The notes under the pieces were generated by a model. It was not told the DNA's origin. It saw only the letters and a program-made list of their open reading frames with translations, and did no database searches. Below, in pieces: positions 1 to 64,000 of a stretch of 64,000 bases of DNA. Source of the DNA: Mytilus galloprovincialis (lineage: Eukaryota > Mollusca > Bivalvia > Mytilida > Mytilidae); contig NC_134838.1 in assembly GCF_965363235.1 (NCBI RefSeq), positions 12,184,441 through 12,248,440 of the forward strand, read 5' to 3'. Position numbers and translations under genes: made by a program. Every line of letters starts with the position of its first letter. Position 1 is the first letter of the stretch.

Positions 1-2320
1 TCCAATATAATTACATATCTTGTGGCATCAATTTTACCCTATGCACATGTTTCAGTCCATTTCAATGATTGGTACAAGACAGTTAGATGCTCTTAACATT
101 TAAACTATAAATTTAAAAAGGAACGAAAAGATACGTACACATATTGGGAAGTTTCCATTATAATTACGTATCTTGTGGCATCAATTTTACCCTATGCACA
201 TGTTTCAGTCCATTTCAATGCATGGTACAAGCCAGTTAATTGCTCACCAAGAACACAGCAAAGATATAAAACTGTTCCTTCTGAAGCTTCAATTAAGAAT
301 AAATGGTATAATCTGTCAGTTTTAGAGAATATGAGCTTCTGGAAAGATTTCCATTTCTTTAATATATCTTATTTTTACATATTTATTAGTTTTTTCTATG
401 CCTTTGTATTAAATGTTAATATCTTATACATTTTAATTGTTATTTATGTTAAAATATATTTACAATATATTAATAAATTCATTTAGTGAATATGATTTTT
501 GTTTTCAATATTTTAGCTTTATATACATGTAAATGGATTATTTACATTGTCCGTTCACCTGGTCTTAAGACTCAGTGTGAACTACAGTAAGATTTTCCAC
601 GGTTTAAAGTGGATCATCACTTTATGTTTTTGATGTGTTTGAGCCGTTTGATTGATGAGTTTTCCTTGGAGTTTAGTATTTTTGAGAATTTACTTTTTAT
701 ATTTCCTCAAATAAAATTTCCATTTTTTTTGCCAAAATGTAGATTTTAACCATGCTTTTTTGAAAAGCATGGTGTAAAGTATTCACCATGCATTTTTTCA
801 AGCTACAAGTTTAGCAAAATTGCCAAACTCTTGGCAAGGAGGTCTAGGAAGACATAATCTAGTGCAATACAAAGATTACTTTTTTTTTACATTTCTGAAA
901 TAGCAGTCCTGCTACACTTTTATGCTTTGCTTCTGATTAGATGCATGAAATACATGCCATTGGAGGTTAAGTAACCAACAATTTGATGTCATTCTCAAGA
1001 CAAGAGAACCAGATAAATCAGAATAGAATAACAAACAGAAAAATATAGGAATACAAATGAAGTGGATTCATCTTTAGGTTGTCATAAGACCTTCAACAAC
1101 AAGCAAATATACCCTACAGTCAGCTATAAATGACCTGCACATGACAAAATGTGAAATAATTCAATGAAAAAAAAAACAATGCACTGATTTATGACAAAAC
1201 AGGACAGGCACATATTGAATGTGACAGGATTAATGTTTATGAGAGTTCAATCCTCTCCTTAACATAGACCTGGTAGCAGCACAACATACAAACAAATTAT
1301 AAAAAGTATGTTATGGCTTGACTCAGCAAATAGGCACAAAATCATTTATCATAAATACAAAAAAGCAGTGTACCAATATATGAGAGTACTCACAGTGAAT
1401 AAAATCTAGTTGAAAGTCAGTATTAAATTATATATTCTCCAAGATTTAAGTTCTGCATCAAATTATAGGTTATAGGTTAGTGGATTGATGTACTTTTTAA
1501 CAAATGCAATTATTGAACATTAGTATAGAAACCTTATGTCTTTTATGCCAAAAAGAAAGATTGAAGTTCCAATGATGGGCAATAGAAGACCAGATGACCA
1601 TATTTCTATTCCATGATTAACCTATGTTTGATATAATTGAAGCAGGTCAAATGTAACAACACATGGTTAGAAGGCTAGCCTCTAGTCATGACATTAAACA
1701 AGCATACTCTTTGATTTGTCTAACTAAAGTTGTATTGTACCATGAGCATATAATTTGACTTCTTGCAACTATTTTTATGATATAAGACGACCACAATTTA
1801 TGTTCTACAAGTTAAAAGTCAGTGAATCAAAATAAATCTATCAATCAAATTAAATCACAAATTAAATCAAACCAAATATCAAATCAAAAATTTCAAATCA
1901 ATTCAAACCAAACATATATTATAAGCAAATCATATCAAATCAAAACAAATCAGAGTAAATAAAAACAAAACAAAATATCAAATAAAATCAAATCAAAACA
2001 AATCAAGTCAAGTAAAGTGAAGTCAAATCAAGTCAAATCAAGTCAAATCAAAACAAATCAAGTCAAGTCAAGTCAAAACACAAAATCAAATAAAAGCAAA
2101 TCAAATATCAAATCAAATCAAATATGCATCAAATCAAATCAAACCAAAAAACAAAACAAATCAAATTAAATTCAAATCAAGATCAAATTAAAACAAATCA
2201 AAATTATTCAAATCACTGGATTCGAGAATGCCTTTTCGTGATTTAAGAAACGTTTAGGAACGTTATATGGAAATTCGATGAACCGGCATTGTCCGGGACA
2301 CTAGAAAAATATAGAAAACA
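1..2320. other. upstream flank of COG6, repeats only
   Basis: I see no gene here. The first 240 bases hold a direct duplication (about 2-90 and 156-240, offset 154 bases) sharing the string TGTGGCATCAATTTTACCC. About 960-1340 is a worn copy of the mussel SINE-like repeat (CAACAACAAGCAAATA, CAGTCAGCTATAAA). The ORF at 175-486 is AT-rich, overlaps the duplication and shows no recognisable domain. Confidence 0.6.
1830..2215. repeat. degenerate AAATC/AAGTC satellite
   Basis: About 385 bases consist almost wholly of imperfect AAATC, AAACC and AAGTC pentamers in head-to-tail order, interrupted by short unrelated runs. It ends about 100 bases before the COG6 start codon, so it sits in or beside the likely promoter region. 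Confidence 0.85.
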
Positions 2321-2322
2321 AC

Positions 2323-5300
2323 ATGGCGGACAAGGAGCTAGCCGATTCTACTTCTTCCACGTCACATGCCTCAAATCCTCTTACTAGAAAATTAAATAAA
2401 ATTCTAGAGACACGTTTAGACAATGACAAGGTACTTTTACTTTTTTTGTAGTCTGACACATTTGAATAAGAAAAACAGCAAAAATAACCCTCTTTACTCT
2501 TGGGATTCTCAGTCGGGAACGATTTTTTGACACTGACAGATTGTAATCTTGATCGATCTATTAAAAAAAATAATACTTACATCGTTTTGGTAACATGTAC
2601 TTGTTTCTATCCATGGGAAGGTTGACAATCTATATAAAATATGGAGAGTCAACCTTTCCATTGGCATTGGGCATAATGATAGAAACAAGTGCCTGTGTGG
2701 TTTAGGGTTGTGCCAACTTGTGGGTATTCCAAATAATTATGACGTCCTGGAAGGCTATTTTAATATTTGCTTTGATGCCTAGGCGACAAAAAAAAAAAGT
2801 ATCATAGCCTTATGAAGACGTCATAATTATTTGGACTAGGTTGTGGGTAGTCAAAATAATTATGCTGTTTTACATCAGCAAAATATCTAGGCATTACCTT
2901 ACAATCAAATCTGAAGTGGAACAAACATATAGACAACATAGTATCAAATGGGAACAGATCACTTGGTTTTCTAAAAAGAAATTTAAAAATTACAAACACA
3001 GAAACAAAATCAAGAGCATACCAGGCACTAGTAAGACCCAAACTGGAATATAGTTGTGTCTGGGACCCCAATATGAAAGAACAACAGATACAATTAGAAA
3101 AGTTACAGAGACGCGCTTCTCGTTATGTACACAACAACTACGATTACACGAGCAGTGTCACAAACTTGCTAAATCAGTTGAAATGGCCACAACTTGCTGA
3201 TAGAAGCTTAAAAACCAGACTTATTTTATTTTATAAAGTAATACATTGTTTTGTAGCCATTCCATCGCATATTCTTGAACAAACAGACAGCAGAACAAGA
3301 CAAAATCATACTCAGACATACAGACACATCCAAACTTCCAAGGACCCATATAAATGGTCATACTTCCCGCGAACAATTATTCAATGGAATTTACTACCAC
3401 AAACTGTAATTGAAACCACCACTGTTGACAGCTTTAGAGATCGGCTAAAACACAAGCTGTTCTCTCTTGAATTGCTTCAAATAAACAAATTCAAACAAAA
3501 CATGTACATATATTTTTTAATCACAATCTGTATATACAAACACTCCAATTGTTATAAAATATTTTTATAAATTTTGTATAAATTTTTGTCAATCACGCAT
3601 GCGCAACACCATGTATTCTTCAGTATTGAAGCCTTGTTGACCTTAAAGAAGAAGAAGAAGTCTTGAAAGGTGGTGATATTTTTATGCCCCACCTACAAGT
3701 AGCATTATGTTTTCTGGTCTGTGGCTCCGTTCGTGCGTCCGTTCAGGTTAAAGTTTTTGATCAAGGTAGTTTTTGATGAAGCTGAAGTCCAATCAACTTG
3801 AAACTAAGTACACTTGTTGCTTATGATATGATCTTTTTAATTTTAAAGCCAAATTAGACTTTTGGCCCTAATTTCACAGTCCACTGAACATAGAAAATGA
3901 AAGTGAGTTTCAGGTTAAAGGTTTTGGTCACGGTAGTTTTTGATGAAGCTGAAGTCCAATCAACTTGAAACTTAGTACACTTGTTGCTTATGATATGATC
4001 TTTCTAATTTTATAGCCAAATTAGACTTTTGACCCCAATTTCACGGTCCACTGAACATAGAAAATGAAAGGGGGAGTTTCAGGTTAAAATTTTTGGTCAA
4101 GGTAGTTTTTGATGAAGATGAATTCCAATCAACTTGAAACTTCGTACACTTGTTGCTTATGATATGATCTTTCTAATTTTAAAGCCAAATTAGACTTCTG
4201 ACCACAATTGCATGGTCCACTGAACATAGAAAATGAAAGTGGGAGTTTCAGGTTAAAGTTTTTGGTGAAGGTAGTCTTGATGAAGTTGAAGTCCAATCAA
4301 TTTGAAACTTAGAACACATGTTCCCTATGATATGATCTTTTTAATTTTAATGCCAAATTAGATTTTTTACCCAATTTCACGGTCCTTTGAAAATGGAAAA
4401 TGATAGTGCGAGTGGGGCATCCGTGTACTTTGGACACATTCTTGTTTATAAATGTTTGTATAAAATACAGTAGAAACTAAAAGTTTCCAAGAATGAATTC
4501 ATCTGTTTTGAAATGTTTGCATTGTAGGACATGCTGGAAGCCTTAAAGGCTTTGTCAACATTTTTTGATGAAAATAGTTTGAGATCAAGAAGAAATTTAA
4601 GAAGTGACATTGAAAGAAGAAGTTTAGCTATCAATGAAGATTTCATAACAACATTCCAGGCAGTGAAGGAGGTACTTAATTGTAAAAAAAAATGTATTCC
4701 ACATAATAACTGGACAGTTGAACAATTTTAAATGATGTGGGGGGGCTTTGTGCTTTAAATAAATTTCACATACAAACATACAAAGCACAAAAGGCAAACA
4801 TTACATGCTGGCAATTTAATTTTATTTTCAATTTTCTTTGCCTTATGCACTGAGGACCATATATATGTTTGAACAAAAATACCTAAACTAATCACTTTTT
4901 AATAAAACCCACAGAGTAGTTTTGTCCTGCTTTGATAGGGTACTATGAAATGATATGGAGGACGAACTTACTTAGCGAACCCTCAAAAACTTACCCATTC
5001 ATTTCATTTGCTTACAAGGTTAATTGCAAAGAATTGAAATGCTAACATTATCATGTGATTAAAAATCAGTTCAAAATATATAGATAAAGACTTCAACATG
5101 TTCAATGACAAAACACACATAAAAATGGTGTGAAAATGTAACTTTTGATCCTCTAATTGGTAACTGATTAGAAGTACAAATAAACTTCCTTATTATTTTC
5201 TATTTATAGAAATTGGACAGTGTGTATGCTGAAGTGGAAGGCATGAATACCTGCTGCCAGGATATGACTTCAAGACTTAAGGTTAGCTACAGGGTTTTTA

Positions 5301-8300
5301 TGCCCCACCTACGATAGTAGAGGGGCATTATGTTTTCTTGTCTGTGGGTCCGTTCTTCCATCTGGTTTGCTTGAGGTTAAAGTTTTTGGTCGTTTTTTTT
5401 TGTATGAAGTTGAAATCTAATCAACTTTAAACTTAGTACACTTGTTCCCTATGATATGATCTTTCTTATTTTAATGCCAAATTAGGGTTTTTACCCCATT
5501 TCACAGTCCACTGACCATAGAAAATGATAGTGCGAGTGGGGCATCTGTGTACTGTGGGCACATTCTTGTTTTGAGAATGTTTCACTTTCTTTCTATATAA
5601 CATATCTTTTCATTGAGCTATGGACAGAAGTCAATAATTGATAACACTGGCTGGGTAAATAGGGCTTATGTGTCCTCAGAAAACATCTAGTTATACTTTA
5701 AAAATGTTTAAATTTTAGGCTGCCAAAGAACAGACACATGATCTTATAAACCAGACAACTAACTTACATGCAGAAAGGTGAGGTTACATAACCATATCAA
5801 ATTTGTTATATTTATTTGGACGATTAAAAGGAAAAGAACTTTGAAGTATACAAGTTCAATCATGTATTAAATAAAATATGTGGTATGATTGCAAATTAAA
5901 CAGTTTACAACCAGAGACCAAATGACATAGATATAAGCAACCATACAGCTTTCAATAATGAGCAAAACGTATACATTATAGTAAGCTATTAAAGGTCATG
6001 AATGAAAAAATGTAAAACAAATCAAAAGAGAAATCAACAGCCTGATGTTCCTGTCTCAAGTCATATTTCAATGTTTATTGTATTTTCAGATTTTTGTGTT
6101 GATTGCACATGGTCAATTTTTCACATATTTTGAGACTCAGCATTTTAAAAGTTTAACATGTTCGGCACAAGTTGCTGCAAGTCAGAATTTTTCACTAATT
6201 TTCTGTTAATACATACAGTATTTCAGGATAACTTTGACCCATCTTATTCTGTTCTGAATTTCAGACACCATTAATTTCAAATTGGCTGATTATGTCATTA
6301 CTAGTTAATATCATAGGAAATTAGTTGATAATCAAAAGTATTTGTTTATTTTCTTTTTTAGTCAAACACTTCATATGAAGGCTCAGGTTGCAGATGCTTT
6401 TCTTGCCAAGTTTCAGTTAAAGCCAGAAGAAGTAAAAGCACTAAGAGGAACAAGGGATGGATCTATTCATCTGGTAAACAGATAAACTACAGTAGTGATA
6501 TCAATAAAAGAATTTCTGATTTATAAAAGTATACAGTAGCAGTGTTGCTGCTGTATTCATATCTGTAAGGGATACTACGTTCTGTACAAAGTTTGATTGA
6601 CTGCTGGTTGCTTGATATTTAGTTGAAAATATGATTTGCAGATCTTGATAGGACAAGTGTACACAATAATTATAATTGATCAGATAAAAAAAATTGAGTT
6701 ATAGTACTGCAATAGATCATTAGATGTTGTTTTAAAATTGATATTTTCTAAAAAGAAAATACTGTGGATTCATAATATGTCGTGAGATACCTATTTTGAG
6801 CTCACCTGGCCTGAAAGGCCAAGTGAGCTTTTCTCATCCTTTGGCGCCTGTCATCGACCATTAACTTTTACAAAAATCTTGTCCTCTGAAACTACTGTTC
6901 CAAATTTAACCAAACTTGGCCAAAATCATCATGTTTTATCTAGTTTAAAAACTGTTTGTGATGATCCCGTCTGACAACCAACACGGCTGACATGGCTAAA
7001 AGTAGACCACAGGTTTAAAATGCATTTTTTGGCTTATATCTCTGAAACTAAAACAAAAGTATAATGGTTGCATTATTTCATGGATCAATTGTAAACAAAA
7101 ACATACAGTGAGAGAAACAGGCTCCTTGGAACCAAGGAGCCTATAGTTGTACATTTTGTCATTATAGATTTACCACAAATTTTCATGTTCAACAAAATTC
7201 AATATTCCGTTCTTTTGAGCAGAATTTGTCAAAGCCGTCAAATCAAGTATCCCCCAAATATTTCGTCTTCCATCTATGAAAATTAGTACCAACAAAAAAT
7301 GAATCCAGAGTGTATGGAATGAATTTGTAAAAGACTTTATTTCCATAAAACAAAATACTAAAATGTGAATGGACATGTCTTGCTATTCATGATCTTAAAT
7401 GCTTTTTGAGTCATATGCCACATATTTCTTTGAAGAAACATTCCCAAATTTCCATAAAACTGATACCTGTTCTGTATGATAAATTAAAAATGGTAGACTT
7501 TTTATCTGAAGAGAAAAACTTCCCAAATATTTTAAAGGAAGTGTTATAAAGTTTGAGTGAAAACAAGGAATGATTCAATTGATACATTTTAACATTGTGT
7601 ATTTTCAGGATTTTTTCCAAGCTCTTGAGAAAGTGAAGAAGATACATAATGATTGCAAGGTTTTATTAAGAACCAACCAGCAGACAGCAGGGTATGTATA
7701 ATAAAAATAATAAAACAGTAACAATGATACACACAAATTCGATATATTTATGGTGATTAAAATCATTTAAGCCAATAAGGATGATAAGGTTAAAATTATA
7801 TGTTGGCAATAGTGTCTTAAATGTATTAGAGCCGATTGCATTGAGTATGTAGGCAAAAGTAGTATCTTTGGTTAGCTTGCTTGGTAGCTAAACCATGAGG
7901 TTATTATCAGGTAAGGTATACTACCCTCCTTTCGAAGTAGTCTAGTCCTACAGAAAGATAGATTGGTTATCTGTCAGACTAGTCTACTCTTAAAGAAGGG
8001 TAGTTTACCCAACCCAATTATGACTTCAAGGTTCAGCTAGCAAGCAAGCTAACCAAAGATATAACCTTTGCCTACACTCTCGATGCAATTGGCTGTAAAG
8101 TTGCCTTCACTTATATTAAGTAATTTCATGTACATATTTAAACTCAAAAATTGTTTTTTAAAGATAGATGTTCCAAAATAAGTTTTGCCAACTGTTTCTT
8201 TGTTCATAATCTTGTATTGATTAGATAGATGACATGGCAGAGAAGTGTTTTCTTTATGAATGAGATTTAAGATGATAATTTTAAAAACAAATGCAACATT

Positions 8301-11300
8301 GCTAGGACACACATTATTTATATTGCTTTTGATATGTTTAGATTAGAGATAATGGAAACTATGGCTTTACACCAAGAATCAGCTTACGAAAGACTTTATA
8401 GATGGACACAAAGTAAGTACTATAGTATAAAAAATCAGCTTATGAAAGACTTTATAGATGGACACAAAGTAAGTACTATAGTATGAAGAATCAGCTTATG
8501 AAAGACTTTATAGATGGACACAAAGTAAGTACTATAGTATGAAGAATCAGCTTACAAAAGACTTTATAGATGGACACAAAGTAAGTAGTATAGTATGAAG
8601 AATCAGCTTACGAAAGACTTTATAGATGGACACAAAGTAAGTACTATAGTATCAAGAATCAGCTTACAAAAGACTTTATAGATGGACACAAAGTAAGTAC
8701 TATAGTATCAAGAATCAGCTTACGAAAGACTTTATAGATGGACACAAAGTAAGTACTATAGTATCAAGAATCAGCTTATGAAAGACTTTATAGATGGACA
8801 CAAAGTATGTACTATAGTATGAAGAATCAGCTTACGAAAGACTTTATAGATGGACACAAAGTAAGTACTATAGTATCAAGAATCAGCTTAGGAAAGACTT
8901 TATAGATGGACACAAAGTAAGTACTATAGTATCAAGAATCAGCTTACGAAAGACTTTATAGATGGACACAATGTAAGTACTATAGTATCAAGAATCAGCT
9001 TATGAAAGACTTTATAGATGGACACAAAGTATGTACTATAGTATGAAGAATCAGCTTAGGAAAGACTTTATAGATGGACACAAAGTAAGTACTATAGTAT
9101 GAAGAGTCAGCTTACGAAAGACTTTATAGATGGACACAAAGTAAGTAGTATAGTATGAAGAATCAGCTTACGAAAGACTTTATAGATGGACACAAAGTAA
9201 GTACTATAGTATGAAGAATCAGTTTACGAAAGACTTTACTAGATGGACACAAAGTAAGTACTATAGTATCAAGAATCAGCTTATGAAAGACATACCTTCC
9301 AACTTTCACGATTTAGGCGTGTACTACACGATTTTGACCCTTTGTCACGATTGCACGATCGTGATCGTGAAAAACCCTCTAAAACACGATTTTGTGAAAA
9401 TCTACACGAAAAATATGATTGTTCCCGATTTTGAACTGTGTCCAATGGAATACAATTGTGTTCAGCCAATCAAATTCTATGTTTCTCATGATCAAATTAA
9501 TCAGCCAATCAAAAAAGTTTTCTCTCAAGAATATTCTAACATCCTAGATTTTGAACTTGTGTTGTATTCCTCTGTTTTAAAATCGTGAACATGGCAAATG
9601 GTTTTTCACCTGCAAGGAGGTTCTTACACAGAATAAGAATAAAAGCATGACTGATTGACAAACTTCAATGATGCAGTACTACCATAAAGATAATAAATAT
9701 TAGTTTACTCATAATTTATTGATATTACACTTGCTGTTACAAATGTTATAAATTTTTGTATTCAATTAAATTACCAAATTATTTAAAGTACAATGTACTA
9801 TTCTTTATTTTTCACATGGACAAAAAAAAAACCACATGAGGAATCTCTTAAATGAGGGACTTCCCTTAGTCAAGGGGTCATTTTACTCTTGTAAAAAATA
9901 AAATAGAAAAATCATTAAATGTAGATTTTTTAACTTAAAAATGGGAAATTCTGACATTATATTTAGAACAACTTTTCCAAATGAAGGGTCCAATTATTTT
10001 GAAAAATAAAGAAGATAAAAGGCCAAGAACATATCAAAATTCTTGGACATGTGTTGACCATATAATACCAGATAGATCATTTATAAGATGTAAAGTTCTT
10101 TGTGAAAAGTTTCTTCAAATAATATGAATATGTGCTCATTTTTACTTAAAAAGTGTTTTTTAATGTCCTTACATTGAGGGGTTACCCCTAGGTGTTGTTC
10201 CCAACCTGATAAAGGTCCTTCTTTGTGCATAATTTTAAATTGGAAAAGTCAATAATTATTTAATATCCTTACACATGAAATTAATTCCTGTCTTGCAGCC
10301 ACATGTTCATCTTTTCTACTGATATATAATAACTAGAATCATGCAAATAAACTTAAGAAAAAGGCATGTAAGCTCATCTTACAAATATGACACTTTTTCT
10401 AGACCACAAAACAGCACGCGCAAAATAGTTGTCGCAAAGTATTGTAACCTTTGAAATTGTTGTCGCGCACTAAAACCCCCATTGGCACTTTCAAAAGTTG
10501 GCAGGTATGGAAAGACTTTATAGATGGACACAAAGTAAGTTCTATAGTATGAAGAATCAGCTTACGAAAGACTTTATAGATGGACACAAAGTAAGTACTA
10601 TAGTATCAAGAATCAGTTTACGAAAGACTTTATAGATGGACACAAAGTAAGTTCTATAGTATGAAGAATCAGCTTACGAAAGACTTTATAGATGGACACA
10701 AAGTAGTACTATAGTATCAAGAATCAGCTTACGAAAGACTTTATAGATGGACACAAAGTAAATACTATAGTATGAAGAATCAGCTTATGAAAGACTTTGT
10801 AGATGGACACAATGTAAGTATGTAGCTTAATATCAAATTAATTAATCTTGACCAGTGTTTAACAATTTTTTTATTGGTCTTATATCTTGTAATATCCTGC
10901 AAACAAAGTAAGCTATGGTTGTTTACTCTTGCACATAATACCTGATGCTGCCTATATAATGTTGTAATTCCTGCTGTGATCTTAGTCATTTTCTTATAAT
11001 TTATATCATGAATCAAGTTTACATATTAAATGACAGAATATAAGTTCAAGGTCATAGCTAAACCATGTTGCGTTTTTCAATGCATGTCTGAATGAATTAA
11101 AGGTTGGCCAATCAGCATTCAAAAATATGTCTGTCCTTTTTAATGGAGTAGAGTATTTCAGTTGACCCAGTTTAATGTGTGAAGGCCAAAGCCTCTTTTA
11201 ATACATATTCTAAAATCTCTGTGAAACCCCATGCAATTGCTGCTTTTCAATCATACCAATAAAATGTATTGTACCGTATCTTTGTTGTTCAATTTTATAA

Positions 11301-14300
11301 CCAATTATTATACAGTTAGATAAATGAGATGGACCCAAGCTTTCCTTAACTCATTCGCCCCCAAGACATTTTTGGAAAATCAGGCATTTTCGAAAATTTG
11401 CAAACATATGCAAATTATATGCAAATGAGCAAACTCCTGATGCTGTAACTGATGCTCATCTATTAAACTACTTATTGGGATTTGGGGGCGGATGGCATGG
11501 GTGGGGGGTGGGGTGGGAGGTGCAATATTTTCTCGTGGGTTTGAACCCACCCCCAGTGAAAAATGGTAATTTTCCGTCTATTTTCCGATTTCAAAACGAC
11601 CTTGAGAGGTGAACACTGACACGACTGTGTTTTTTTGTCATTCAAGTATTACCCTATAGTTACAGTAGTCCATTCATGCTAGCTGGGAGTATATTGGACT
11701 TCAGTGTCTTGCTTGGGAATTATTATTGTCAAGTCAGGTCTGCCTAAATGTCCGTTTTTATGGATTTTTGACAAAACGGTGACCTAGATTTTACAGACTA
11801 GATTCCTATTGGCCATATTATACCTCGTTGTGTTCCTATACCACCTATGCATGCATATATGATAATAGTTTTTACCAACAGTCACTTCCAGTTACGTAGT
11901 GGCCATCAAAAGATGCCCACCCCCACCTGATTTTGGCTACTTTTCATGTTTTTCCGATTTTGAACTCTTAAACGGCTTTCAAAGAGCCATATTTTCATGA
12001 ACAGACATCTGAGAAGAGTTGATGGACCATGAACTGCTTGGTTGAAGTCCCTGCTATCATGACAGTTCAGCTGGGGCAGTTCAAAAAAAGTATGGAGGGT
12101 CATACGGGCCATCAAAGAATGGTTGTCGCTATCACGCCTACAGGCGGGATTGGGGGTTAAAGGGTTAAAGGGGCAATAGCTGTCAAATTCATGTTCACCA
12201 ATTTGACTCAAATTCTCATATTTTATTTATAACAATGTAAAACATTTTTCCAACCTGTCAAAAGTATGAAATAAACAATTTACAGGCCATGGTCTCAATA
12301 AGATTTAGCTTCGTTTCGTGTGAAATTTAGCCTAGACGCCATCTAATTAGCTTTAAAGTTGACCTTTCTTTGACCATATAAGCGATATAAACATAAACAT
12401 AGATATGAATAGATTAAGCAAATTGTGCTTTTTGATTTTTATAGGTCTGTTAAATTTTGTATTATAGATTAAACATTTATGTTTATCGTCGTTTTTTCCT
12501 TTATAAGAATATTTTTTGTGGATCGAATCAGTCAATCAAATTATTTACCTTTGTTTCACTTTCAATGTTGACATTCTTTTCCTTTAAATAACCGTACACG
12601 GACAATGCATGCATTATTCTATCTATTTCTACAGGGTTAAATTGGAGTTCACATGAATACAGATTTAATGGGGTCGAATTATTCACTTGCAAGTGAATAA
12701 TTCATTAGCAATTCTTATTAGCTTAATTCGACAAAACTGAACCATTTTAGCTGCTAAAAGCAAATTATTATTTCACTATTTCACTTTCATTAATGATTGA
12801 AGAAAAAAAATCCTATTTTAGATTTTTTATATATCTCGTAGCTAGTGCCCCTTTAAGAAGTAAAAAATGTAAAAGACCAAAAAAATTTTTTAAAAATTGC
12901 ATTTAAAATTGCATTTTTTTTTTTTAAGCTAAACCAGTGTTAATTATAATCAACTTTTATAGTCGTGAAAATGTGTATAATGTTTTATTCAGAGATATAA
13001 ATACATTTTTAATCCTTGTCTGTTTTATTTTAGATGACTGCAGGACCTTGACAGGGGATTCCCCTGATGTATCTTCCATGTTATGTCAAGCCATGGAATC
13101 ATTGCAAGACAGACCTGTCCTGTATAGGTAATTTTGTTTTTGTTTCTTATAGTATGACATGTACTTTATTGCTAGTATTTAAAATGGGTTCCTCTTGGTT
13201 AGCAGGTGCCCAGTTACTCTCCTGTCTAAGTAAATCTAGAAGGTTTGAGTGTTCTCTGTTTGTAATTTTTTCTAACTAGAGATGGTCTGAATAAGCCGTT
13301 TCAGAATCTAATGCATCTTTGGTAATATTTTCAACCAATGATGTAACATTATTTTCATTTGGGGGTACAAACAATGAAATTAACCATGGTTCTTTAGATT
13401 CTGAAAAGACATTTTACAGATGGAACAGCTAGTACAGAATAGGAATTATTATTTGAACTTGATCCTTCTTATAAAAATGAAAAGACAGGTCAACCCTTAA
13501 ACATTAAAATTGATAAACTTTTAATTTAAACTTAAGAATCTTCTCATTTCTGAAATTAAAATTCCATGTTTTTTTTTGCTGTTTGTTTTGATACTCTAAA
13601 TGATTAGTTTGTTGTTCAGCTTTCTTAATTCATATAGTTTATCCATGATGAAGTTCTAGAACAATGTCTGAATATGGATTGTTTAATTTAGGTACACCCT
13701 TGATGAATTTGGTACTGCCAGGAGAACAGCTGTGGTACGAGGTTTAATAGATGCTCTGACAAGGGGAGGTAAGCTTTTTTTTTCTAGAACATGCTCCTAG
13801 AGGTACCATAAATTCAGAAATTATTGCATGCATTTGTTATAATGTTTTTCGAAAAAATGACAAAAATGCCAGATTATTTTTTGTGATTTCTGGAAAATCT
13901 GCATACAGATATATTGACCAGACATTAGAAATCAAGTTCTTATTATTGTGATATTCACACAGTCCCATTACAAGCATTAGTAAAAACCACACAATAATTT
14001 ATGAATATCAGTAGTTAATTTCTTATGAAATTAACAACATGATGTTCTGGTATGAAGCTAATTTATTCCTTATTTAATGTGAATGCAATTCTTCCTAAAT
14101 CTATCCAGTTTGCCTAGAGGCCTATCCTTTCTTTTGATAGCCTATTATGAAGATAACAAATTCTATAAATTTATTCTTACCTTCTATTGTAGGACCAGGT
14201 GGTACCCCAAGACCAATAGAACTGCATTCCCATGATCCTTTGAGATATGTAGGTGATATGTTGGCATGGTTACATCAGGCTACTGCATCAGAGAAAGAAC

Positions 14301-17300
14301 ATCTTCAGTCTTTGCTAAAAAAATGTGCAAGTGAGTAAATATAGATTTGTTATTCAACATAACATATGGAAATGTTCCTAGGACTGCTTCATGAAGGCAG
14401 AAAGCAAAATTTAAGCCGAGCACAATAAATTAGAATGAAAACTAATTACCGGTATTTTAAAATGATTTTGAAGTTTCTTGCCTTTTATTGTAAAAGTTGC
14501 TGTTACTTAAATGACTTGTTTCACATATCAATTGGCATACTTTTAAGCAATGATCATAAGATTGCTATTGAGAGTACTGTGGATTCATTTTTATTCGTTC
14601 GATACCAATTTTCATAAATTTCGTGGCTACAAGGAAAGCAAGAATTTAAATGTTCAACAAATCACAAATTTCCTATATAATCATATGCAGACTTTTTGGA
14701 AACCACGAAATCAAATGTCCAAGAAAATGCAAGTTTTCCTCAATCCACGGAAATTGGTACCCACGAAAATTAATGAATTCACAGTATTTATTCTTATCAG
14801 AAGGATTAAATTTTTCATTGAAATCTGAAAAAAATTAAAGTTAATTTGAAATAAATAAAAAATAGAAAACTCTTGAGATATTTTTTTCAAAAACTTACTT
14901 ACTTTTGTACAAAGAAGAATTAAACGGCAGTATGATTGATTTGAAGGCATTAATATTATTTGTTTATTATTTTTTACAGCTACAGACGAACAGACCCAGG
15001 AAGTCCTTGGACATATCACAGAGGGCGTTTGTAGACCATTCAAGGTCAGTTTTATTATTTATTTTCAATATACTCTACATAGATATTTCCTCCTTGTATA
15101 AGTGTATAAGTAGAACATTTTGAAAGACTTCTTGTCTTTGTATTGCAGAAACATTCTAAATATTTAGATACTGTAAATTCAGGAATTATTGCATGCATAT
15201 ATTATTGTGATTTTAATTTTCTAGATTATAACCCTGTCGCTTTTTTACAATAATAAGAACATCGAAATAATTTCTGAATTTACAGTACATTGTGTACTTA
15301 CATGTAAATGTACAAATAATTTTTTTTTATGAAGAACAGCACCCTTACAACAAAAAATTAAAGACTTACAAGTTTCAAAGTAATAGTAAGGTGACAAAAT
15401 AGCATGTCAAGCTTCTAATAACTGAGTCTAAAAAAAATTTACTATAAATTCAGAAATTATTGTGATGTTTTTATTATTATGAAAAATGAAACAGGATTAT
15501 AATCACAATGATTTAAACTTTCATTTTAAAATTTTTCCATGAATTAAACAGGATTTTTCTCAATATCTCAAAAACTAAAGTCGCATTTCAGTCTAAAATA
15601 ACAAAAATGCAATTATAAATGCACGCAATAATTTCTGAATTTACATTATCAAAATTAAGTCTATCAAAGATCTCCCATCAATGCTGAATTACCTACCAAA
15701 CATAGAATAATAAGTTACAACAAAAGACTTTGGTCAGACACTTGAACTAGCTTTCGGAATCATATCTCATCCCATTGATTGTTGATTTATATGTTTAAAT
15801 AAAAGAAATAATATCATACTGTTAATGGTACATCTTACAGGTGAGAGTGGAACAAGTATTGGTATCAGAACAAGATGCTGTTACTCTATACAAACTACAC
15901 AATTTACTCAAGTTTTACCATGATACAATTGGGTATGTATTTGGACCTTATAGAACTTTGCTACACAGTACATACTACACAGTTTTCTTGAGTTCTGTCG
16001 TGGTACAAGTAGATTAGTATTAGGACACAACTGTAGCTACTTGTTACAACTACAAAAACTTGATGAAATTCTTTCAAAATAGTTTTGTAATCTCTCTGAC
16101 TACCATTTTAATCTTTTTATCATTGTTTTTTTTAAAGCCAAAGTCATTCAATATTTATAAAAAAAACTTTTAGAAGATAGTCAGTTTGTATATGAATGAA
16201 TGAATGCTACAGTGTTAAAATAGAAAAAAGAAGCTAGTATAAATTCAAAATTTAAGTGTTTGAGCTTTTGATTTTGCCATTTGATAAAAGACTTTCTGTT
16301 TTGAATTTTCCTTAGGGTTCATTATTTTTTGTATTTTATTTTATTCATAATCACATTTACTCTTATGTTGAAAATAATTATGAATTTTGCAAGATATATG
16401 CAATATACATACAGTTGTTTTATAGGCAAATAATTAACCAGGAAGCAGCCTTGTTGTCCACCATTACTGAAATACAAGATCTCAGCCACAGAATGTTCTT
16501 CAACAGTTTAAATTGTCATGGTAACAAGTTGTTGGACAAAGTTGAGCTACCTCCATCAGATTTAGGCCCTACAGCATCACTGAATCAAACCTTACAGTTA
16601 TTGAAAGATATTTTGACATGTCATGATGCCTCAGTCATAGATTATGACAATAAAAAACAAGATTTTAAACAGGTATTTAGCATGATGTATTTACACATTT
16701 ATTGAAATAAAATATGTTACCAAATTGTGCAACAGATCTCAGCTGATCAACAAAAGTGCAAACTGGTTAATATAAAAAAGATGATGTGGTATGATTGCCA
16801 ATTAGAGAACTATCCACAAGAGACCAAATGACACAAAAATTAACAACTATAGGTCAGCGTACGGCCTTCAACAATGAACAAAGCCCAGACCACATAGTCA
16901 GCTATAAAAGGGCCCGAAATGACAATGTAAAACAAGTCAAACCACAACGGCTGAATTACAGGCTCCTGACTTGGGATAGGCACATACATACAGAATATGA
17001 AGGGTTAAAAAAAGTCTACTTTAAAAAATTTGTATTATGCAGGATTTTTAATTGAGCTAGACTTTTCACATATATCTAACTTCTGAAATACTCATGACTG
17101 TTGAGTACTTGTATTCATAGGATTTTTTTTCTAAAAGAGCAGCTGGTACCTGCTGTAAAATTCACCATACATTGTACATTGAAAATATCTTCTACCAAAA
17201 ATAACTTTTTAAAATACTTTCAAAATCATTTTTTTTGGTCAAAAGTTGATGTATGTTCCAATATAAAAAGCCCAAAGTCATATTCTACTTTGTTTTTAAA

Positions 17301-20300
17301 TATATTAACAGAGATCCCTTAAAATTTCTGACTGTCTGGTGATAAAAAAGGCAATTACATTTACATCAATATTAACTTTGCAGAAATCTAATACAGTACA
17401 AATAGATACACAAAACTGAATATTTGTTAACAGAATAAAAAAACATTTTATGGCACTCATATTATAAACTGATTTGAGATTATAGATGTAAACAAAAACT
17501 ACACAAGTTTAAGGTGCATTTATTTTAATTTGGACAATTCTTTTCAGATTTTAAACAGTATAGTTGACCCCTTAGTACAGATGTGTTCTGTGTCAGCGAG
17601 TAGATTGAACACGTCTGATATGGCCACCTATATGATAAACTGTATTTATCTGATCCAGAATACACTTGCTTTGTATGAGTTTACAGATACACGGCTTGAA
17701 ATGTTACAGGCTCAGGTTAGAAAAACATTTTTTTGTCATTAAGGTTGTACCAAACACCTTGACTAAATTAATTAGGCTCGTTTAATCTTCATAAAATTTT
17801 TACAAAAATATAAAAATTTCAAAAAACTTGAACCACACACTTTGTCAGAAAAAAATCATTGGATATATAGCAGTTTCGTAAACATTTATTTTGATCATTG
17901 AGAAGCTTAATATTTCCTAAAAAAATAGAATGTGTTTAAAACGTTCAGCTGATTTTACAGAGTTATCTCCCTGTAGTGTTATGTGCAATAAAGACACCAG
18001 ATTAGAATTGGTAGCTATTAGATCACGCACAAATATTTTCCTGCTTTCTCTGTTGTGGACAACATTGCAAAATCATTTTAAAAGTTTCTTTTTGCACCCT
18101 TTTAAGAAGTGATAATAAAATCAGTAGATTAATTAGATATAGGAAGATGTGGTGTCAGTGCCAATGAGACAACTCTCCATCCAATAGATATAGGAAGATG
18201 TGGTGTCAGTGCCAATGAGACAACTCTCCATCCAATAGATAAAGGAAGATGTGGTGTCAGTGCCAATGAGACAACTCTCCATCCAATAGATATAGGAAGA
18301 TGTGGTGTCAGTGCCAATGAGACAACTCTCCATCCAATAGATATAGGAAGATGTGGTGTCAGTGCCAATGAGACAAGTCTCCATCCAATAAATATAGGAA
18401 GATGTGGTTTCAGTGCCAATGAGACAACTCTCCATCCAAATAACAATTTATAAAAGTAAACCATTATAGGTCAACATGGAGCCTTGGCTCACACCGAACA
18501 ACAAGCTATATAGGGCCCCAAAATTAAGCATTGAATGAAAATTAATTAAGATTGTGACAAAATTATGTGATACTGAAAACTTTTCTTATTGTTACTGGTT
18601 TTCATATCATATCAATATTGTGCAAAGATTAAGAAACAGCAATACATTTGTTTTAGCCCATATTATGATATTTTGATATTTGTACATGTATGATATATTA
18701 TGATATTTTGATATTTGTACATGTATGATATATTTTATTAATTAGGTTGATGCCCAAGTGGATACCCTAGTAAGTGAGCAGGCCTCATTTATATTAAACA
18801 GAGTAGGGTTAGCACATGTGTATGCTAATGTCCAGCAACATCAACCAAAACAGGTTTGTCTTAAATTGTTTGGTTTTGTCAGTTTTGTTTATTGTAAAAA
18901 TCTTAGGATTTTCACTATTAAATGTTTTATTTTATCATACAAATTATGATTTAAGAACTTACTGTAAAGAGAAGTATATCATATTTTCTTACCCATTTCA
19001 GCCTTTAAGTTTTGTGGAATATTTGTATATACATTAATGATTTGCATTACTATGAATGCATGCATGGAATTTTTTTTTTTTGTATATTTATTGTATATTT
19101 AAGTCAATAAAATTTATCCTCAAGTTTTTACATAAATTTTCACAAAGAAATTAAAGGATTATACATTTACTGTAGAACAGATAATAGTACATTTTGGTGC
19201 ACTCATATAATGCAGAATAGTCTTCAATTTCACCCTGAACCATAGGAATGCATTAAGGTAGAAAGGGATACATTAAACAGCTTAAACCTTCATATTATTT
19301 CAGGGACCTTTATCTAATCTCCCAGGAATGGATCCTTTAGCCACAAAATCAGCAATGGTGAGTATGAGATTATGAATTATGACAACATATCAAATACTTC
19401 TGGCGTTATGTTCTCATTATTTCATTCCACCTAAGGCAGGTCAAGAAATCTTATATTTTTAAAAGAAAACTCCTATGCTTTTTATTATGAAACAAAAACA
19501 AAAACCTCTTTGTAATTAGTTGACATTATACTATATCTTAAAGCTAAAATTATTTAAGTGAACCCACACCTGAAGTGGTGATTGTGTGGTAGGGACATCT
19601 GTAGGTATTCACAGTTGTCTTGAAATAAGAATATGTTGCTACAAAAGTCAACAACACTCAATATAGTATGGGTTGAAGGTTAGAGGATTGTTGTGTTGTA
19701 TCTATCATTTTTCCTGTAAAACTTGTATTTTCATTTCACATGCTACATTTTGTCATGCTTCAGCAATTATTATGTACAGAATGTTAATGGCCTTAGTGCA
19801 GACGAGAGACTTCAACAACCATATGAAGCTTTAAAATCTACTAAAAATCTAGATTTTTTTTCAATAAGAAATGTACATTTTTGTCAAGCATTTGACTTTT
19901 GTTGAAAAAGCAAGACATATGGATCCTACATTGCGGCAGCTGTGTCCACAAATAATGTTTTTGAAATTTTAATAACTATCCTTGATTTCTACCAAACTTG
20001 GACAGAAGCTCCTTACAATCAAAAGATAGTATCAAAAAGAATATATTTATTTAAATTATTCCTCATTTCTGTTGAGCCTGCAATTAACAGCAAAAGTAGA
20101 CAAGACACTGGGTTCCGCAGAATTCTTAGAAATTTTTATTTTAATCAAGATTGCTTTCATTATAAATGGATAAAGAAAGGTTTCATGTCTGAAGTTTTAC
20201 CATTTTGTTACTTATAGGGAAATATAAGTTGGTATAGACATGATTCAAACATGATTTTACTGTATGTGAATTTTGTATTTTCAGAATAAATTTGACAGCT

Positions 20301-21287
20301 ATTTAGCCAGTCCTGATTCTCTAGGAATTCCTCAGTGTGGTTTGATATTGAGTGCTAGAGTCAGGTATGTGTTTATGTTAGTAGAAATTCATTAAAAATA
20401 TACATTCTGACATTTGATGTAACTAGTGATGTAAAATAACTGTATAAGCTTCCTATTACAACCCCACAACAATGCATTGGTAATCAAATGTAAAGGTCAA
20501 TTTTACTAGTGAATCTATGGTTAAAGCATAAACATTTTGTTATAAGAATTGAATGCTCCTTTTTATAATTTTATAGTTTTGTAAAAGCATTGATACTGCA
20601 TACAATCTTAGCATACACAATGTGCTCCTGTCTACACTTTGATACCCCCAATGAAATTACAAAAAGAAACATTCAATTCTTAAATGCAAATATTTTTTTA
20701 AATAGGAAAGTAGCTTTATAAGTATCAATGAAAAATAAATGCAAGGCCAATTTTTTATCTTATAGATTCATTATTTATTGATGCTATCAATGCAATGAAC
20801 TCATGTAAAAAATCTGAGATATATCTAGATTTAACAGCAAAATCCTCATCACATTATTCAACAACAAGAATGCTGGTTGGTGCTTTCTCACTAATTAGAG
20901 TTAACCTTCAAGCTTCAAAGTGTATAATAAATTCCATGACACCCAATCTGAATCACAGAAAACAAGGGAAAAAATGAAATCATCATCATGTTTGACTGGA
21001 AAAGTAGGATTCTTTATTTACATCTTGTTTCTGTTAATTCAGAAAGGCTACTTGATGATGAATGTTATAATTTCAGTATGTTCTACTGATATATCTATTA
21101 TGGTTAATAGTAATGGAATTCTTAATTTGTCTGTTTCAGAGAAAATGTAAAAAAACAATCTGTTGATTTAATATGTGGTGCATACAAACAAATGTATGAA
21201 GCTGTATGTAAACCAGAAAATGACTATAAAGAACCACAAGGCATTGTACCAAGGACGCCTGAACAAGTGGTTAAACTATTATCATGA
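2323..21287 (+). CDS. COG6: Conserved oligomeric Golgi complex subunit 6, 18 coding exons
   Basis: COG6 is a lobe-B subunit (with COG5, 7 and 8) of the eight-subunit COG tether, which captures intra-Golgi retrograde vesicles on the cytosolic face of the Golgi. Coding exons, all with GT/AG borders and matching phases: 2323-2430, 4528-4671, 5210-5281, 5719-5777, 6362-6473, 7609-7691, 8342-8412, 13034-13127, 13692-13768, 14193-14330, 14980-15044, 15841-15932, 16426-16672, 17548-17715, 18746-18853, 19304-19357, 20285-20364, 21140-21287. They sum to 1920 nt, 639 residues plus stop; vertebrate COG6 is about 657. The product matches the family from end to end: [19 protein letters not shown] near the start, [60 protein letters not shown] and [13 protein letters not shown]. 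The N-terminal third is coiled-coil-like. The ATG at 2323 opens the only frame that joins exon 2. An AATAAA at 21970 is a possible poly(A) signal. The oddity is exon 7, whose 3' end and donor are tandemly amplified in the following intron. Confidence 0.97.
2599..2690. repeat. imperfect inverted repeat (MITE-like)
   Basis: The arm at 2599-2626 (ACTTGTTTCTAT then GGAAGGTTGAC) pairs with 2648-2690 (GTCAACCTTTCC then ATAGAAACAAGT), with about 20 bases between. It lies in COG6 intron 1, 170 bases after exon 1. Confidence 0.7.
2729..2834. mobile_element. 106-bp palindromic MITE
   Basis: The terminal inverted repeat CCAAATAATTATGACGTC at 2729-2746 returns as its exact complement at 2817-2834, and pairing continues inward through AAGGCTAT/ATAGCCTT. 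It has no coding capacity and sits in COG6 intron 1 next to a second inverted repeat and a LINE fragment. Confidence 0.8.
2869..3661 (+). mobile_element. LINE 3' fragment (C-terminal part of a Jockey/CR1-like reverse transcriptase ORF)
   Basis: An open frame runs from about 2881 to the stop at 3568-3570. It reads [18 protein letters not shown], then [20 protein letters not shown], then LQRRASRYV, and near the end [20 protein letters not shown]. This is the standard thumb and C-terminal region of non-LTR retrotransposon reverse transcriptases. The catalytic FADD-type block is absent, so the copy is 5' truncated, the normal fate of LINEs. The 3' end at about 3646-3661 is a run of GAA triplets, typical of such elements. 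It lies in the sense orientation in COG6 intron 1. The exact left edge is uncertain. Confidence 0.85.
3681..4446 (+). repeat. bivalve 'ATGCCCCACCTAC' repeat with four ~168-bp internal units
   Basis: It starts TTTATGCCCCACCTAC and ends GTGGGGCATC...GGACACATTCTTGTT, the usual ends of a repeat common in mussel DNA. Between them are four tandem copies of a unit beginning CAGGTTAAAG (about 3744, 3911, 4080 and 4249). Each contains CCAATCAACTTGAAACT and TATGATATGATCTTT. It lies in COG6 intron 1, ending about 80 bases before exon 2, and has no coding capacity. Confidence 0.85.
5295..5570 (+). repeat. single-unit copy of the 'ATGCCCCACCTAC' repeat
   Basis: It has the same ends as the larger copy at 3681-4446 (TTTTTATGCCCCACC and GGGCACATTCTTGTTTT) with only one internal unit. 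It begins 14 bases after the exon 3 donor of COG6. Confidence 0.85.
5860..6060. repeat. worn SINE-like repeat fragment
   Basis: TATGTGGTATGATTGCAAAT, CCAGAGACCAAATGACA and TCAATAATGAGCAAA match, with changes, the mussel repeat seen better preserved at 16775-17003 and 43132-43400. It lies in COG6 intron 4. Confidence 0.6.
6761..7313. mobile_element. TACTGTGGATTCAT-ended MITE interrupted by another bivalve repeat
   Basis: The left end TACTGTGGATTCAT at about 6761 is mirrored at the right (ATGAATCCAGAGTGT, about 7302-7316). The intact family member at 14575-14786 has the same ends in about 212 bases. Here the interior from about 6796 is occupied by a reversed piece of the repeat that starts GAGCTCACCTGGCCTGAAAG, which explains the extra length. 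It ends near a GGCTCCTTGG/CCAAGGAGCC palindrome at 7116-7141. It lies in COG6 intron 5. Confidence 0.55.
8377..9290 (+). repeat. 56-bp minisatellite made from COG6 exon 7 and its splice donor, block 1
   Basis: The unit is the last ~37 bases of exon 7 (AATCAGCTTACGAAAGACTT and on to GGACACAAA) plus the first ~19 bases of the intron (GTAAGTACTATAGTAT). Copies begin about every 56 bases, at 8377 (the real exon end), 8433, 8489, 8545 and so on to 9274: 17 starts, the last cut by a transposon. Almost every copy keeps AAAG|TAAGT or AAAG|TATGT, a good 5' splice site. Unit variants are few (TTACGAAAG/TTATGAAAG, GTATCA/GTATGA). Confidence 0.97.
9291..10509. mobile_element. non-autonomous TIR transposon inserted in the exon-7 minisatellite
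   Basis: The ends are CATACCTTCCAACTTT and the complement of CATACCTGCCAACTTT. GAAAGA flanks both sides (9285-9290 and 10510-10515) and occurs only once in an uninterrupted satellite unit, so it is a 6-bp target duplication. The 1219-bp interior has no transposase-like frame. The open frame over 9211-9588 is half satellite and half element and shows no domain. Terminal CA/TG and a 6-bp duplication would suit a hAT-related element, but that is a guess. Confidence 0.85.
10510..10815 (+). repeat. 56-bp COG6 exon-7 minisatellite, block 2
   Basis: The array resumes after the transposon, with further unit starts at about 10554, 10610, 10666, 10721 and 10777, each again carrying the AAAG|TAAGT-type donor. 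One unit has lost a base (AAAGTAGTACT). Together the blocks hold about 22 copies. Normal intron sequence begins after 10815. Confidence 0.95.
11345..12857. mobile_element. DNA transposon with CTTAAAGGGGC ends, split by a TTAA-specific insertion
   Basis: The right end at 12837-12857 is the complement of CTTAAAGGGGCACTAGCT. The matching left end, CTTAAAGGGGCAATAGCT, is found only when the insertion at 11350-12164 is ignored: CCTTAA at 11344-11349 and AGGGGCAATAGCT from 12169. The element itself is then about 694 bp, without a coding frame. It lies in COG6 intron 7. Confidence 0.75.
11350..12164. mobile_element. piggyBac-like non-autonomous element flanked by TTAA
   Basis: TTAA stands at 11346-11349 and 12165-12168. 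Inside are inverted ends CTCATTCGCCCCCAA and the complement of CCCTTTAACCCCCAA. A TTAA duplication with C-rich CCCTTT ends is the hallmark of piggyBac-type elements. The 815-bp interior has no transposase. It is inserted exactly in the TTAA of another element's terminal repeat. Confidence 0.7.
14575..14786. mobile_element. 212-bp MITE with TACTGTGRATTCAT ends
   Basis: It begins TACTGTGGATTCATTTTTAT and ends ATGAATTCACAGTA, its complement. CCACGAAA/TTTCGTGG motifs recur inside. It lies in COG6 intron 10, and a split relative is at 6761-7313. Confidence 0.8.
15169..15287. mobile_element. 119-bp MITE with TACTGTAAATTC ends
   Basis: TACTGTAAATTCAGGAATTA at the left is mirrored by TAATTTCTGAATTTACAGTA at the right. 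It lies in COG6 intron 11. Confidence 0.8.
15440..15648. mobile_element. 209-bp MITE related to the TACTGTAAATTC family
   Basis: The left end TACTATAAATTCAGAAATTA pairs with TAATTTCTGAATTTACATTA at the right, and AACAGGATT motifs lie inside. It is the second member of this family in one intron; a weaker relative begins near 13809 (AAATTCAGAAATTATTGCAT). Confidence 0.75.
16775..17003 (+). repeat. mussel SINE-like repeat
   Basis: It contains, in order, GATGTGGTATGATTGCCA, CCACAAGAGACCAAATGACA, the 'CTATAGGTCAGCGTACGGCC' block, and CAGGCTCCTGACTTGGGA. The family recurs in both orientations through the window and has no coding capacity. I could not identify an RNA polymerase III box with certainty, so 'SINE' is only a descriptive label. 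It lies in COG6 intron 13. Confidence 0.8.
18135..18520 (+). repeat. 51-bp minisatellite (6 copies) expanded inside a SINE-like repeat
   Basis: Six head-to-tail units of 51 bases, each with AGGAAGATGTGGTGTCAGTG and CCAATGAGACAACTCTCCAT, run from 18135 to about 18439. The rest of the same SINE-like family follows (GGTCAACATGGAGCCTTGGC) to about 18520. Because 51 is a multiple of three, both overlapping minus-strand frames stay open and give repetitive peptides; these are not genes. It lies in COG6 intron 14. Confidence 0.9.
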
Positions 21288-23190
21288 TTACTGTCAAATC
21301 TTTTTTGTTATTTATTTATGAATCAAATATATTTTATTGAGGGCTTATCTTGTGTTATACTTTTATGTGATATAGAATGAATTTGCAAATGGGGGATGGT
21401 GGCTTGTGACCATGTAATTTTGGTTTAACCTACTACATTTTTTGCCTGTAAAAAGTCAGACTTTCTGAATCATTGTTTTTTGTCTTCTTTAGAGAAGTTT
21501 GATGATGTTTGTTACTGTGGTTTGTTTTTCACTTCACTTGGTGTCAGTTGTATTGACCTGATCAGTTGACTTTTATAAAAATCTTCTATGAAACTACTGG
21601 CCCTAATGTATGTAAATTTGGCTCAAGTTATTCTTAGGGTATTTAGTTTAAAAGTGTGTCCTATGATCCCACTGTCACACATAATGGCTGTGAAGACTAA
21701 ATATAGTGGAAAAAAAGTCTGGTTGGCAATCAAACCACTTCTCCTTATTTTCATATTGTCAATTATATCTTGTGAACTCTTATAGACAAAGAAAACCTGA
21801 CAGTGAAAAAGTTTGAGAATGTCAAACCATTCATTTAGACCATAACAGTCAGAAGACTTCTTAAAGCAGTTACTGCCCTTGAATGATGATTCTCACATTT
21901 GTTTTGCAATTTTCAAATTTTTATAGATACAGGGAGACTAAATGCCCAGCAGGACATAATCTATAAATTAATAAACATGTTCAAAATAGTCAGTTGGCTC
22001 ATTATTTGAGTTATTGTCCCTGAAAAACCCATTTATCCATATGTGTGATCAAATATTGTATGAACTAAAGCAGAAAGAGAGAAATGTATGGCAAAATGAC
22101 TTGTAGGACAATATATGCTCTTAAGGGTATTGCCTATGAGTGATGAATTTTTAACCAGTTTCTGTTATTTTTGCAAAACCTATAGTTCACAGAAACTTTG
22201 AAAAGCTATAATTATCAGCTGAAACTGAACTGTAAACAGTCAACATGCCTGAAATAGTTAGTTTACTCCTGAAGAAAGTAATTGCCTTTGAAGGATGATA
22301 TCAATATTTTACAAATAAACTTGAAAGAAAAATGATTCTTATTGAAAAGAAGGAATACCATCTGCAGACTTGTTTTTCTTACAATTTTGTTAATCTTTTA
22401 TCAGCTGCACATTGGTGTCTGTTTGTGTGTGCACTTCTAGTGCTGGAAGTTGAACTTTAAAATGTCAAGCATGAGGCATTCAGTATTAAAAGCAGACTGG
22501 TTGGCTTTGGTCAGAATAATGTGTCTGGTTAGATAGACATGTCTTCCTGCAGATTGCCAACCTGTAAACTAGCATATTTTAGAAAATGTCAAGTCTAGTA
22601 CAAAACTGAGTTTGTTATTTTTCATTTAATATTCAATTTAATTTAAATTCAATGTTTAATTTATTATTTAAGTCTCATTTCATGCAATCATTCTAAAATG
22701 TATTGTTATATTTGTTGCTGGACATCAAATAGTTGTCATTTTTATTCTAGATTAACCATGTGATAGCCAAATTTCCAGTGTAATCCTTCAATTGTTTACT
22801 GATTTTTTTTTAAAGATTGTGTGTAACTCAAAAATATACAAGCATATAGTACCTGTTTTGACCATCTTCAAAGAAACAGTTGTTGGTAGTAATTTAAGTT
22901 GCCTTTGGAGTTCTCATTGCTTTACAAAATTACAACCTAATCTTTAAAAAAATCTTTGCTTTTGCAATTAGTGGACAAGATTAAGGGACTTATCATTTTT
23001 TACCTTTGAGAGAGCTAGACAAAATGTAGAGAGGATCAAGTTTTATTCTGTAAGTGGAAAAGGAGATTCAAATTTTGTTATAAATTCAAAGTGGGAGGAT
23101 CAATTTTATTTGTAATGAAACATTTGTGAACTTTAAATCTTCAAGTATATCCTACATATCCTATGTGTCAAAGCTAAGTGTTTTATATAA
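21288..23190. other. COG6 3' flank, no gene seen
   Basis: It probably begins with the COG6 3' untranslated region; AATAAA occurs at 21970-21975. The rest is AT-rich sequence with worn interspersed repeats and no frame of interest. Confidence 0.5.
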
Positions 23191-23199
23191 AAGGCCCTG

Positions 23200-23620
23200 C
23201 ACTGACAAATATAAAACAATTCAAACAAGAAAATAAATGACCTATTGATGTATAAAATAATATACGAAAAACAAGTATGTAACATATTAACAAATGACAA
23301 CCACTGAATTACAGGCTCCTGACTTGGACAGGCCAGTACAGAAACATACAGAATGTGACAGGGCTTGAAATAGTTTTTTGGTGCCAAACCCTCCCCCTCA
23401 CCTGGGACATTGCTGAAACAGTAAAACATAAGGATAAACTAGTAGTATGCAAACAAATGAAAAAACAAGTATGAGAAACAGCAACAAAGACAACCACTCA
23501 ATTGCAGGCTCCTGACTTAGGACAGGCACATATAGAATGTGTCGGGGTGAAACTAGATTGAAGTTGCAAACCCTCCTCCTTACCTGAGACAGTGGTGTAA
23601 CAGTACTACATAAGAACAAA
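23200..23620. repeat. two SINE-like repeat pieces in tandem
   Basis: GACAACCACTGAATTACAGG at about 23295 and GACAACCACTCAATTGCAGG at about 23490 are each followed by CTCCTGACTT, GGACAGGC and a CCCTCC...CACCTGGGAC block. They are two copies of the SINE-like family's distal half. The minus-strand frames here are shadows. Confidence 0.75.
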
Positions 23621-23626
23621 CTATAA

Positions 23627-24966
23627 CAAGAGTGCACACACTGAAATGTCTTGCCTTCTTTACAAACCAATGACATTATGTTGATAGTCCTAAATAGAAA
23701 TTTTTACTAGAACTATTACATCAACTTAGAATGATCCAAGGAAATGAGGTCAAGGTCATATAAACCAAACGAGAAATACATGTACACCTTACAATCATTC
23801 AATACACTAAATAGGTGACTTATTGCTTATAGTTTCTAAACAGACTTAACCAAGAAAACTAAACATTGACCAATGACCCATGAAAATGAGGTCAAGGTCA
23901 GATGAACCATGACGGGCACACATGTACAATTTACAATCCTGAAATACAACAAATATAGTTGACCTATTGCTTATAGTTTAAGGAAAATTGACCACATCAC
24001 AAAACTTAACTTAGCAATGAACCATGATAATGAAGTCAAGCTAAAATAAAACCTGCGAGACTGACATGTTCATCATAAAATATTTTCATACACCAAATAC
24101 AGTTGACCTATTGCATATAGTATAAACTATTAGAAAAAAGACCATAACTCAAAAATTTAACTTTGACCACTGAACCATGAAAATGAAGTCAAGGTCAGAT
24201 GACACCTGCCAGTTGGACATGTACACCTTACCATCATTCCATACATAAAATATAGTAGACCTAGTGCATACAGTATCAGAAAAACAGAAAACAAGAACTT
24301 AACTATAACCACTGAACCATGAAAATGAGGACAAGGTCAAATGACACCTGCCAGTTGGACATGTACACCTTACAATCCTTCCATACACCAAATATACTAA
24401 ACATATTGCTTATAGTATCTGAGATGTAGACTTGACCACCAAAACTTAACCTTGTTCACTTCTCTATGAAATGAGGTCAAGGTCAAGTGAAAACTGTCTG
24501 ACAGACATGAAGACCTTGCAAGGTACGCACATACCAAATACAGATATTTAATTACTCATAATAAGAGAGAAATTAACATTAAATATCTTAACCTTTTTTT
24601 AAGTAGTCACAGAACCATGAAAATGGGGTCAAGGACATTTGCCATGTGACACAGGGAAACTTCGTAACTTAAGACATCTATATACTAAGTATGAAGCATC
24701 CACAGGGGCGGATGCAGGAATTTTCGAAAGGGGGGTGCTAACCCAGGGCAAAGGGGGGTGCAGGGGGGTGCAAAACATATGTCCCGATACAAATGCATTG
24801 ATCGGCAAAAATAAAGGGGGGGTGCGCACCCCCGGAACCCCCCCCCCCCCCCTGGATCCGCCACTGATCCAGGTCTTCCACCTCCTAAAATATAAAGCTT
24901 TTTTAGAAGTTAGCTAACGCCACCGCCGTCAGATCACTATCCTCATGTCGAGCTTTCTGCGACAAA
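23627..24966 (-). repeat. GTCGAG-hairpin repeat, reverse copy, with a nested transposon
   Basis: Read on the minus strand it matches the repeat at 36964-38325. It starts at about 24966 with a worn GTCGAG end, passes through the CTTCTAAAAAAGCTT and GGTCAAGGTCA-type internal units (about 130-150 bases each: 23748, 23890, 24190, 24475), and ends with the complement of GTGCACTCTTGTT. It is interrupted at 24703-24866. Confidence 0.8.
24703..24866. mobile_element. 164-bp CAGGGGCGGAT element with 5-bp target duplication
   Basis: The ends are CAGGGGCGGATGCAGG and CCTGGATCCGCCACTG. ATCCA stands on both sides (24698-24702 and 24867-24871), while the unoccupied copies at 36248-36262 and 37066-37080 have it once (complement of GCATCCAGGTC). 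The G/C runs make overlapping open frames that are not genes. Confidence 0.9.
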
Positions 24967-25640
24967 AACACTTTTGCAATGAGAGTAGGTGAAATAATCA
25001 TTCAAAACCATAGATGTTTTTATCAAGTACACTGTAATGACACGAAAAGCTATAAAATATATATATAAGGTTCTCTTAAACTTAAAATCCCAATGGAGAT
25101 TTTGAAAAGTTAGCAGGTATGAGAAAGGTATATTTTCCCAAAGAGAAACCGCTTTAGGCCCTATAGTAGCTCTATAGACAATGTCATGTAACCTCAGACT
25201 TGCACATGTCTATAGGAATTGCACTTTCGATCTGTTCATGTAAAATTTGAACAAGTAGATGGTTGGCACTTTCCCGATGGTCTTAAACTTGATGATATAA
25301 GAGAACGACCATTTGATTTTATGAGAGGTGCTTGCAAGAGGATCTTATAAAAACTAAAAATAAATAAACTTATCAGTCTAAGGCAGGACGAAAGTGATAT
25401 TGAGCAAAACAAAATGCTGCACACTTAAGTCAAACGTACAAATAAATATTCGTGCGATATCCAAGCATGAAAATAAATAATGGAACCATGAAAATGAGAC
25501 CAAGGTCAGAAGTCTTCAAGACAAAATGTACGCTAACTTAATTTGCACCGGAACCTTGCCACTAATGAAATTCTACATCAAGGCAATACCAAATGAACTT
25601 TTGATAAAAGAACAAATTAAACAAAAATGAATATTTGTAA
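24967..25640. other. no gene seen
   Basis: Worn repeat sequence. At 25080-25122 (CCAATGGAGATTTTGAAAAG, then TTAGCAGGTATG) it resembles the right end of the transposon at 9291-10509. The minus-strand frame at 25236-25424 has no recognisable domain. Confidence 0.45.
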
Positions 25641-25772
25641 CCTTTAATATATTAATAACACGTGTATATGATCAACAAAAACAATGAAACACAATTTATA
25701 TAAATCAAAGCACTGATAGTTCTTGTATCACAGATTATTTATAGCACTAGTTATCATCATCATTTACAAAGT

Positions 25773-26648
25773 CTAAAATCTCATAGCTTTCCTGGCATAT
25801 CTGCGTTTTTCTCCAGCTGTCCACGACTTTGACTTGACTCGGAAATGGCGTAAATCTTCTGAGTGGTCGGAATGAAGCATTGGTCGATAGCTCACTGGGT
25901 CACATAGAGCTGCTTGTTCATTAAAGAATGCCTTGTAGCCACTATCTAGTAAATAAATTTCTGGAAAGTTCAGTAATGGATAGTTTTCTTTATTCAGTTC
26001 TCTGTCTTTGCTTCTGAGAAATCGTAACATTTTAGGGCCTCTTTCGGACGAAAACTCACAGTGGAAGATAACTATCTGTTTATCTTTGGTCGGTTCTTGA
26101 AGCAAAGTTAAAATGGTCTCGTGCAAATACATATTCTCTGCTCCTCTGACATGCCCACCTTCAAACTCATACGGGTATCGGCAGTCGATGATCTTGTAGT
26201 CACTGATGACGTCATTGTAGTGTCCATTTACAACATCAGCAAGTGTCTGTGAAGTGATGCTTTTCAAATCAGAATGCTTTCCAGTAACAGTTGGTAAAGT
26301 ATGTAATCTACTACCATCGGCAATAAAGTCATCGTTCTCTTCAAGTTTGGTTACCACAGCTTTTATATCACTACAAACTTTTGGTCGTTTTGAACACGTT
26401 ATGTTGTCATCTTCTGTACACCGTCTCTTAGCAGATTTCGTCAAGGTATGTTGTAAAGTAAAATGATCATCCATACCGAGGCCAGAATCCTCGTCATCAT
26501 CAGGAAACAAACTCCGTTTGATGTTTGGAGTCATCACAGACATAAGATTATCGGCCTTTACTGGAGTGGCATCAAAACTCAGTGTTGATACAGAGGCTGA
26601 TATTGAATCAAAGTCACAATCTGTGTCGAATAATCTTTTGGAAAGCAT
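25773..26648 (-). CDS. CDC25: CDC25-type dual-specificity phosphatase, intronless copy 1
   Basis: CDC25 phosphatases remove the inhibitory phosphates from Thr14/Tyr15 of cyclin-dependent kinases and so trigger cell-cycle transitions. The 291-residue product ends in a complete rhodanese-fold catalytic domain (about residues 125-275): IIDCRYPYEFEGGHVRGA, the active-site loop HCEFSSERGP (Cys nucleophile, Arg), FPEIYLLDSGYKAFF, then the C-terminal LRHFRVKSKSWTAGEKRR tail. The regulatory N-terminus is only about 125 residues, against 200-350 in vertebrates. It carries TP sites, a KRSLF cyclin-binding (RxL) motif, an EDSGLGMDD motif and basic KRR...SKRPK clusters like a bipartite nuclear signal. 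One uninterrupted frame covers the gene. The ATG at 26646-26648 is chosen because copy 2 begins at the same place with the same residues (MLSKRLFDT). No intron borders are seen, which suggests a retrogene origin. Confidence 0.93.
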   Translation of the reverse strand: MLSKRLFDTDCDFDSISASVSTLSFDATPVKADNLMSVMTPNIKRSLFPDDDEDSGLGMDDHFTLQHTLTKSAKRRCTEDDNITCSKRPKVCSDIKAVVTKLEENDDFIADGSRLHTLPTVTGKHSDLKSITSQTLADVVNGHYNDVISDYKIIDCRYPYEFEGGHVRGAENMYLHETILTLLQEPTKDKQIVIFHCEFSSERGPKMLRFLRSKDRELNKENYPLLNFPEIYLLDSGYKAFFNEQAALCDPVSYRPMLHSDHSEDLRHFRVKSKSWTAGEKRRYARKAMRF

Positions 26649-26746
26649 AATTGTTGTTTGTCTGAAATCTGACTGTCAAGAAGAACTATTTGGATTTTTA
26701 ATGCTGAAATATGAAATATTATGAATTTATATTTAAAAATTTTGAA

Positions 26747-26802
26747 ATGACAATAAGTAATTTCTGTCTCTAATTGGGAACTCGTGCTCATCTCATTACT
26801 CA
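26747..26802 (-). promoter_or_regulatory. conserved upstream block of CDC25 copy 1
   Basis: GACAATAAGTA, then TCTCTAATTGGGAACTCG, then CTCATCTCATTACTCA (plus-strand reading) lie about 100-155 bases upstream of the start codon. They recur nearly unchanged upstream of copy 2, although surrounding sequence has diverged. On the coding strand the block contains a CCAAT box, frequent in mitotic gene promoters. Promoter function is inferred. Confidence 0.6.
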
Positions 26803-26999
26803 GTGTGTGTAATTGTGTTCAGTTCGGGATAGAACTTGCAAAGCTTTGTTAACTATTTGCCAATCAATTTCTTTTCTTGGTTTTGTTACATCTTACAGAT
26901 TTTTAAATCATTGCGTATTCATCAAAGGCTTCAACAACTAATTGCAATCAGGACACAAAGTAAAAAGTGTAAATAAGTATGAAAAATGTTCACATACAT

Positions 27000-28020
27000 T
27001 TACTTATTAAACAAAAGAACTGAAAGTGTAAATAAATAAAATAAAAATATCAAAGATTTAAATTAAATAAAAAATCATTAAAATTTAGTTTCAATAAATA
27101 TGGTATTGTGACAATAAATAACAGTACTAAGTCAAATAGTACTGAATTGTGTCAAACGGAATAAAAATTAAAAAAAAATCAAATTAAAATAGATATAATT
27201 TAAATGTATTTAACTAAAACAACTGTTTGCAAAGATTCCTTATTCAATAGTCCACAAGAACTTAATTGCTTCGTATATATAAAGGTAAGTATAAGTGGAC
27301 ATTTTTTGATGATTCACAAAGGACAAGGTTCACTTTTAGAACAAAATGGCCTAAAATATCAACTTTATCCTAAAACACCAAACAGGTCCATTTCAAAAAC
27401 CCGTAATGCTAAATAAATCAGTTCTTTTCATAAAAGTACATAATATTCTCCAAAGTAGGCCCATTTTGGACATTTTGTCAAAATATGATGATTTTGTGCA
27501 ACTTTCAGACCTAAAAGCTTTAGAAACACCTTGGCCTCCACCTACGATCCAAAATGTTCTGTGACCAAAATATTCCAATTTTTATATAAAATTCATCAGT
27601 ATAAAGTTATAAACACTTTTTGGATCGTGGATGGAGTCCAAAGTTAATTATGCCAAAAACAATTATGGAATTTTTTTTAACAAAATTGACCTTAAAATAC
27701 AAATAATGTTGATTTAAGGGGTCATAACTTCATAAATTTTCAAGGAAAGTGCCGAAAGAATATATTTATGTCTAAATAGTATTATCACAAGTATTTCTAT
27801 GTGATTTTTTTTTTGTGCCTTTGCATTTGAAATTTAAAAAAATATTATAGAATCTACCCATTAATACCTTTCATATGTCCATAAGACAAAATTTACATGT
27901 AGTTATCATTTTGAATTTTGCCTTACATATTTGCATAAACGAGCCAATCTTCTTGATTTAGTGGAGAACTGTAAACCCTGCCGAGGTAGTCTTATTTTAT
28001 GATCTTATCATCAATACAAT
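27000..28020. other. no gene seen
   Basis: AT-rich intergenic sequence. The short open frames at 27204-27416 (plus) and 27393-27578 (minus) overlap, use unremarkable codons and have no recognisable domain. Confidence 0.45.
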
Positions 28021-28021
28021 G

Positions 28022-28340
28022 TAAAATTGAGAATGGAAATGGGGAATGTGTCAAAGAGACAACAACCCGACCAAATAAAAAACAATAGCAGAGGGTCACC
28101 AACAGGTCTTAATGTAGCGAGAAATTCCCGCACCCGGAGGCGTCCTTCAGCTGGCCCCTAAACAAATATATACTAGTCCAGTGATAATAAACGCCATACT
28201 AATTTCCAAATTGTACACAAGAAACTAAAATTAAAATAATACAAGACTAACAAAGGCCAGAGGCTCCTGACTTGGGACAGGCGCAAAAATACGGCGGGGT
28301 TAAACATGTTTGTGAGATCTCAACCCTCCCCCTATAATGT
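28022..28340 (+). repeat. SINE-like repeat with GGGGAATGTGTCAAAGAG head
   Basis: It begins AAAATTGAGAATGGAAATGG, then GTGTCAAAGAGACAACAACC, CACCCGGAGGCGTCCTTCAG, a linker, and AGGCTCCTGACTTGGGACAG...CCCTCCCCCT. The head recurs at 39660-39730, 47500-47645 and 48040-49800, so head and tail appear to be separable modules. Confidence 0.75.
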
Positions 28341-28603
28341 ATCTATATGCATCGTGGATATATAGAACGCCATATGCGGGTGCCGGTTTTGAACAATAAA
28401 AAAGATCAAAGTAAGTTCAAGTATCAAAATGTCCTTTTTGTGAATTGTTAGTACCAAATAATGTATTGCACAGAGGAAACGAACCATAGTCTTTTTTCAG
28501 CAAGCAATAGCAGACGTTTCCAGTGCTCTGGTTTCTCAAACGACTCTCTCTAGTTTTCCGTGTTGCAAATTTTGCGGCTTCGTATGCAAGTTATAGGATA
28601 AAA

Positions 28604-28786
28604 CTACTTTTGACGATTTCTTCCTGTATCAGATGTAATGTTTAAATAGAAGGAATGTGTCCCTTTGGTGCAGTGCTTCCCATTTATTTTAATACAACTA
28701 GAAATGGTCTTCAAATCATGACCTCCTTCTAAAATGTCAATATATTTCGCCTTGTATAATGAGTCCGGCATATGATTCCAAATAGG
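28604..28786 (-). other. unrecognised open frame beside the LTR element
   Basis: On the minus strand a frame reads IWNHMPDSLYKAKYID...SSCIKINGKHCTKGTHSF and stops at about 28604. The 'WN.MPDSL' phrase faintly recalls LINE reverse transcriptase tails, but nothing is convincing. The frame as it would be called runs into the LTR of the neighbouring element, so its apparent start is meaningless. Confidence 0.3.
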
Positions 28787-28793
28787 TGCAATA

Positions 28794-29025
28794 TGTAATA
28801 TCTTTGATAGGTAATAATACAATCCAGTTTCTATAACTAATTTATTAACAAGTACATCGTTTGATGGTCAGACTACAGAATGACAACATGTGTATAAGAA
28901 CTTCAATTGATCTATTTAATTACATGTTTATTTAAGAATGTGCAGACATGTGAGAGTTGCTGATCTGTCAATTATAATTACTGTAACAGATGATACGGTA
29001 ATAAAGTGAGGTGAACTTTATAACA
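28794..29025 (-). repeat. 3' LTR of the Ty3/gypsy element
   Basis: 232 bp from TGTAATATCTTTGATAGG to GTGAACTTTATAACA on the plus strand, matching the other LTR base for base as far as I can read. Confidence 0.95.
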
Positions 29026-29631
29026 CTTCTCCGGCCTTAGATAAAAACAAATTAAAAACAAATTAACTCAATTACAGAAAATTAATGTCTTTTCACGGCT
29101 ACTGATTGATAAGTCCATATCAGTTTGAAAACAAATAAAAATGTCAGATCACAAAGATTCATTCGTTAAAGTTTGTCTGCACTGAAACTATAATGTCCTA
29201 CTATGAAAATAAAAATAAAAATGTTCGCACTGGTCTTGTTGTTATTTCTTACACTAATTGATATGTACACACATGCACTGCGAAGTACTTAATGCACTTC
29301 AAACGGTTGTGAGGATTATTATGCCTCTTTATAAATCAACCATTTATTTCAACACAAAATCCTTTAAATGCGATGGTTCTTTTCTTATTCTCTTCGGATA
29401 TCGTGGTTCCATTTGTTCAGTCATGTTTGACGGTTTCTCGATTTGCGGTTGTTCGGTCTCAGGAGTACTTATCGGTATAGTTATTTCTGGCTCAAACAAA
29501 TCACTGTCATTGTCACATTTTTCTTCATTTTCGTTGTTTTTGCAATCGAAGTTTCGTACTCTGATGTGGTCAATATGTCTACGAATGACACGTCCATCTT
29601 GCAATTTAATATGAAATGAAAGTGGTCCTGA

Positions 29632-32469
29632 TTATTTTATAACTTCTCCTGGAATCCATTTAATCTTTGAACCAATTGCGAAATTTCGGGCAAATACCCC
29701 CTGTCCTACATTAATTTGTCTGTTCACAGATTTCTTATCGTGATAATGTTTCTGTTTTTGTTGTCTCTCCTGAACTCGCTTCTCGATATTTGGAAAAACT
29801 AAATCTAGACGTGACTTGAGTTTCCTTTTCATTAGCAATTCTGACGGTGCCAGTCCTGTCGTTGTTTGTGGCGTAATACGGTTCAACTTTTCCTGGATAG
29901 TTCCTTCTTTGATTTTCTTCATTCCTTCTTTGTATACAATCGTGTACTCATATGCAGCTAAAGTCAGTGCCCACCTTTGAATTCGAGATGCGGCCATTGT
30001 AGGTATAGGTTTATCTTCTCGAAATAAACCTATGAGCGGCTTGTGATCGGTTATGATTGTAACGGGGTGTCCATACAAATATTGATGAAATTTCTTGATA
30101 CCAAATATTATGGCCAGACTCTCCTTCTCAAGAACGGAATAATTCTTCTCTGCTAAAGTAAGTGTTCGAGATGTATAAGCTATTGGTTTGTCACTGCCGT
30201 CGTCCATTTTATGCGAAAGTACGGCGCCTAATCCATACGGAGATGCATCACATGCTAAGATTAATTTCTTTTTCGGATCGAAATGTACAAGTACTGATGC
30301 GGATTTCAACAGCTGTTTTGACTCTATGAACGCTTTTTCCTGTTCTTTTCCCCAACTCCATTTTGTGTCTTTCTGTAGAAGTACATGTAGCGGCTTTAAC
30401 AAGTGAGACAAATTCGCTAAGAATCTATTGTAATAGTTCAGCATTCCAAGATAAGCTTTCAGTTCTGTCACGTTTGTCGGACTTGGTGCTTTATCGATCG
30501 CCTCAACTTTACTCTCCACTGGATAGATTCCGTGTTTGTTTATTTTAAATCCCAAATAAACAACTTCTTCGGCCATGAACACACACTTCTGTTTCTTTAA
30601 CCGAATTCCGATTCTCTTAAATCTAGACAAAACCTCAGAAAGAGTATTTAGATGTTCCTCTCTTGTTTTACCCGTTATCAGTATATCATCTACTCGAACC
30701 AAAACATTGGCTATACCTTGAACTACATTTTCAAGTGTTCTTTGAAAAATACCTGGGCTGGACGCTACACCATAAGGAAGTCTATTGTATCTGAATAAAC
30801 CCTTGTGCGTGTTTATAGTCACATACCTTTTACTGTCCTCATCAAGTTCAATTTGTTGATATGCTTGGTTTAAATCCAATTTTGTATATTCTTGTCCTCC
30901 TCCAAGCGTTGCGTATAAATCCTCTGTTTTAGGAATCGGATAATTGTCTAACTTTGAAACGGCATTAACGGTTACCTTGTAGTCACCACAAATTCTAATA
31001 GATCCGTTCTCTTTAACTACGGGTACTATCGGAGCGGCCCAGTCGGAAAATTCCACTTGCTGAATCTGACCCTCCTTCTCAAGACGTTCAAGTTCCTTCT
31101 CCACTTTATCCTTCAACGCATACGGCAAAGGTCGAGCCTTGAAATATTTTGGTACGGCACTCTCATCGACATAAATCTTGGCACTCATGCCTTTTACAGT
31201 TCCAAGTTCATCTTTGAAAACCTCCTTATTTGCTTCCAAGATCACATTCAAATCACTCGATTGATTATCACTTCCAACGACGGAGAAAATATCCTTCCAA
31301 TCCAGTTGGAGTTTGTTTAACCAGTCTCTGCCAAGTAAATTCGGACCTTTACGCTTCACAATCAGTAATGGCAATTTTGCTCTTTCCTTCTTATAGTTGA
31401 CATTAACGATTGTACGTCCTATTACAGGAATCTGCTCTCCCATGTATGTACGGAGTTTAGCACTTGTCGGTTCGATTCTGAATTTCGACTTGTATTCCTT
31501 GTAAGTATCCTCGCTCATGATAGAAACTGACGCTCCGGTATCTATTTCCATGGCTATTTCACACTCATTCACATTGATTTGCACTTTATATGCCTCATTA
31601 GATTTATTTCCAAAATGAAAAACTGAGTAAACTTCATTTTCACTTTCACTTTCGCTAGTTTCATCCTGCTCCATGAAATGAGCACGTGGTTTAAAACGTG
31701 ATTTAAACTCTCTGTGATTTTCACTTAACTTCCCATTGTCAGATTTGCTACGGCATTTCTTTGCGATATGTCCTTTCTTTTTACAGCTGTGGCATTTTGC
31801 ATCCTTAAACCTGCATTCAGCGGCTAAGTGATTTCCTCCACACCGGTAACAATCTCCTTGTTTCGAATTTCCAGAGTTGTTTCTTGTATATGATTTTGAA
31901 ACTTTATTGATTTGTTTCTGAAATGTTCCATTTGTCCCACTCGCTTGGATGTCCTTTGCATTCTTCTCTGCAGTCTCCATAGCGGTAGCAATTTCCAATG
32001 CCTTATCAAATGTTAAATTCGGCTCTGCTAGCAGCCTCCTCTGTATGCGGTCACTCTTTATCCCGACGACTAACCTGTCACGTAACATCGCATTTAACGT
32101 GTCACCATAATTACAGTGTTCTGTCAGACTTCTTAGTGCTGCAATAAATGTCCTCACTGACTCATCGCTGTGTCTTGTTCTACTGTTAAATTTAAATCTC
32201 TGAATGATTTCTGATGGTACTGGATCTCGGTGGTCTTTCACTAGTTTTGTTAAATCGGCCAGTGACTTCGTTCCTGGTTTGGCTGGTGCTAATAAATCCC
32301 TTATTAATTTGTAGATATTCTTCCCACATACACTTAAGAAAATATCCCTTTTCTGGTCTTCTTCGTCTATCTCATTAGCATTAAAATAATGTTCCATACG
32401 TTCTACATATTGTGTCCAATCTTCGGATTCACCAAAAGAGTCTAATTTCCCGTAAGTCGGCATTCTCAC
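29632..32469 (-). CDS. gag-pol reading frame of the Ty3/gypsy element (fossil part)
   Basis: The 945-residue frame belongs to the LTR element. In order it shows a gag capsid-like part, two CCHC zinc knuckles (CYRCGGNHLAAEC and CHSCKKKGHIAKKC), a retropepsin motif (EIDTGASVSIM), a reverse transcriptase of the Ty3/gypsy type (LPYGVASSPGIFQ, RVDDILITG), RNase H (LACDASPYGLGAVLSH, ITDHKPL) and an integrase C-terminal-like end. Gag and pol share one frame, as in several gypsy lineages. A further minus-strand frame at 29344-29604 ends RYPKRIRKEPSHLKDF, typical of the pol end of such elements. The element as a whole is broken. Confidence 0.93.
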   Translation of the reverse strand: MRMPTYGKLDSFGESEDWTQYVERMEHYFNANEIDEEDQKRDIFLSVCGKNIYKLIRDLLAPAKPGTKSLADLTKLVKDHRDPVPSEIIQRFKFNSRTRHSDESVRTFIAALRSLTEHCNYGDTLNAMLRDRLVVGIKSDRIQRRLLAEPNLTFDKALEIATAMETAEKNAKDIQASGTNGTFQKQINKVSKSYTRNNSGNSKQGDCYRCGGNHLAAECRFKDAKCHSCKKKGHIAKKCRSKSDNGKLSENHREFKSRFKPRAHFMEQDETSESESENEVYSVFHFGNKSNEAYKVQINVNECEIAMEIDTGASVSIMSEDTYKEYKSKFRIEPTSAKLRTYMGEQIPVIGRTIVNVNYKKERAKLPLLIVKRKGPNLLGRDWLNKLQLDWKDIFSVVGSDNQSSDLNVILEANKEVFKDELGTVKGMSAKIYVDESAVPKYFKARPLPYALKDKVEKELERLEKEGQIQQVEFSDWAAPIVPVVKENGSIRICGDYKVTVNAVSKLDNYPIPKTEDLYATLGGGQEYTKLDLNQAYQQIELDEDSKRYVTINTHKGLFRYNRLPYGVASSPGIFQRTLENVVQGIANVLVRVDDILITGKTREEHLNTLSEVLSRFKRIGIRLKKQKCVFMAEEVVYLGFKINKHGIYPVESKVEAIDKAPSPTNVTELKAYLGMLNYYNRFLANLSHLLKPLHVLLQKDTKWSWGKEQEKAFIESKQLLKSASVLVHFDPKKKLILACDASPYGLGAVLSHKMDDGSDKPIAYTSRTLTLAEKNYSVLEKESLAIIFGIKKFHQYLYGHPVTIITDHKPLIGLFREDKPIPTMAASRIQRWALTLAAYEYTIVYKEGMKKIKEGTIQEKLNRITPQTTTGLAPSELLMKRKLKSRLDLVFPNIEKRVQERQQKQKHYHDKKSVNRQINVGQGVFARNFAIGSKIKWIPGEVIK

Positions 32470-32524
32470 TTGTAGAAATTCACATTTATTTTAATATTCA
32501 GTTTTTTTCCTCGTCGCCAAAATG

Positions 32525-32756
32525 TGTAATATCTTTGATAGGTAATAATACAATCCAGTTTCTATAACTAATTTATTAACAAGTACATCGTTTGATGGTC
32601 AGACTACAGAATGACAACATGTGTATAAGAACTTCAATTGATCTATTTAATTACATGTTTATTTAAGAATGTGCAGACATGTGAGAGTTGCTGATCTGTC
32701 AATTATAATTACTGTAACAGATGATACGGTAATAAAGTGAGGTGAACTTTATAACA
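32525..32756 (-). repeat. 5' LTR of the Ty3/gypsy element
   Basis: 232 bp, the same sequence as 28794-29025; the coding part follows it on the minus strand. Confidence 0.95.
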
Positions 32757-32989
32757 CAATAAATGCCGCAATATCATTATGAATTACAATAAGTGAGATG
32801 TACACCATTGCGACAGCAACAAAACGACAAAAATAAACCCAACAGCCAAACAAATGATACACCAAGACCAAGAACCTGATTCTCATTCGTTGTCGTTTGT
32901 TGATGTGGTTCATAAGTGTTTCTCGTTTCTCTGTTTTATATAGATTAGATCGTTGATTTTCCTGTTCTAGTCAATTTTTGTGCCCTTTC

Positions 32990-34085
32990 ATGATAGCTTG
33001 ATGTTCGGTGTAAGCAAAGGCTCCGTGCTGAAGACCGTACTTTGACCTATTATGGTTTACTTAAAAAACAAATTGTGACTTAAATGGAGAGTTGTCTCAT
33101 TAGCACTTATACCACATCTTCTTATATCTATTTGCATTGTAATTATTTCTCGTTATTTCACATTAGTAGACAAGTAATATCAAATGTCTGAAAGTATATT
33201 TTATCTCATTGGCACTCAAACCACACCTTTTTACAGTTTTACCCCATCGGAGAAAAAAAGGCTTATTCTTTACCAAAAATCTTCCATATATATATCATTC
33301 CTGTTAAGTTTGGTTCAAATTATCTTTTTTCAAGGTAAAACGGGTTTTAAAACCATTTCAAAATTTCACATTTGGTCAAGTTTGAGTCTTTCATGGATCT
33401 ACAATCTGTCGATACCTGTAACTTGGCATTGCACAAGGTCATGTTTTTCTCTGGCTGTTTATGACGTCTTTACACTAAATCCATTGGATGTTGGATGTGT
33501 ACGGATTGATTGTTTAGTCTTAGATGCATGATTTTTTTATTAGTTGTTAGTGGCTTTGTACTAGCTGTCAGATAACTGCGAGTACTCTCAGATCTGTTCA
33601 TTGCGTCTTTTTGTGTCGGGATGTATAAGTACCCGGCCACGTCCACTTATATTTTTGTCCATCTGATGAGTTAAGCCTTTTTCAACTGATTTTTATAGTT
33701 CGTTCTTATGTTGTACTGTTATACCACTGTCCCAGGTTAGGGGAAGGGTTGGGATCCCGCTAACATGTTTAACCCCGCCACATTATCTATGTATGTGCCT
33801 GTCCCAAGTCAGGAGCCTGTAATTCAGTGGTTGTCGTTTGTTTATGTGTTACATATTTGTTTTTCGTTTTTTTTTTTATATAAATAAGGCCCGGATGATT
33901 AGTTTTCTCGTTTGAATTGTTTTACATTGTCTTATCGGGGCCTATTATAGCTGACTATGCGGTATGGGCTTTGTTCATTGTTGAAGGCCGTACGGTGACC
34001 TATATTTGTTAATGTCTGTGTCATTTTGGTCTTTTGTGGATAGTTGTCTCATTGGCAATCATACCACATCTTCTTTTTTATATTT
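32990..34085 (-). repeat. SINE-like repeats in reverse orientation, with an unidentified linking segment
   Basis: 33000-33125 and 33716-34080 are reverse copies of the mussel SINE-like family (complements of GATGTGGTATGATTGCCA and CAGGCTCCTGACTTGGGACA). Between them 33184-33531 carries an open plus-strand frame ending TLNPLDVGCVRIDCLVLDA, followed by a GT-rich tail that runs into the repeat. I do not recognise a protein family; it may be the 3' part of a longer mussel repeat. Confidence 0.6.
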
Positions 34086-34463
34086 CAAGAGATACAGAGA
34101 CCCCATTTTTTGTTAGGATTCGTGTGGCCTAAGTCTTTGGTTTTCTATGTTTATTGTGTACTGTTGATTGTCTTTTAGTCGTTTTACATATGTTGCCATG
34201 GCAATGATAGCATTGTAAGTATTTCGAGTAATGAGTTTAAACTTCCCAAGTCCCTAAAATTGTATCTTTCGCCTCTCTCTTAAACATCACCACAAAAACA
34301 CAATCTAAATATTAATATAATCTTTAATATATCAAAAATACATTAACATGACTAATAACAAAAACAGTAAAACACAGTATTATATATTAACAAAGCACTG
34401 ATAGTTCTTTTATCACAGAATACTTATAGCACTATCAATAATAACAAACAATATAAGACGGTC

Positions 34464-35339
34464 CTAAAATCTCATAGCTTTTCTAGCATATTTTCGCTTT
34501 TCTCCAGCTGTCCATGACTTTGATTTGACGCGGAAATGGCGCAAATCTTCTGAGTGGTCAGAATGGAGCATTGGTCGATAGCTCACTGGGTCACATAGAG
34601 CTGGCTTTTCATTGAAGAATGCTTTGTAGCCATTATCTAGTAAATATATTTCTGGAAAGTTCAGTGATGGATAGTTTTCTTTATTGAGTTCTCGGTCTTT
34701 GCTTCTGAGAAATCTCATCATTTTAGGACCTCTTTCGGACGAAAACTCGCAGTGGAAGATAACAATCTGTTTATCTTTGGTTGGTTCTTGAAGCAAAGTT
34801 AAAATGGTCTCGTGCAAATACATATTTTCTGCTCCTCTGATATGTCCGCCTTCAAATTCATACGGGTATCTGCAGTCGATGATCTTGTAGTCACTGATGA
34901 CGTCATCGTAGTCTCCGTTAACAACATCAGCAAGTGTCTGTGGAGTAATGCTTTTCAAATCAGAATGTTTTCCAGTGATAGTTGGTAAAGTATGTAATCT
35001 ACTTCCATCAGCAATGAAGTCATCGTTCTCTTCGAGTTTGGTTACCACAGCCTTTATATCTGAACAAACTTTTGGACGTTTTGAACATCTTGAGTTATCG
35101 TCGTCTGCACGCTGTCTCTTGGTAGATTTCTGCAAACTTGATGTAAAATTAACATGATCATCCATACCAAGACCAGAATCCTCGTCATCATCGGTAAACA
35201 GACTTCGTTTGATGTTTGTAGTCATCACACACGTAAGATTATCGGTCTTTACTGGAGTATAATCAAAACTAAGAGTAGATACAAATGCTGGAAATGTGTC
35301 AAATTCATCCACTGTGTCGAATAATCTTTTTGAAAGCAT
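34464..35339 (-). CDS. CDC25: CDC25-type dual-specificity phosphatase, intronless copy 2
   Basis: It has the same length (291 residues) and organisation as copy 1 at 25773-26648. The catalytic half is nearly identical (about ten differences in the last 156 residues) and keeps the HCEFSSERGP active-site loop and the C-terminal SKSWTAGEKRK tail. The N-terminal 90 residues differ much more: MLSKRLFDTVDEFDTFPAFV here against MLSKRLFDTDCDFDSISASV, TTNIKRSLFTDDDED against TPNIKRSLFPDDDED, and a rewritten stretch after MDDH. The intact frame and the concentration of changes outside the catalytic domain suggest that both copies are under purifying selection. Non-coding homology with copy 1 extends about 130 bases downstream and about 350 bases upstream, so the pair arose by DNA duplication of an already intronless gene. 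Confidence 0.93.
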   Translation of the reverse strand: MLSKRLFDTVDEFDTFPAFVSTLSFDYTPVKTDNLTCVMTTNIKRSLFTDDDEDSGLGMDDHVNFTSSLQKSTKRQRADDDNSRCSKRPKVCSDIKAVVTKLEENDDFIADGSRLHTLPTITGKHSDLKSITPQTLADVVNGDYDDVISDYKIIDCRYPYEFEGGHIRGAENMYLHETILTLLQEPTKDKQIVIFHCEFSSERGPKMMRFLRSKDRELNKENYPSLNFPEIYLLDNGYKAFFNEKPALCDPVSYRPMLHSDHSEDLRHFRVKSKSWTAGEKRKYARKAMRF

Positions 35340-35434
35340 TGTGGTTATTTATCTAAATTCTTACTGTCAAGTATTAGGATTTAAATGTTTAATGTTGAAA
35401 TTTTACAAATGTTGAATTTTTATATTAAGTTTTT

Positions 35435-35488
35435 GACAATAAGTAATATCGGTCTCTAATTGGGAACTCGCACTCATCTCATTACTCA
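35435..35488 (-). promoter_or_regulatory. conserved upstream block of CDC25 copy 2
   Basis: GACAATAAGTA, GTCTCTAATTGGGAACTCG and CTCATCTCATTACTCA (plus-strand reading) sit about 95-150 bases upstream of the start codon, matching the block at 26747-26802 and again holding a CCAAT box on the coding strand. Its conservation between paralogues supports a shared promoter element. Confidence 0.6.
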
Positions 35489-36082
35489 AACTGTTCAACT
35501 GGCGAATCAAAGTTGCAACTTTAGGCTTCGTTAATTATTAGATTAATCGCCAATCAATGCCAATGATTGATTTGATTGACCAAAAAAGAAATTTTCTATG
35601 GGATAGAGTATAAAAGTTGATTTCAATCATGACACAAAGTAACAAGTGCACAGGAATGAGAAAAGTGTTAACGATTTTTTTTATTTCAAAATGTTAAAAA
35701 TGGAACAAATTAAATTTAAAAAAGGGGAAAAAGCATAAGAATGATAATTGAAAAAACAAGTTAGATTTATTTAATTTTTTAAATGTTTAGAATAAAAGTA
35801 AATAAAAAAGGTTAAACAAATATTGAAAAAGGCATTCTGTTATCGCTTCCTAAGTAAACATTTCCAACATATGCATATTAGTTTGGGATCGCATAAATAG
35901 TTTGTCCACATCTTATTAAACGGAAGTGACCGACACGACTGTCATAGGTTTTCGGGAGTGGCTAGAAATATGTGTTATGAGATGCACTTGCTGCGCACAA
36001 AAAGGATAAAAAACTTGATAACAAGTACAGTATAAGTAAACTTTTTAAAATAAAATAGTTCATTTACTAATAGTATATCATT

Positions 36083-36963
36083 GTCGAGCCTGCAACTTTT
36101 GTTGCAGAAAGCTCGACATAGGGATAGTGATCCGGCGGCGGCGGCGGCGGCGGCTACGGCTGCGGCGGCGGCTGCGGCGGCGGCTACGGCGGCGGCTACG
36201 GCGGCGGTGTTAGCTCACTTCTTAAAAGCTTTATATTTTAGAAGGTGGAAGACCTGGATGCTTCATACTTTGTATATAGATGCCTCATGTTACGAAGTTT
36301 CCGTCAGTCACATGTCCAATGTCCTTGACCTCATTTTCATGGTTCAGTGACCACTTGAAAAAAAAGTTCAAATTTTTTGTAATGTTGAATTCTCTCTTAT
36401 TATTAGTAATAGGATAACTATATTTGATATGTGCGTACCTTGCAAGGTCCTCGTGTCTGTCAGACAGTTTTCACTTGACCTCGACCTCATTTCATGGATC
36501 AGTGAACAAGGTTAAGTTTTGGTGGTCAAGTCCATATCTCAGATACTATAAGCAATAGGGCTAGTATATTCGGTGTATGGAAGGACTGTAAGGTGTACAT
36601 GTCCAACTGGCAGGTGTCATCTGACCTTGACCTCATTTTCATGGTTCAGTGGTTATAGTTAAATTTTTGTGTTTTGGTCTGTTTTTCTCATACCATATGC
36701 AATAGGTCTACTATATTTGTTGTATGGAATGATTGTTAAGTGTACATGTCTAGCGGGCAGATGTCATGTGACCTTGACCTCATTTTCATGGTTCAGTGGT
36801 CAAAGTTAAGTTTTTGAGTTTTGGTCTTTTTATCTAATGCTATATGCCATAGGTCAACTATATTTGGTGTATGGAAATATTTTATGATCTTTATGTCAGT
36901 AGAGCAGGTTTTTTTTTAACCGTGACCTCATTTTCACGGTTCATTGCACAGTGTTAAGTTTTT
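36083..36963 (+). repeat. GTCGAG-hairpin repeat, first (duplicated) copy with GGC expansion
   Basis: It begins with a nested hairpin: GTCGAGC ... GCTCGAC enclosing CTGCAAC/GTTGCAG. Then come ATAGGGATAGTGATCC, a long GGC-rich run, and internal units each containing ACCTTGACCTCATTTTCATG. It stops abruptly at TAAGTTTTT, where a second copy starts, as expected of a tandem duplication of 881 bases. The plus-strand frame at 36081-36350 is a by-product. Confidence 0.85.
36130..36211 (+). repeat. GGC trinucleotide expansion
   Basis: About 26 triplets of GGC interspersed with GGCTAC and GGCTGC lie at the position where the neighbouring copy (37013-37026) has only four GGC triplets. In one frame it would read as poly-alanine, but there is no reason to think it is translated. 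Confidence 0.9.
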
Positions 36964-38325
36964 GTCGAGCCTGCAACTTTTGTTGCAGAAAGCTCGACAT
37001 AGGGATAGTGATCCGGCGGCGGCGGTGTTAGCTAACTTCTTAAAAGCTTTATATTTTAGAAGGTGGAAGACCTGGATGCTTCATACTTTGTATATAGATG
37101 CCTCATGTTTCGAAGTTTCCGTCAGTCACATGTCCAATGTCCTTGACCTCATTTTCATGGTTCAGTGACCACTTGAAAAAAAAGTTCAGATTTTTTGTAA
37201 TGTTGAATTCTCTCTTATTATAAGTAATAGGATAACAATATTTGATATGTGCGTACCTTGAAAGGTCCTCATGTCTGTCAGACAGTTTTCACTTGACCTC
37301 GACCTCATTTCATGGATCAGTGAACAAGGTTAAGTTTTGGTGGTCAAGTCCATATCTCAGATACTACAAGGAATAGGGCTAGTATATTCGGTGTATGGAA
37401 GGACTGTAAGGTGTACATGTCCAACTGGCAGGTGTCATCTGACCTTGACCTCATTTTCATGATTCAGTGGTTATAGTTAAATTTTTGTGTTTTGGTCTGT
37501 TTTTCTCATACTATATGCAATAGGTCTACTATATTTGTTGTATGGAATGATTGTAAGGTGTACATATCTAGCGGGCAGATGTCATGTGACCTTGACCTCA
37601 TTTTCATGGTTCAGTGGTCATAGTTAAGTTTTTGAGTTTTGGTCTTTTTATCTAATACTATATGCCATAGGTCATCTATATTTGGTGTATGGAAATATTT
37701 TATGATCTTTATGTCAGTCACGCAGGTTTTATTTGGCTGTGACCTCATTTTCACGGTTCATTGCACAGTGTTAAGTTTTTGTGTTTTGGTCTATTTTTCT
37801 TAAACTATAAGTAATAGGTCAACTATATATGTTGTATAGAAGCATTGTTAGCTGTACATGTCTGCCTGGCATGGTTCATCTGACCTTGACCTCATTTTCA
37901 AGGTTCATTGGTCTTTGTTTAGTTACAAAAAATGTATCTTGGTTAATGTTAAGTTTATGTGACAGTTGTATTAAAGCTTAGCTTTATACTTAGGACTATC
38001 AACATAATATCAATGATGAGTATAGAAGGCGAGACATTTCAGCGTGTGCACTCTTGTTGTGTTTTGGTCTTTTTTTCTTAAACTATAAGTAATGTGTCAA
38101 CTATATATGTTGTATAGAAGCATTGTTAGCTGTACCTGTCTGCCTGGCATGGTTCATCTGACCTGGACCTCTTTCAAGGTTCATTGGTCTTTGTTTAGTT
38201 ATCTTGGTTAATGTTAAGTTTATGTGACAGTTGTAATAAAGCTTAGCTTTATACTTAGGACTATCAACATAATATCAATGATTAGTATAGTAGGCGAGAC
38301 ATTTCAGCATGTGCACTCTTGTCTT
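36964..38325 (+). repeat. GTCGAG-hairpin repeat, second copy with duplicated 3' end
   Basis: It has the same hairpin start as 36083, a short GGC run and six to seven internal units, ending GAGACATTTCAGCGTGTGCA then CTCTTGTT at about 38058. The last ~270 bases (37785-38057) are then repeated at 38058-38325, ending GTGCACTCTTGTC. A reverse copy is at 23627-24966. No open frame of note. Confidence 0.85.
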
Positions 38326-39010
38326 ACTATTTTATGACTTTTTAATTAACATACACTATAACAATATATCATTTTATCAGACCACGGTTTGCGGAAGTAG
38401 TCAAGAAGACAATATTATGTTTTTCAGGGGTTGACAGGATACACGTGATCGTTGTTAGTTTCAACTTCAATATTATTATGCAAGCAGATGTAATAAACAA
38501 TGATTTCATACATTATTTTTTTTTGGTTTACACTTTATATAGGGCTTTATCTATAATCTTATTCCAGAGTGCACAATTCTTATTCTACATATTTCACCTT
38601 TAACAAAATTAGGAAATCTGTTTGGTCGTCCCATTTTGTTGTAGGGATGTTTAGATTAAGTGTCGAGTTAATATGTATATTATTTTGTGTTGTCTGCGAG
38701 AAACAAATCATTTTTCTGATCTAGTAATAAATTCAAAACCAATATAGATAGTGTAAACATATATATATTTTATTTGAACTGTGTAAATTAATCGGAATGC
38801 GAATGACAACATGCACCTACAATTCTTTTGTGTGTTTCCCGGAAACGGTAACACATGACATTTGCGCGGGAACTTATTACATAAACATCGTTTTTGGATT
38901 ATTGAAACATGTGAAATGTACTGTAACAGTTATTGATTTTTGGAGGTAATGTGATATTATTTATTATTCAATAGTACATAATTTTACGTCAGGTTTGTAC
39001 ACATTAAGTC
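38326..39010. other. no gene seen
   Basis: AT-rich single-copy-looking sequence without a credible frame or repeat. Confidence 0.45.
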
Positions 39011-39012
39011 TC

Positions 39013-39560
39013 TGGTCAGTGGCGGATCTAGGGGAGGGGGGATTCCGGAGGTTGAACCTCCCTTTTTTGTTGACGATCAATTCATTTGGATAGGGATATC
39101 AGTTGGAACTGACCCTCTATCCTGGGTTAGGATCCATGTCCCCATTCAAATGCATTGATCACCCCACAAAAGGGGCGATTCCAACCGGGAACCCTCCTGC
39201 TGGATCCGCCACTGCACACTACTCGGACCTATGTTATTTAGTGAGTGATGCGAAAAAACTCAATTTACATTAGGTCCCCCTTTTTGAAAAATGACTAAAT
39301 CCGCCTCTGCTTATCCTGGGTGAGGTCCCCCTTTTAAAAAATGGTTGGATCTGTCTCAGTTAGTCTAATCTAAACTGAAACACATCAGGGGCGGATCCAG
39401 CCATTTTGTGAAAAAGGGGGGTCAAATGCATTGATCACCCCAAAAAAGGGGCTGTTCCAACTGAAAACCCTCCCCTGGATCAGCCACTGCACATTACTTG
39501 GACCTATATTAGTTCGTTACATGTAATTACTTAAGTGATGCAAAAACAACTCAATTTACT
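39013..39560. repeat. tandem pair of CAGKGGCGGATC repeats
   Basis: CAGTGGCGGATCTAGG (39017) to CTGGATCCGCCACTG (about 39216), and CAGGGGCGGATCCAGC (39387) to CTGGATCAGCCACTG (about 39489). Each is followed by the same flank (CACACTACTCGGACCTATG; CACATTACTTGGACCTATA). The whole ~270-base unit therefore looks duplicated in tandem. Same end family as 24703-24866. Confidence 0.7.
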
Positions 39561-39639
39561 AATAAACTTCCTTATTAAAGAAACTTTATGTAAAAGTAAA
39601 CATGTTCATTATATTTTTTGCTGTGTGAAATTGCTTATG

Positions 39640-39740
39640 CGGGAAAGACCCATTACAACCCGACCATAGAGGAGACAACAGCTGAAGGTCACCAATGGGT
39701 CTTCAATGCAGCGAGAAGCTCCCACACCCGGAGGCGTCAC
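39640..39740 (+). repeat. SINE-like repeat head fragment
   Basis: ACAACCCGACCATAGAGGAG, GGTCACCAATGGGTCTTCAA and CACACCCGGAGGCGTC match the head module at 28022-28150. Confidence 0.7.
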
Positions 39741-40074
39741 AACAAACCCGTTCTAGAAATAATTTGTGAATGAAATTGGTAAATACAGTTATTCTTGATC
39801 TTCATACAATTTAAGGGCATTTCCAAATAGTCCTAAATATAATGCTTTATGCATCTGAAAAGGGTTGGAAATAACACTGAAAAATCATCGTTTTTCCTCT
39901 AGCATAGTTTGTACGTGCAGTATAGGTGTATTTTAAAGGCACAACAGTGAAGCCGCCGTATAATACTTCAATCGAACCGATTTACTTTTTGAAGTTTAAT
40001 TACTATACTATATATAAAAATATTAATTTTAGCGAACCATTTAGGTCACGGAAATTCCAAAATATGGCACCAGT

Positions 40075-40445
40075 AAGGAGAGTTGTACAAATAATGTGAA
40101 TACACAGCCACATCCAATTCATCTTTAACTAAAAGTATTCATCATTTTCTATTTTATATGTACTAACAATATTCCATTTTTCTATAATTTGGATTAAAAT
40201 GTGCAAAAATCTGAGTTAGAATAGGTCGAATGCCCCAAATAAACATTCCCTGATTGGTTGAAGCACTGTGGCGTCGATGTAAAGCATAGCAAGCCTCGAT
40301 GTAAAGCACACGCTTCACAGGAATAATTAAGGAGAGTTTTACAAATAATGTGAATATACAGACCCTCAATCCAATTTATGTATTGCTAAAAATAATCAAG
40401 TGTTCATCATTTTCTGTTTTGATTCTGCTATTTTTTCTATAATTC
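40075..40445. repeat. direct duplication of ~115 bp
   Basis: AAGGAGAGTTGTACAAATAA at about 40075 and AAGGAGAGTTTTACAAATAA at about 40330 begin diverged copies that both run through TTCATCATTTTCT to TTTTTCTATAAT. Between them is GATGTAAAGCA, present twice. No gene. Confidence 0.65.
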
Positions 40446-40449
40446 CATT

Positions 40450-41180
40450 TGAAATATGTGAAACCTCGCAATGAAAATAGATGGCCTCAGTGATGTAAAA
40501 GCAACCCAAAAAATTTCCGTTAATATGTTAACATCTTGAACTTCGACCCTGGGTTCAAAGGGTTAATAAACCGATTCACAAATAGAGATATCCTTTCGCT
40601 CAAGTGAAGTATACAGGCAACTTGGTTTACAGAAATATATACACACTTTATCAGTAATATATTGTCATGCTTCTGCATATCCACGTTTTTTTGTATGCTG
40701 AACTTCAGTCAAATTCAATTCTATACAAACTTTATTACGTAAAGCAATAGGAGTAAGAATATTTTTTGCGCCAATTTAACCGTGACCAGCATCATCGTCA
40801 GTATCAAAATTGTTTATCGTAATCATTGTGAAATTTCACTGACATAGGGTTTATTAATATAGAGTAATTTTGGTAAGTATGGCTTATTTATGTTAAGTTC
40901 TCCAGATGTGCTTCTCTAGACATCGTTGACGGTTTGCATATCAGTAGTCGAAGTAAACTCAAGGTTATTATATAAAATTATTTGTCTCTTTTCGTCTGTA
41001 GTACATGCGTTTGAGGTCCGGTTTAATTTGTACGCATGAAATCTCTAGTCTAAGAAAAGCTAGTGATAGAACCTTAACCAGATAAGCAACTGTCTAGGGC
41101 CAAGTAAGGAAGGTGAAAAAAACCCAGTATTGGTACTATTACGCAGAACCATAAACAGATGCATAGACAGACCCAGGGGG
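40450..41180. other. no gene seen
   Basis: AT-rich intergenic sequence. Minus-strand and plus-strand frames here are short and featureless. Confidence 0.4.
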
Positions 41181-41184
41181 GTGG

Positions 41185-41427
41185 CAGTGGCGGATCCAGA
41201 ACTTTTCATAAGGTGGGGCCCGCTCCAGTCATGCTTCAGTGATTCCCTATATAATCAACAAAATTTTTCCAACGAAAAGGGGGGGGGAGGGGTCTGCCCC
41301 CTAGATCCTCCTATTGGTGGGAAAAATTTAGTTGATTATATAGGAAATCATCAAAGCTTGACAGGAGTGGGCAGCCCTTTGGAAAGTCAGAGGCCACCCC
41401 TTTATGAAAAGTGCTGAATTGCCACTG
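41185..41427. mobile_element. 243-bp fold-back CAGTGGCGGATCC element
   Basis: CAGTGGCGGATCCAGAACTT at the left pairs imperfectly with the right end AAGTGCTGAATTGCCACTG. Pairing continues inward (CCCTATATAATCAAC with GTTGATTATATAGG). A run of G near the centre separates the arms. No clear target duplication. Confidence 0.75.
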
Positions 41428-43130
41428 AGATTTGCAGGTTTTCTTTGTAAAGATACCTTAAAATATCAACAACTCTGAGTACACAATTTGATTCATTTTA
41501 GCTCATTAGCTGGGCTCATTCGCTAAAAATATTCATTGCGGCTCACTGGCAAATATCTTACGATACTCATGTGTAGAAAAACTGATAATCTATACATGTG
41601 TGTAAGGAGTAGTTAGCTTAAATATAGCTAAATTTGGAAAATTTGAAAATGACTTGGGGAATGAAGATGTAGTAAAGAACGAATATCAGTTTTAGTCTTA
41701 TATATGTAATACTTTAAAATTTTAGTCTTACATGTATATATGTGTACAAATATATCACTGTTCCAGTGGCAATGGTAAATAGACACTGAAAAGTCTTGGA
41801 TAACATTTTATAGTTTTGAATGTTTCTTCATCAGTTGACTTAAATTAGGTGGAGCCAGGAGGTGTGTTCTTATTTCCAACAGAGGAGCGCTCAACCTATA
41901 TCAATTTGTGCATGAAGCAAATTGATAGTTGCTAGATACTGAATGATTATACCACAAGAAAGTTTTAACCAGTGCATATATACTTAAAATACGATAAAAA
42001 AAAACATGTCTTTTTCAGGACTTCTGATCCAACCATATAGTATGGCATTTTATTGAGATATGGTTTTGGTCGATGGATGTTCATGAAGAACCTGCAGTAC
42101 AAAGTATATCACTGGATTTAGCTCTTTGTCTAAGTGTATTATTAAAGTACTTTGCTTTGAGCTCAGTTCATTGTTATGCAATTCATTCTTTGTGAAATAA
42201 AGATTTGACAGACAACTCTCATGTACAAGGATTTGTCAAAGTAGTATCACCTCTTTCTTCAATGTAAGTAATAGGGAGATAAAAAGCATATATCGATTTG
42301 AACCAAACATTATATGTCCTTTGACCAAATTTTATGAAAAGAACAAATTTACCCGACAATGCTACTCCCGCTAATATAATAGCAATATGATGCTAGGTTG
42401 TTTTAATACATCTGTACTGCCTACTGATGACTTGGTCCTGAGTGTAAATGGTCATTCGATTATGTTTTAAAAAAATTATAAGGCCTATCTGGCCTAATTG
42501 ATTTCTAAAACTATGTTTCATTGTACATGTTCAACATTTTTCTTTTAATTGTTTATTTCTAATAGATTTGTGTGAATTAACATTGTAACAGTAAATGTTA
42601 ATTACTACACTTTCATACCACAACAAATACTGTATTTGTGGTATATGTATCACTTATATTTGTATCTATATAACAAACAAAAATGAAAAGAGAATAATTT
42701 TGTAATACCTTTTGAATACTATAACTTTTTAGATATTTAGACATATTAAGACTAATTAAGTAGATGTTGATAATATCCACTTGACATGCTTGAAATTCTG
42801 TTAGATTACTTTTGGAGCAGTTTTGAGTCTTTGAAGCATGCTCAAAAAAGTTCTTTTGATGAAATCATTTTCATATTTGTCAATTTTTTTTTGCTTCGAC
42901 CAGCTTTGGAGGAAATATTATCCAAGAATTGATAAAAATCAGCACAGAAGTTTACTTCCTAGCTCATCTAGCCCCTAGCATCTTGTCAGGCATTGTCATT
43001 ACTAAAAACAAATAAATGTATTCTAATCTGAGGAACAATTCGACCTTTTAACAATTTTTTTTACTAATGATACTGACGATCCTCCACAAAGTAATATAAA
43101 TAGAACCATACAAATAGTAAGCAAATACAT
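41428..43130. other. no gene seen
   Basis: AT-rich intergenic sequence without a credible open frame or recognisable repeat. Confidence 0.4.
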
Positions 43131-43131
43131 A

Positions 43132-43400
43132 TAAAAAAAAGATGTGGTATGATTGCCAATGAGATAATTTTCCACAAGAGACCAAAATGACACAGAAATT
43201 AACAACTACAGGTCACCGTAAGGCCATCAACAATGAGCAAAGCCAATTCCGCATAATCATCTATAAAAGGCCCTGAAATGACAATGTAAAACAATTTAAA
43301 CGGGAAGACTAACGGCCTTATTTATGTACAAAAAATAAATGAAAACGAATATGTAACACATAAACAAACGACAGACAACCACTGAATTACAGGCTCCTTA
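43132..43400 (+). repeat. mussel SINE-like repeat
   Basis: AAAAGATGTGGTATGATTGC, CCACAAGAGACCAAAATGAC, the CAGGTCACCGTAAGGCC block, and GACAACCACTGAATTACAGG then CTCC at the end. Same family as 16775-17003. Confidence 0.85.
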
Positions 43401-44377
43401 TATCATGTTCTCAAATCTAGATATCATCTCCCATTTAGAAAAAAAAACATGAAAAAATGAACCTAGAAAAATGTATTATGTGTTGCTCTCCTAGCTACAA
43501 AATGTATCCAAAATCAAAGATGTGGAACATATTCTATCATAATCATTTGGTAACTAATGCAATTAATGTCTCTTCCATGTCCGTCTTGAACATAAAAACT
43601 AAATAATAAATAAACAACACTCCTAATGCTCAGATTGTTTGTCATCGTGCAACACAACTAATAACACCATATAGGAAAAACATAGAACTCCTTTTGTCAT
43701 AAGACACTGTCAAACATCCTAACATACTATCCACACTCATATGTGTCCACACTTGTAAGTATTTAAAAATAAATCTTCTTTTTTTAGAATTGTAAGATAT
43801 CAGTTATAATTTAAAGAATAATGACAAGATCTCCATATAGTAAATTAAACTGAAGAAAATTAATGTATATATTATAGCTTAAATTTTTTCCAAACCCCAA
43901 CCATTTTACATAAGTCTTATAAAATATAATTTTCATTATAGTTACCGATGTATGTATAGCACTCTTAACTAATAATGATAAGTAATTTTAATTTGAGACC
44001 ATTTTAATTCTTAATATTTGTTAAATATATGCAGTCGTTTCTTAACATTTTCTTACAACCCAGCACATATGAATTATTAAATATCTTTTAAAACTTTATG
44101 ATGACAATCCTATGAATTAATTATGATATTTATTTTTTAGTGATTATTATAACCAAATTCAGTCATCTGTATATAATTATTTGTTTCCTTATGTTTTAAG
44201 GTGTACATAATTGCTAAAACTATACCCTTTGGGTAGTGCTCCACAATGAATGGAGGAATATACAAGAAACTGAACTGAACTGAACTGCTAAATACTAATA
44301 AATTTATTTTGTTTTGTGTCGTTGGGTTGCTGTAACATGGACCAGTGTCGGATCCAGAGGGGGGCGTAGAGGGCGTA

Positions 44378-46050
44378 CAGGGGCGGATCCAGGATTTTGG
44401 AAAGGGGGCGAAGTTTTGAAAGATCGCCGAGCGGAGCGAGGCGCAAAATGTTTGGGACCTTTCAGTTGGAGCTAAAACATAAAATAAGTGTAATATGCAC
44501 TTTTCAAACGGTTACTGGCGTGGGGCATGTATATTTTGAAGTTGCTGTAAAGTGTAAGGGTTGGATATTTAAGTTAAGTTATCATAACTTCACAGATTTC
44601 TTGTTGTAAACAAGATATACACCGGGGTATTCAATGAAATTTACAATACGGCCGGCACAAGTTAAAAAAGACAAACAAGCAATTTCTTATCCAAATGTTT
44701 AGTTGATATGTTTCACCCAACAACATTAAGGGAAGTGAGGGGTTCCAAATCAACCAAAGGCTAAGAATGAGTCTGAAATGACAACGAATTTATGAATGAC
44801 GGTCGACAAATGGAGACATAAAGGCCACACCCATCAGGCAGGTTGCAGTCTGGTCTTGAAAAAAGTTTTTAATATATTAGTTCGGCGAAACAGACATTCC
44901 GTTCAGACATGCAAACCCCTGCCACCAAAAAAAATGCCCGTTTTTATTCATCATGTTCATTTAATGCTAAATAATTCTGTTGGAATTTTTTGTTTCTAAT
45001 AGCAAAAACAGGCGAAAATCAGAGTTATTTTTCTTTCTCTCAAATATCTCAGACTGTCTCCTCAAATCGTGCTTTTGTAAGAACAGTACGTCGAAAAAAA
45101 CGTCGCTTAGTCATTTTGAAATTCAAATTACAGTAAGACATTGCTTAGGCTGAGGATGACAATCATGAAACCTTCAAAGCGACACAGGATTGAGCAAGAA
45201 CGTATTAACTTCTATTTCACTATTCCACCAAACAATCTATAGACTATTACACTCACATGAAAAAAAAGTTCCACGGCAATATTAAGGTACGAACCCGTAC
45301 GAACCATTTGATTTGAGGAGACAGTCTGAGATATTTGAGAGAAAGAAAAATAACTCTGATTTTTGCCTTAGACAAAAATTCTATCTGTATCTGGATTGAT
45401 ACAATAATCATGTCCACTGTTTTTGCTATTAGAAACAAAAAATTCCAACAGAATTATTTAGCATTAAATGAACATGATGAATAAAAACGGGCATTTTTTT
45501 TGGTGGCAGGGGGTTGCATGTCTGAACGGAATGTCTGTTTCGCCGAACTAATATATTAAAAACTTTTTTCAAGACCAGACTGCAACCTGCCTGATGGGTG
45601 TGGCCTTTATGTCTCCATTTGTCGACCGTCATTCATAAATTCGTTGTCATTTCAGACTCATTCTTAGCCTTTGGTTGATTTGGAACCCCTCACTTCCCTT
45701 AATGTTGTTGGGTGAAACATATCAACCAAACATTTGGATAAGAAATTGCTTGTTTGTCTTTTTTAACTTGTGCCGGCCGTATTGTAAATTTCATTGAATA
45801 CCCCGGTGTATATCTTGTTTACAACAAGAAATCTGTGAAGTTATGATAACTTAACTTAAATATCCAACCCTTACACTTTACAGCAACTTCAAAATATACA
45901 TGCCCCACGCCAGTAACCGTTTGAAAAGTGCATATTACACTTATTTTATGTTTAAGCTCCAAAAAGGTCCCAAAAATTTTGCGCCTCGCTCCGCTCGGCG
46001 ATCTTTCAAAACTTCACCCCCCCCTTTCCAAAATCCTGGATCCGCCCCTG
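44378..46050. mobile_element. 1.67-kb fold-back element with ~690-bp near-perfect arms
   Basis: The left arm 44378-45069 (CAGGGGCGGATCCAGGATTT ... CTCCTCAAATC) returns in reverse at 45310-46050 (GATTTGAGGAG ... AAATCCTGGATCCGCCCCTG), separated by a 240-base loop. The right arm has one ~49-base extra segment (about 45367-45418). The same 67-residue frame (starting MTVDKWRHKGHTHQ) occurs once in each arm, at 44796-44999 and 45429-45632, with one difference; I see no domain in it. The flanks AGGGCGTA and TGGACGTA could be a worn 8-bp target duplication. A transcript across it would fold into a very long double strand. Confidence 0.92.
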
Positions 46051-46571
46051 TGGACGTATTCCGTTTTATTCATATTACACGAGTCGGCAGATGAGTCGTA
46101 AAAATACAAAAATATGATTTCCAAGCACCTTTCTTCTTACAGTTTAACCCCTGTATCCAAGCGAGTGCATTGAAATACTTAGCTGTTGTTCTCCCTTTTT
46201 AAATGTTTATTTAGTTTTGCATTGATATTGTCCCATTTGAACTCGTAATTTAGAATATATTAATTCTCCACTCCACTGACTTTGATCGACTAGGTGGTAA
46301 CTTAAAGCGGAAATATACTGAATTGTGTAAAACTTAAGATCAGCTTTAGTCTAAATATTTTATTGTGGAACTCAATGTTCCCATCTCACACCCCTTTGTG
46401 TCCCCTTTAAACAGAAATGGGGGATTGAACCGAAAATTATCAAAATAGAAAAGAACAAAGGATCACAACTTTTGACAGTGCTTAACAAGTATTTACCCAT
46501 TCACAATGTTAAAGTTAACATATTAAAGCACCTAAGTCGACCTCTATAAAGTTAATATATTGATCGATTTG

Positions 46572-47713
46572 CAGGGCCGTAACTAGCCTCTTCTAATAGT
46601 GAGGCAAAATATATTTAAATATAAAAAATTTGCTATTTTCCGACAATAATCTGGTCTCAAAGCAAGAACATAGATTCATTGTGATTTAAGATTTTAAGGT
46701 TTTATGGAAAACATTAAAAGACCGATATGTAGGATAAAGAAAAAATCGTAATTCTCGTAATCATTAATACAGGATCTGTCTGTCTGTTTTTGTTTTAATT
46801 GTATTGTGCTTAGACTAAGGTTATTTTTTTATGACTAGATTTAAATATAGTGACAGATTGTACTTTAAGTACAAGTACTGCTTCAGTCTACACTAGGGAC
46901 CATCTTAACCCTGGTTTACGGTATTATTGATTCTTTTATTGTTAAAGACCCTCCACAACTTTGACCATTGTCTTTTAGATTTTTTTCTATGCATTGACTG
47001 TGCGATTAGGTTTCGTGCACATTTACTCCATATTCCTTTATTTTCTGTTAGAGGGTCTGAACATGACTTAATGCAAGTTAAACCCTTCAATGGAAAAAGG
47101 TCATATGGCAATACATTATTGTTTTTTTCCAAATTAATTGAATCCGGGAAATTGGTGACCTTACTTTAATTTAAACCATGTCAGCTTTCTAGTTTTATCT
47201 CCCCCCCCCCCCTTTGTACATCGGTGGGCATGCAACATTGCAAAACCACCCGTTTACAAATGAAAATCATCACTCAGACTATAGTCATAAAGTAGGACAA
47301 TAAATGATGAACAAAAGACAAACCCGGGACAGTCACATAGAAGTACTACAAACAATAGATCATCAACTCTGAAAACTAAAAGTAAAATAGAAACATGGAT
47401 CACGAAAAACATGCAGGGGCGACACCAGAGAGTGAGGAGAACTTGCTTCTTGCTAGACACTTTCCGTGAAAACAATTTGATATTAAGACAATCTTTTGTT
47501 TAATAAAATTGAGAATGAAAATGGGGAATGTGCCAAAGAGACAACAACCCGACCATAGAAAAAAAAAACAACAACAGCAGAAGGTCACCAACAGGTCTTC
47601 AATGTAGCGAGAAATTCCCGCACCCAGAGGCGTCCTTCAGCTGGCCCTTTTTTTTTTTTTAATTTCTAACATGAGGCATTTGCCTCATTTGCCTCAATGT
47701 AGTTACGGACCTG
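46572..47713. mobile_element. CAGGGCCGTAACTA-ended transposon, non-autonomous
   Basis: The left end CAGGGCCGTAACTAGCCTC pairs with the right end (complement of CAGGTCCGTAACTACATTG). A GAGGCAAA motif is subterminal on both sides. ATTTG stands at 46567-46571 and 47714-47718 as a 5-bp target duplication. The interior holds a SINE-like repeat head (about 47498-47650) and no transposase. Confidence 0.8.
47498..47650 (+). repeat. SINE-like repeat head nested in a transposon
   Basis: AAAATTGAGAATGAAAATGG, GTGCCAAAGAGACAACAACC, GTAGCGAGAAATTCCCGCAC and AGGCGTCCTTCAGCTGGCCC match the module at 28022-28150. A T-run follows it. Confidence 0.8.
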
Positions 47714-47793
47714 ATTTGTGTATACATAACGTTCAGTGGCAAATATTACATGTATATGAACAGCAATACATCGAAAAAAACATACATTTTTGT

Positions 47794-48038
47794 TAAGGCC
47801 AAATAAAAAAGTATGTGTGGTTCCAGTTACATCTGAAAAAAAGTTAGGGTAGGTAGGTAGGGATTTTTTTTTATTTTGTGTTTTTTTTTTTTACATTGAG
47901 TCTATGGGAGAAACATTCTGACTTTAACAGTGCTTAATGAAAAATGACAATAAAATCTTTAGGGTAGGCTATTTTTAAGCCGAAAAAGTAGGGACGGTAG
48001 GGTTACTGGAACCACACATATATTTTTATTTGGCCTTA
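47794..48038. mobile_element. 245-bp MITE with TAAGGCCAAATA ends
   Basis: TAAGGCCAAATAAAAAAGTA then TGTGTGGTTCCAG at the left is mirrored by CTGGAACCACACATATAT and TTTATTTGGCCTTA at the right, ~33-base inverted ends. Two AGGGTAGG-type motifs lie inside. No coding capacity. Confidence 0.88.
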
Positions 48039-49802
48039 GGGGCCAGCTGAAGCACGCCTAAGGGTGCGTGAGTTTCTCGCTGCACTGAAGACCCATTCAG
48101 GGGCGTAGATTACGTTGAGGCAACCGAGGCAGTTGTCTCGGTAAAAATAAATAAAAATATTTTCCTTCACTACTAAACAATAATATAGAAACTTGTTATG
48201 TCTTGTTGGCGCGGTTATTGATTCATATCCTTTACGGATTATTCAAGACTTATGGGAACATTTGAATTAATTTTCCCTCCTCTACTTGGAAATACCCTTT
48301 ACGGTAGTTTTCTGTAATTCAAGTTTGTCAGAGTAAAAGGAAATCGACAACAGTTTTGTTTAGTCCTACCCCATTGCAAGCGAAAACAGTGAGTAGAATA
48401 GACGAGGACGCAACTCACGAGTCACCCGATCAAATCACTTTACCATTTAATTAGGTCAATTAGTTAATTTTGTGTCAGAATAATTTCTAGTATATGAGGG
48501 ACTGGGTGAGGTTCTAAGAAGAAAAAAAGGCCCTGAAATTAATTTAAATTTTAATTTAAAAAAAATATGGATTTAAAATGGTGCTAAATTATATAATAAA
48601 GGAAAATCAAATTATGGGCGACAATGATTAAAAAATAAATATTTGATAATCCCATTCTATTCTAAGCATTCAAACCCTTATTTATAACCGTTGACATGTT
48701 CCCCTACGACTATGTTCATTGACTTGGGTACTAAACAAAACAAAATCTCAATTATATATTATAGTGCACAGAAAATAATTTATATGTTATGGTTCTCAAG
48801 TTTTATTCTCGCTATTTTAAAGTCATAGTACGTTTTCACAAGCAGGGAACTTAAAATATTTAAAGGAATCACTAATTCCAGAGAAATATGTCTGTTAGTT
48901 AATACATAATGTCAGTTTATATATAAACAAAAATCAACCAAATACTGTTCATTTATAATGAAGACTTCAGAATAAAGTAAATGTTAGTTATTTGCCGGTT
49001 GTCATGTTCATCGTGAATGAAAAAAAAGTTAAAAGTCATTCAATATGTAATTTCAACTGAGACCTTCGAAGGAATACACCACTAAAACAAGTGCCGTGCT
49101 ACACTTTACACACAGCATATGTTTTTCTCCTAGTTTATCCTGAAATTCATTTGTTCATTCCAGCTGTCATTTTGTGGTGATTATCTATAATTCGTTGATT
49201 CGTGACCTACGACCAAATAAATGATCATCACAAAACTTATTACAAATAAACCTTAATATTTTCGTTTGTTATTTTTTTTTTTTTTTTGCATTGAACATTT
49301 TGTCACAAGTTTCTTCTATCCACCGAGCAAGGTCATGATTTCTTGTGATATGACGTGTGAGGTACAGCCAACTATATTAGAGTGTACTACGGCTTGAAAA
49401 TATATTGGTAGCCATTAGGCATTTGAGCTGGCTTTCTGCTGGGAACAGTATGTCAATATATATATGTTCCTACTTTCTGTAACTGCTAGCAAGTCAAGAA
49501 ACTGGCTTTTCATTGGTTGTCTAATGTGATACTTTCACGTATTTTGTTATTTTTATAGCTTTTAGTATAGATAGTAAGGCATATAATTAAATTTATATGA
49601 TGAAATAACATTGAACAGCAACTATTTTTAACGATTTTTCTTGTTCAAATTGTAAAAACCTCTATAGCTTAAGGGGGGCCGCAGCCCCCCAGACCCCCTG
49701 CCTCGGTATAAACAGAAGGCAAGCTACGCCACTGCCATTGGTGGCCTTCGTCTGCTCTATGGTCGGGTTGTTGTCTCTTTGACACATTCCCCATTTTATT
49801 AT
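48039..49802 (-). repeat. SINE-like repeat head, reverse, split by a 1.6-kb transposon
   Basis: 48039-48097 (complement of AATGGGTCTTCAGTGCAGCG ... CAGCTGGCCCC) continues at 49734-49802 (GGTGGCCTTCGTCTGCTCTA, GGTCGGGTTGTTGTCTC). Joined across the insertion it matches the head module elsewhere. Confidence 0.85.
48098..49733. mobile_element. CAGGGGCGTAG-ended transposon, non-autonomous
   Basis: The left end CAGGGGCGTAGATTACGTTG pairs with the right end (complement of CAGTGGCGTAGCTTGCC), with CCGAGGCAG subterminal on both sides. CCATT at 48093-48097 and 49734-49738 is a 5-bp target duplication, confirmed because the interrupted repeat has it once elsewhere. The 1636-bp interior is AT-rich, with no transposase frame. 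Confidence 0.85.
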
Positions 49803-49865
49803 ATATGGATTTAGTATAATTGGTCGTCCAAGAAGATATGGGAGGTAATTTTGAACACCAACCAG

Positions 49866-50650
49866 AAACTACTAGAGGCTCTAAAGAGCCTGTGTCGCTC
49901 ACCTTGGTCTATGTGCATATTAAACAAAGGACACAGATGGATTCATGACAAAATTGTGTTTTGTGATGGTGATGTGTTTGTAGATCTTACTTTATTGAAC
50001 ATTCTTGCAACTTACAATTATCTCTATCTATAATGAAATTGGCCCAGTAGTGACAGTGGAAAATATTTTGTAAAAATTAAGAAAAATTTACAAAATTTAT
50101 GAAAATTGTTAAAAATTTGACTATAAAGGGCAATTACTCCATAAGGGGTCAAAAAACTATTTTGGTCATGTTGACTTATTTATAGGTCTTACTTTGTTGT
50201 ACATTATTGCTGTTTACAGTTTACCTCTATCTATTATAATATGCAAGATAACCAAAGGCTGCAAAAATTTCTTAAAATTACCAATCCAAGGGCAGCAACT
50301 TAACAACGGGTTGCCTGATTGGTCTGAAAATTTAAGGACTGATAGATCTTGACCTGATTTTTATCTCCGTCAGATTTGCTTTAAATGCTTTAGTTTCAGA
50401 GATATAAGCCAAAATCAACATTTTACCCCTATGTTTTATTTTTAGCCATGGCGGCCATCTTGGTTGGTTGGCCAGGTCACCGGACACATTTTTAAAACTA
50501 TATCCCAATGATGATTGTGGCCAAGTTTGGTTAAATTTAGCCCGAGAGTTTCAGAGAAGATTATTGTAAAAGTTTACGATGAAGGACGACGTCGGACGCC
50601 AAATGATGAAAAAAGCTCATTTGGCCCTTTAGGCCAGGTGAGTAAAAAAG
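49866..50650 (+). repeat. AGAGGCTCTAAAGAGCCT repeat, full single-unit copy
   Basis: It starts CTAGAGGCTCTAAAGAGCCT and GTGTCGCTCACCTTGGTCTA, passes ATGGCGGCCATCTTGGTTGG, and ends AAAAGCTCATTTGGCCCTTT then AGGCCAGGTGAG, about 785 bases. The start holds a perfect AGGCTCTAAAGAGCCT palindrome. Other copies are at 62472-64000 and, as a reversed fragment, at 6796-7110. Non-coding. Confidence 0.88.
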
Positions 50651-51737
50651 AGAGTATTTTGGATAGCGACAGAAAAGTTTGAAAGGTAATACATGTATGT
50701 ACATATTTCTCAAACTGAACGAAAACCCCACTAGCATGGGTTAAACTGCTGGATGTGGTGTTTATGATGACTGTTTTTTACCCATCGGTAAGCCAGTCAG
50801 TTATTATTGTATTTCTGGAATAGGAATTCCAGTCCTGGAAAGGGAGAATTGTGGCATGTTTTTATTGTTATACTCAATCCAGTCGGAGACCAAGTGATCA
50901 ATCGAAAGATCCGTCAAGCACTTATGCATGTATATAAAGCTGGGAAGAGGGAATCTTAAGGAGAATATACCATAGTTAGTTTTATGAGATTTCAGTGCCC
51001 TTTGTTAAAAGCTGTTACACTTTGTGATTATTCTTTTTGGGGTATTTATTTCCTAAATAAGCAAACATTGAATAGTTTACTGTATTCATTATGCTTCTAA
51101 GAATGTTTCTATCAATTTGGATTGACATCAAAGTTTATGTGTATCTTGGCAGATATGTGAAGAAATGATGGGTTGCTATCTCATGGTAAATCAATCCTAG
51201 GTTGACAAGTTGATCTATATTCACTTGCTTAACATCCAATGTCAATTTATCAAATGTAAAATCAGGACAACAAATTATCGATAGATATAACTTGGTTTAG
51301 GTTTTGACAATTGGTTCGTCTGAAATGAAGGGTTGCTATTAGGACAATCACTAGAAAAAAAAGAGATTTTTTTGTTTGAAAGGAGCCGTAACCTTACTTT
51401 GCAAAAGAATTGTACATCCCTTGGTGTTGTAAAACATGTTCAACATGGGGAGACTCTCAATACACCAGGCATCGATTTAAACACCACCATTCTGAATTAA
51501 TGCGGCTGCACATCTAAACACCCCACAAAAAAGTGACTCAACATGGGTTTACCACTACAAAACATCTTTTCTGTCCGTAAGTCAGCCAATGAATTATAGA
51601 AGTTAGGACGCTGCCAGGATGTCAACCACATTTAATATATCTGTTTGCTTATTGAATTATTTCTGATTATTTCTTTAAATTGTTTTCTCATGTCCATCTT
51701 TGCCACATACTTTCTTTTCTAACATAGGATAATAATA
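50651..51737. other. worn interspersed repeat, no gene
   Basis: AGAGTATTTTGGATAGCGAC, GGAGACCAAGTGATCAA and the CCAGGCATCGATTTAAACAC region are diverged relatives of the repeat at 60565-61015. Nothing else is recognised. Confidence 0.5.
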
Positions 51738-52997
51738 TCTATACTATTAAACGAGAAGACCTCATTTTGTGTGTCACTTCTCTTCTTTCCACAATAAATT
51801 AATCAACACGTCTCTGTGTCCTATAGGTACAGTACATAGTCGCATTTGTCATCCATTCATATGATTATTCAGATTGAGTTATTTTGGGAGAAAAACGAGA
51901 AAAAAGGCATCCGGATATTGTCCCGTCATTGGACGAAATTTTAAGTCAGATTAGACTTCCAGTTTGCATTTTTTCTGTATACTTTGAACATACATATACA
52001 AAGAATAAAGTGTATTTTCAGAATTCTATCTGCTATCATTTTCAAGTTTACTATCCACGACGGTCACAGAGTTTATTAAATAGAGAGAGTCTGTATACTA
52101 TATCAATGACCACCATGGATTGATTAGTAAACTTAGAATTGAAAGTAAATACACTATATTTATATGATATAGTAATGAATGTTCATAATATACAGATAAG
52201 CTCTAAAAATATTCATGTGAACTTTTGATATCTTTTCTGAAATTCTCCAGTCATTAAATCTTTTACAAAATTCATTGATTACAAAAAAAAGAAGATGTGG
52301 TATGATTGCCATGTTGAGACAACTCTCCACAAGAGACCAATGTGACACAGAAATTAACAACTATAGGTCACTGTACGACCTTCAACAACGAGTAAAGCCC
52401 ATACAGCATACTCAGCTTTAAAAGGCCCCGAACTGACAATGTAAAACAATTCAAACCGGAAAACTAGCAGCCTTATTTATGTACAAAAAATGAACGAAAA
52501 ACAAATATGTAACACATAAACAAACGACAACCACTGAATTACAGGCTCCTTACTTAAATGTGACACAGAAATTAACAACTATAGGTCACCGTACGACCTT
52601 CAACAACGAGCAAAGCCCATACGGCATGCTCAGCTTTAAAAGGCCCCGAACTGACAATGTAAAACAATTCAAACCAGAAAACTAGCGGCCTTATTTATGT
52701 ACAAAAAATGAACGAAAAACAAATATGTAACACATAAACAAACGACAACCACTGAATTACAGGCTCCTTACTTAAATGTTCATATTGAAATTGATAGAAA
52801 ACCAAAAATTGGGAATTTTGGAAATAAAGGAGGAGGGAATAAAAAAACATTTTCCTGTCCCCAATAACCTATGACTTATAATAATACTTTTGCTGAAATT
52901 CTCCAGTCATTCAATATTTACAAAATTCTTCCAACGACACTTTATACATACTTTAAACTACACTCTGAATGCCCGCGATTTCGCGGGTGTGTTCTAG
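51738..52997. mobile_element. Helitron-like non-autonomous element
   Basis: The 5' end TCTATACTATTAAACGAG follows an A. The 3' end has the perfect hairpin CCCGCGA-TT-TCGCGGG, then TGTGTTCTAG, followed by T. A 5' TC, a hairpin about 6-10 bases before a terminal CTAG, and insertion between A and T without target duplication are the Helitron signature. There is no Rep/helicase frame. Two SINE-like copies lie inside. A second, worn 5'-like end (TCTATACTACTATAGGAAGA) is at about 53970 with no matching 3' end. Confidence 0.75.
52285..52780 (+). repeat. SINE-like repeat with a 218-bp tandem duplication
   Basis: AGAAGATGTGGTATGATTGC opens the copy at about 52288. The stretch from TGTGACACAGAAATTAACAA (52341) to CAGGCTCCTTACTTAAA is repeated almost unchanged from 52559, ending about 52780. 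It is nested in the Helitron-like element. Confidence 0.85.
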
Positions 52998-52999
52998 TA

Positions 53000-53494
53000 G
53001 TAATAAAAGTTACAATTAAAAATATGTACAGTGCACTATTTGTCCTTTTTTAAACAAATGCAAAGAACGTTTTATTTTTTTATTTCTATAACAACAAAGT
53101 AAAACATAAAGAAAATACAATGTAAATAAATGTTAAAAAATATACAGAGGTAAAATCACAACACATAACAAGTGTCCATTAAAATCAAGAAAAAAAAAAT
53201 TACATTCTGAAAAATAGATTAAAATATTCATCTCAATTGTAATTCTTAAATACATATTTCTATATCCAAAACAATTTAAACTCTGCAAAAACATTATGTT
53301 TGTTTCAGTCAAGCAATATACAGATGTGATTGTCTAATAATAATTTCATTTAGTTTGCATGGTTTGTGGAATGGTGGGTGCCTTAAAAACATGAACTAAT
53401 CACTTTTTGGTAGTGTTTGTGGAATGGTGCGTGCCTTTAACATCTAGACAAGACAAATCTCTTTCTGGTAAAAATATTATGCATAACAAACAGC
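53000..53494. other. fucosidase 3' untranslated region and flank
   Basis: Downstream (minus strand) of the fucosidase stop codon. AATAAA on the minus strand occurs at 53071-53076, a possible poly(A) signal about 420 bases after the stop. No other frame. Confidence 0.4.
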
Positions 53495-56400
53495 CTAGTT
53501 CGCTATATTAGTCAACTTAAACATCCACGCCCATGGAGAAGGCAGTTTATTCCAGGGTATATTTTGTAGGGTAATATTCATCCCTTGTCCACCAGGTCCT
53601 GCTATCCAGTTGACTGTTCCCTCATATCCAAGCATAGTGACTTGTGTAGATTGAGACGGTATGGGTGCTCCTAACACCAACACAGAATCGTCTGGCCATG
53701 TAAGCATTATTGCATATACCATGGTGCCATCATTTTCTGTTTTCTGTTTAGTGTACCTTTTAATTTACAAAATATGACAGCATATCAAAAGTTATATCTT
53801 TTTTTCATTAATTTTAAATTGAGTTGTTAAAGTCTTTTAAACAATATATGCTAAATAATAAATCAAATTGTTTGTAATGATGATCAGGTGATGATTTTTT
53901 TTAATGTCAGTGGCAAAAAATTCATGCAAATCAAAATGAGAACATGCTACTGCATGTGATCTGATTATCTATACTACTATAGGAAGAGACCAATTTCATT
54001 GAGTCGCAACTCATCTGCAATCATACAAAGTCAGAAAAATTTGTGATATGACGTATAAATGTAGTATTTTGTATTTCCAAAAATTGTCTTTGAAACAATC
54101 TTTTTTCCACAGAAAACGGCAATTTTGGGAAAATATCATAATTTGGAGACTGTAAAAAGTGTTCTTAAAGGGAAACTTCGCAAAAAAATCAAAAATTGAT
54201 ATTATGTTTATTCTGTATAAAAATGCTCAAATTCATAGGTATTAAAGTTTTATTCTGCTAGATAAGAGATCACCATCGATTTTAAATTTAGAGTATCAAT
54301 TCTCTCCGGTCGGCCATTTTGTCACCTTGTCCGATTTGCAGTCGCGATATGTCTAAAGACCAGAACTTCAGTAACCCGATGTAGTCGTAATTGCGTGTCG
54401 ATATCTCGTCAATCGTTTTTTTTTTTATAATAACCATGATCTGTTAGTTTAAGACTGATAATATAGGAATTAGTGAAAAAGTCAAAATTTCAAATCATAA
54501 ATAAGTCTTCCGTCAAACTTGAATTGTTTTCGGCAATCTAATTAGTTCATAATTCTTTTATGTAATAAACTTTATTCAAATAAATTAGGATCTTCGCTCC
54601 ACTGATCACCCGCATGGCTAAAGGTATTACTCCCAAAGGTATTGTAGGGGGTGTGAGGTGACACGTCCAGGTATTCAAGCGATTTCCTGTCGAGTTTGCA
54701 AATTCATGCATCGTTTCACTTCTTAGTGTATTGATAAGTGTACACGGCCGATAACTTATAACTTTCCATTTTGAACTATTAGGTGTATAATATACATCTC
54801 TATCTTGCGTGTCCGAAAGTGATATAATATATAGTCATTACTAAACATATACGCTTGTTTATGAATAACATTTCTGGTTAAAAGAAAATTATTTATAAAA
54901 ATATATAATTAAAACCAAAAAAAACAACAGATCTGATGAAATAAAAAAAAAAATCCAAGAGTAAATTTGGTAAAATGTAATATATACTCGTTGTCAATGG
55001 TGAAGGACAGATTGGAACATACCAGAAATATATTGATTTAAAAAGGGTACGCACTTTTCGACCATTCGTATATACGCCTGGATTATAAGTTACGGAACTA
55101 TAGCGCAAAATAAAATATATACATTTATACATAGAACATAAGAAAGAATAATATATTTTGCGTAAATTGGGGTAAAAGTTTTGTAAAATGAAAAGTCCAC
55201 GTATGCCAACAGTAAGTAATCATCAAATGTCGATAGATTATTGTATACCAAACGAAGAAGGAGAAGAAGAAGAGATTTAAACACAGGTCGATATATAACT
55301 TTATTTGGCTCATCGAAGTTATGGACATTTATAATTCAATTAGATTGTTCTCGAAAAAAGGATGAAATTCGTCTTCGTCACAATTGTTCCAAAATGCATG
55401 TAATATATACGCCACTGGAAGTACACTTATACCGAGGGATGTGAATATTTTCCGGGAAAACTATAGAGTATCAAAGTTTCAAATCAATTTCGGGATTTAT
55501 TTTCTCTCTAGATATTCAATGACAGCAATTTAAAGAAACTGCTTGTCCGCTTTAGTGGTATTCTTGCCAGTTGAAACAGACTTATAATTACATTAAAAAA
55601 AAAGGGAAGGATGACATTAAATTCGTTGTCTTTTTTATACATCGTTGGTCAAATAGCTAAAGTATTATATATAGTTACGGTGTGAGACGAAGAGTATTTT
55701 AAGAAGGACATATTCCCGATTATGTATAAATTTTGTTGATGTTTTTCACACTTGAAAAGCATATCTGTTCGTAATTTGTCGATTCCATTCCAATTAGATC
55801 CTTTAATTTCCTGTCAATTTTTTTAAACATTTTTCTTTTTAAATATCTGAAGTCTTCATGTGTTGTCAGATTTAAAATATTTTGATGAGCACATTAATTT
55901 CTAAATAGGTAATTAAAGATCACTTTGGATGGACAAAAATATATAATTGCAATTGTTAATGATCTGTTTGAAATATTTAAGGCTGCCGATCCTTATTTGA
56001 AATAGTACAATTTTTAGTTCATAAACTCGTGTTTAATAGGTTATTTTTATTTATAAATTCTTCAATTAAAATAATTCAATGTTTTATCGTTACTAAAGTA
56101 ATCAAAAGTCATAATTCATTAAAAAGTGATCTTATGCAAAATATAAAAATATACAACAGCTATCCAGTTATTGTGCGATCTTATTATTCCCGTTAATTAA
56201 TTTTAATTTTTTTTTTTACATTCATGTGTCTGAAATTTTGTCGGAGTCCCGTTTACAATTATGTTGTTCACACCTGAATGCCAGTGAACCGTGACGCCTA
56301 GATTTCACTGAATGAGGATCAAAGGATTAGAATTACATAATGCTAATCTTTTAATTATCTTGAGTTAACCTACGCATTCAACATTCTTTAGGTGTCACAA

Positions 56401-59400
56401 AACAATACACATTTTATTTCCACCGTACAAGCAAGTGAAAATGTTTGCTGTAATGAAGCAAAAACGTCAGAATACAAACATGTATTTTTAATACACTATT
56501 GATCATGTCAATTTCATATGTTTGTTTAAAGTATTTGTACAAAACAAATCATAAAAATGTTCTATGTATGAATTAATTTTATTATTAAAATTCGTTTTAA
56601 AATATCCACACGATCTAATTTTAAAAGTTGCATGGCTATCACTTATTTTTCGTTGGTTAATAGCTACACCAAAAGTCGTCGATGCGCTTTAAATCGCGTA
56701 ATTAGATTGTTAACGAACAAGACTTAAATGAGATATTTTCACTCCCGGCATGCATCAAAGACTTAAACTACGTCACATAAGTCAGGAAGCTTCAAGAAAT
56801 AAAATTAATAATTCCCAATTTTCTTCTTTATTAGATTTCATATCAAAATAAAACTTGGTGAATATGTTTTTTATGGTATTATGAACATAATAAGATGAAA
56901 AGTGAAAAATCGCGAATTATCCCTTTAATCCTTGTTTTCTACGCTTTCAGTCTAGGTACTCCCAGCAAAATTTTTGTTTGTTTGTTTCAAAACTTTTTTT
57001 TTAACACGATTTCACATACATCTTCTAGTGTACCACTATTTGTCCTAGATGGACACACCAATGGAATTGAAATGTGCTTGTTCAAAAGGTAAAAGTCTGC
57101 AGGAATAGATGTCATCATACATGGACTCATTTTTGTCAGGAGCCGACCAGTCTTTGCTCTTACTCAAAAAGATCGAGTCATTGGCAGAAAACCAGCAAAT
57201 ACCATTTTCAATTTTCTGATGTGACTTTGCTATGGATCGAAACAAGAAACTCCTGCGCTCAAGTCAAAACACTTCCAAAAGACCTCCAAGGGGGTCTGTT
57301 AAAATTGAAAATATATAAAGAAAGTCACGTTACTTTTTAACAAATTAACCAATGATGTTAACTAAATCATATAAAAAATTTGACACATAAATCCAAAATC
57401 ATGATCAACTCTAAAATAGACTTGAATAAATTAATACAATATATAAAACATTACCAAACATTTTTTGTAATGAAATCATTTTGGTGGCTCCAAGGTACAG
57501 ATCCATAAACACCTTCTCCATTTATTTTCAACCAACTTCCAAACTGGCGTAATCTTTCCTCAAATACTGGGATAATTGTTCCCTCCTTTGTTGGACCAAT
57601 ATTCATCAGCATGTTGCCACCACAACTGTAAAAGAATTTTTGAATATAACAGTCATACCATAATACCAATCTTCTAACTTTTATCAATTTCTCATAATTC
57701 CCCAATGTATTCAAAATGAAATGCATAAAAAAAGGAGTTGTGGGAGATGTTGGAGACAACAACCTAGCAACAAAAATTACTCAAAAACTAGTAGTCAATA
57801 AATAACTTGTCTTGTAAATTGGGAAAGCTCTTTAATAATTGCAAGAGTCAAGAAAAGTACCGAACACTTTTTTTTAGAGGTGGCCATCACCAAAAGAAAA
57901 AAAAATATGGTTAAAGTCTGATGATATTCCTGACTTGGTTGGTACATTGCATTAATAAGTGGTGAGATTAAGTAAAGTTAAAACACTTAACCTCCATTTC
58001 AAATTCTTTTGATTGTCATTTGCTATTTTTTATTTACCTGATTGTCGATGCAAACGTTGAGATGATCTGGTTTATATCTAGATATGAATCAAGTGGAGCA
58101 TTTCTACGATATCCCCAGGAATGCTTGTCCACTGACATACAGTCTTCCCATTTATATTTCTGCAGTTTACCTTGAAACATAAAATATATTAATTGCATTT
58201 AATTTCAAAACATGAGAATTTTTATGTAGCAGCGATCTATTGTATATAAAAGTCCCATGTTTATATATGTATTTCTCAGTGTTTTCTATATTACTAATCT
58301 AATCAATGGCATAGTGTATGAACTTGCTTGAATACAACTGGATAACAAAACTGTTCCCTATAGTATGATCTTTCTGACTTTAATGCCAAATTAGATTTTT
58401 TAACCATTTTACGGTCCATTGAACAGGGAAAATGATAGTGTGATAGGGGCATCCGTATACTTTGGACACATTCTTGTTTCTTTTTCATTGACATTAACAT
58501 TGTCTTTGTTCTAATAGAAGTGGGGTTTGCTTTATCATTTGATTAAATCTTCATGAACCTTGATCCTGAAGTTTTCTTTTCTGAAGAACAAAAAAATGTG
58601 TATAAATGACGTACACAAAACTTTAAAAAAAAATAACAATGTGCAAGAAATTGTTCATTTCTAACCCGGATTCCATCTATCTCTGCAGGTCTTGTATCCT
58701 CCGTGTTTACAGAAGCATTCATGACACCAGCGGTCATTTGTGACGACACTGTCTTTCACTGGACTGAAATAAAAACATATGTTGTTCAACTTGTTATTGA
58801 ATTAAAATAATATCACATAACTTTCCACAGAAAATCTCGCAAACTTTTAAGAACTGTATATTATATCACATATGCATTCAAAATTTAGACTTTCTCATAT
58901 TGTAAACAAAACTGATTGACAATTTATTGTTATTGTCAAAGTTTTGAATGAATATTTTAGATGATTTGTATAGAACAAAATTGAACTCTTTTGACAATCA
59001 TGAAGGTAAAGGACCAATTTGAAAGAGGAAGTAGTTTTTATTTCTTTGGAAACTAGTTCATCGACATCATAATCTCAACATGTCATGTAATGAATCTTCT
59101 GTAATATGTGCTGCTGAATCAAGATCCAAGAAGGTCATTTGTCAAGGTCATTTGTCTTAGTCCCAAGAACTTTATCTAAATCACTGATAGCGATAAAATA
59201 TTGCTGGCCCAGCAAGTAAGCAGTGTTATCTAGAAATCATGAGCTACAAATGAGAATAATTGAATCGGATTGAAATACAGATTCTGTGACAACTCTTTGC
59301 CATGCTTTGTAAGCTAAGCATGGATCTATGCTCTCTACTCCCAATCAGATTGTGAAAAAAAATTAAAATAAGTTTTGGCGAATAATTTGTGGTTGTGAAC

Positions 59401-61282
59401 TGCATATGGGCAAGTTGGTGTCGAAAAATTTGTCACTGAGATTGGAATTATCTTAGAATTCCATATTGCTAGGTAATCAGTTAAGGTATAAAATTACCAT
59501 CATTGATCAGCTTTGAATCCTTACCTATCATTATACAACCAGGCAAGGAATTCTTTAGATTTGTAGTAAGAAGCTGGTCCTTGACCATCGGCCAGATCTG
59601 CCCATAATATCTCTGGTTTGTATCTGTTCACAAGTTCATACAGTTCAGGTAAAGCCTTTGACTGCCAAGAAACAAAAATGATTTACAATTCGATGAATAT
59701 ATAAAATTTCTTGTAGATGTACACTGACTATTGAACTACAGTTGGGGGTTCACATGTATGGACTAACAACCTTTAATGAACTAAATTACAAATGAACTAT
59801 AAGAATAAGACTAAACTTCACAGGATACTAAAGTTCTACGTGATAATTTCATGATTAATATTTTAAGTTTGTTTTTGTGTTGTAAACTATTTGGTGATGA
59901 CAGTTTCTAGTTTTGGGGATATTTAGGGCTTTTAATATTTTGTATAGACCCTTGTTTATTGTTGGTTACTGTATGTTGACCTTTAGATGTCCTTTTATGG
60001 TCTTCATGCTGTCACAATGACGTACATCACATTTCTCCTCATTCAAAAGATTTATGGAGATGACTATATTAGGACTACAAAACTTACCAATACAAAGCTT
60101 TGTGTAGTGAAGTTGTTCGCCTTATCTTTCATATACAAGGGATGAAGCCATTCGGATATACAGTAGTATGTACCGAACTTAAGATCTGTTTTGTTCCTTA
60201 TAGCATTAGCTAGGTCTCCTAAAATGATTCTACAGTTCATATCAAACTAAAATATATAAATGCTAATTAGTATAATAAAAATAGTGGAAATTTTAGTGAA
60301 TAGCTCACATTCAGTTTTGATTGATTGATTGATTGTTGGTTGCTTATCTTTCATATACAAGGGATGAAGCCATTCGGATATACAGTAGTATGTACCGAAC
60401 TTAAGATCTGTTTTGTTCCTTATAGCATTAGCTAGGTCTCCTAAAATGATTCTACAGTTCATATCAAACTAAAATATATAAATGCTAATTAGTATAATAA
60501 AAATAGTGGAAATTTTAGTGAATAGCTCACATTCAGTTTTGATTGATTGATTGATTGTTGGTTGCTTAACGTCCAGTGGCAAATATTTCATGCATATTCA
60601 GGACGAGAACAAGTTCACAATAAATACAATAGGTAGGTTGTTGTAATAGAGGCCATCTAGGATGATGGTCAGGGAAATTTGGACTGCCACTGGAAAATGA
60701 GGGTATATTGGATAGGGACAGAAATTTTGCCTTGCAACAGGCCACCTACGGACCCCTCAAAGAGTTGTTGCAAGGGTTCTTAACGTGCAAAGAGCGTGGC
60801 ACTCTCTTTACACGAGGCATCGGATTTAACGTCCCCTTCTGACGGACGTGACTGCGAACTTGATACATCCCGCACAGCCAAACGGACGCCCCACTTCAGC
60901 AAGCGTTTTACTGCCGGTCGGGAGAAGACCAAGTGACCATATTTCTATACCCCAGTCACCCTTGGAGCCATTCAGTTTTGATATGCAACATGTACATTGC
61001 CAACACATTTTCTAGTTATCAGCCATACAGACGACCTTCCATATATCTTATTCTCTCATAGGCTTAACTGTAATAAAGATAATTCAGACTGTTTTAATCA
61101 TTTTTGTTTGTAATAGGGAATATTGGAAACAATATTAATTCAGTAGCAATTCATCATTAGCATATATGTACTTACCAACAAGGTCCCTATTAGGTCCTAC
61201 TGCTTTTGCATTCCAGTTGAAAGAATGACTAGATGGCCAGTTTGGAAAGCCTTCACCGTGTTTACTGGTCAGGACAACATAT
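53495..61282 (-). CDS. FUCA: alpha-L-fucosidase (GH29), last seven exons
   Basis: GH29 alpha-L-fucosidases are usually lysosomal or secreted and remove alpha-linked fucose from glycoconjugates. Exons on the minus strand, in order: 61282-61176, 60218-60088, 59661-59525, 58763-58666, 58170-58038, 57625-57455, 53756-53495, all with GT/AG borders and compatible phases. They encode 345 residues plus stop; whole family members have about 460, so roughly the first 110-120 (signal peptide and start of the barrel) are missing, presumably beyond the window. Family blocks: [40 protein letters not shown] (the Asp is the expected nucleophile), [56 protein letters not shown] and the C-terminal beta domain ending MFKLTNIAN. 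Two oddities: HHEGF of the family is HGEGF, and the WSDGEW-type block is [10 protein letters not shown]. Part of the second exon is duplicated upstream. Confidence 0.93.
54167..56932. mobile_element. candidate 2.8-kb DNA transposon in the last fucosidase intron
   Basis: TTAAAGGGAAACTTCGCAAA at 54167 and the complement of TTAAAGGGATAATTCGCGA at about 56932 form inverted ends. Diverged pairing continues inward (TATTATGTTTAT, AAGTTTTATTCTG). Interior frames are AT-rich and unrecognised. The ends are real but far apart, so two separate short elements are an alternative. Confidence 0.45.
58350..58482 (+). repeat. fragment of the 'ATGCCCCACCTAC' repeat
   Basis: TTCCCTATAGTATGATCTTT to GGGGCATCCGTATACTTTGG, ACACATTCTTGTTTC matches the 3' part of the copies at 3681-4446 and 5295-5570. 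It lies in a fucosidase intron. Confidence 0.8.
60121..60564. repeat. 222-bp tandem duplication covering part of a fucosidase exon
   Basis: 60121-60342 and 60343-60564 are nearly identical. Each contains the 5' part of the fucosidase exon with its 3' splice site (exon start at 60218, duplicate at 60440). The duplicate has no splice donor: after ...YMKDK its frame continues into [11 protein letters not shown] and intron sequence. The junction lies at a GATT microsatellite next to GGTTGCTTA, where another repeat begins. Confidence 0.93.
60565..61015. repeat. bivalve GGTTGCTTAACGTCCAGTGG repeat
   Basis: It begins GTTGCTTAACGTCCAGTGGC, AAATATTTCATGCATATTCA, and ends with a TTTCTATACCCCAGTCACCC block. 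Internal CGAGGCATCGGATTTAACGT recurs in worn form at 51460-51480. The minus-strand frame at 60826-61008 is a by-product. It lies in the fucosidase intron after exon 61282-61176. Confidence 0.7.
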
Positions 61283-62470
61283 CTAAAACATAGTTCAAAT
61301 GCATTTGAAAACATGTTTCTTCTAGGAAAGACATAACATGAAATATACGGTCACAAAGAATTAATGTTGCTATAGAAATTGTGATTGTAAAATGTATATA
61401 TATATATACATTGTAAAAGATGTCAAAAGATCGGAAATTTAATACTCAGATACTCGCCACTCGGTCAGGATACTCGCAAGTACTAGTACTCGGATAAATC
61501 TTGAACGTCTAGTGAAAATTTATAATTTAATGTTGGGATGTGGTATTTTGATTATTACCTTTCATAAACTTAATTATCATATGAGGACTGTATGACTACA
61601 TAATTAATGTATATACTACTATATTGACTTTTGATGAGGTTGATACATTATGATTTATCAATCCAAGAGATATGACATTCACCAGGGCCAATGTCTGGAA
61701 TAGGTCACTATACTCCATAATATATGAAAAGGGTGAGAAATTTAGATTTAAATAATATATCATTAAGTTGATATTATCACTTGCTTGATTACATGTATAT
61801 CATTTATCATAAGTACAAAAAAATGTATCTGAAACTAATCAGATGTCAGTATTTATTTTTGATGGGGTTAAAATACAGTCGTAAATGCATCAGTTACTTG
61901 TCAAACCCATAAATCTCTATTTATTCCAATCATGTGGTATTTCCACTGATGCTAGTTATAGATCTATGCTATAAATCCGACTATTTTGACATTTGCAGCT
62001 ACAGGTACATGTAGTTAACATTTAAAGGTTTGTATGTATACATGAAACATGATAAACAATTATTTAATGAAATTCCATAGGCATAGGGAATGGCTTTGAA
62101 CTTTTCCTGACCAAACATATTTTATTGACTATTGAAATTTCTTCATACTGAAAGATATAAAAGATTCAGGGGAAAATAAAGGAAAATGTTTAAGATGTGA
62201 CAGATTTATTGGAAAAGTTAAGTGTGATTGTGACAATTGCGTTGCTTCTAAATATAAACAAGCAAATAAAATTGTAGACCATTTGAAGTGTTGTTGTCAA
62301 TATGGAGTATTTATATCAAAAGTACCAGAAAATGAAAATATTCAAATATTAGCTATAAAAGGTCTGTTTTTAGTTAATTGATATTTGACAAGTTATATAT
62401 TTTTTATAAACAAAATTTATATATGAAAGGGGTGGAGTACTTGATGTCTCAGTTCAAAATGCTCACTCCT
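61283..62470. other. fucosidase intron or upstream sequence
   Basis: No further fucosidase exon is recognised. At 62136-62381 (plus) an 82-codon frame without ATG carries CLRCDRF, CDCDNC and LKCCCQYG, an unusual density of cysteines with no family that I recognise. Confidence 0.4.
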
Positions 62471-62471
62471 A

Positions 62472-64000
62472 TCAAAACTAGAGGCTCTAAAGAGCCTGTG
62501 TCGCTCACCTTGGTCTATGTGCATATTAAACAAAGGACACAAATGGATTCATGACAAAATTGTATTTTGGTGATGGTGATGTGTTTGAAGTTCTTTCTTT
62601 ACTGAACGATTTTGCTTCTTACAATTATATCTATAATGAACTTTGCCCATTAGTAACAGAGAACTATATTTGGTAAAAATTTACATAAATTTACCAAATT
62701 AATGAAAATTGTTAAAAATTGACTATAAAGGGCAATAACTCCTTAAAGGGTCAACTGACCATTTTGGTCATGTTGACTTATTTGTAGATCTTACTTTGCT
62801 GAACATTATTGCTGTTTACAATTTATCTCTATCTATAATAATATTCAAGATAATAACCAAAAACAGCAAAATTTCCTCAAAATTTCCAACTCAGGGGCAG
62901 CAACCCAACAACCGATTGACCGATTCATCTGAAAATTTCAGGGCAGATAGATCTTGACCTGATAAACATTTTTATTCCATGTCAGATTTCCTCAAAATGC
63001 TTTGGTTTTTGAGTTATAAGCCAAAAACTGCATTTTACCCCTATGTTCTATTTTTAGCGGTGGCGGCCATCTTGGTTGGTTGACCAGGTCATGCCACACA
63101 TTTTTTAAACTAGATACCCCAAAGATGATTGTGGCCAAGTTTGGATTAATTTGGCCCAGTAGTTTCAGAGGAGAAGATTTTTGTAAAAGATTACTTTAAT
63201 TTACGAAAAATGGTTAAAAATTGACTATAAAGGGCAATAACTCCTAAACGGGTCAACTGACCATTTTGGTCATGTTGACTTATTTGTAGATCTTACTTTG
63301 CTGAACATTATTGCTGTTTACAGTTTATCTCTATCTATAATAATATTCAAGATAATAACCAAAAACAGCAAAATTTCCTCAAAATTACCAATTCAGGGGC
63401 AGCAACCCAACAACCGATTGACCGATTCATCTGAAAATTTCAGGGCAGATAGATCTTGACCTGATAAACATTTTTATCCCATGTCAGATTTCCTCAAAAT
63501 GCTTTGGTTTTTGAGTTATAAGCCAAAAACTGCATTTTACCCCTTTGTTCTATTTTTAGCCGTGGCGGCCATCTTGGTTGGTTGACCAATTCATGCCACA
63601 CATTTTTTAAACTAGATACCCCAAAGATGATTGTGGCCAAGTTTGGATTAATTTGGCCCAGTAGTTTCAGAGGAGAAGATTTTTGTAAAAGATTACTTTA
63701 ATTAACGAAAAATGGTTAAAAATTGACTATAAAGGGCAATAACTCCTAAACGGGTCAACTGACCATTTTGGTCATGTTGACTTATTTGTAGATCTTACTT
63801 TGCTGAACATTATTGCTGTTTACAGTTTACCTCTATCTATAATAATATTCAAGATAATAACCAAAAACAGCAAAATTTCCTCAAAATTACCAATTCAGGG
63901 GCAGCAACCCAACAACCGATTGACCGATTCATCTGAAAATTTCAGGGCAGATAGATCTTGACCTGATAAACATTTTTACCCCATGTCAGATTTGCTCTAA
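62472..64000 (+). repeat. AGAGGCTCTAAAGAGCCT repeat with ~501-bp tandem units, runs off the end
   Basis: It starts CTAGAGGCTCTAAAGAGCCT as at 49866. The internal segment from TTGACTATAAAGGGCAATAA to the GTAAAAGATTACTTTAAT junction is repeated at about 62721, 63223 and 63724, a period of 501-502 bases. Each unit contains GTGGCGGCCATCTTGGTTGG. The element is incomplete here. Non-coding. Confidence 0.9.

Follow-up and report, generated by a model that had tools for sequence, protein, structure and literature searches.

The window analyzed here, a stretch of 64,000 nucleotides of Mytilus galloprovincialis DNA (contig NC_134838.1, positions 12,184,441 to 12,248,440), carries on its plus strand a COG6 exon of 71 nt (8342-8412) that opens after the acceptor TTTAG|ATTAG, an intron of 4,621 nt (8413-13033) and the next COG6 exon (13034-13127), which is assigned by homology and frame. 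Joined together, 8342-8412 and 13034-13127 encode a peptide of 55 residues (the first base of the 71 being omitted) that matches the Pfam COG6_C family with an E-value of 9.1e-18, its residues 1-54 aligning with profile positions 5-58; the junction 8412/13034 is in frame, with 54 residues falling on 54 profile positions. Two COG6 stretches located farther downstream also match COG6_C in Pfam (5.9e-15 and 3e-16), and the comparison of the COG6 pieces with solved structures gave no useful match. The in-frame join to 13034 and the homology to COG6_C bear out the initial annotation in taking 8412, the end of the first unit of the array described below, as the true exon end. Its division of the donor as AAAG|TAAGT was wrong, as CAAA|GTAAGT is the only cut that joins 13034 in frame; by reading the sequence, the former cut would meet a stop immediately, and the coordinate 8412 is unaffected. 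Since the coding exon joins the next one without gain or loss, no new intron is evident in COG6 as judged from the sequence, and the array lies inside an existing intron. A later COG6 exon, coding for 86 amino acids, matches the genome once, so that COG6 appears to be single-copy, and the existence of a second COG6 copy was rejected on the same grounds. Upstream of the amplified exon, positions 7826-8098 of the window hold an inverted repeat with arms of 129 nt that are 80% complementary, which looks like a small foldback element.

The 3' end of the 8342-8412 exon is amplified within the COG6 intron as 22 donor-bearing units of 56 bp (anchored on the bases that precede the donor), each containing about 39 nt of exon and about 17 nt of intron, the cut point within the 56-bp repeat being arbitrary. 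The spacing between units is 56 bp except for one case of 57, one of 55 and the gap occupied by a transposon, which divides the array into a block A (8374-9290, plus strand) with units 1-16, the first part of unit 17 and 16 donors, and a block B (10510-10813, plus strand) with the rest of unit 17, units 18-22 and six donors. Tandem Repeats Finder reports a 56-bp array at 8374-9291 (16.4 copies, 95% matches between neighbours) and a second stretch at 10510-10820 (5.6 copies, 93% matches between neighbours). The COG6 exon end and its donor are therefore tandemly repeated as originally described, and the count of about 22 copies of 56 bp holds, but not their arrangement in a single continuous block. 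Similarly, the statement that almost every copy keeps the donor is true of the GT dinucleotide, which is kept in all 22 units, but not of the complete motif AAAGTAAGT, which is kept in just 16 of them; the six altered donors comprise two with GTATGT, two with AAT before the GT, one with GTAGT (a base having been lost) and one with GTAAAT. The real unit 1 carries the donor common to 16 of the 22 units, and 16 of the 18 forward occurrences of AAAGTAAGT in the window lie inside the array. This motif does not belong to the strongest class of donors, scoring 5.2 versus 8.7 for CAGGTAAGT with a donor matrix. The 56-bp unit also contains the palindrome TACTATAGTA. In a search of the 1.385-Gb assembly in which the best candidates were scored and very common words were skipped, the unit was found only at the COG6 locus, and a dispersed satellite family that had captured a piece of COG6 was rejected on this basis.

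The transposon, which the initial annotation had overlooked, lies inside unit 17 (9291-10509, plus strand; 1,219 bp) and has terminal inverted repeats. Its repeats read CATACCTTCC.../...GGCAGGTATG, with CATACCTTCCAACTTT and AAAGTTGGCAGGTATG at the two ends of this copy and CATACCTGCCAACTTT as the ends of the family, and it lacks a long open frame (the longest being of 98 aa). When the best 40 of 2304 candidates were scored, its sequence was located at 49 places in the genome, and at least 28 other places cover nearly the whole transposon with 88-96% identity. A duplication of GAAAGA flanks the element, the left copy occupying 9285-9290 (plus strand) and the right copy starting block B. Among eleven other copies, the longest flanking direct repeat measures 6 bp in six and 7-10 bp in four, and the copy L014, for which the match begins within the element, has a 4-bp flanking repeat; the copy in the array shows a 7-bp flanking repeat, the last base of which was assigned to the end of the element. 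On our reading, the target duplication of the family would be of 6 bp. Compared over 1214 positions with the majority sequence of the eleven other copies, the copy in the array shows 15 differences. Because it sits inside unit 17, an array of some length already existed when it inserted.

The exon was extended to each of the 22 donors, joined to 13034 and translated. Donor 1 (GTAAGT, 8413-8418, plus strand), the one expected to be used, leaves the frame open and is the sole donor to keep it; donors 2-22 all lead to a stop at the same codon number, located in the next exon for donor 2 and within the array for donors 3-22. The frame shift to a stop that the initial annotation had predicted for the second donor is hence confirmed, and it applies likewise to donors 2-22. 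Since all of these stop early, a frame preserved at every third donor is ruled out, and the generation of protein diversity through the in-frame inclusion of three units was rejected. We also rejected RNA structure as a factor steering donor choice, as three stretches composed of the exon and first units fold no better than shuffled sequences (z-scores of 0.46, 0.44 and -0.48).

Arrays of donors were searched for across the genome as donor 9-mers occurring three in tandem, 40-65 bases apart, with the motif read backwards as a control. For AAAGTAAGT, the search gave 605 tandem matches versus 133 backwards, with 32,306 versus 59,387 single occurrences (1.87% versus 0.22%), and for CAGGTAAGT it gave 147 versus 17, with 10,610 versus 10,824 single occurrences (1.39% versus 0.16%). 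Per motif, tandem-donor matches are thus 8-9 times over-represented with respect to the mirror-image motifs, in counts that are not independent because matches overlap within arrays. The motif AAGGTAAGT yielded 285 tandem matches versus 25 backwards, with a small number of large contig 1 arrays accounting for most of the listed places. A 71-bp array with dozens of AAGGTAAGT donors, the unit of which reads like coding sequence, extends on contig 1 over at least 130134531-130140290, the places listed ending inside it. The motif CAGGAAAGT, in which a single-base change destroys the donor, produced 13 tandem matches in 6 arrays and its backwards form 230, indicating that a non-donor motif can score high, perhaps through one large array. 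Counted as arrays, AAAGTAAGT is found in 18 and its mirror image in 4 (contigs 1-3 and contig 4 up to 80.2 Mb), the 18 arrays being those in the first 100 of the 605 places, and CAGGTAAGT forms at least 32 arrays among the first 100 of its 147 places.

To a sample of 24 arrays that includes COG6 and consists of the 18 AAAGTAAGT arrays and the first six CAGGTAAGT arrays listed, we applied an exon test requiring a pyrimidine tract, a YAG and a frame that stays open up to the first donor, within 25-300 nt. The test was passed by 17 of the 24 arrays. Sites taken by chance passed it in about 30% of cases, namely 128 of 422 among the GTRAG sites of the window and of these loci and 1184 of 4000 among random positions, and the binomial P is about 5e-5; stricter pyrimidine counts retained 9 of 24 arrays versus 579 of 4000, and 4 of 24 versus 184 of 4000. 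The initial annotation had regarded an array of equivalent donors as very unusual, which does not hold in this genome because donor-bearing arrays are so numerous in it, with at least 18 for AAAGTAAGT, at least 32 for CAGGTAAGT and the above proportion of those sampled passing the exon test. The exon test is weak by itself and homology consequently matters more. Two arrays with homology, L046 (2.5e-9) and L057 (0.011), are missed by the test; L048 and L049 pass it and look unconvincing by eye, and L027, L041, L044, L051 and L054 fail it and are non-exonic by eye. The latter seven were left out of the homology search, which took in the other 17 arrays.

Eight of the 24 arrays begin in an exon that matches a named protein with E<0.001. 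Four of these exon ends are matched in Pfam, namely COG6, the A2M bait region (an array of just 2.2 copies with 81% matches), CIA30 and UBR4, and the others correspond to casein kinase 1 gamma, MCM6 (1.5e-10), ITPR2 (1.9e-4) and the glycogen debranching enzyme (1.6e-7). Two further exon ends are matched near an E-value of 0.01, one by zf-FCS, below the Pfam cut-off, and one by DOCK6. The other seven of the 17 arrays searched gave nothing useful: no match was obtained for L028, L039, L043, L045, L047 and L056, and L040 gave a chance-like match alone (LemA, 0.066). For L053, L055 and L057, which are without a meaningful Pfam match, homology rests on solved-structure sequences, and L042 (contig 2, 6508300-6509700), where an MCM6-like exon end is repeated about nine times with a 30-bp unit, matches MCM_N at 0.21 in Pfam and MCM6 at the E-value given above among solved-structure sequences. 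The array at L031-L038 (contig 1, 116425320-116429438) is longer than that of COG6: a 74-bp unit, composed of the end of a zinc-finger-like exon (zf-FCS, E-value of 0.012, below cut-off) and a donor, is present there at least 38 times. In ten control arrays of mirror-image motifs, none of the ten consensus units has a GTRAG donor, and some single copies in L072-L073 hold GTAAGG.

Exon starts form arrays as well. The acceptor-like motif TTTTNCAGG gave 507 tandem matches versus 230 backwards, with 85,683 versus 101,478 single occurrences, which amounts to a difference of about 2.6-fold. Eight of the 13 acceptor arrays in the first 100 places, picked by us, were fetched, and in seven of the eight the last copy opens, by eye, into a coding-like frame. 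Among L075-L081, the arrays compared with Pfam, matches above the cut-off were obtained for RNase P p30 (1.2e-11), cation efflux (3.7e-7) and protein kinase (7.2e-9), and PDEase_I (7.9e-5) fell just short of it; L075 and L080 had no Pfam match, and L079 had chance-like matches alone. So the real exon corresponds to the first unit at exon ends and to the last unit at exon starts. The genes at L076, L077, L078 and L081 are like RPP30, a cation efflux transporter, a cyclic nucleotide phosphodiesterase and a protein kinase, respectively.

The conservation of the copied donors was assessed in two arrays. Among 16 COG6 units, the donor positions (-3 to +6) show 3 changes over 9 sites (0.33 per site) versus 21 over the 47 others (0.45 per site), in a comparison that omits units 1, 16, 17, 20, 21 and 22, three of which have altered donors. 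With 18 COG6 units there are 4 changes in the donor and 22 elsewhere, and 32 of 48 nine-base blocks equal the donor in conservation or surpass it. In the 38 units of L031-L038, the donor presents 7 changes over 9 sites (0.78 per site) versus 76 over the 65 others (1.17 per site), and 29 of 66 blocks are conserved as well as the donor or better. Stop codons make up 2 of the 11 codon changes in the exon parts of the COG6 copies (16 units) and 3 of the 69 in those of L031-L038. As the donor sites vary as much as their surroundings, nothing in these sequences points to selection on the copied donors, with a power that is modest because the copies are very alike. Hence, the constraint on donors that would be expected under a U1 sponge or a poison-splice switch was not found in either of the two arrays.

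Minisatellites spanning exon-intron boundaries, known as mirages, have been described in the Adh3 and globin genes of amphioxus, with units of 10-72 bp and 150-160 bp and at both 5' and 3' boundaries (PMC3087553), and a troponin C mirage and similar PGBD5 repeats have been added for the same group (PMC3902484). According to the first report, the BflGb6 mirage has 6 and 3 units in two haplotypes, mirages show length instability, Adh3 data and globin RT-PCR suggest undisturbed splicing, and the mechanism was left open by its authors, whose model has mirages yielding new introns (PMC3087553). Counting nothing but tested features, the COG6 array presents every mirage feature open to test: its 22 tandem units each span an exon-intron boundary, the coding boundary is that of the copy adjoining the rest of the exon (unit 1 in 8342-8412), splice signals occur in many copies but not in all, and similar arrays recur in the genome at the 5' as well as the 3' boundaries of exons. 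On these features, the COG6 array is probably a neutral mirage over an exon-intron boundary, in which splicing proceeds from donor 1 and removes copies 2-22. It shares with the Adh3, troponin C and BflGb6/BflGb9 mirages the short boundary-spanning units with splice signals in many copies, and the mussel genome shares with that of amphioxus, where units measure 10-160 bp, the involvement of both 5' and 3' boundaries; unlike them, it belongs to a different phylum, and the 22 and 38 copies seen here compare with 6 and 3 in BflGb6. Furthermore, genome-wide over-representation was measured in the mussel, whereas normal splicing and length instability are those reported in amphioxus. In the potato RdRp case (PMC4974935), a tandem duplication over an exon-intron boundary likewise supplies new splice signals; in COG6, in contrast, the array lies inside an intron that already existed. 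A minisatellite in a TSSK1-like gene of abalone (PMC6905558) is also a mollusc intron array, the number of units of which varies between individuals, but it has a 27-bp unit that is not described as spanning an exon boundary, the consensus printed in that report is without a GTRAG donor and it corresponds to an ordinary intronic minisatellite. In a literature search that was short on subscription journals, we found no report of exon-boundary arrays in mussels, bivalves or molluscs.

Such an array probably originated by a tandem duplication over the exon-intron boundary; the resulting minisatellite would then have grown farther into the intron, presumably through unequal exchange. An intron of 4.6 kb and an exon of 71 nt suggest recognition across the exon, and under exon definition, which is assumed for COG6 from intron length, the upstream acceptor would pair, over the 71 nt of the exon, with the donor closest to it. 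Donor 1 would then win by cross-exon proximity and copies 2-22 would leave as neutral intron, whereas a slip to a later donor would introduce a premature stop into a transcript that would probably be degraded. The expectation that donor 1 prevails and that splicing removes the array is based on the minigenes of Carranza et al. 2022, in which, of two identical CAG/guaagu donors placed 52 nt apart, the upstream one was exclusively used under exon definition (PMC9225289). These minigenes resemble COG6 in that a single acceptor is followed by identical donors at a spacing of about 50 nt, and differ from it in that they contain two engineered donors assayed in transfected cells, in contrast to 22 natural ones. 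In the same source, short introns favour the downstream donor, and Reed and Maniatis, in work recounted there, saw a preference for the downstream donor when pairing takes place across the intron (PMC9225289).

Given that 16 of the 22 units, the real one included, have the same donor, leakage to later donors is possible. The array might then be neutral but leaky, with donor 1 mostly used and a measurable amount of mis-splicing that is removed by nonsense-mediated decay and imposes a mild genetic load. Equal donors in tandem and the early stop that follows from each later donor are in agreement with this proposal, as is the human genome-wide observation that, when the donors are nearly equal, just 60% of events favour the upstream one (PMC9225289). 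If the near-equal filter is not applied, the downstream donor is preferred in about 60%, and in a majority within all four intron-length classes, as given in the same account (PMC9225289). The exclusive use of the upstream donor in identical-donor minigenes (PMC9225289) argues against leakage, as do the amphioxus mirages, which were reported not to yield aberrant mRNAs (PMC3087553 and PMC3902484), and we regard appreciable leakage as rather unlikely.

It had also been suggested that the array could act as a U1 sponge or a regulated switch. Here, the copied donors would constitute a regulatory device, serving either as a poison switch for COG6 level or as a local sponge of U1 snRNP or protection from early polyadenylation. 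The retention of GT in every copy and of AAAGTAAGT in most of them, the early stop produced by each alternative donor, as a poison switch needs, and the genome-wide over-representation of donor-bearing arrays are what such a device might present. However, donor positions are conserved no better than the rest of the unit in the two arrays analyzed, 6 of the 22 donors are already altered, a transposon interrupts the array, the arrays occur in unrelated genes and exon starts form arrays too, which the U1 model does not predict. With no extra conservation of the donors, and with identical-donor minigenes using the upstream site exclusively under exon definition (PMC9225289), the suggestion is unsupported and a regulatory role is distinctly improbable. 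Tandem repeats are easily mis-assembled, but a false expansion of the array in the assembly is exceedingly improbable, given that its units differ in patterned ways, that one of them contains a transposon with its own flanking duplication, that the unit, among the best candidates scored, is found only at the COG6 locus and that other arrays of the same form exist in the genome.

If exon boundaries are affected 8-9 times as often as mirror-image motifs, and just part of the motifs are real donors, random neutral duplications do not readily account for the excess, and the lack of constraint on the copies makes selection for the arrays less likely. We tentatively suggest, with somewhat more doubt than conviction, that exon boundaries act as mutational hot spots at which minisatellites are born, by way of processes linked to transcription, R-loops or splicing, and that many genes carry long donor or acceptor arrays beside real exons as a result. 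If this were true, the arrays would represent a standing supply for new exons and introns, as well as a large natural experiment on the choice among identical splice sites. Identical natural donors behind one acceptor offer a direct test of the exon-proximity rule, and the genome-wide set suggests that minisatellites at exon boundaries are no peculiarity of lancelets. With so many cases in one genome, moreover, the origin of the arrays and the possible seeding of introns become testable.

The window contains other repeats and open frames. About 400 bp past the last COG6 stretch tested, positions 18134-18439 comprise six copies of a 51-bp unit with 97% matches, and a sequence similar to this unit adjoins the control array L068. 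On the minus strand, 25773-26675 and 34464-35348 are long open frames with a rhodanese-like domain that are 87% identical in protein sequence and are possibly intronless copies; we take them to resemble CDC25 phosphatase. Between them, also on the minus strand, lies an open frame of 952 aa (29632-32490) that reads, by eye, like a Ty3/gypsy-type polyprotein. Finally, two tandem copies of a 222-bp unit with 100% matches are found at 60121-60568, reflecting either a very recent duplication or an assembly effect.
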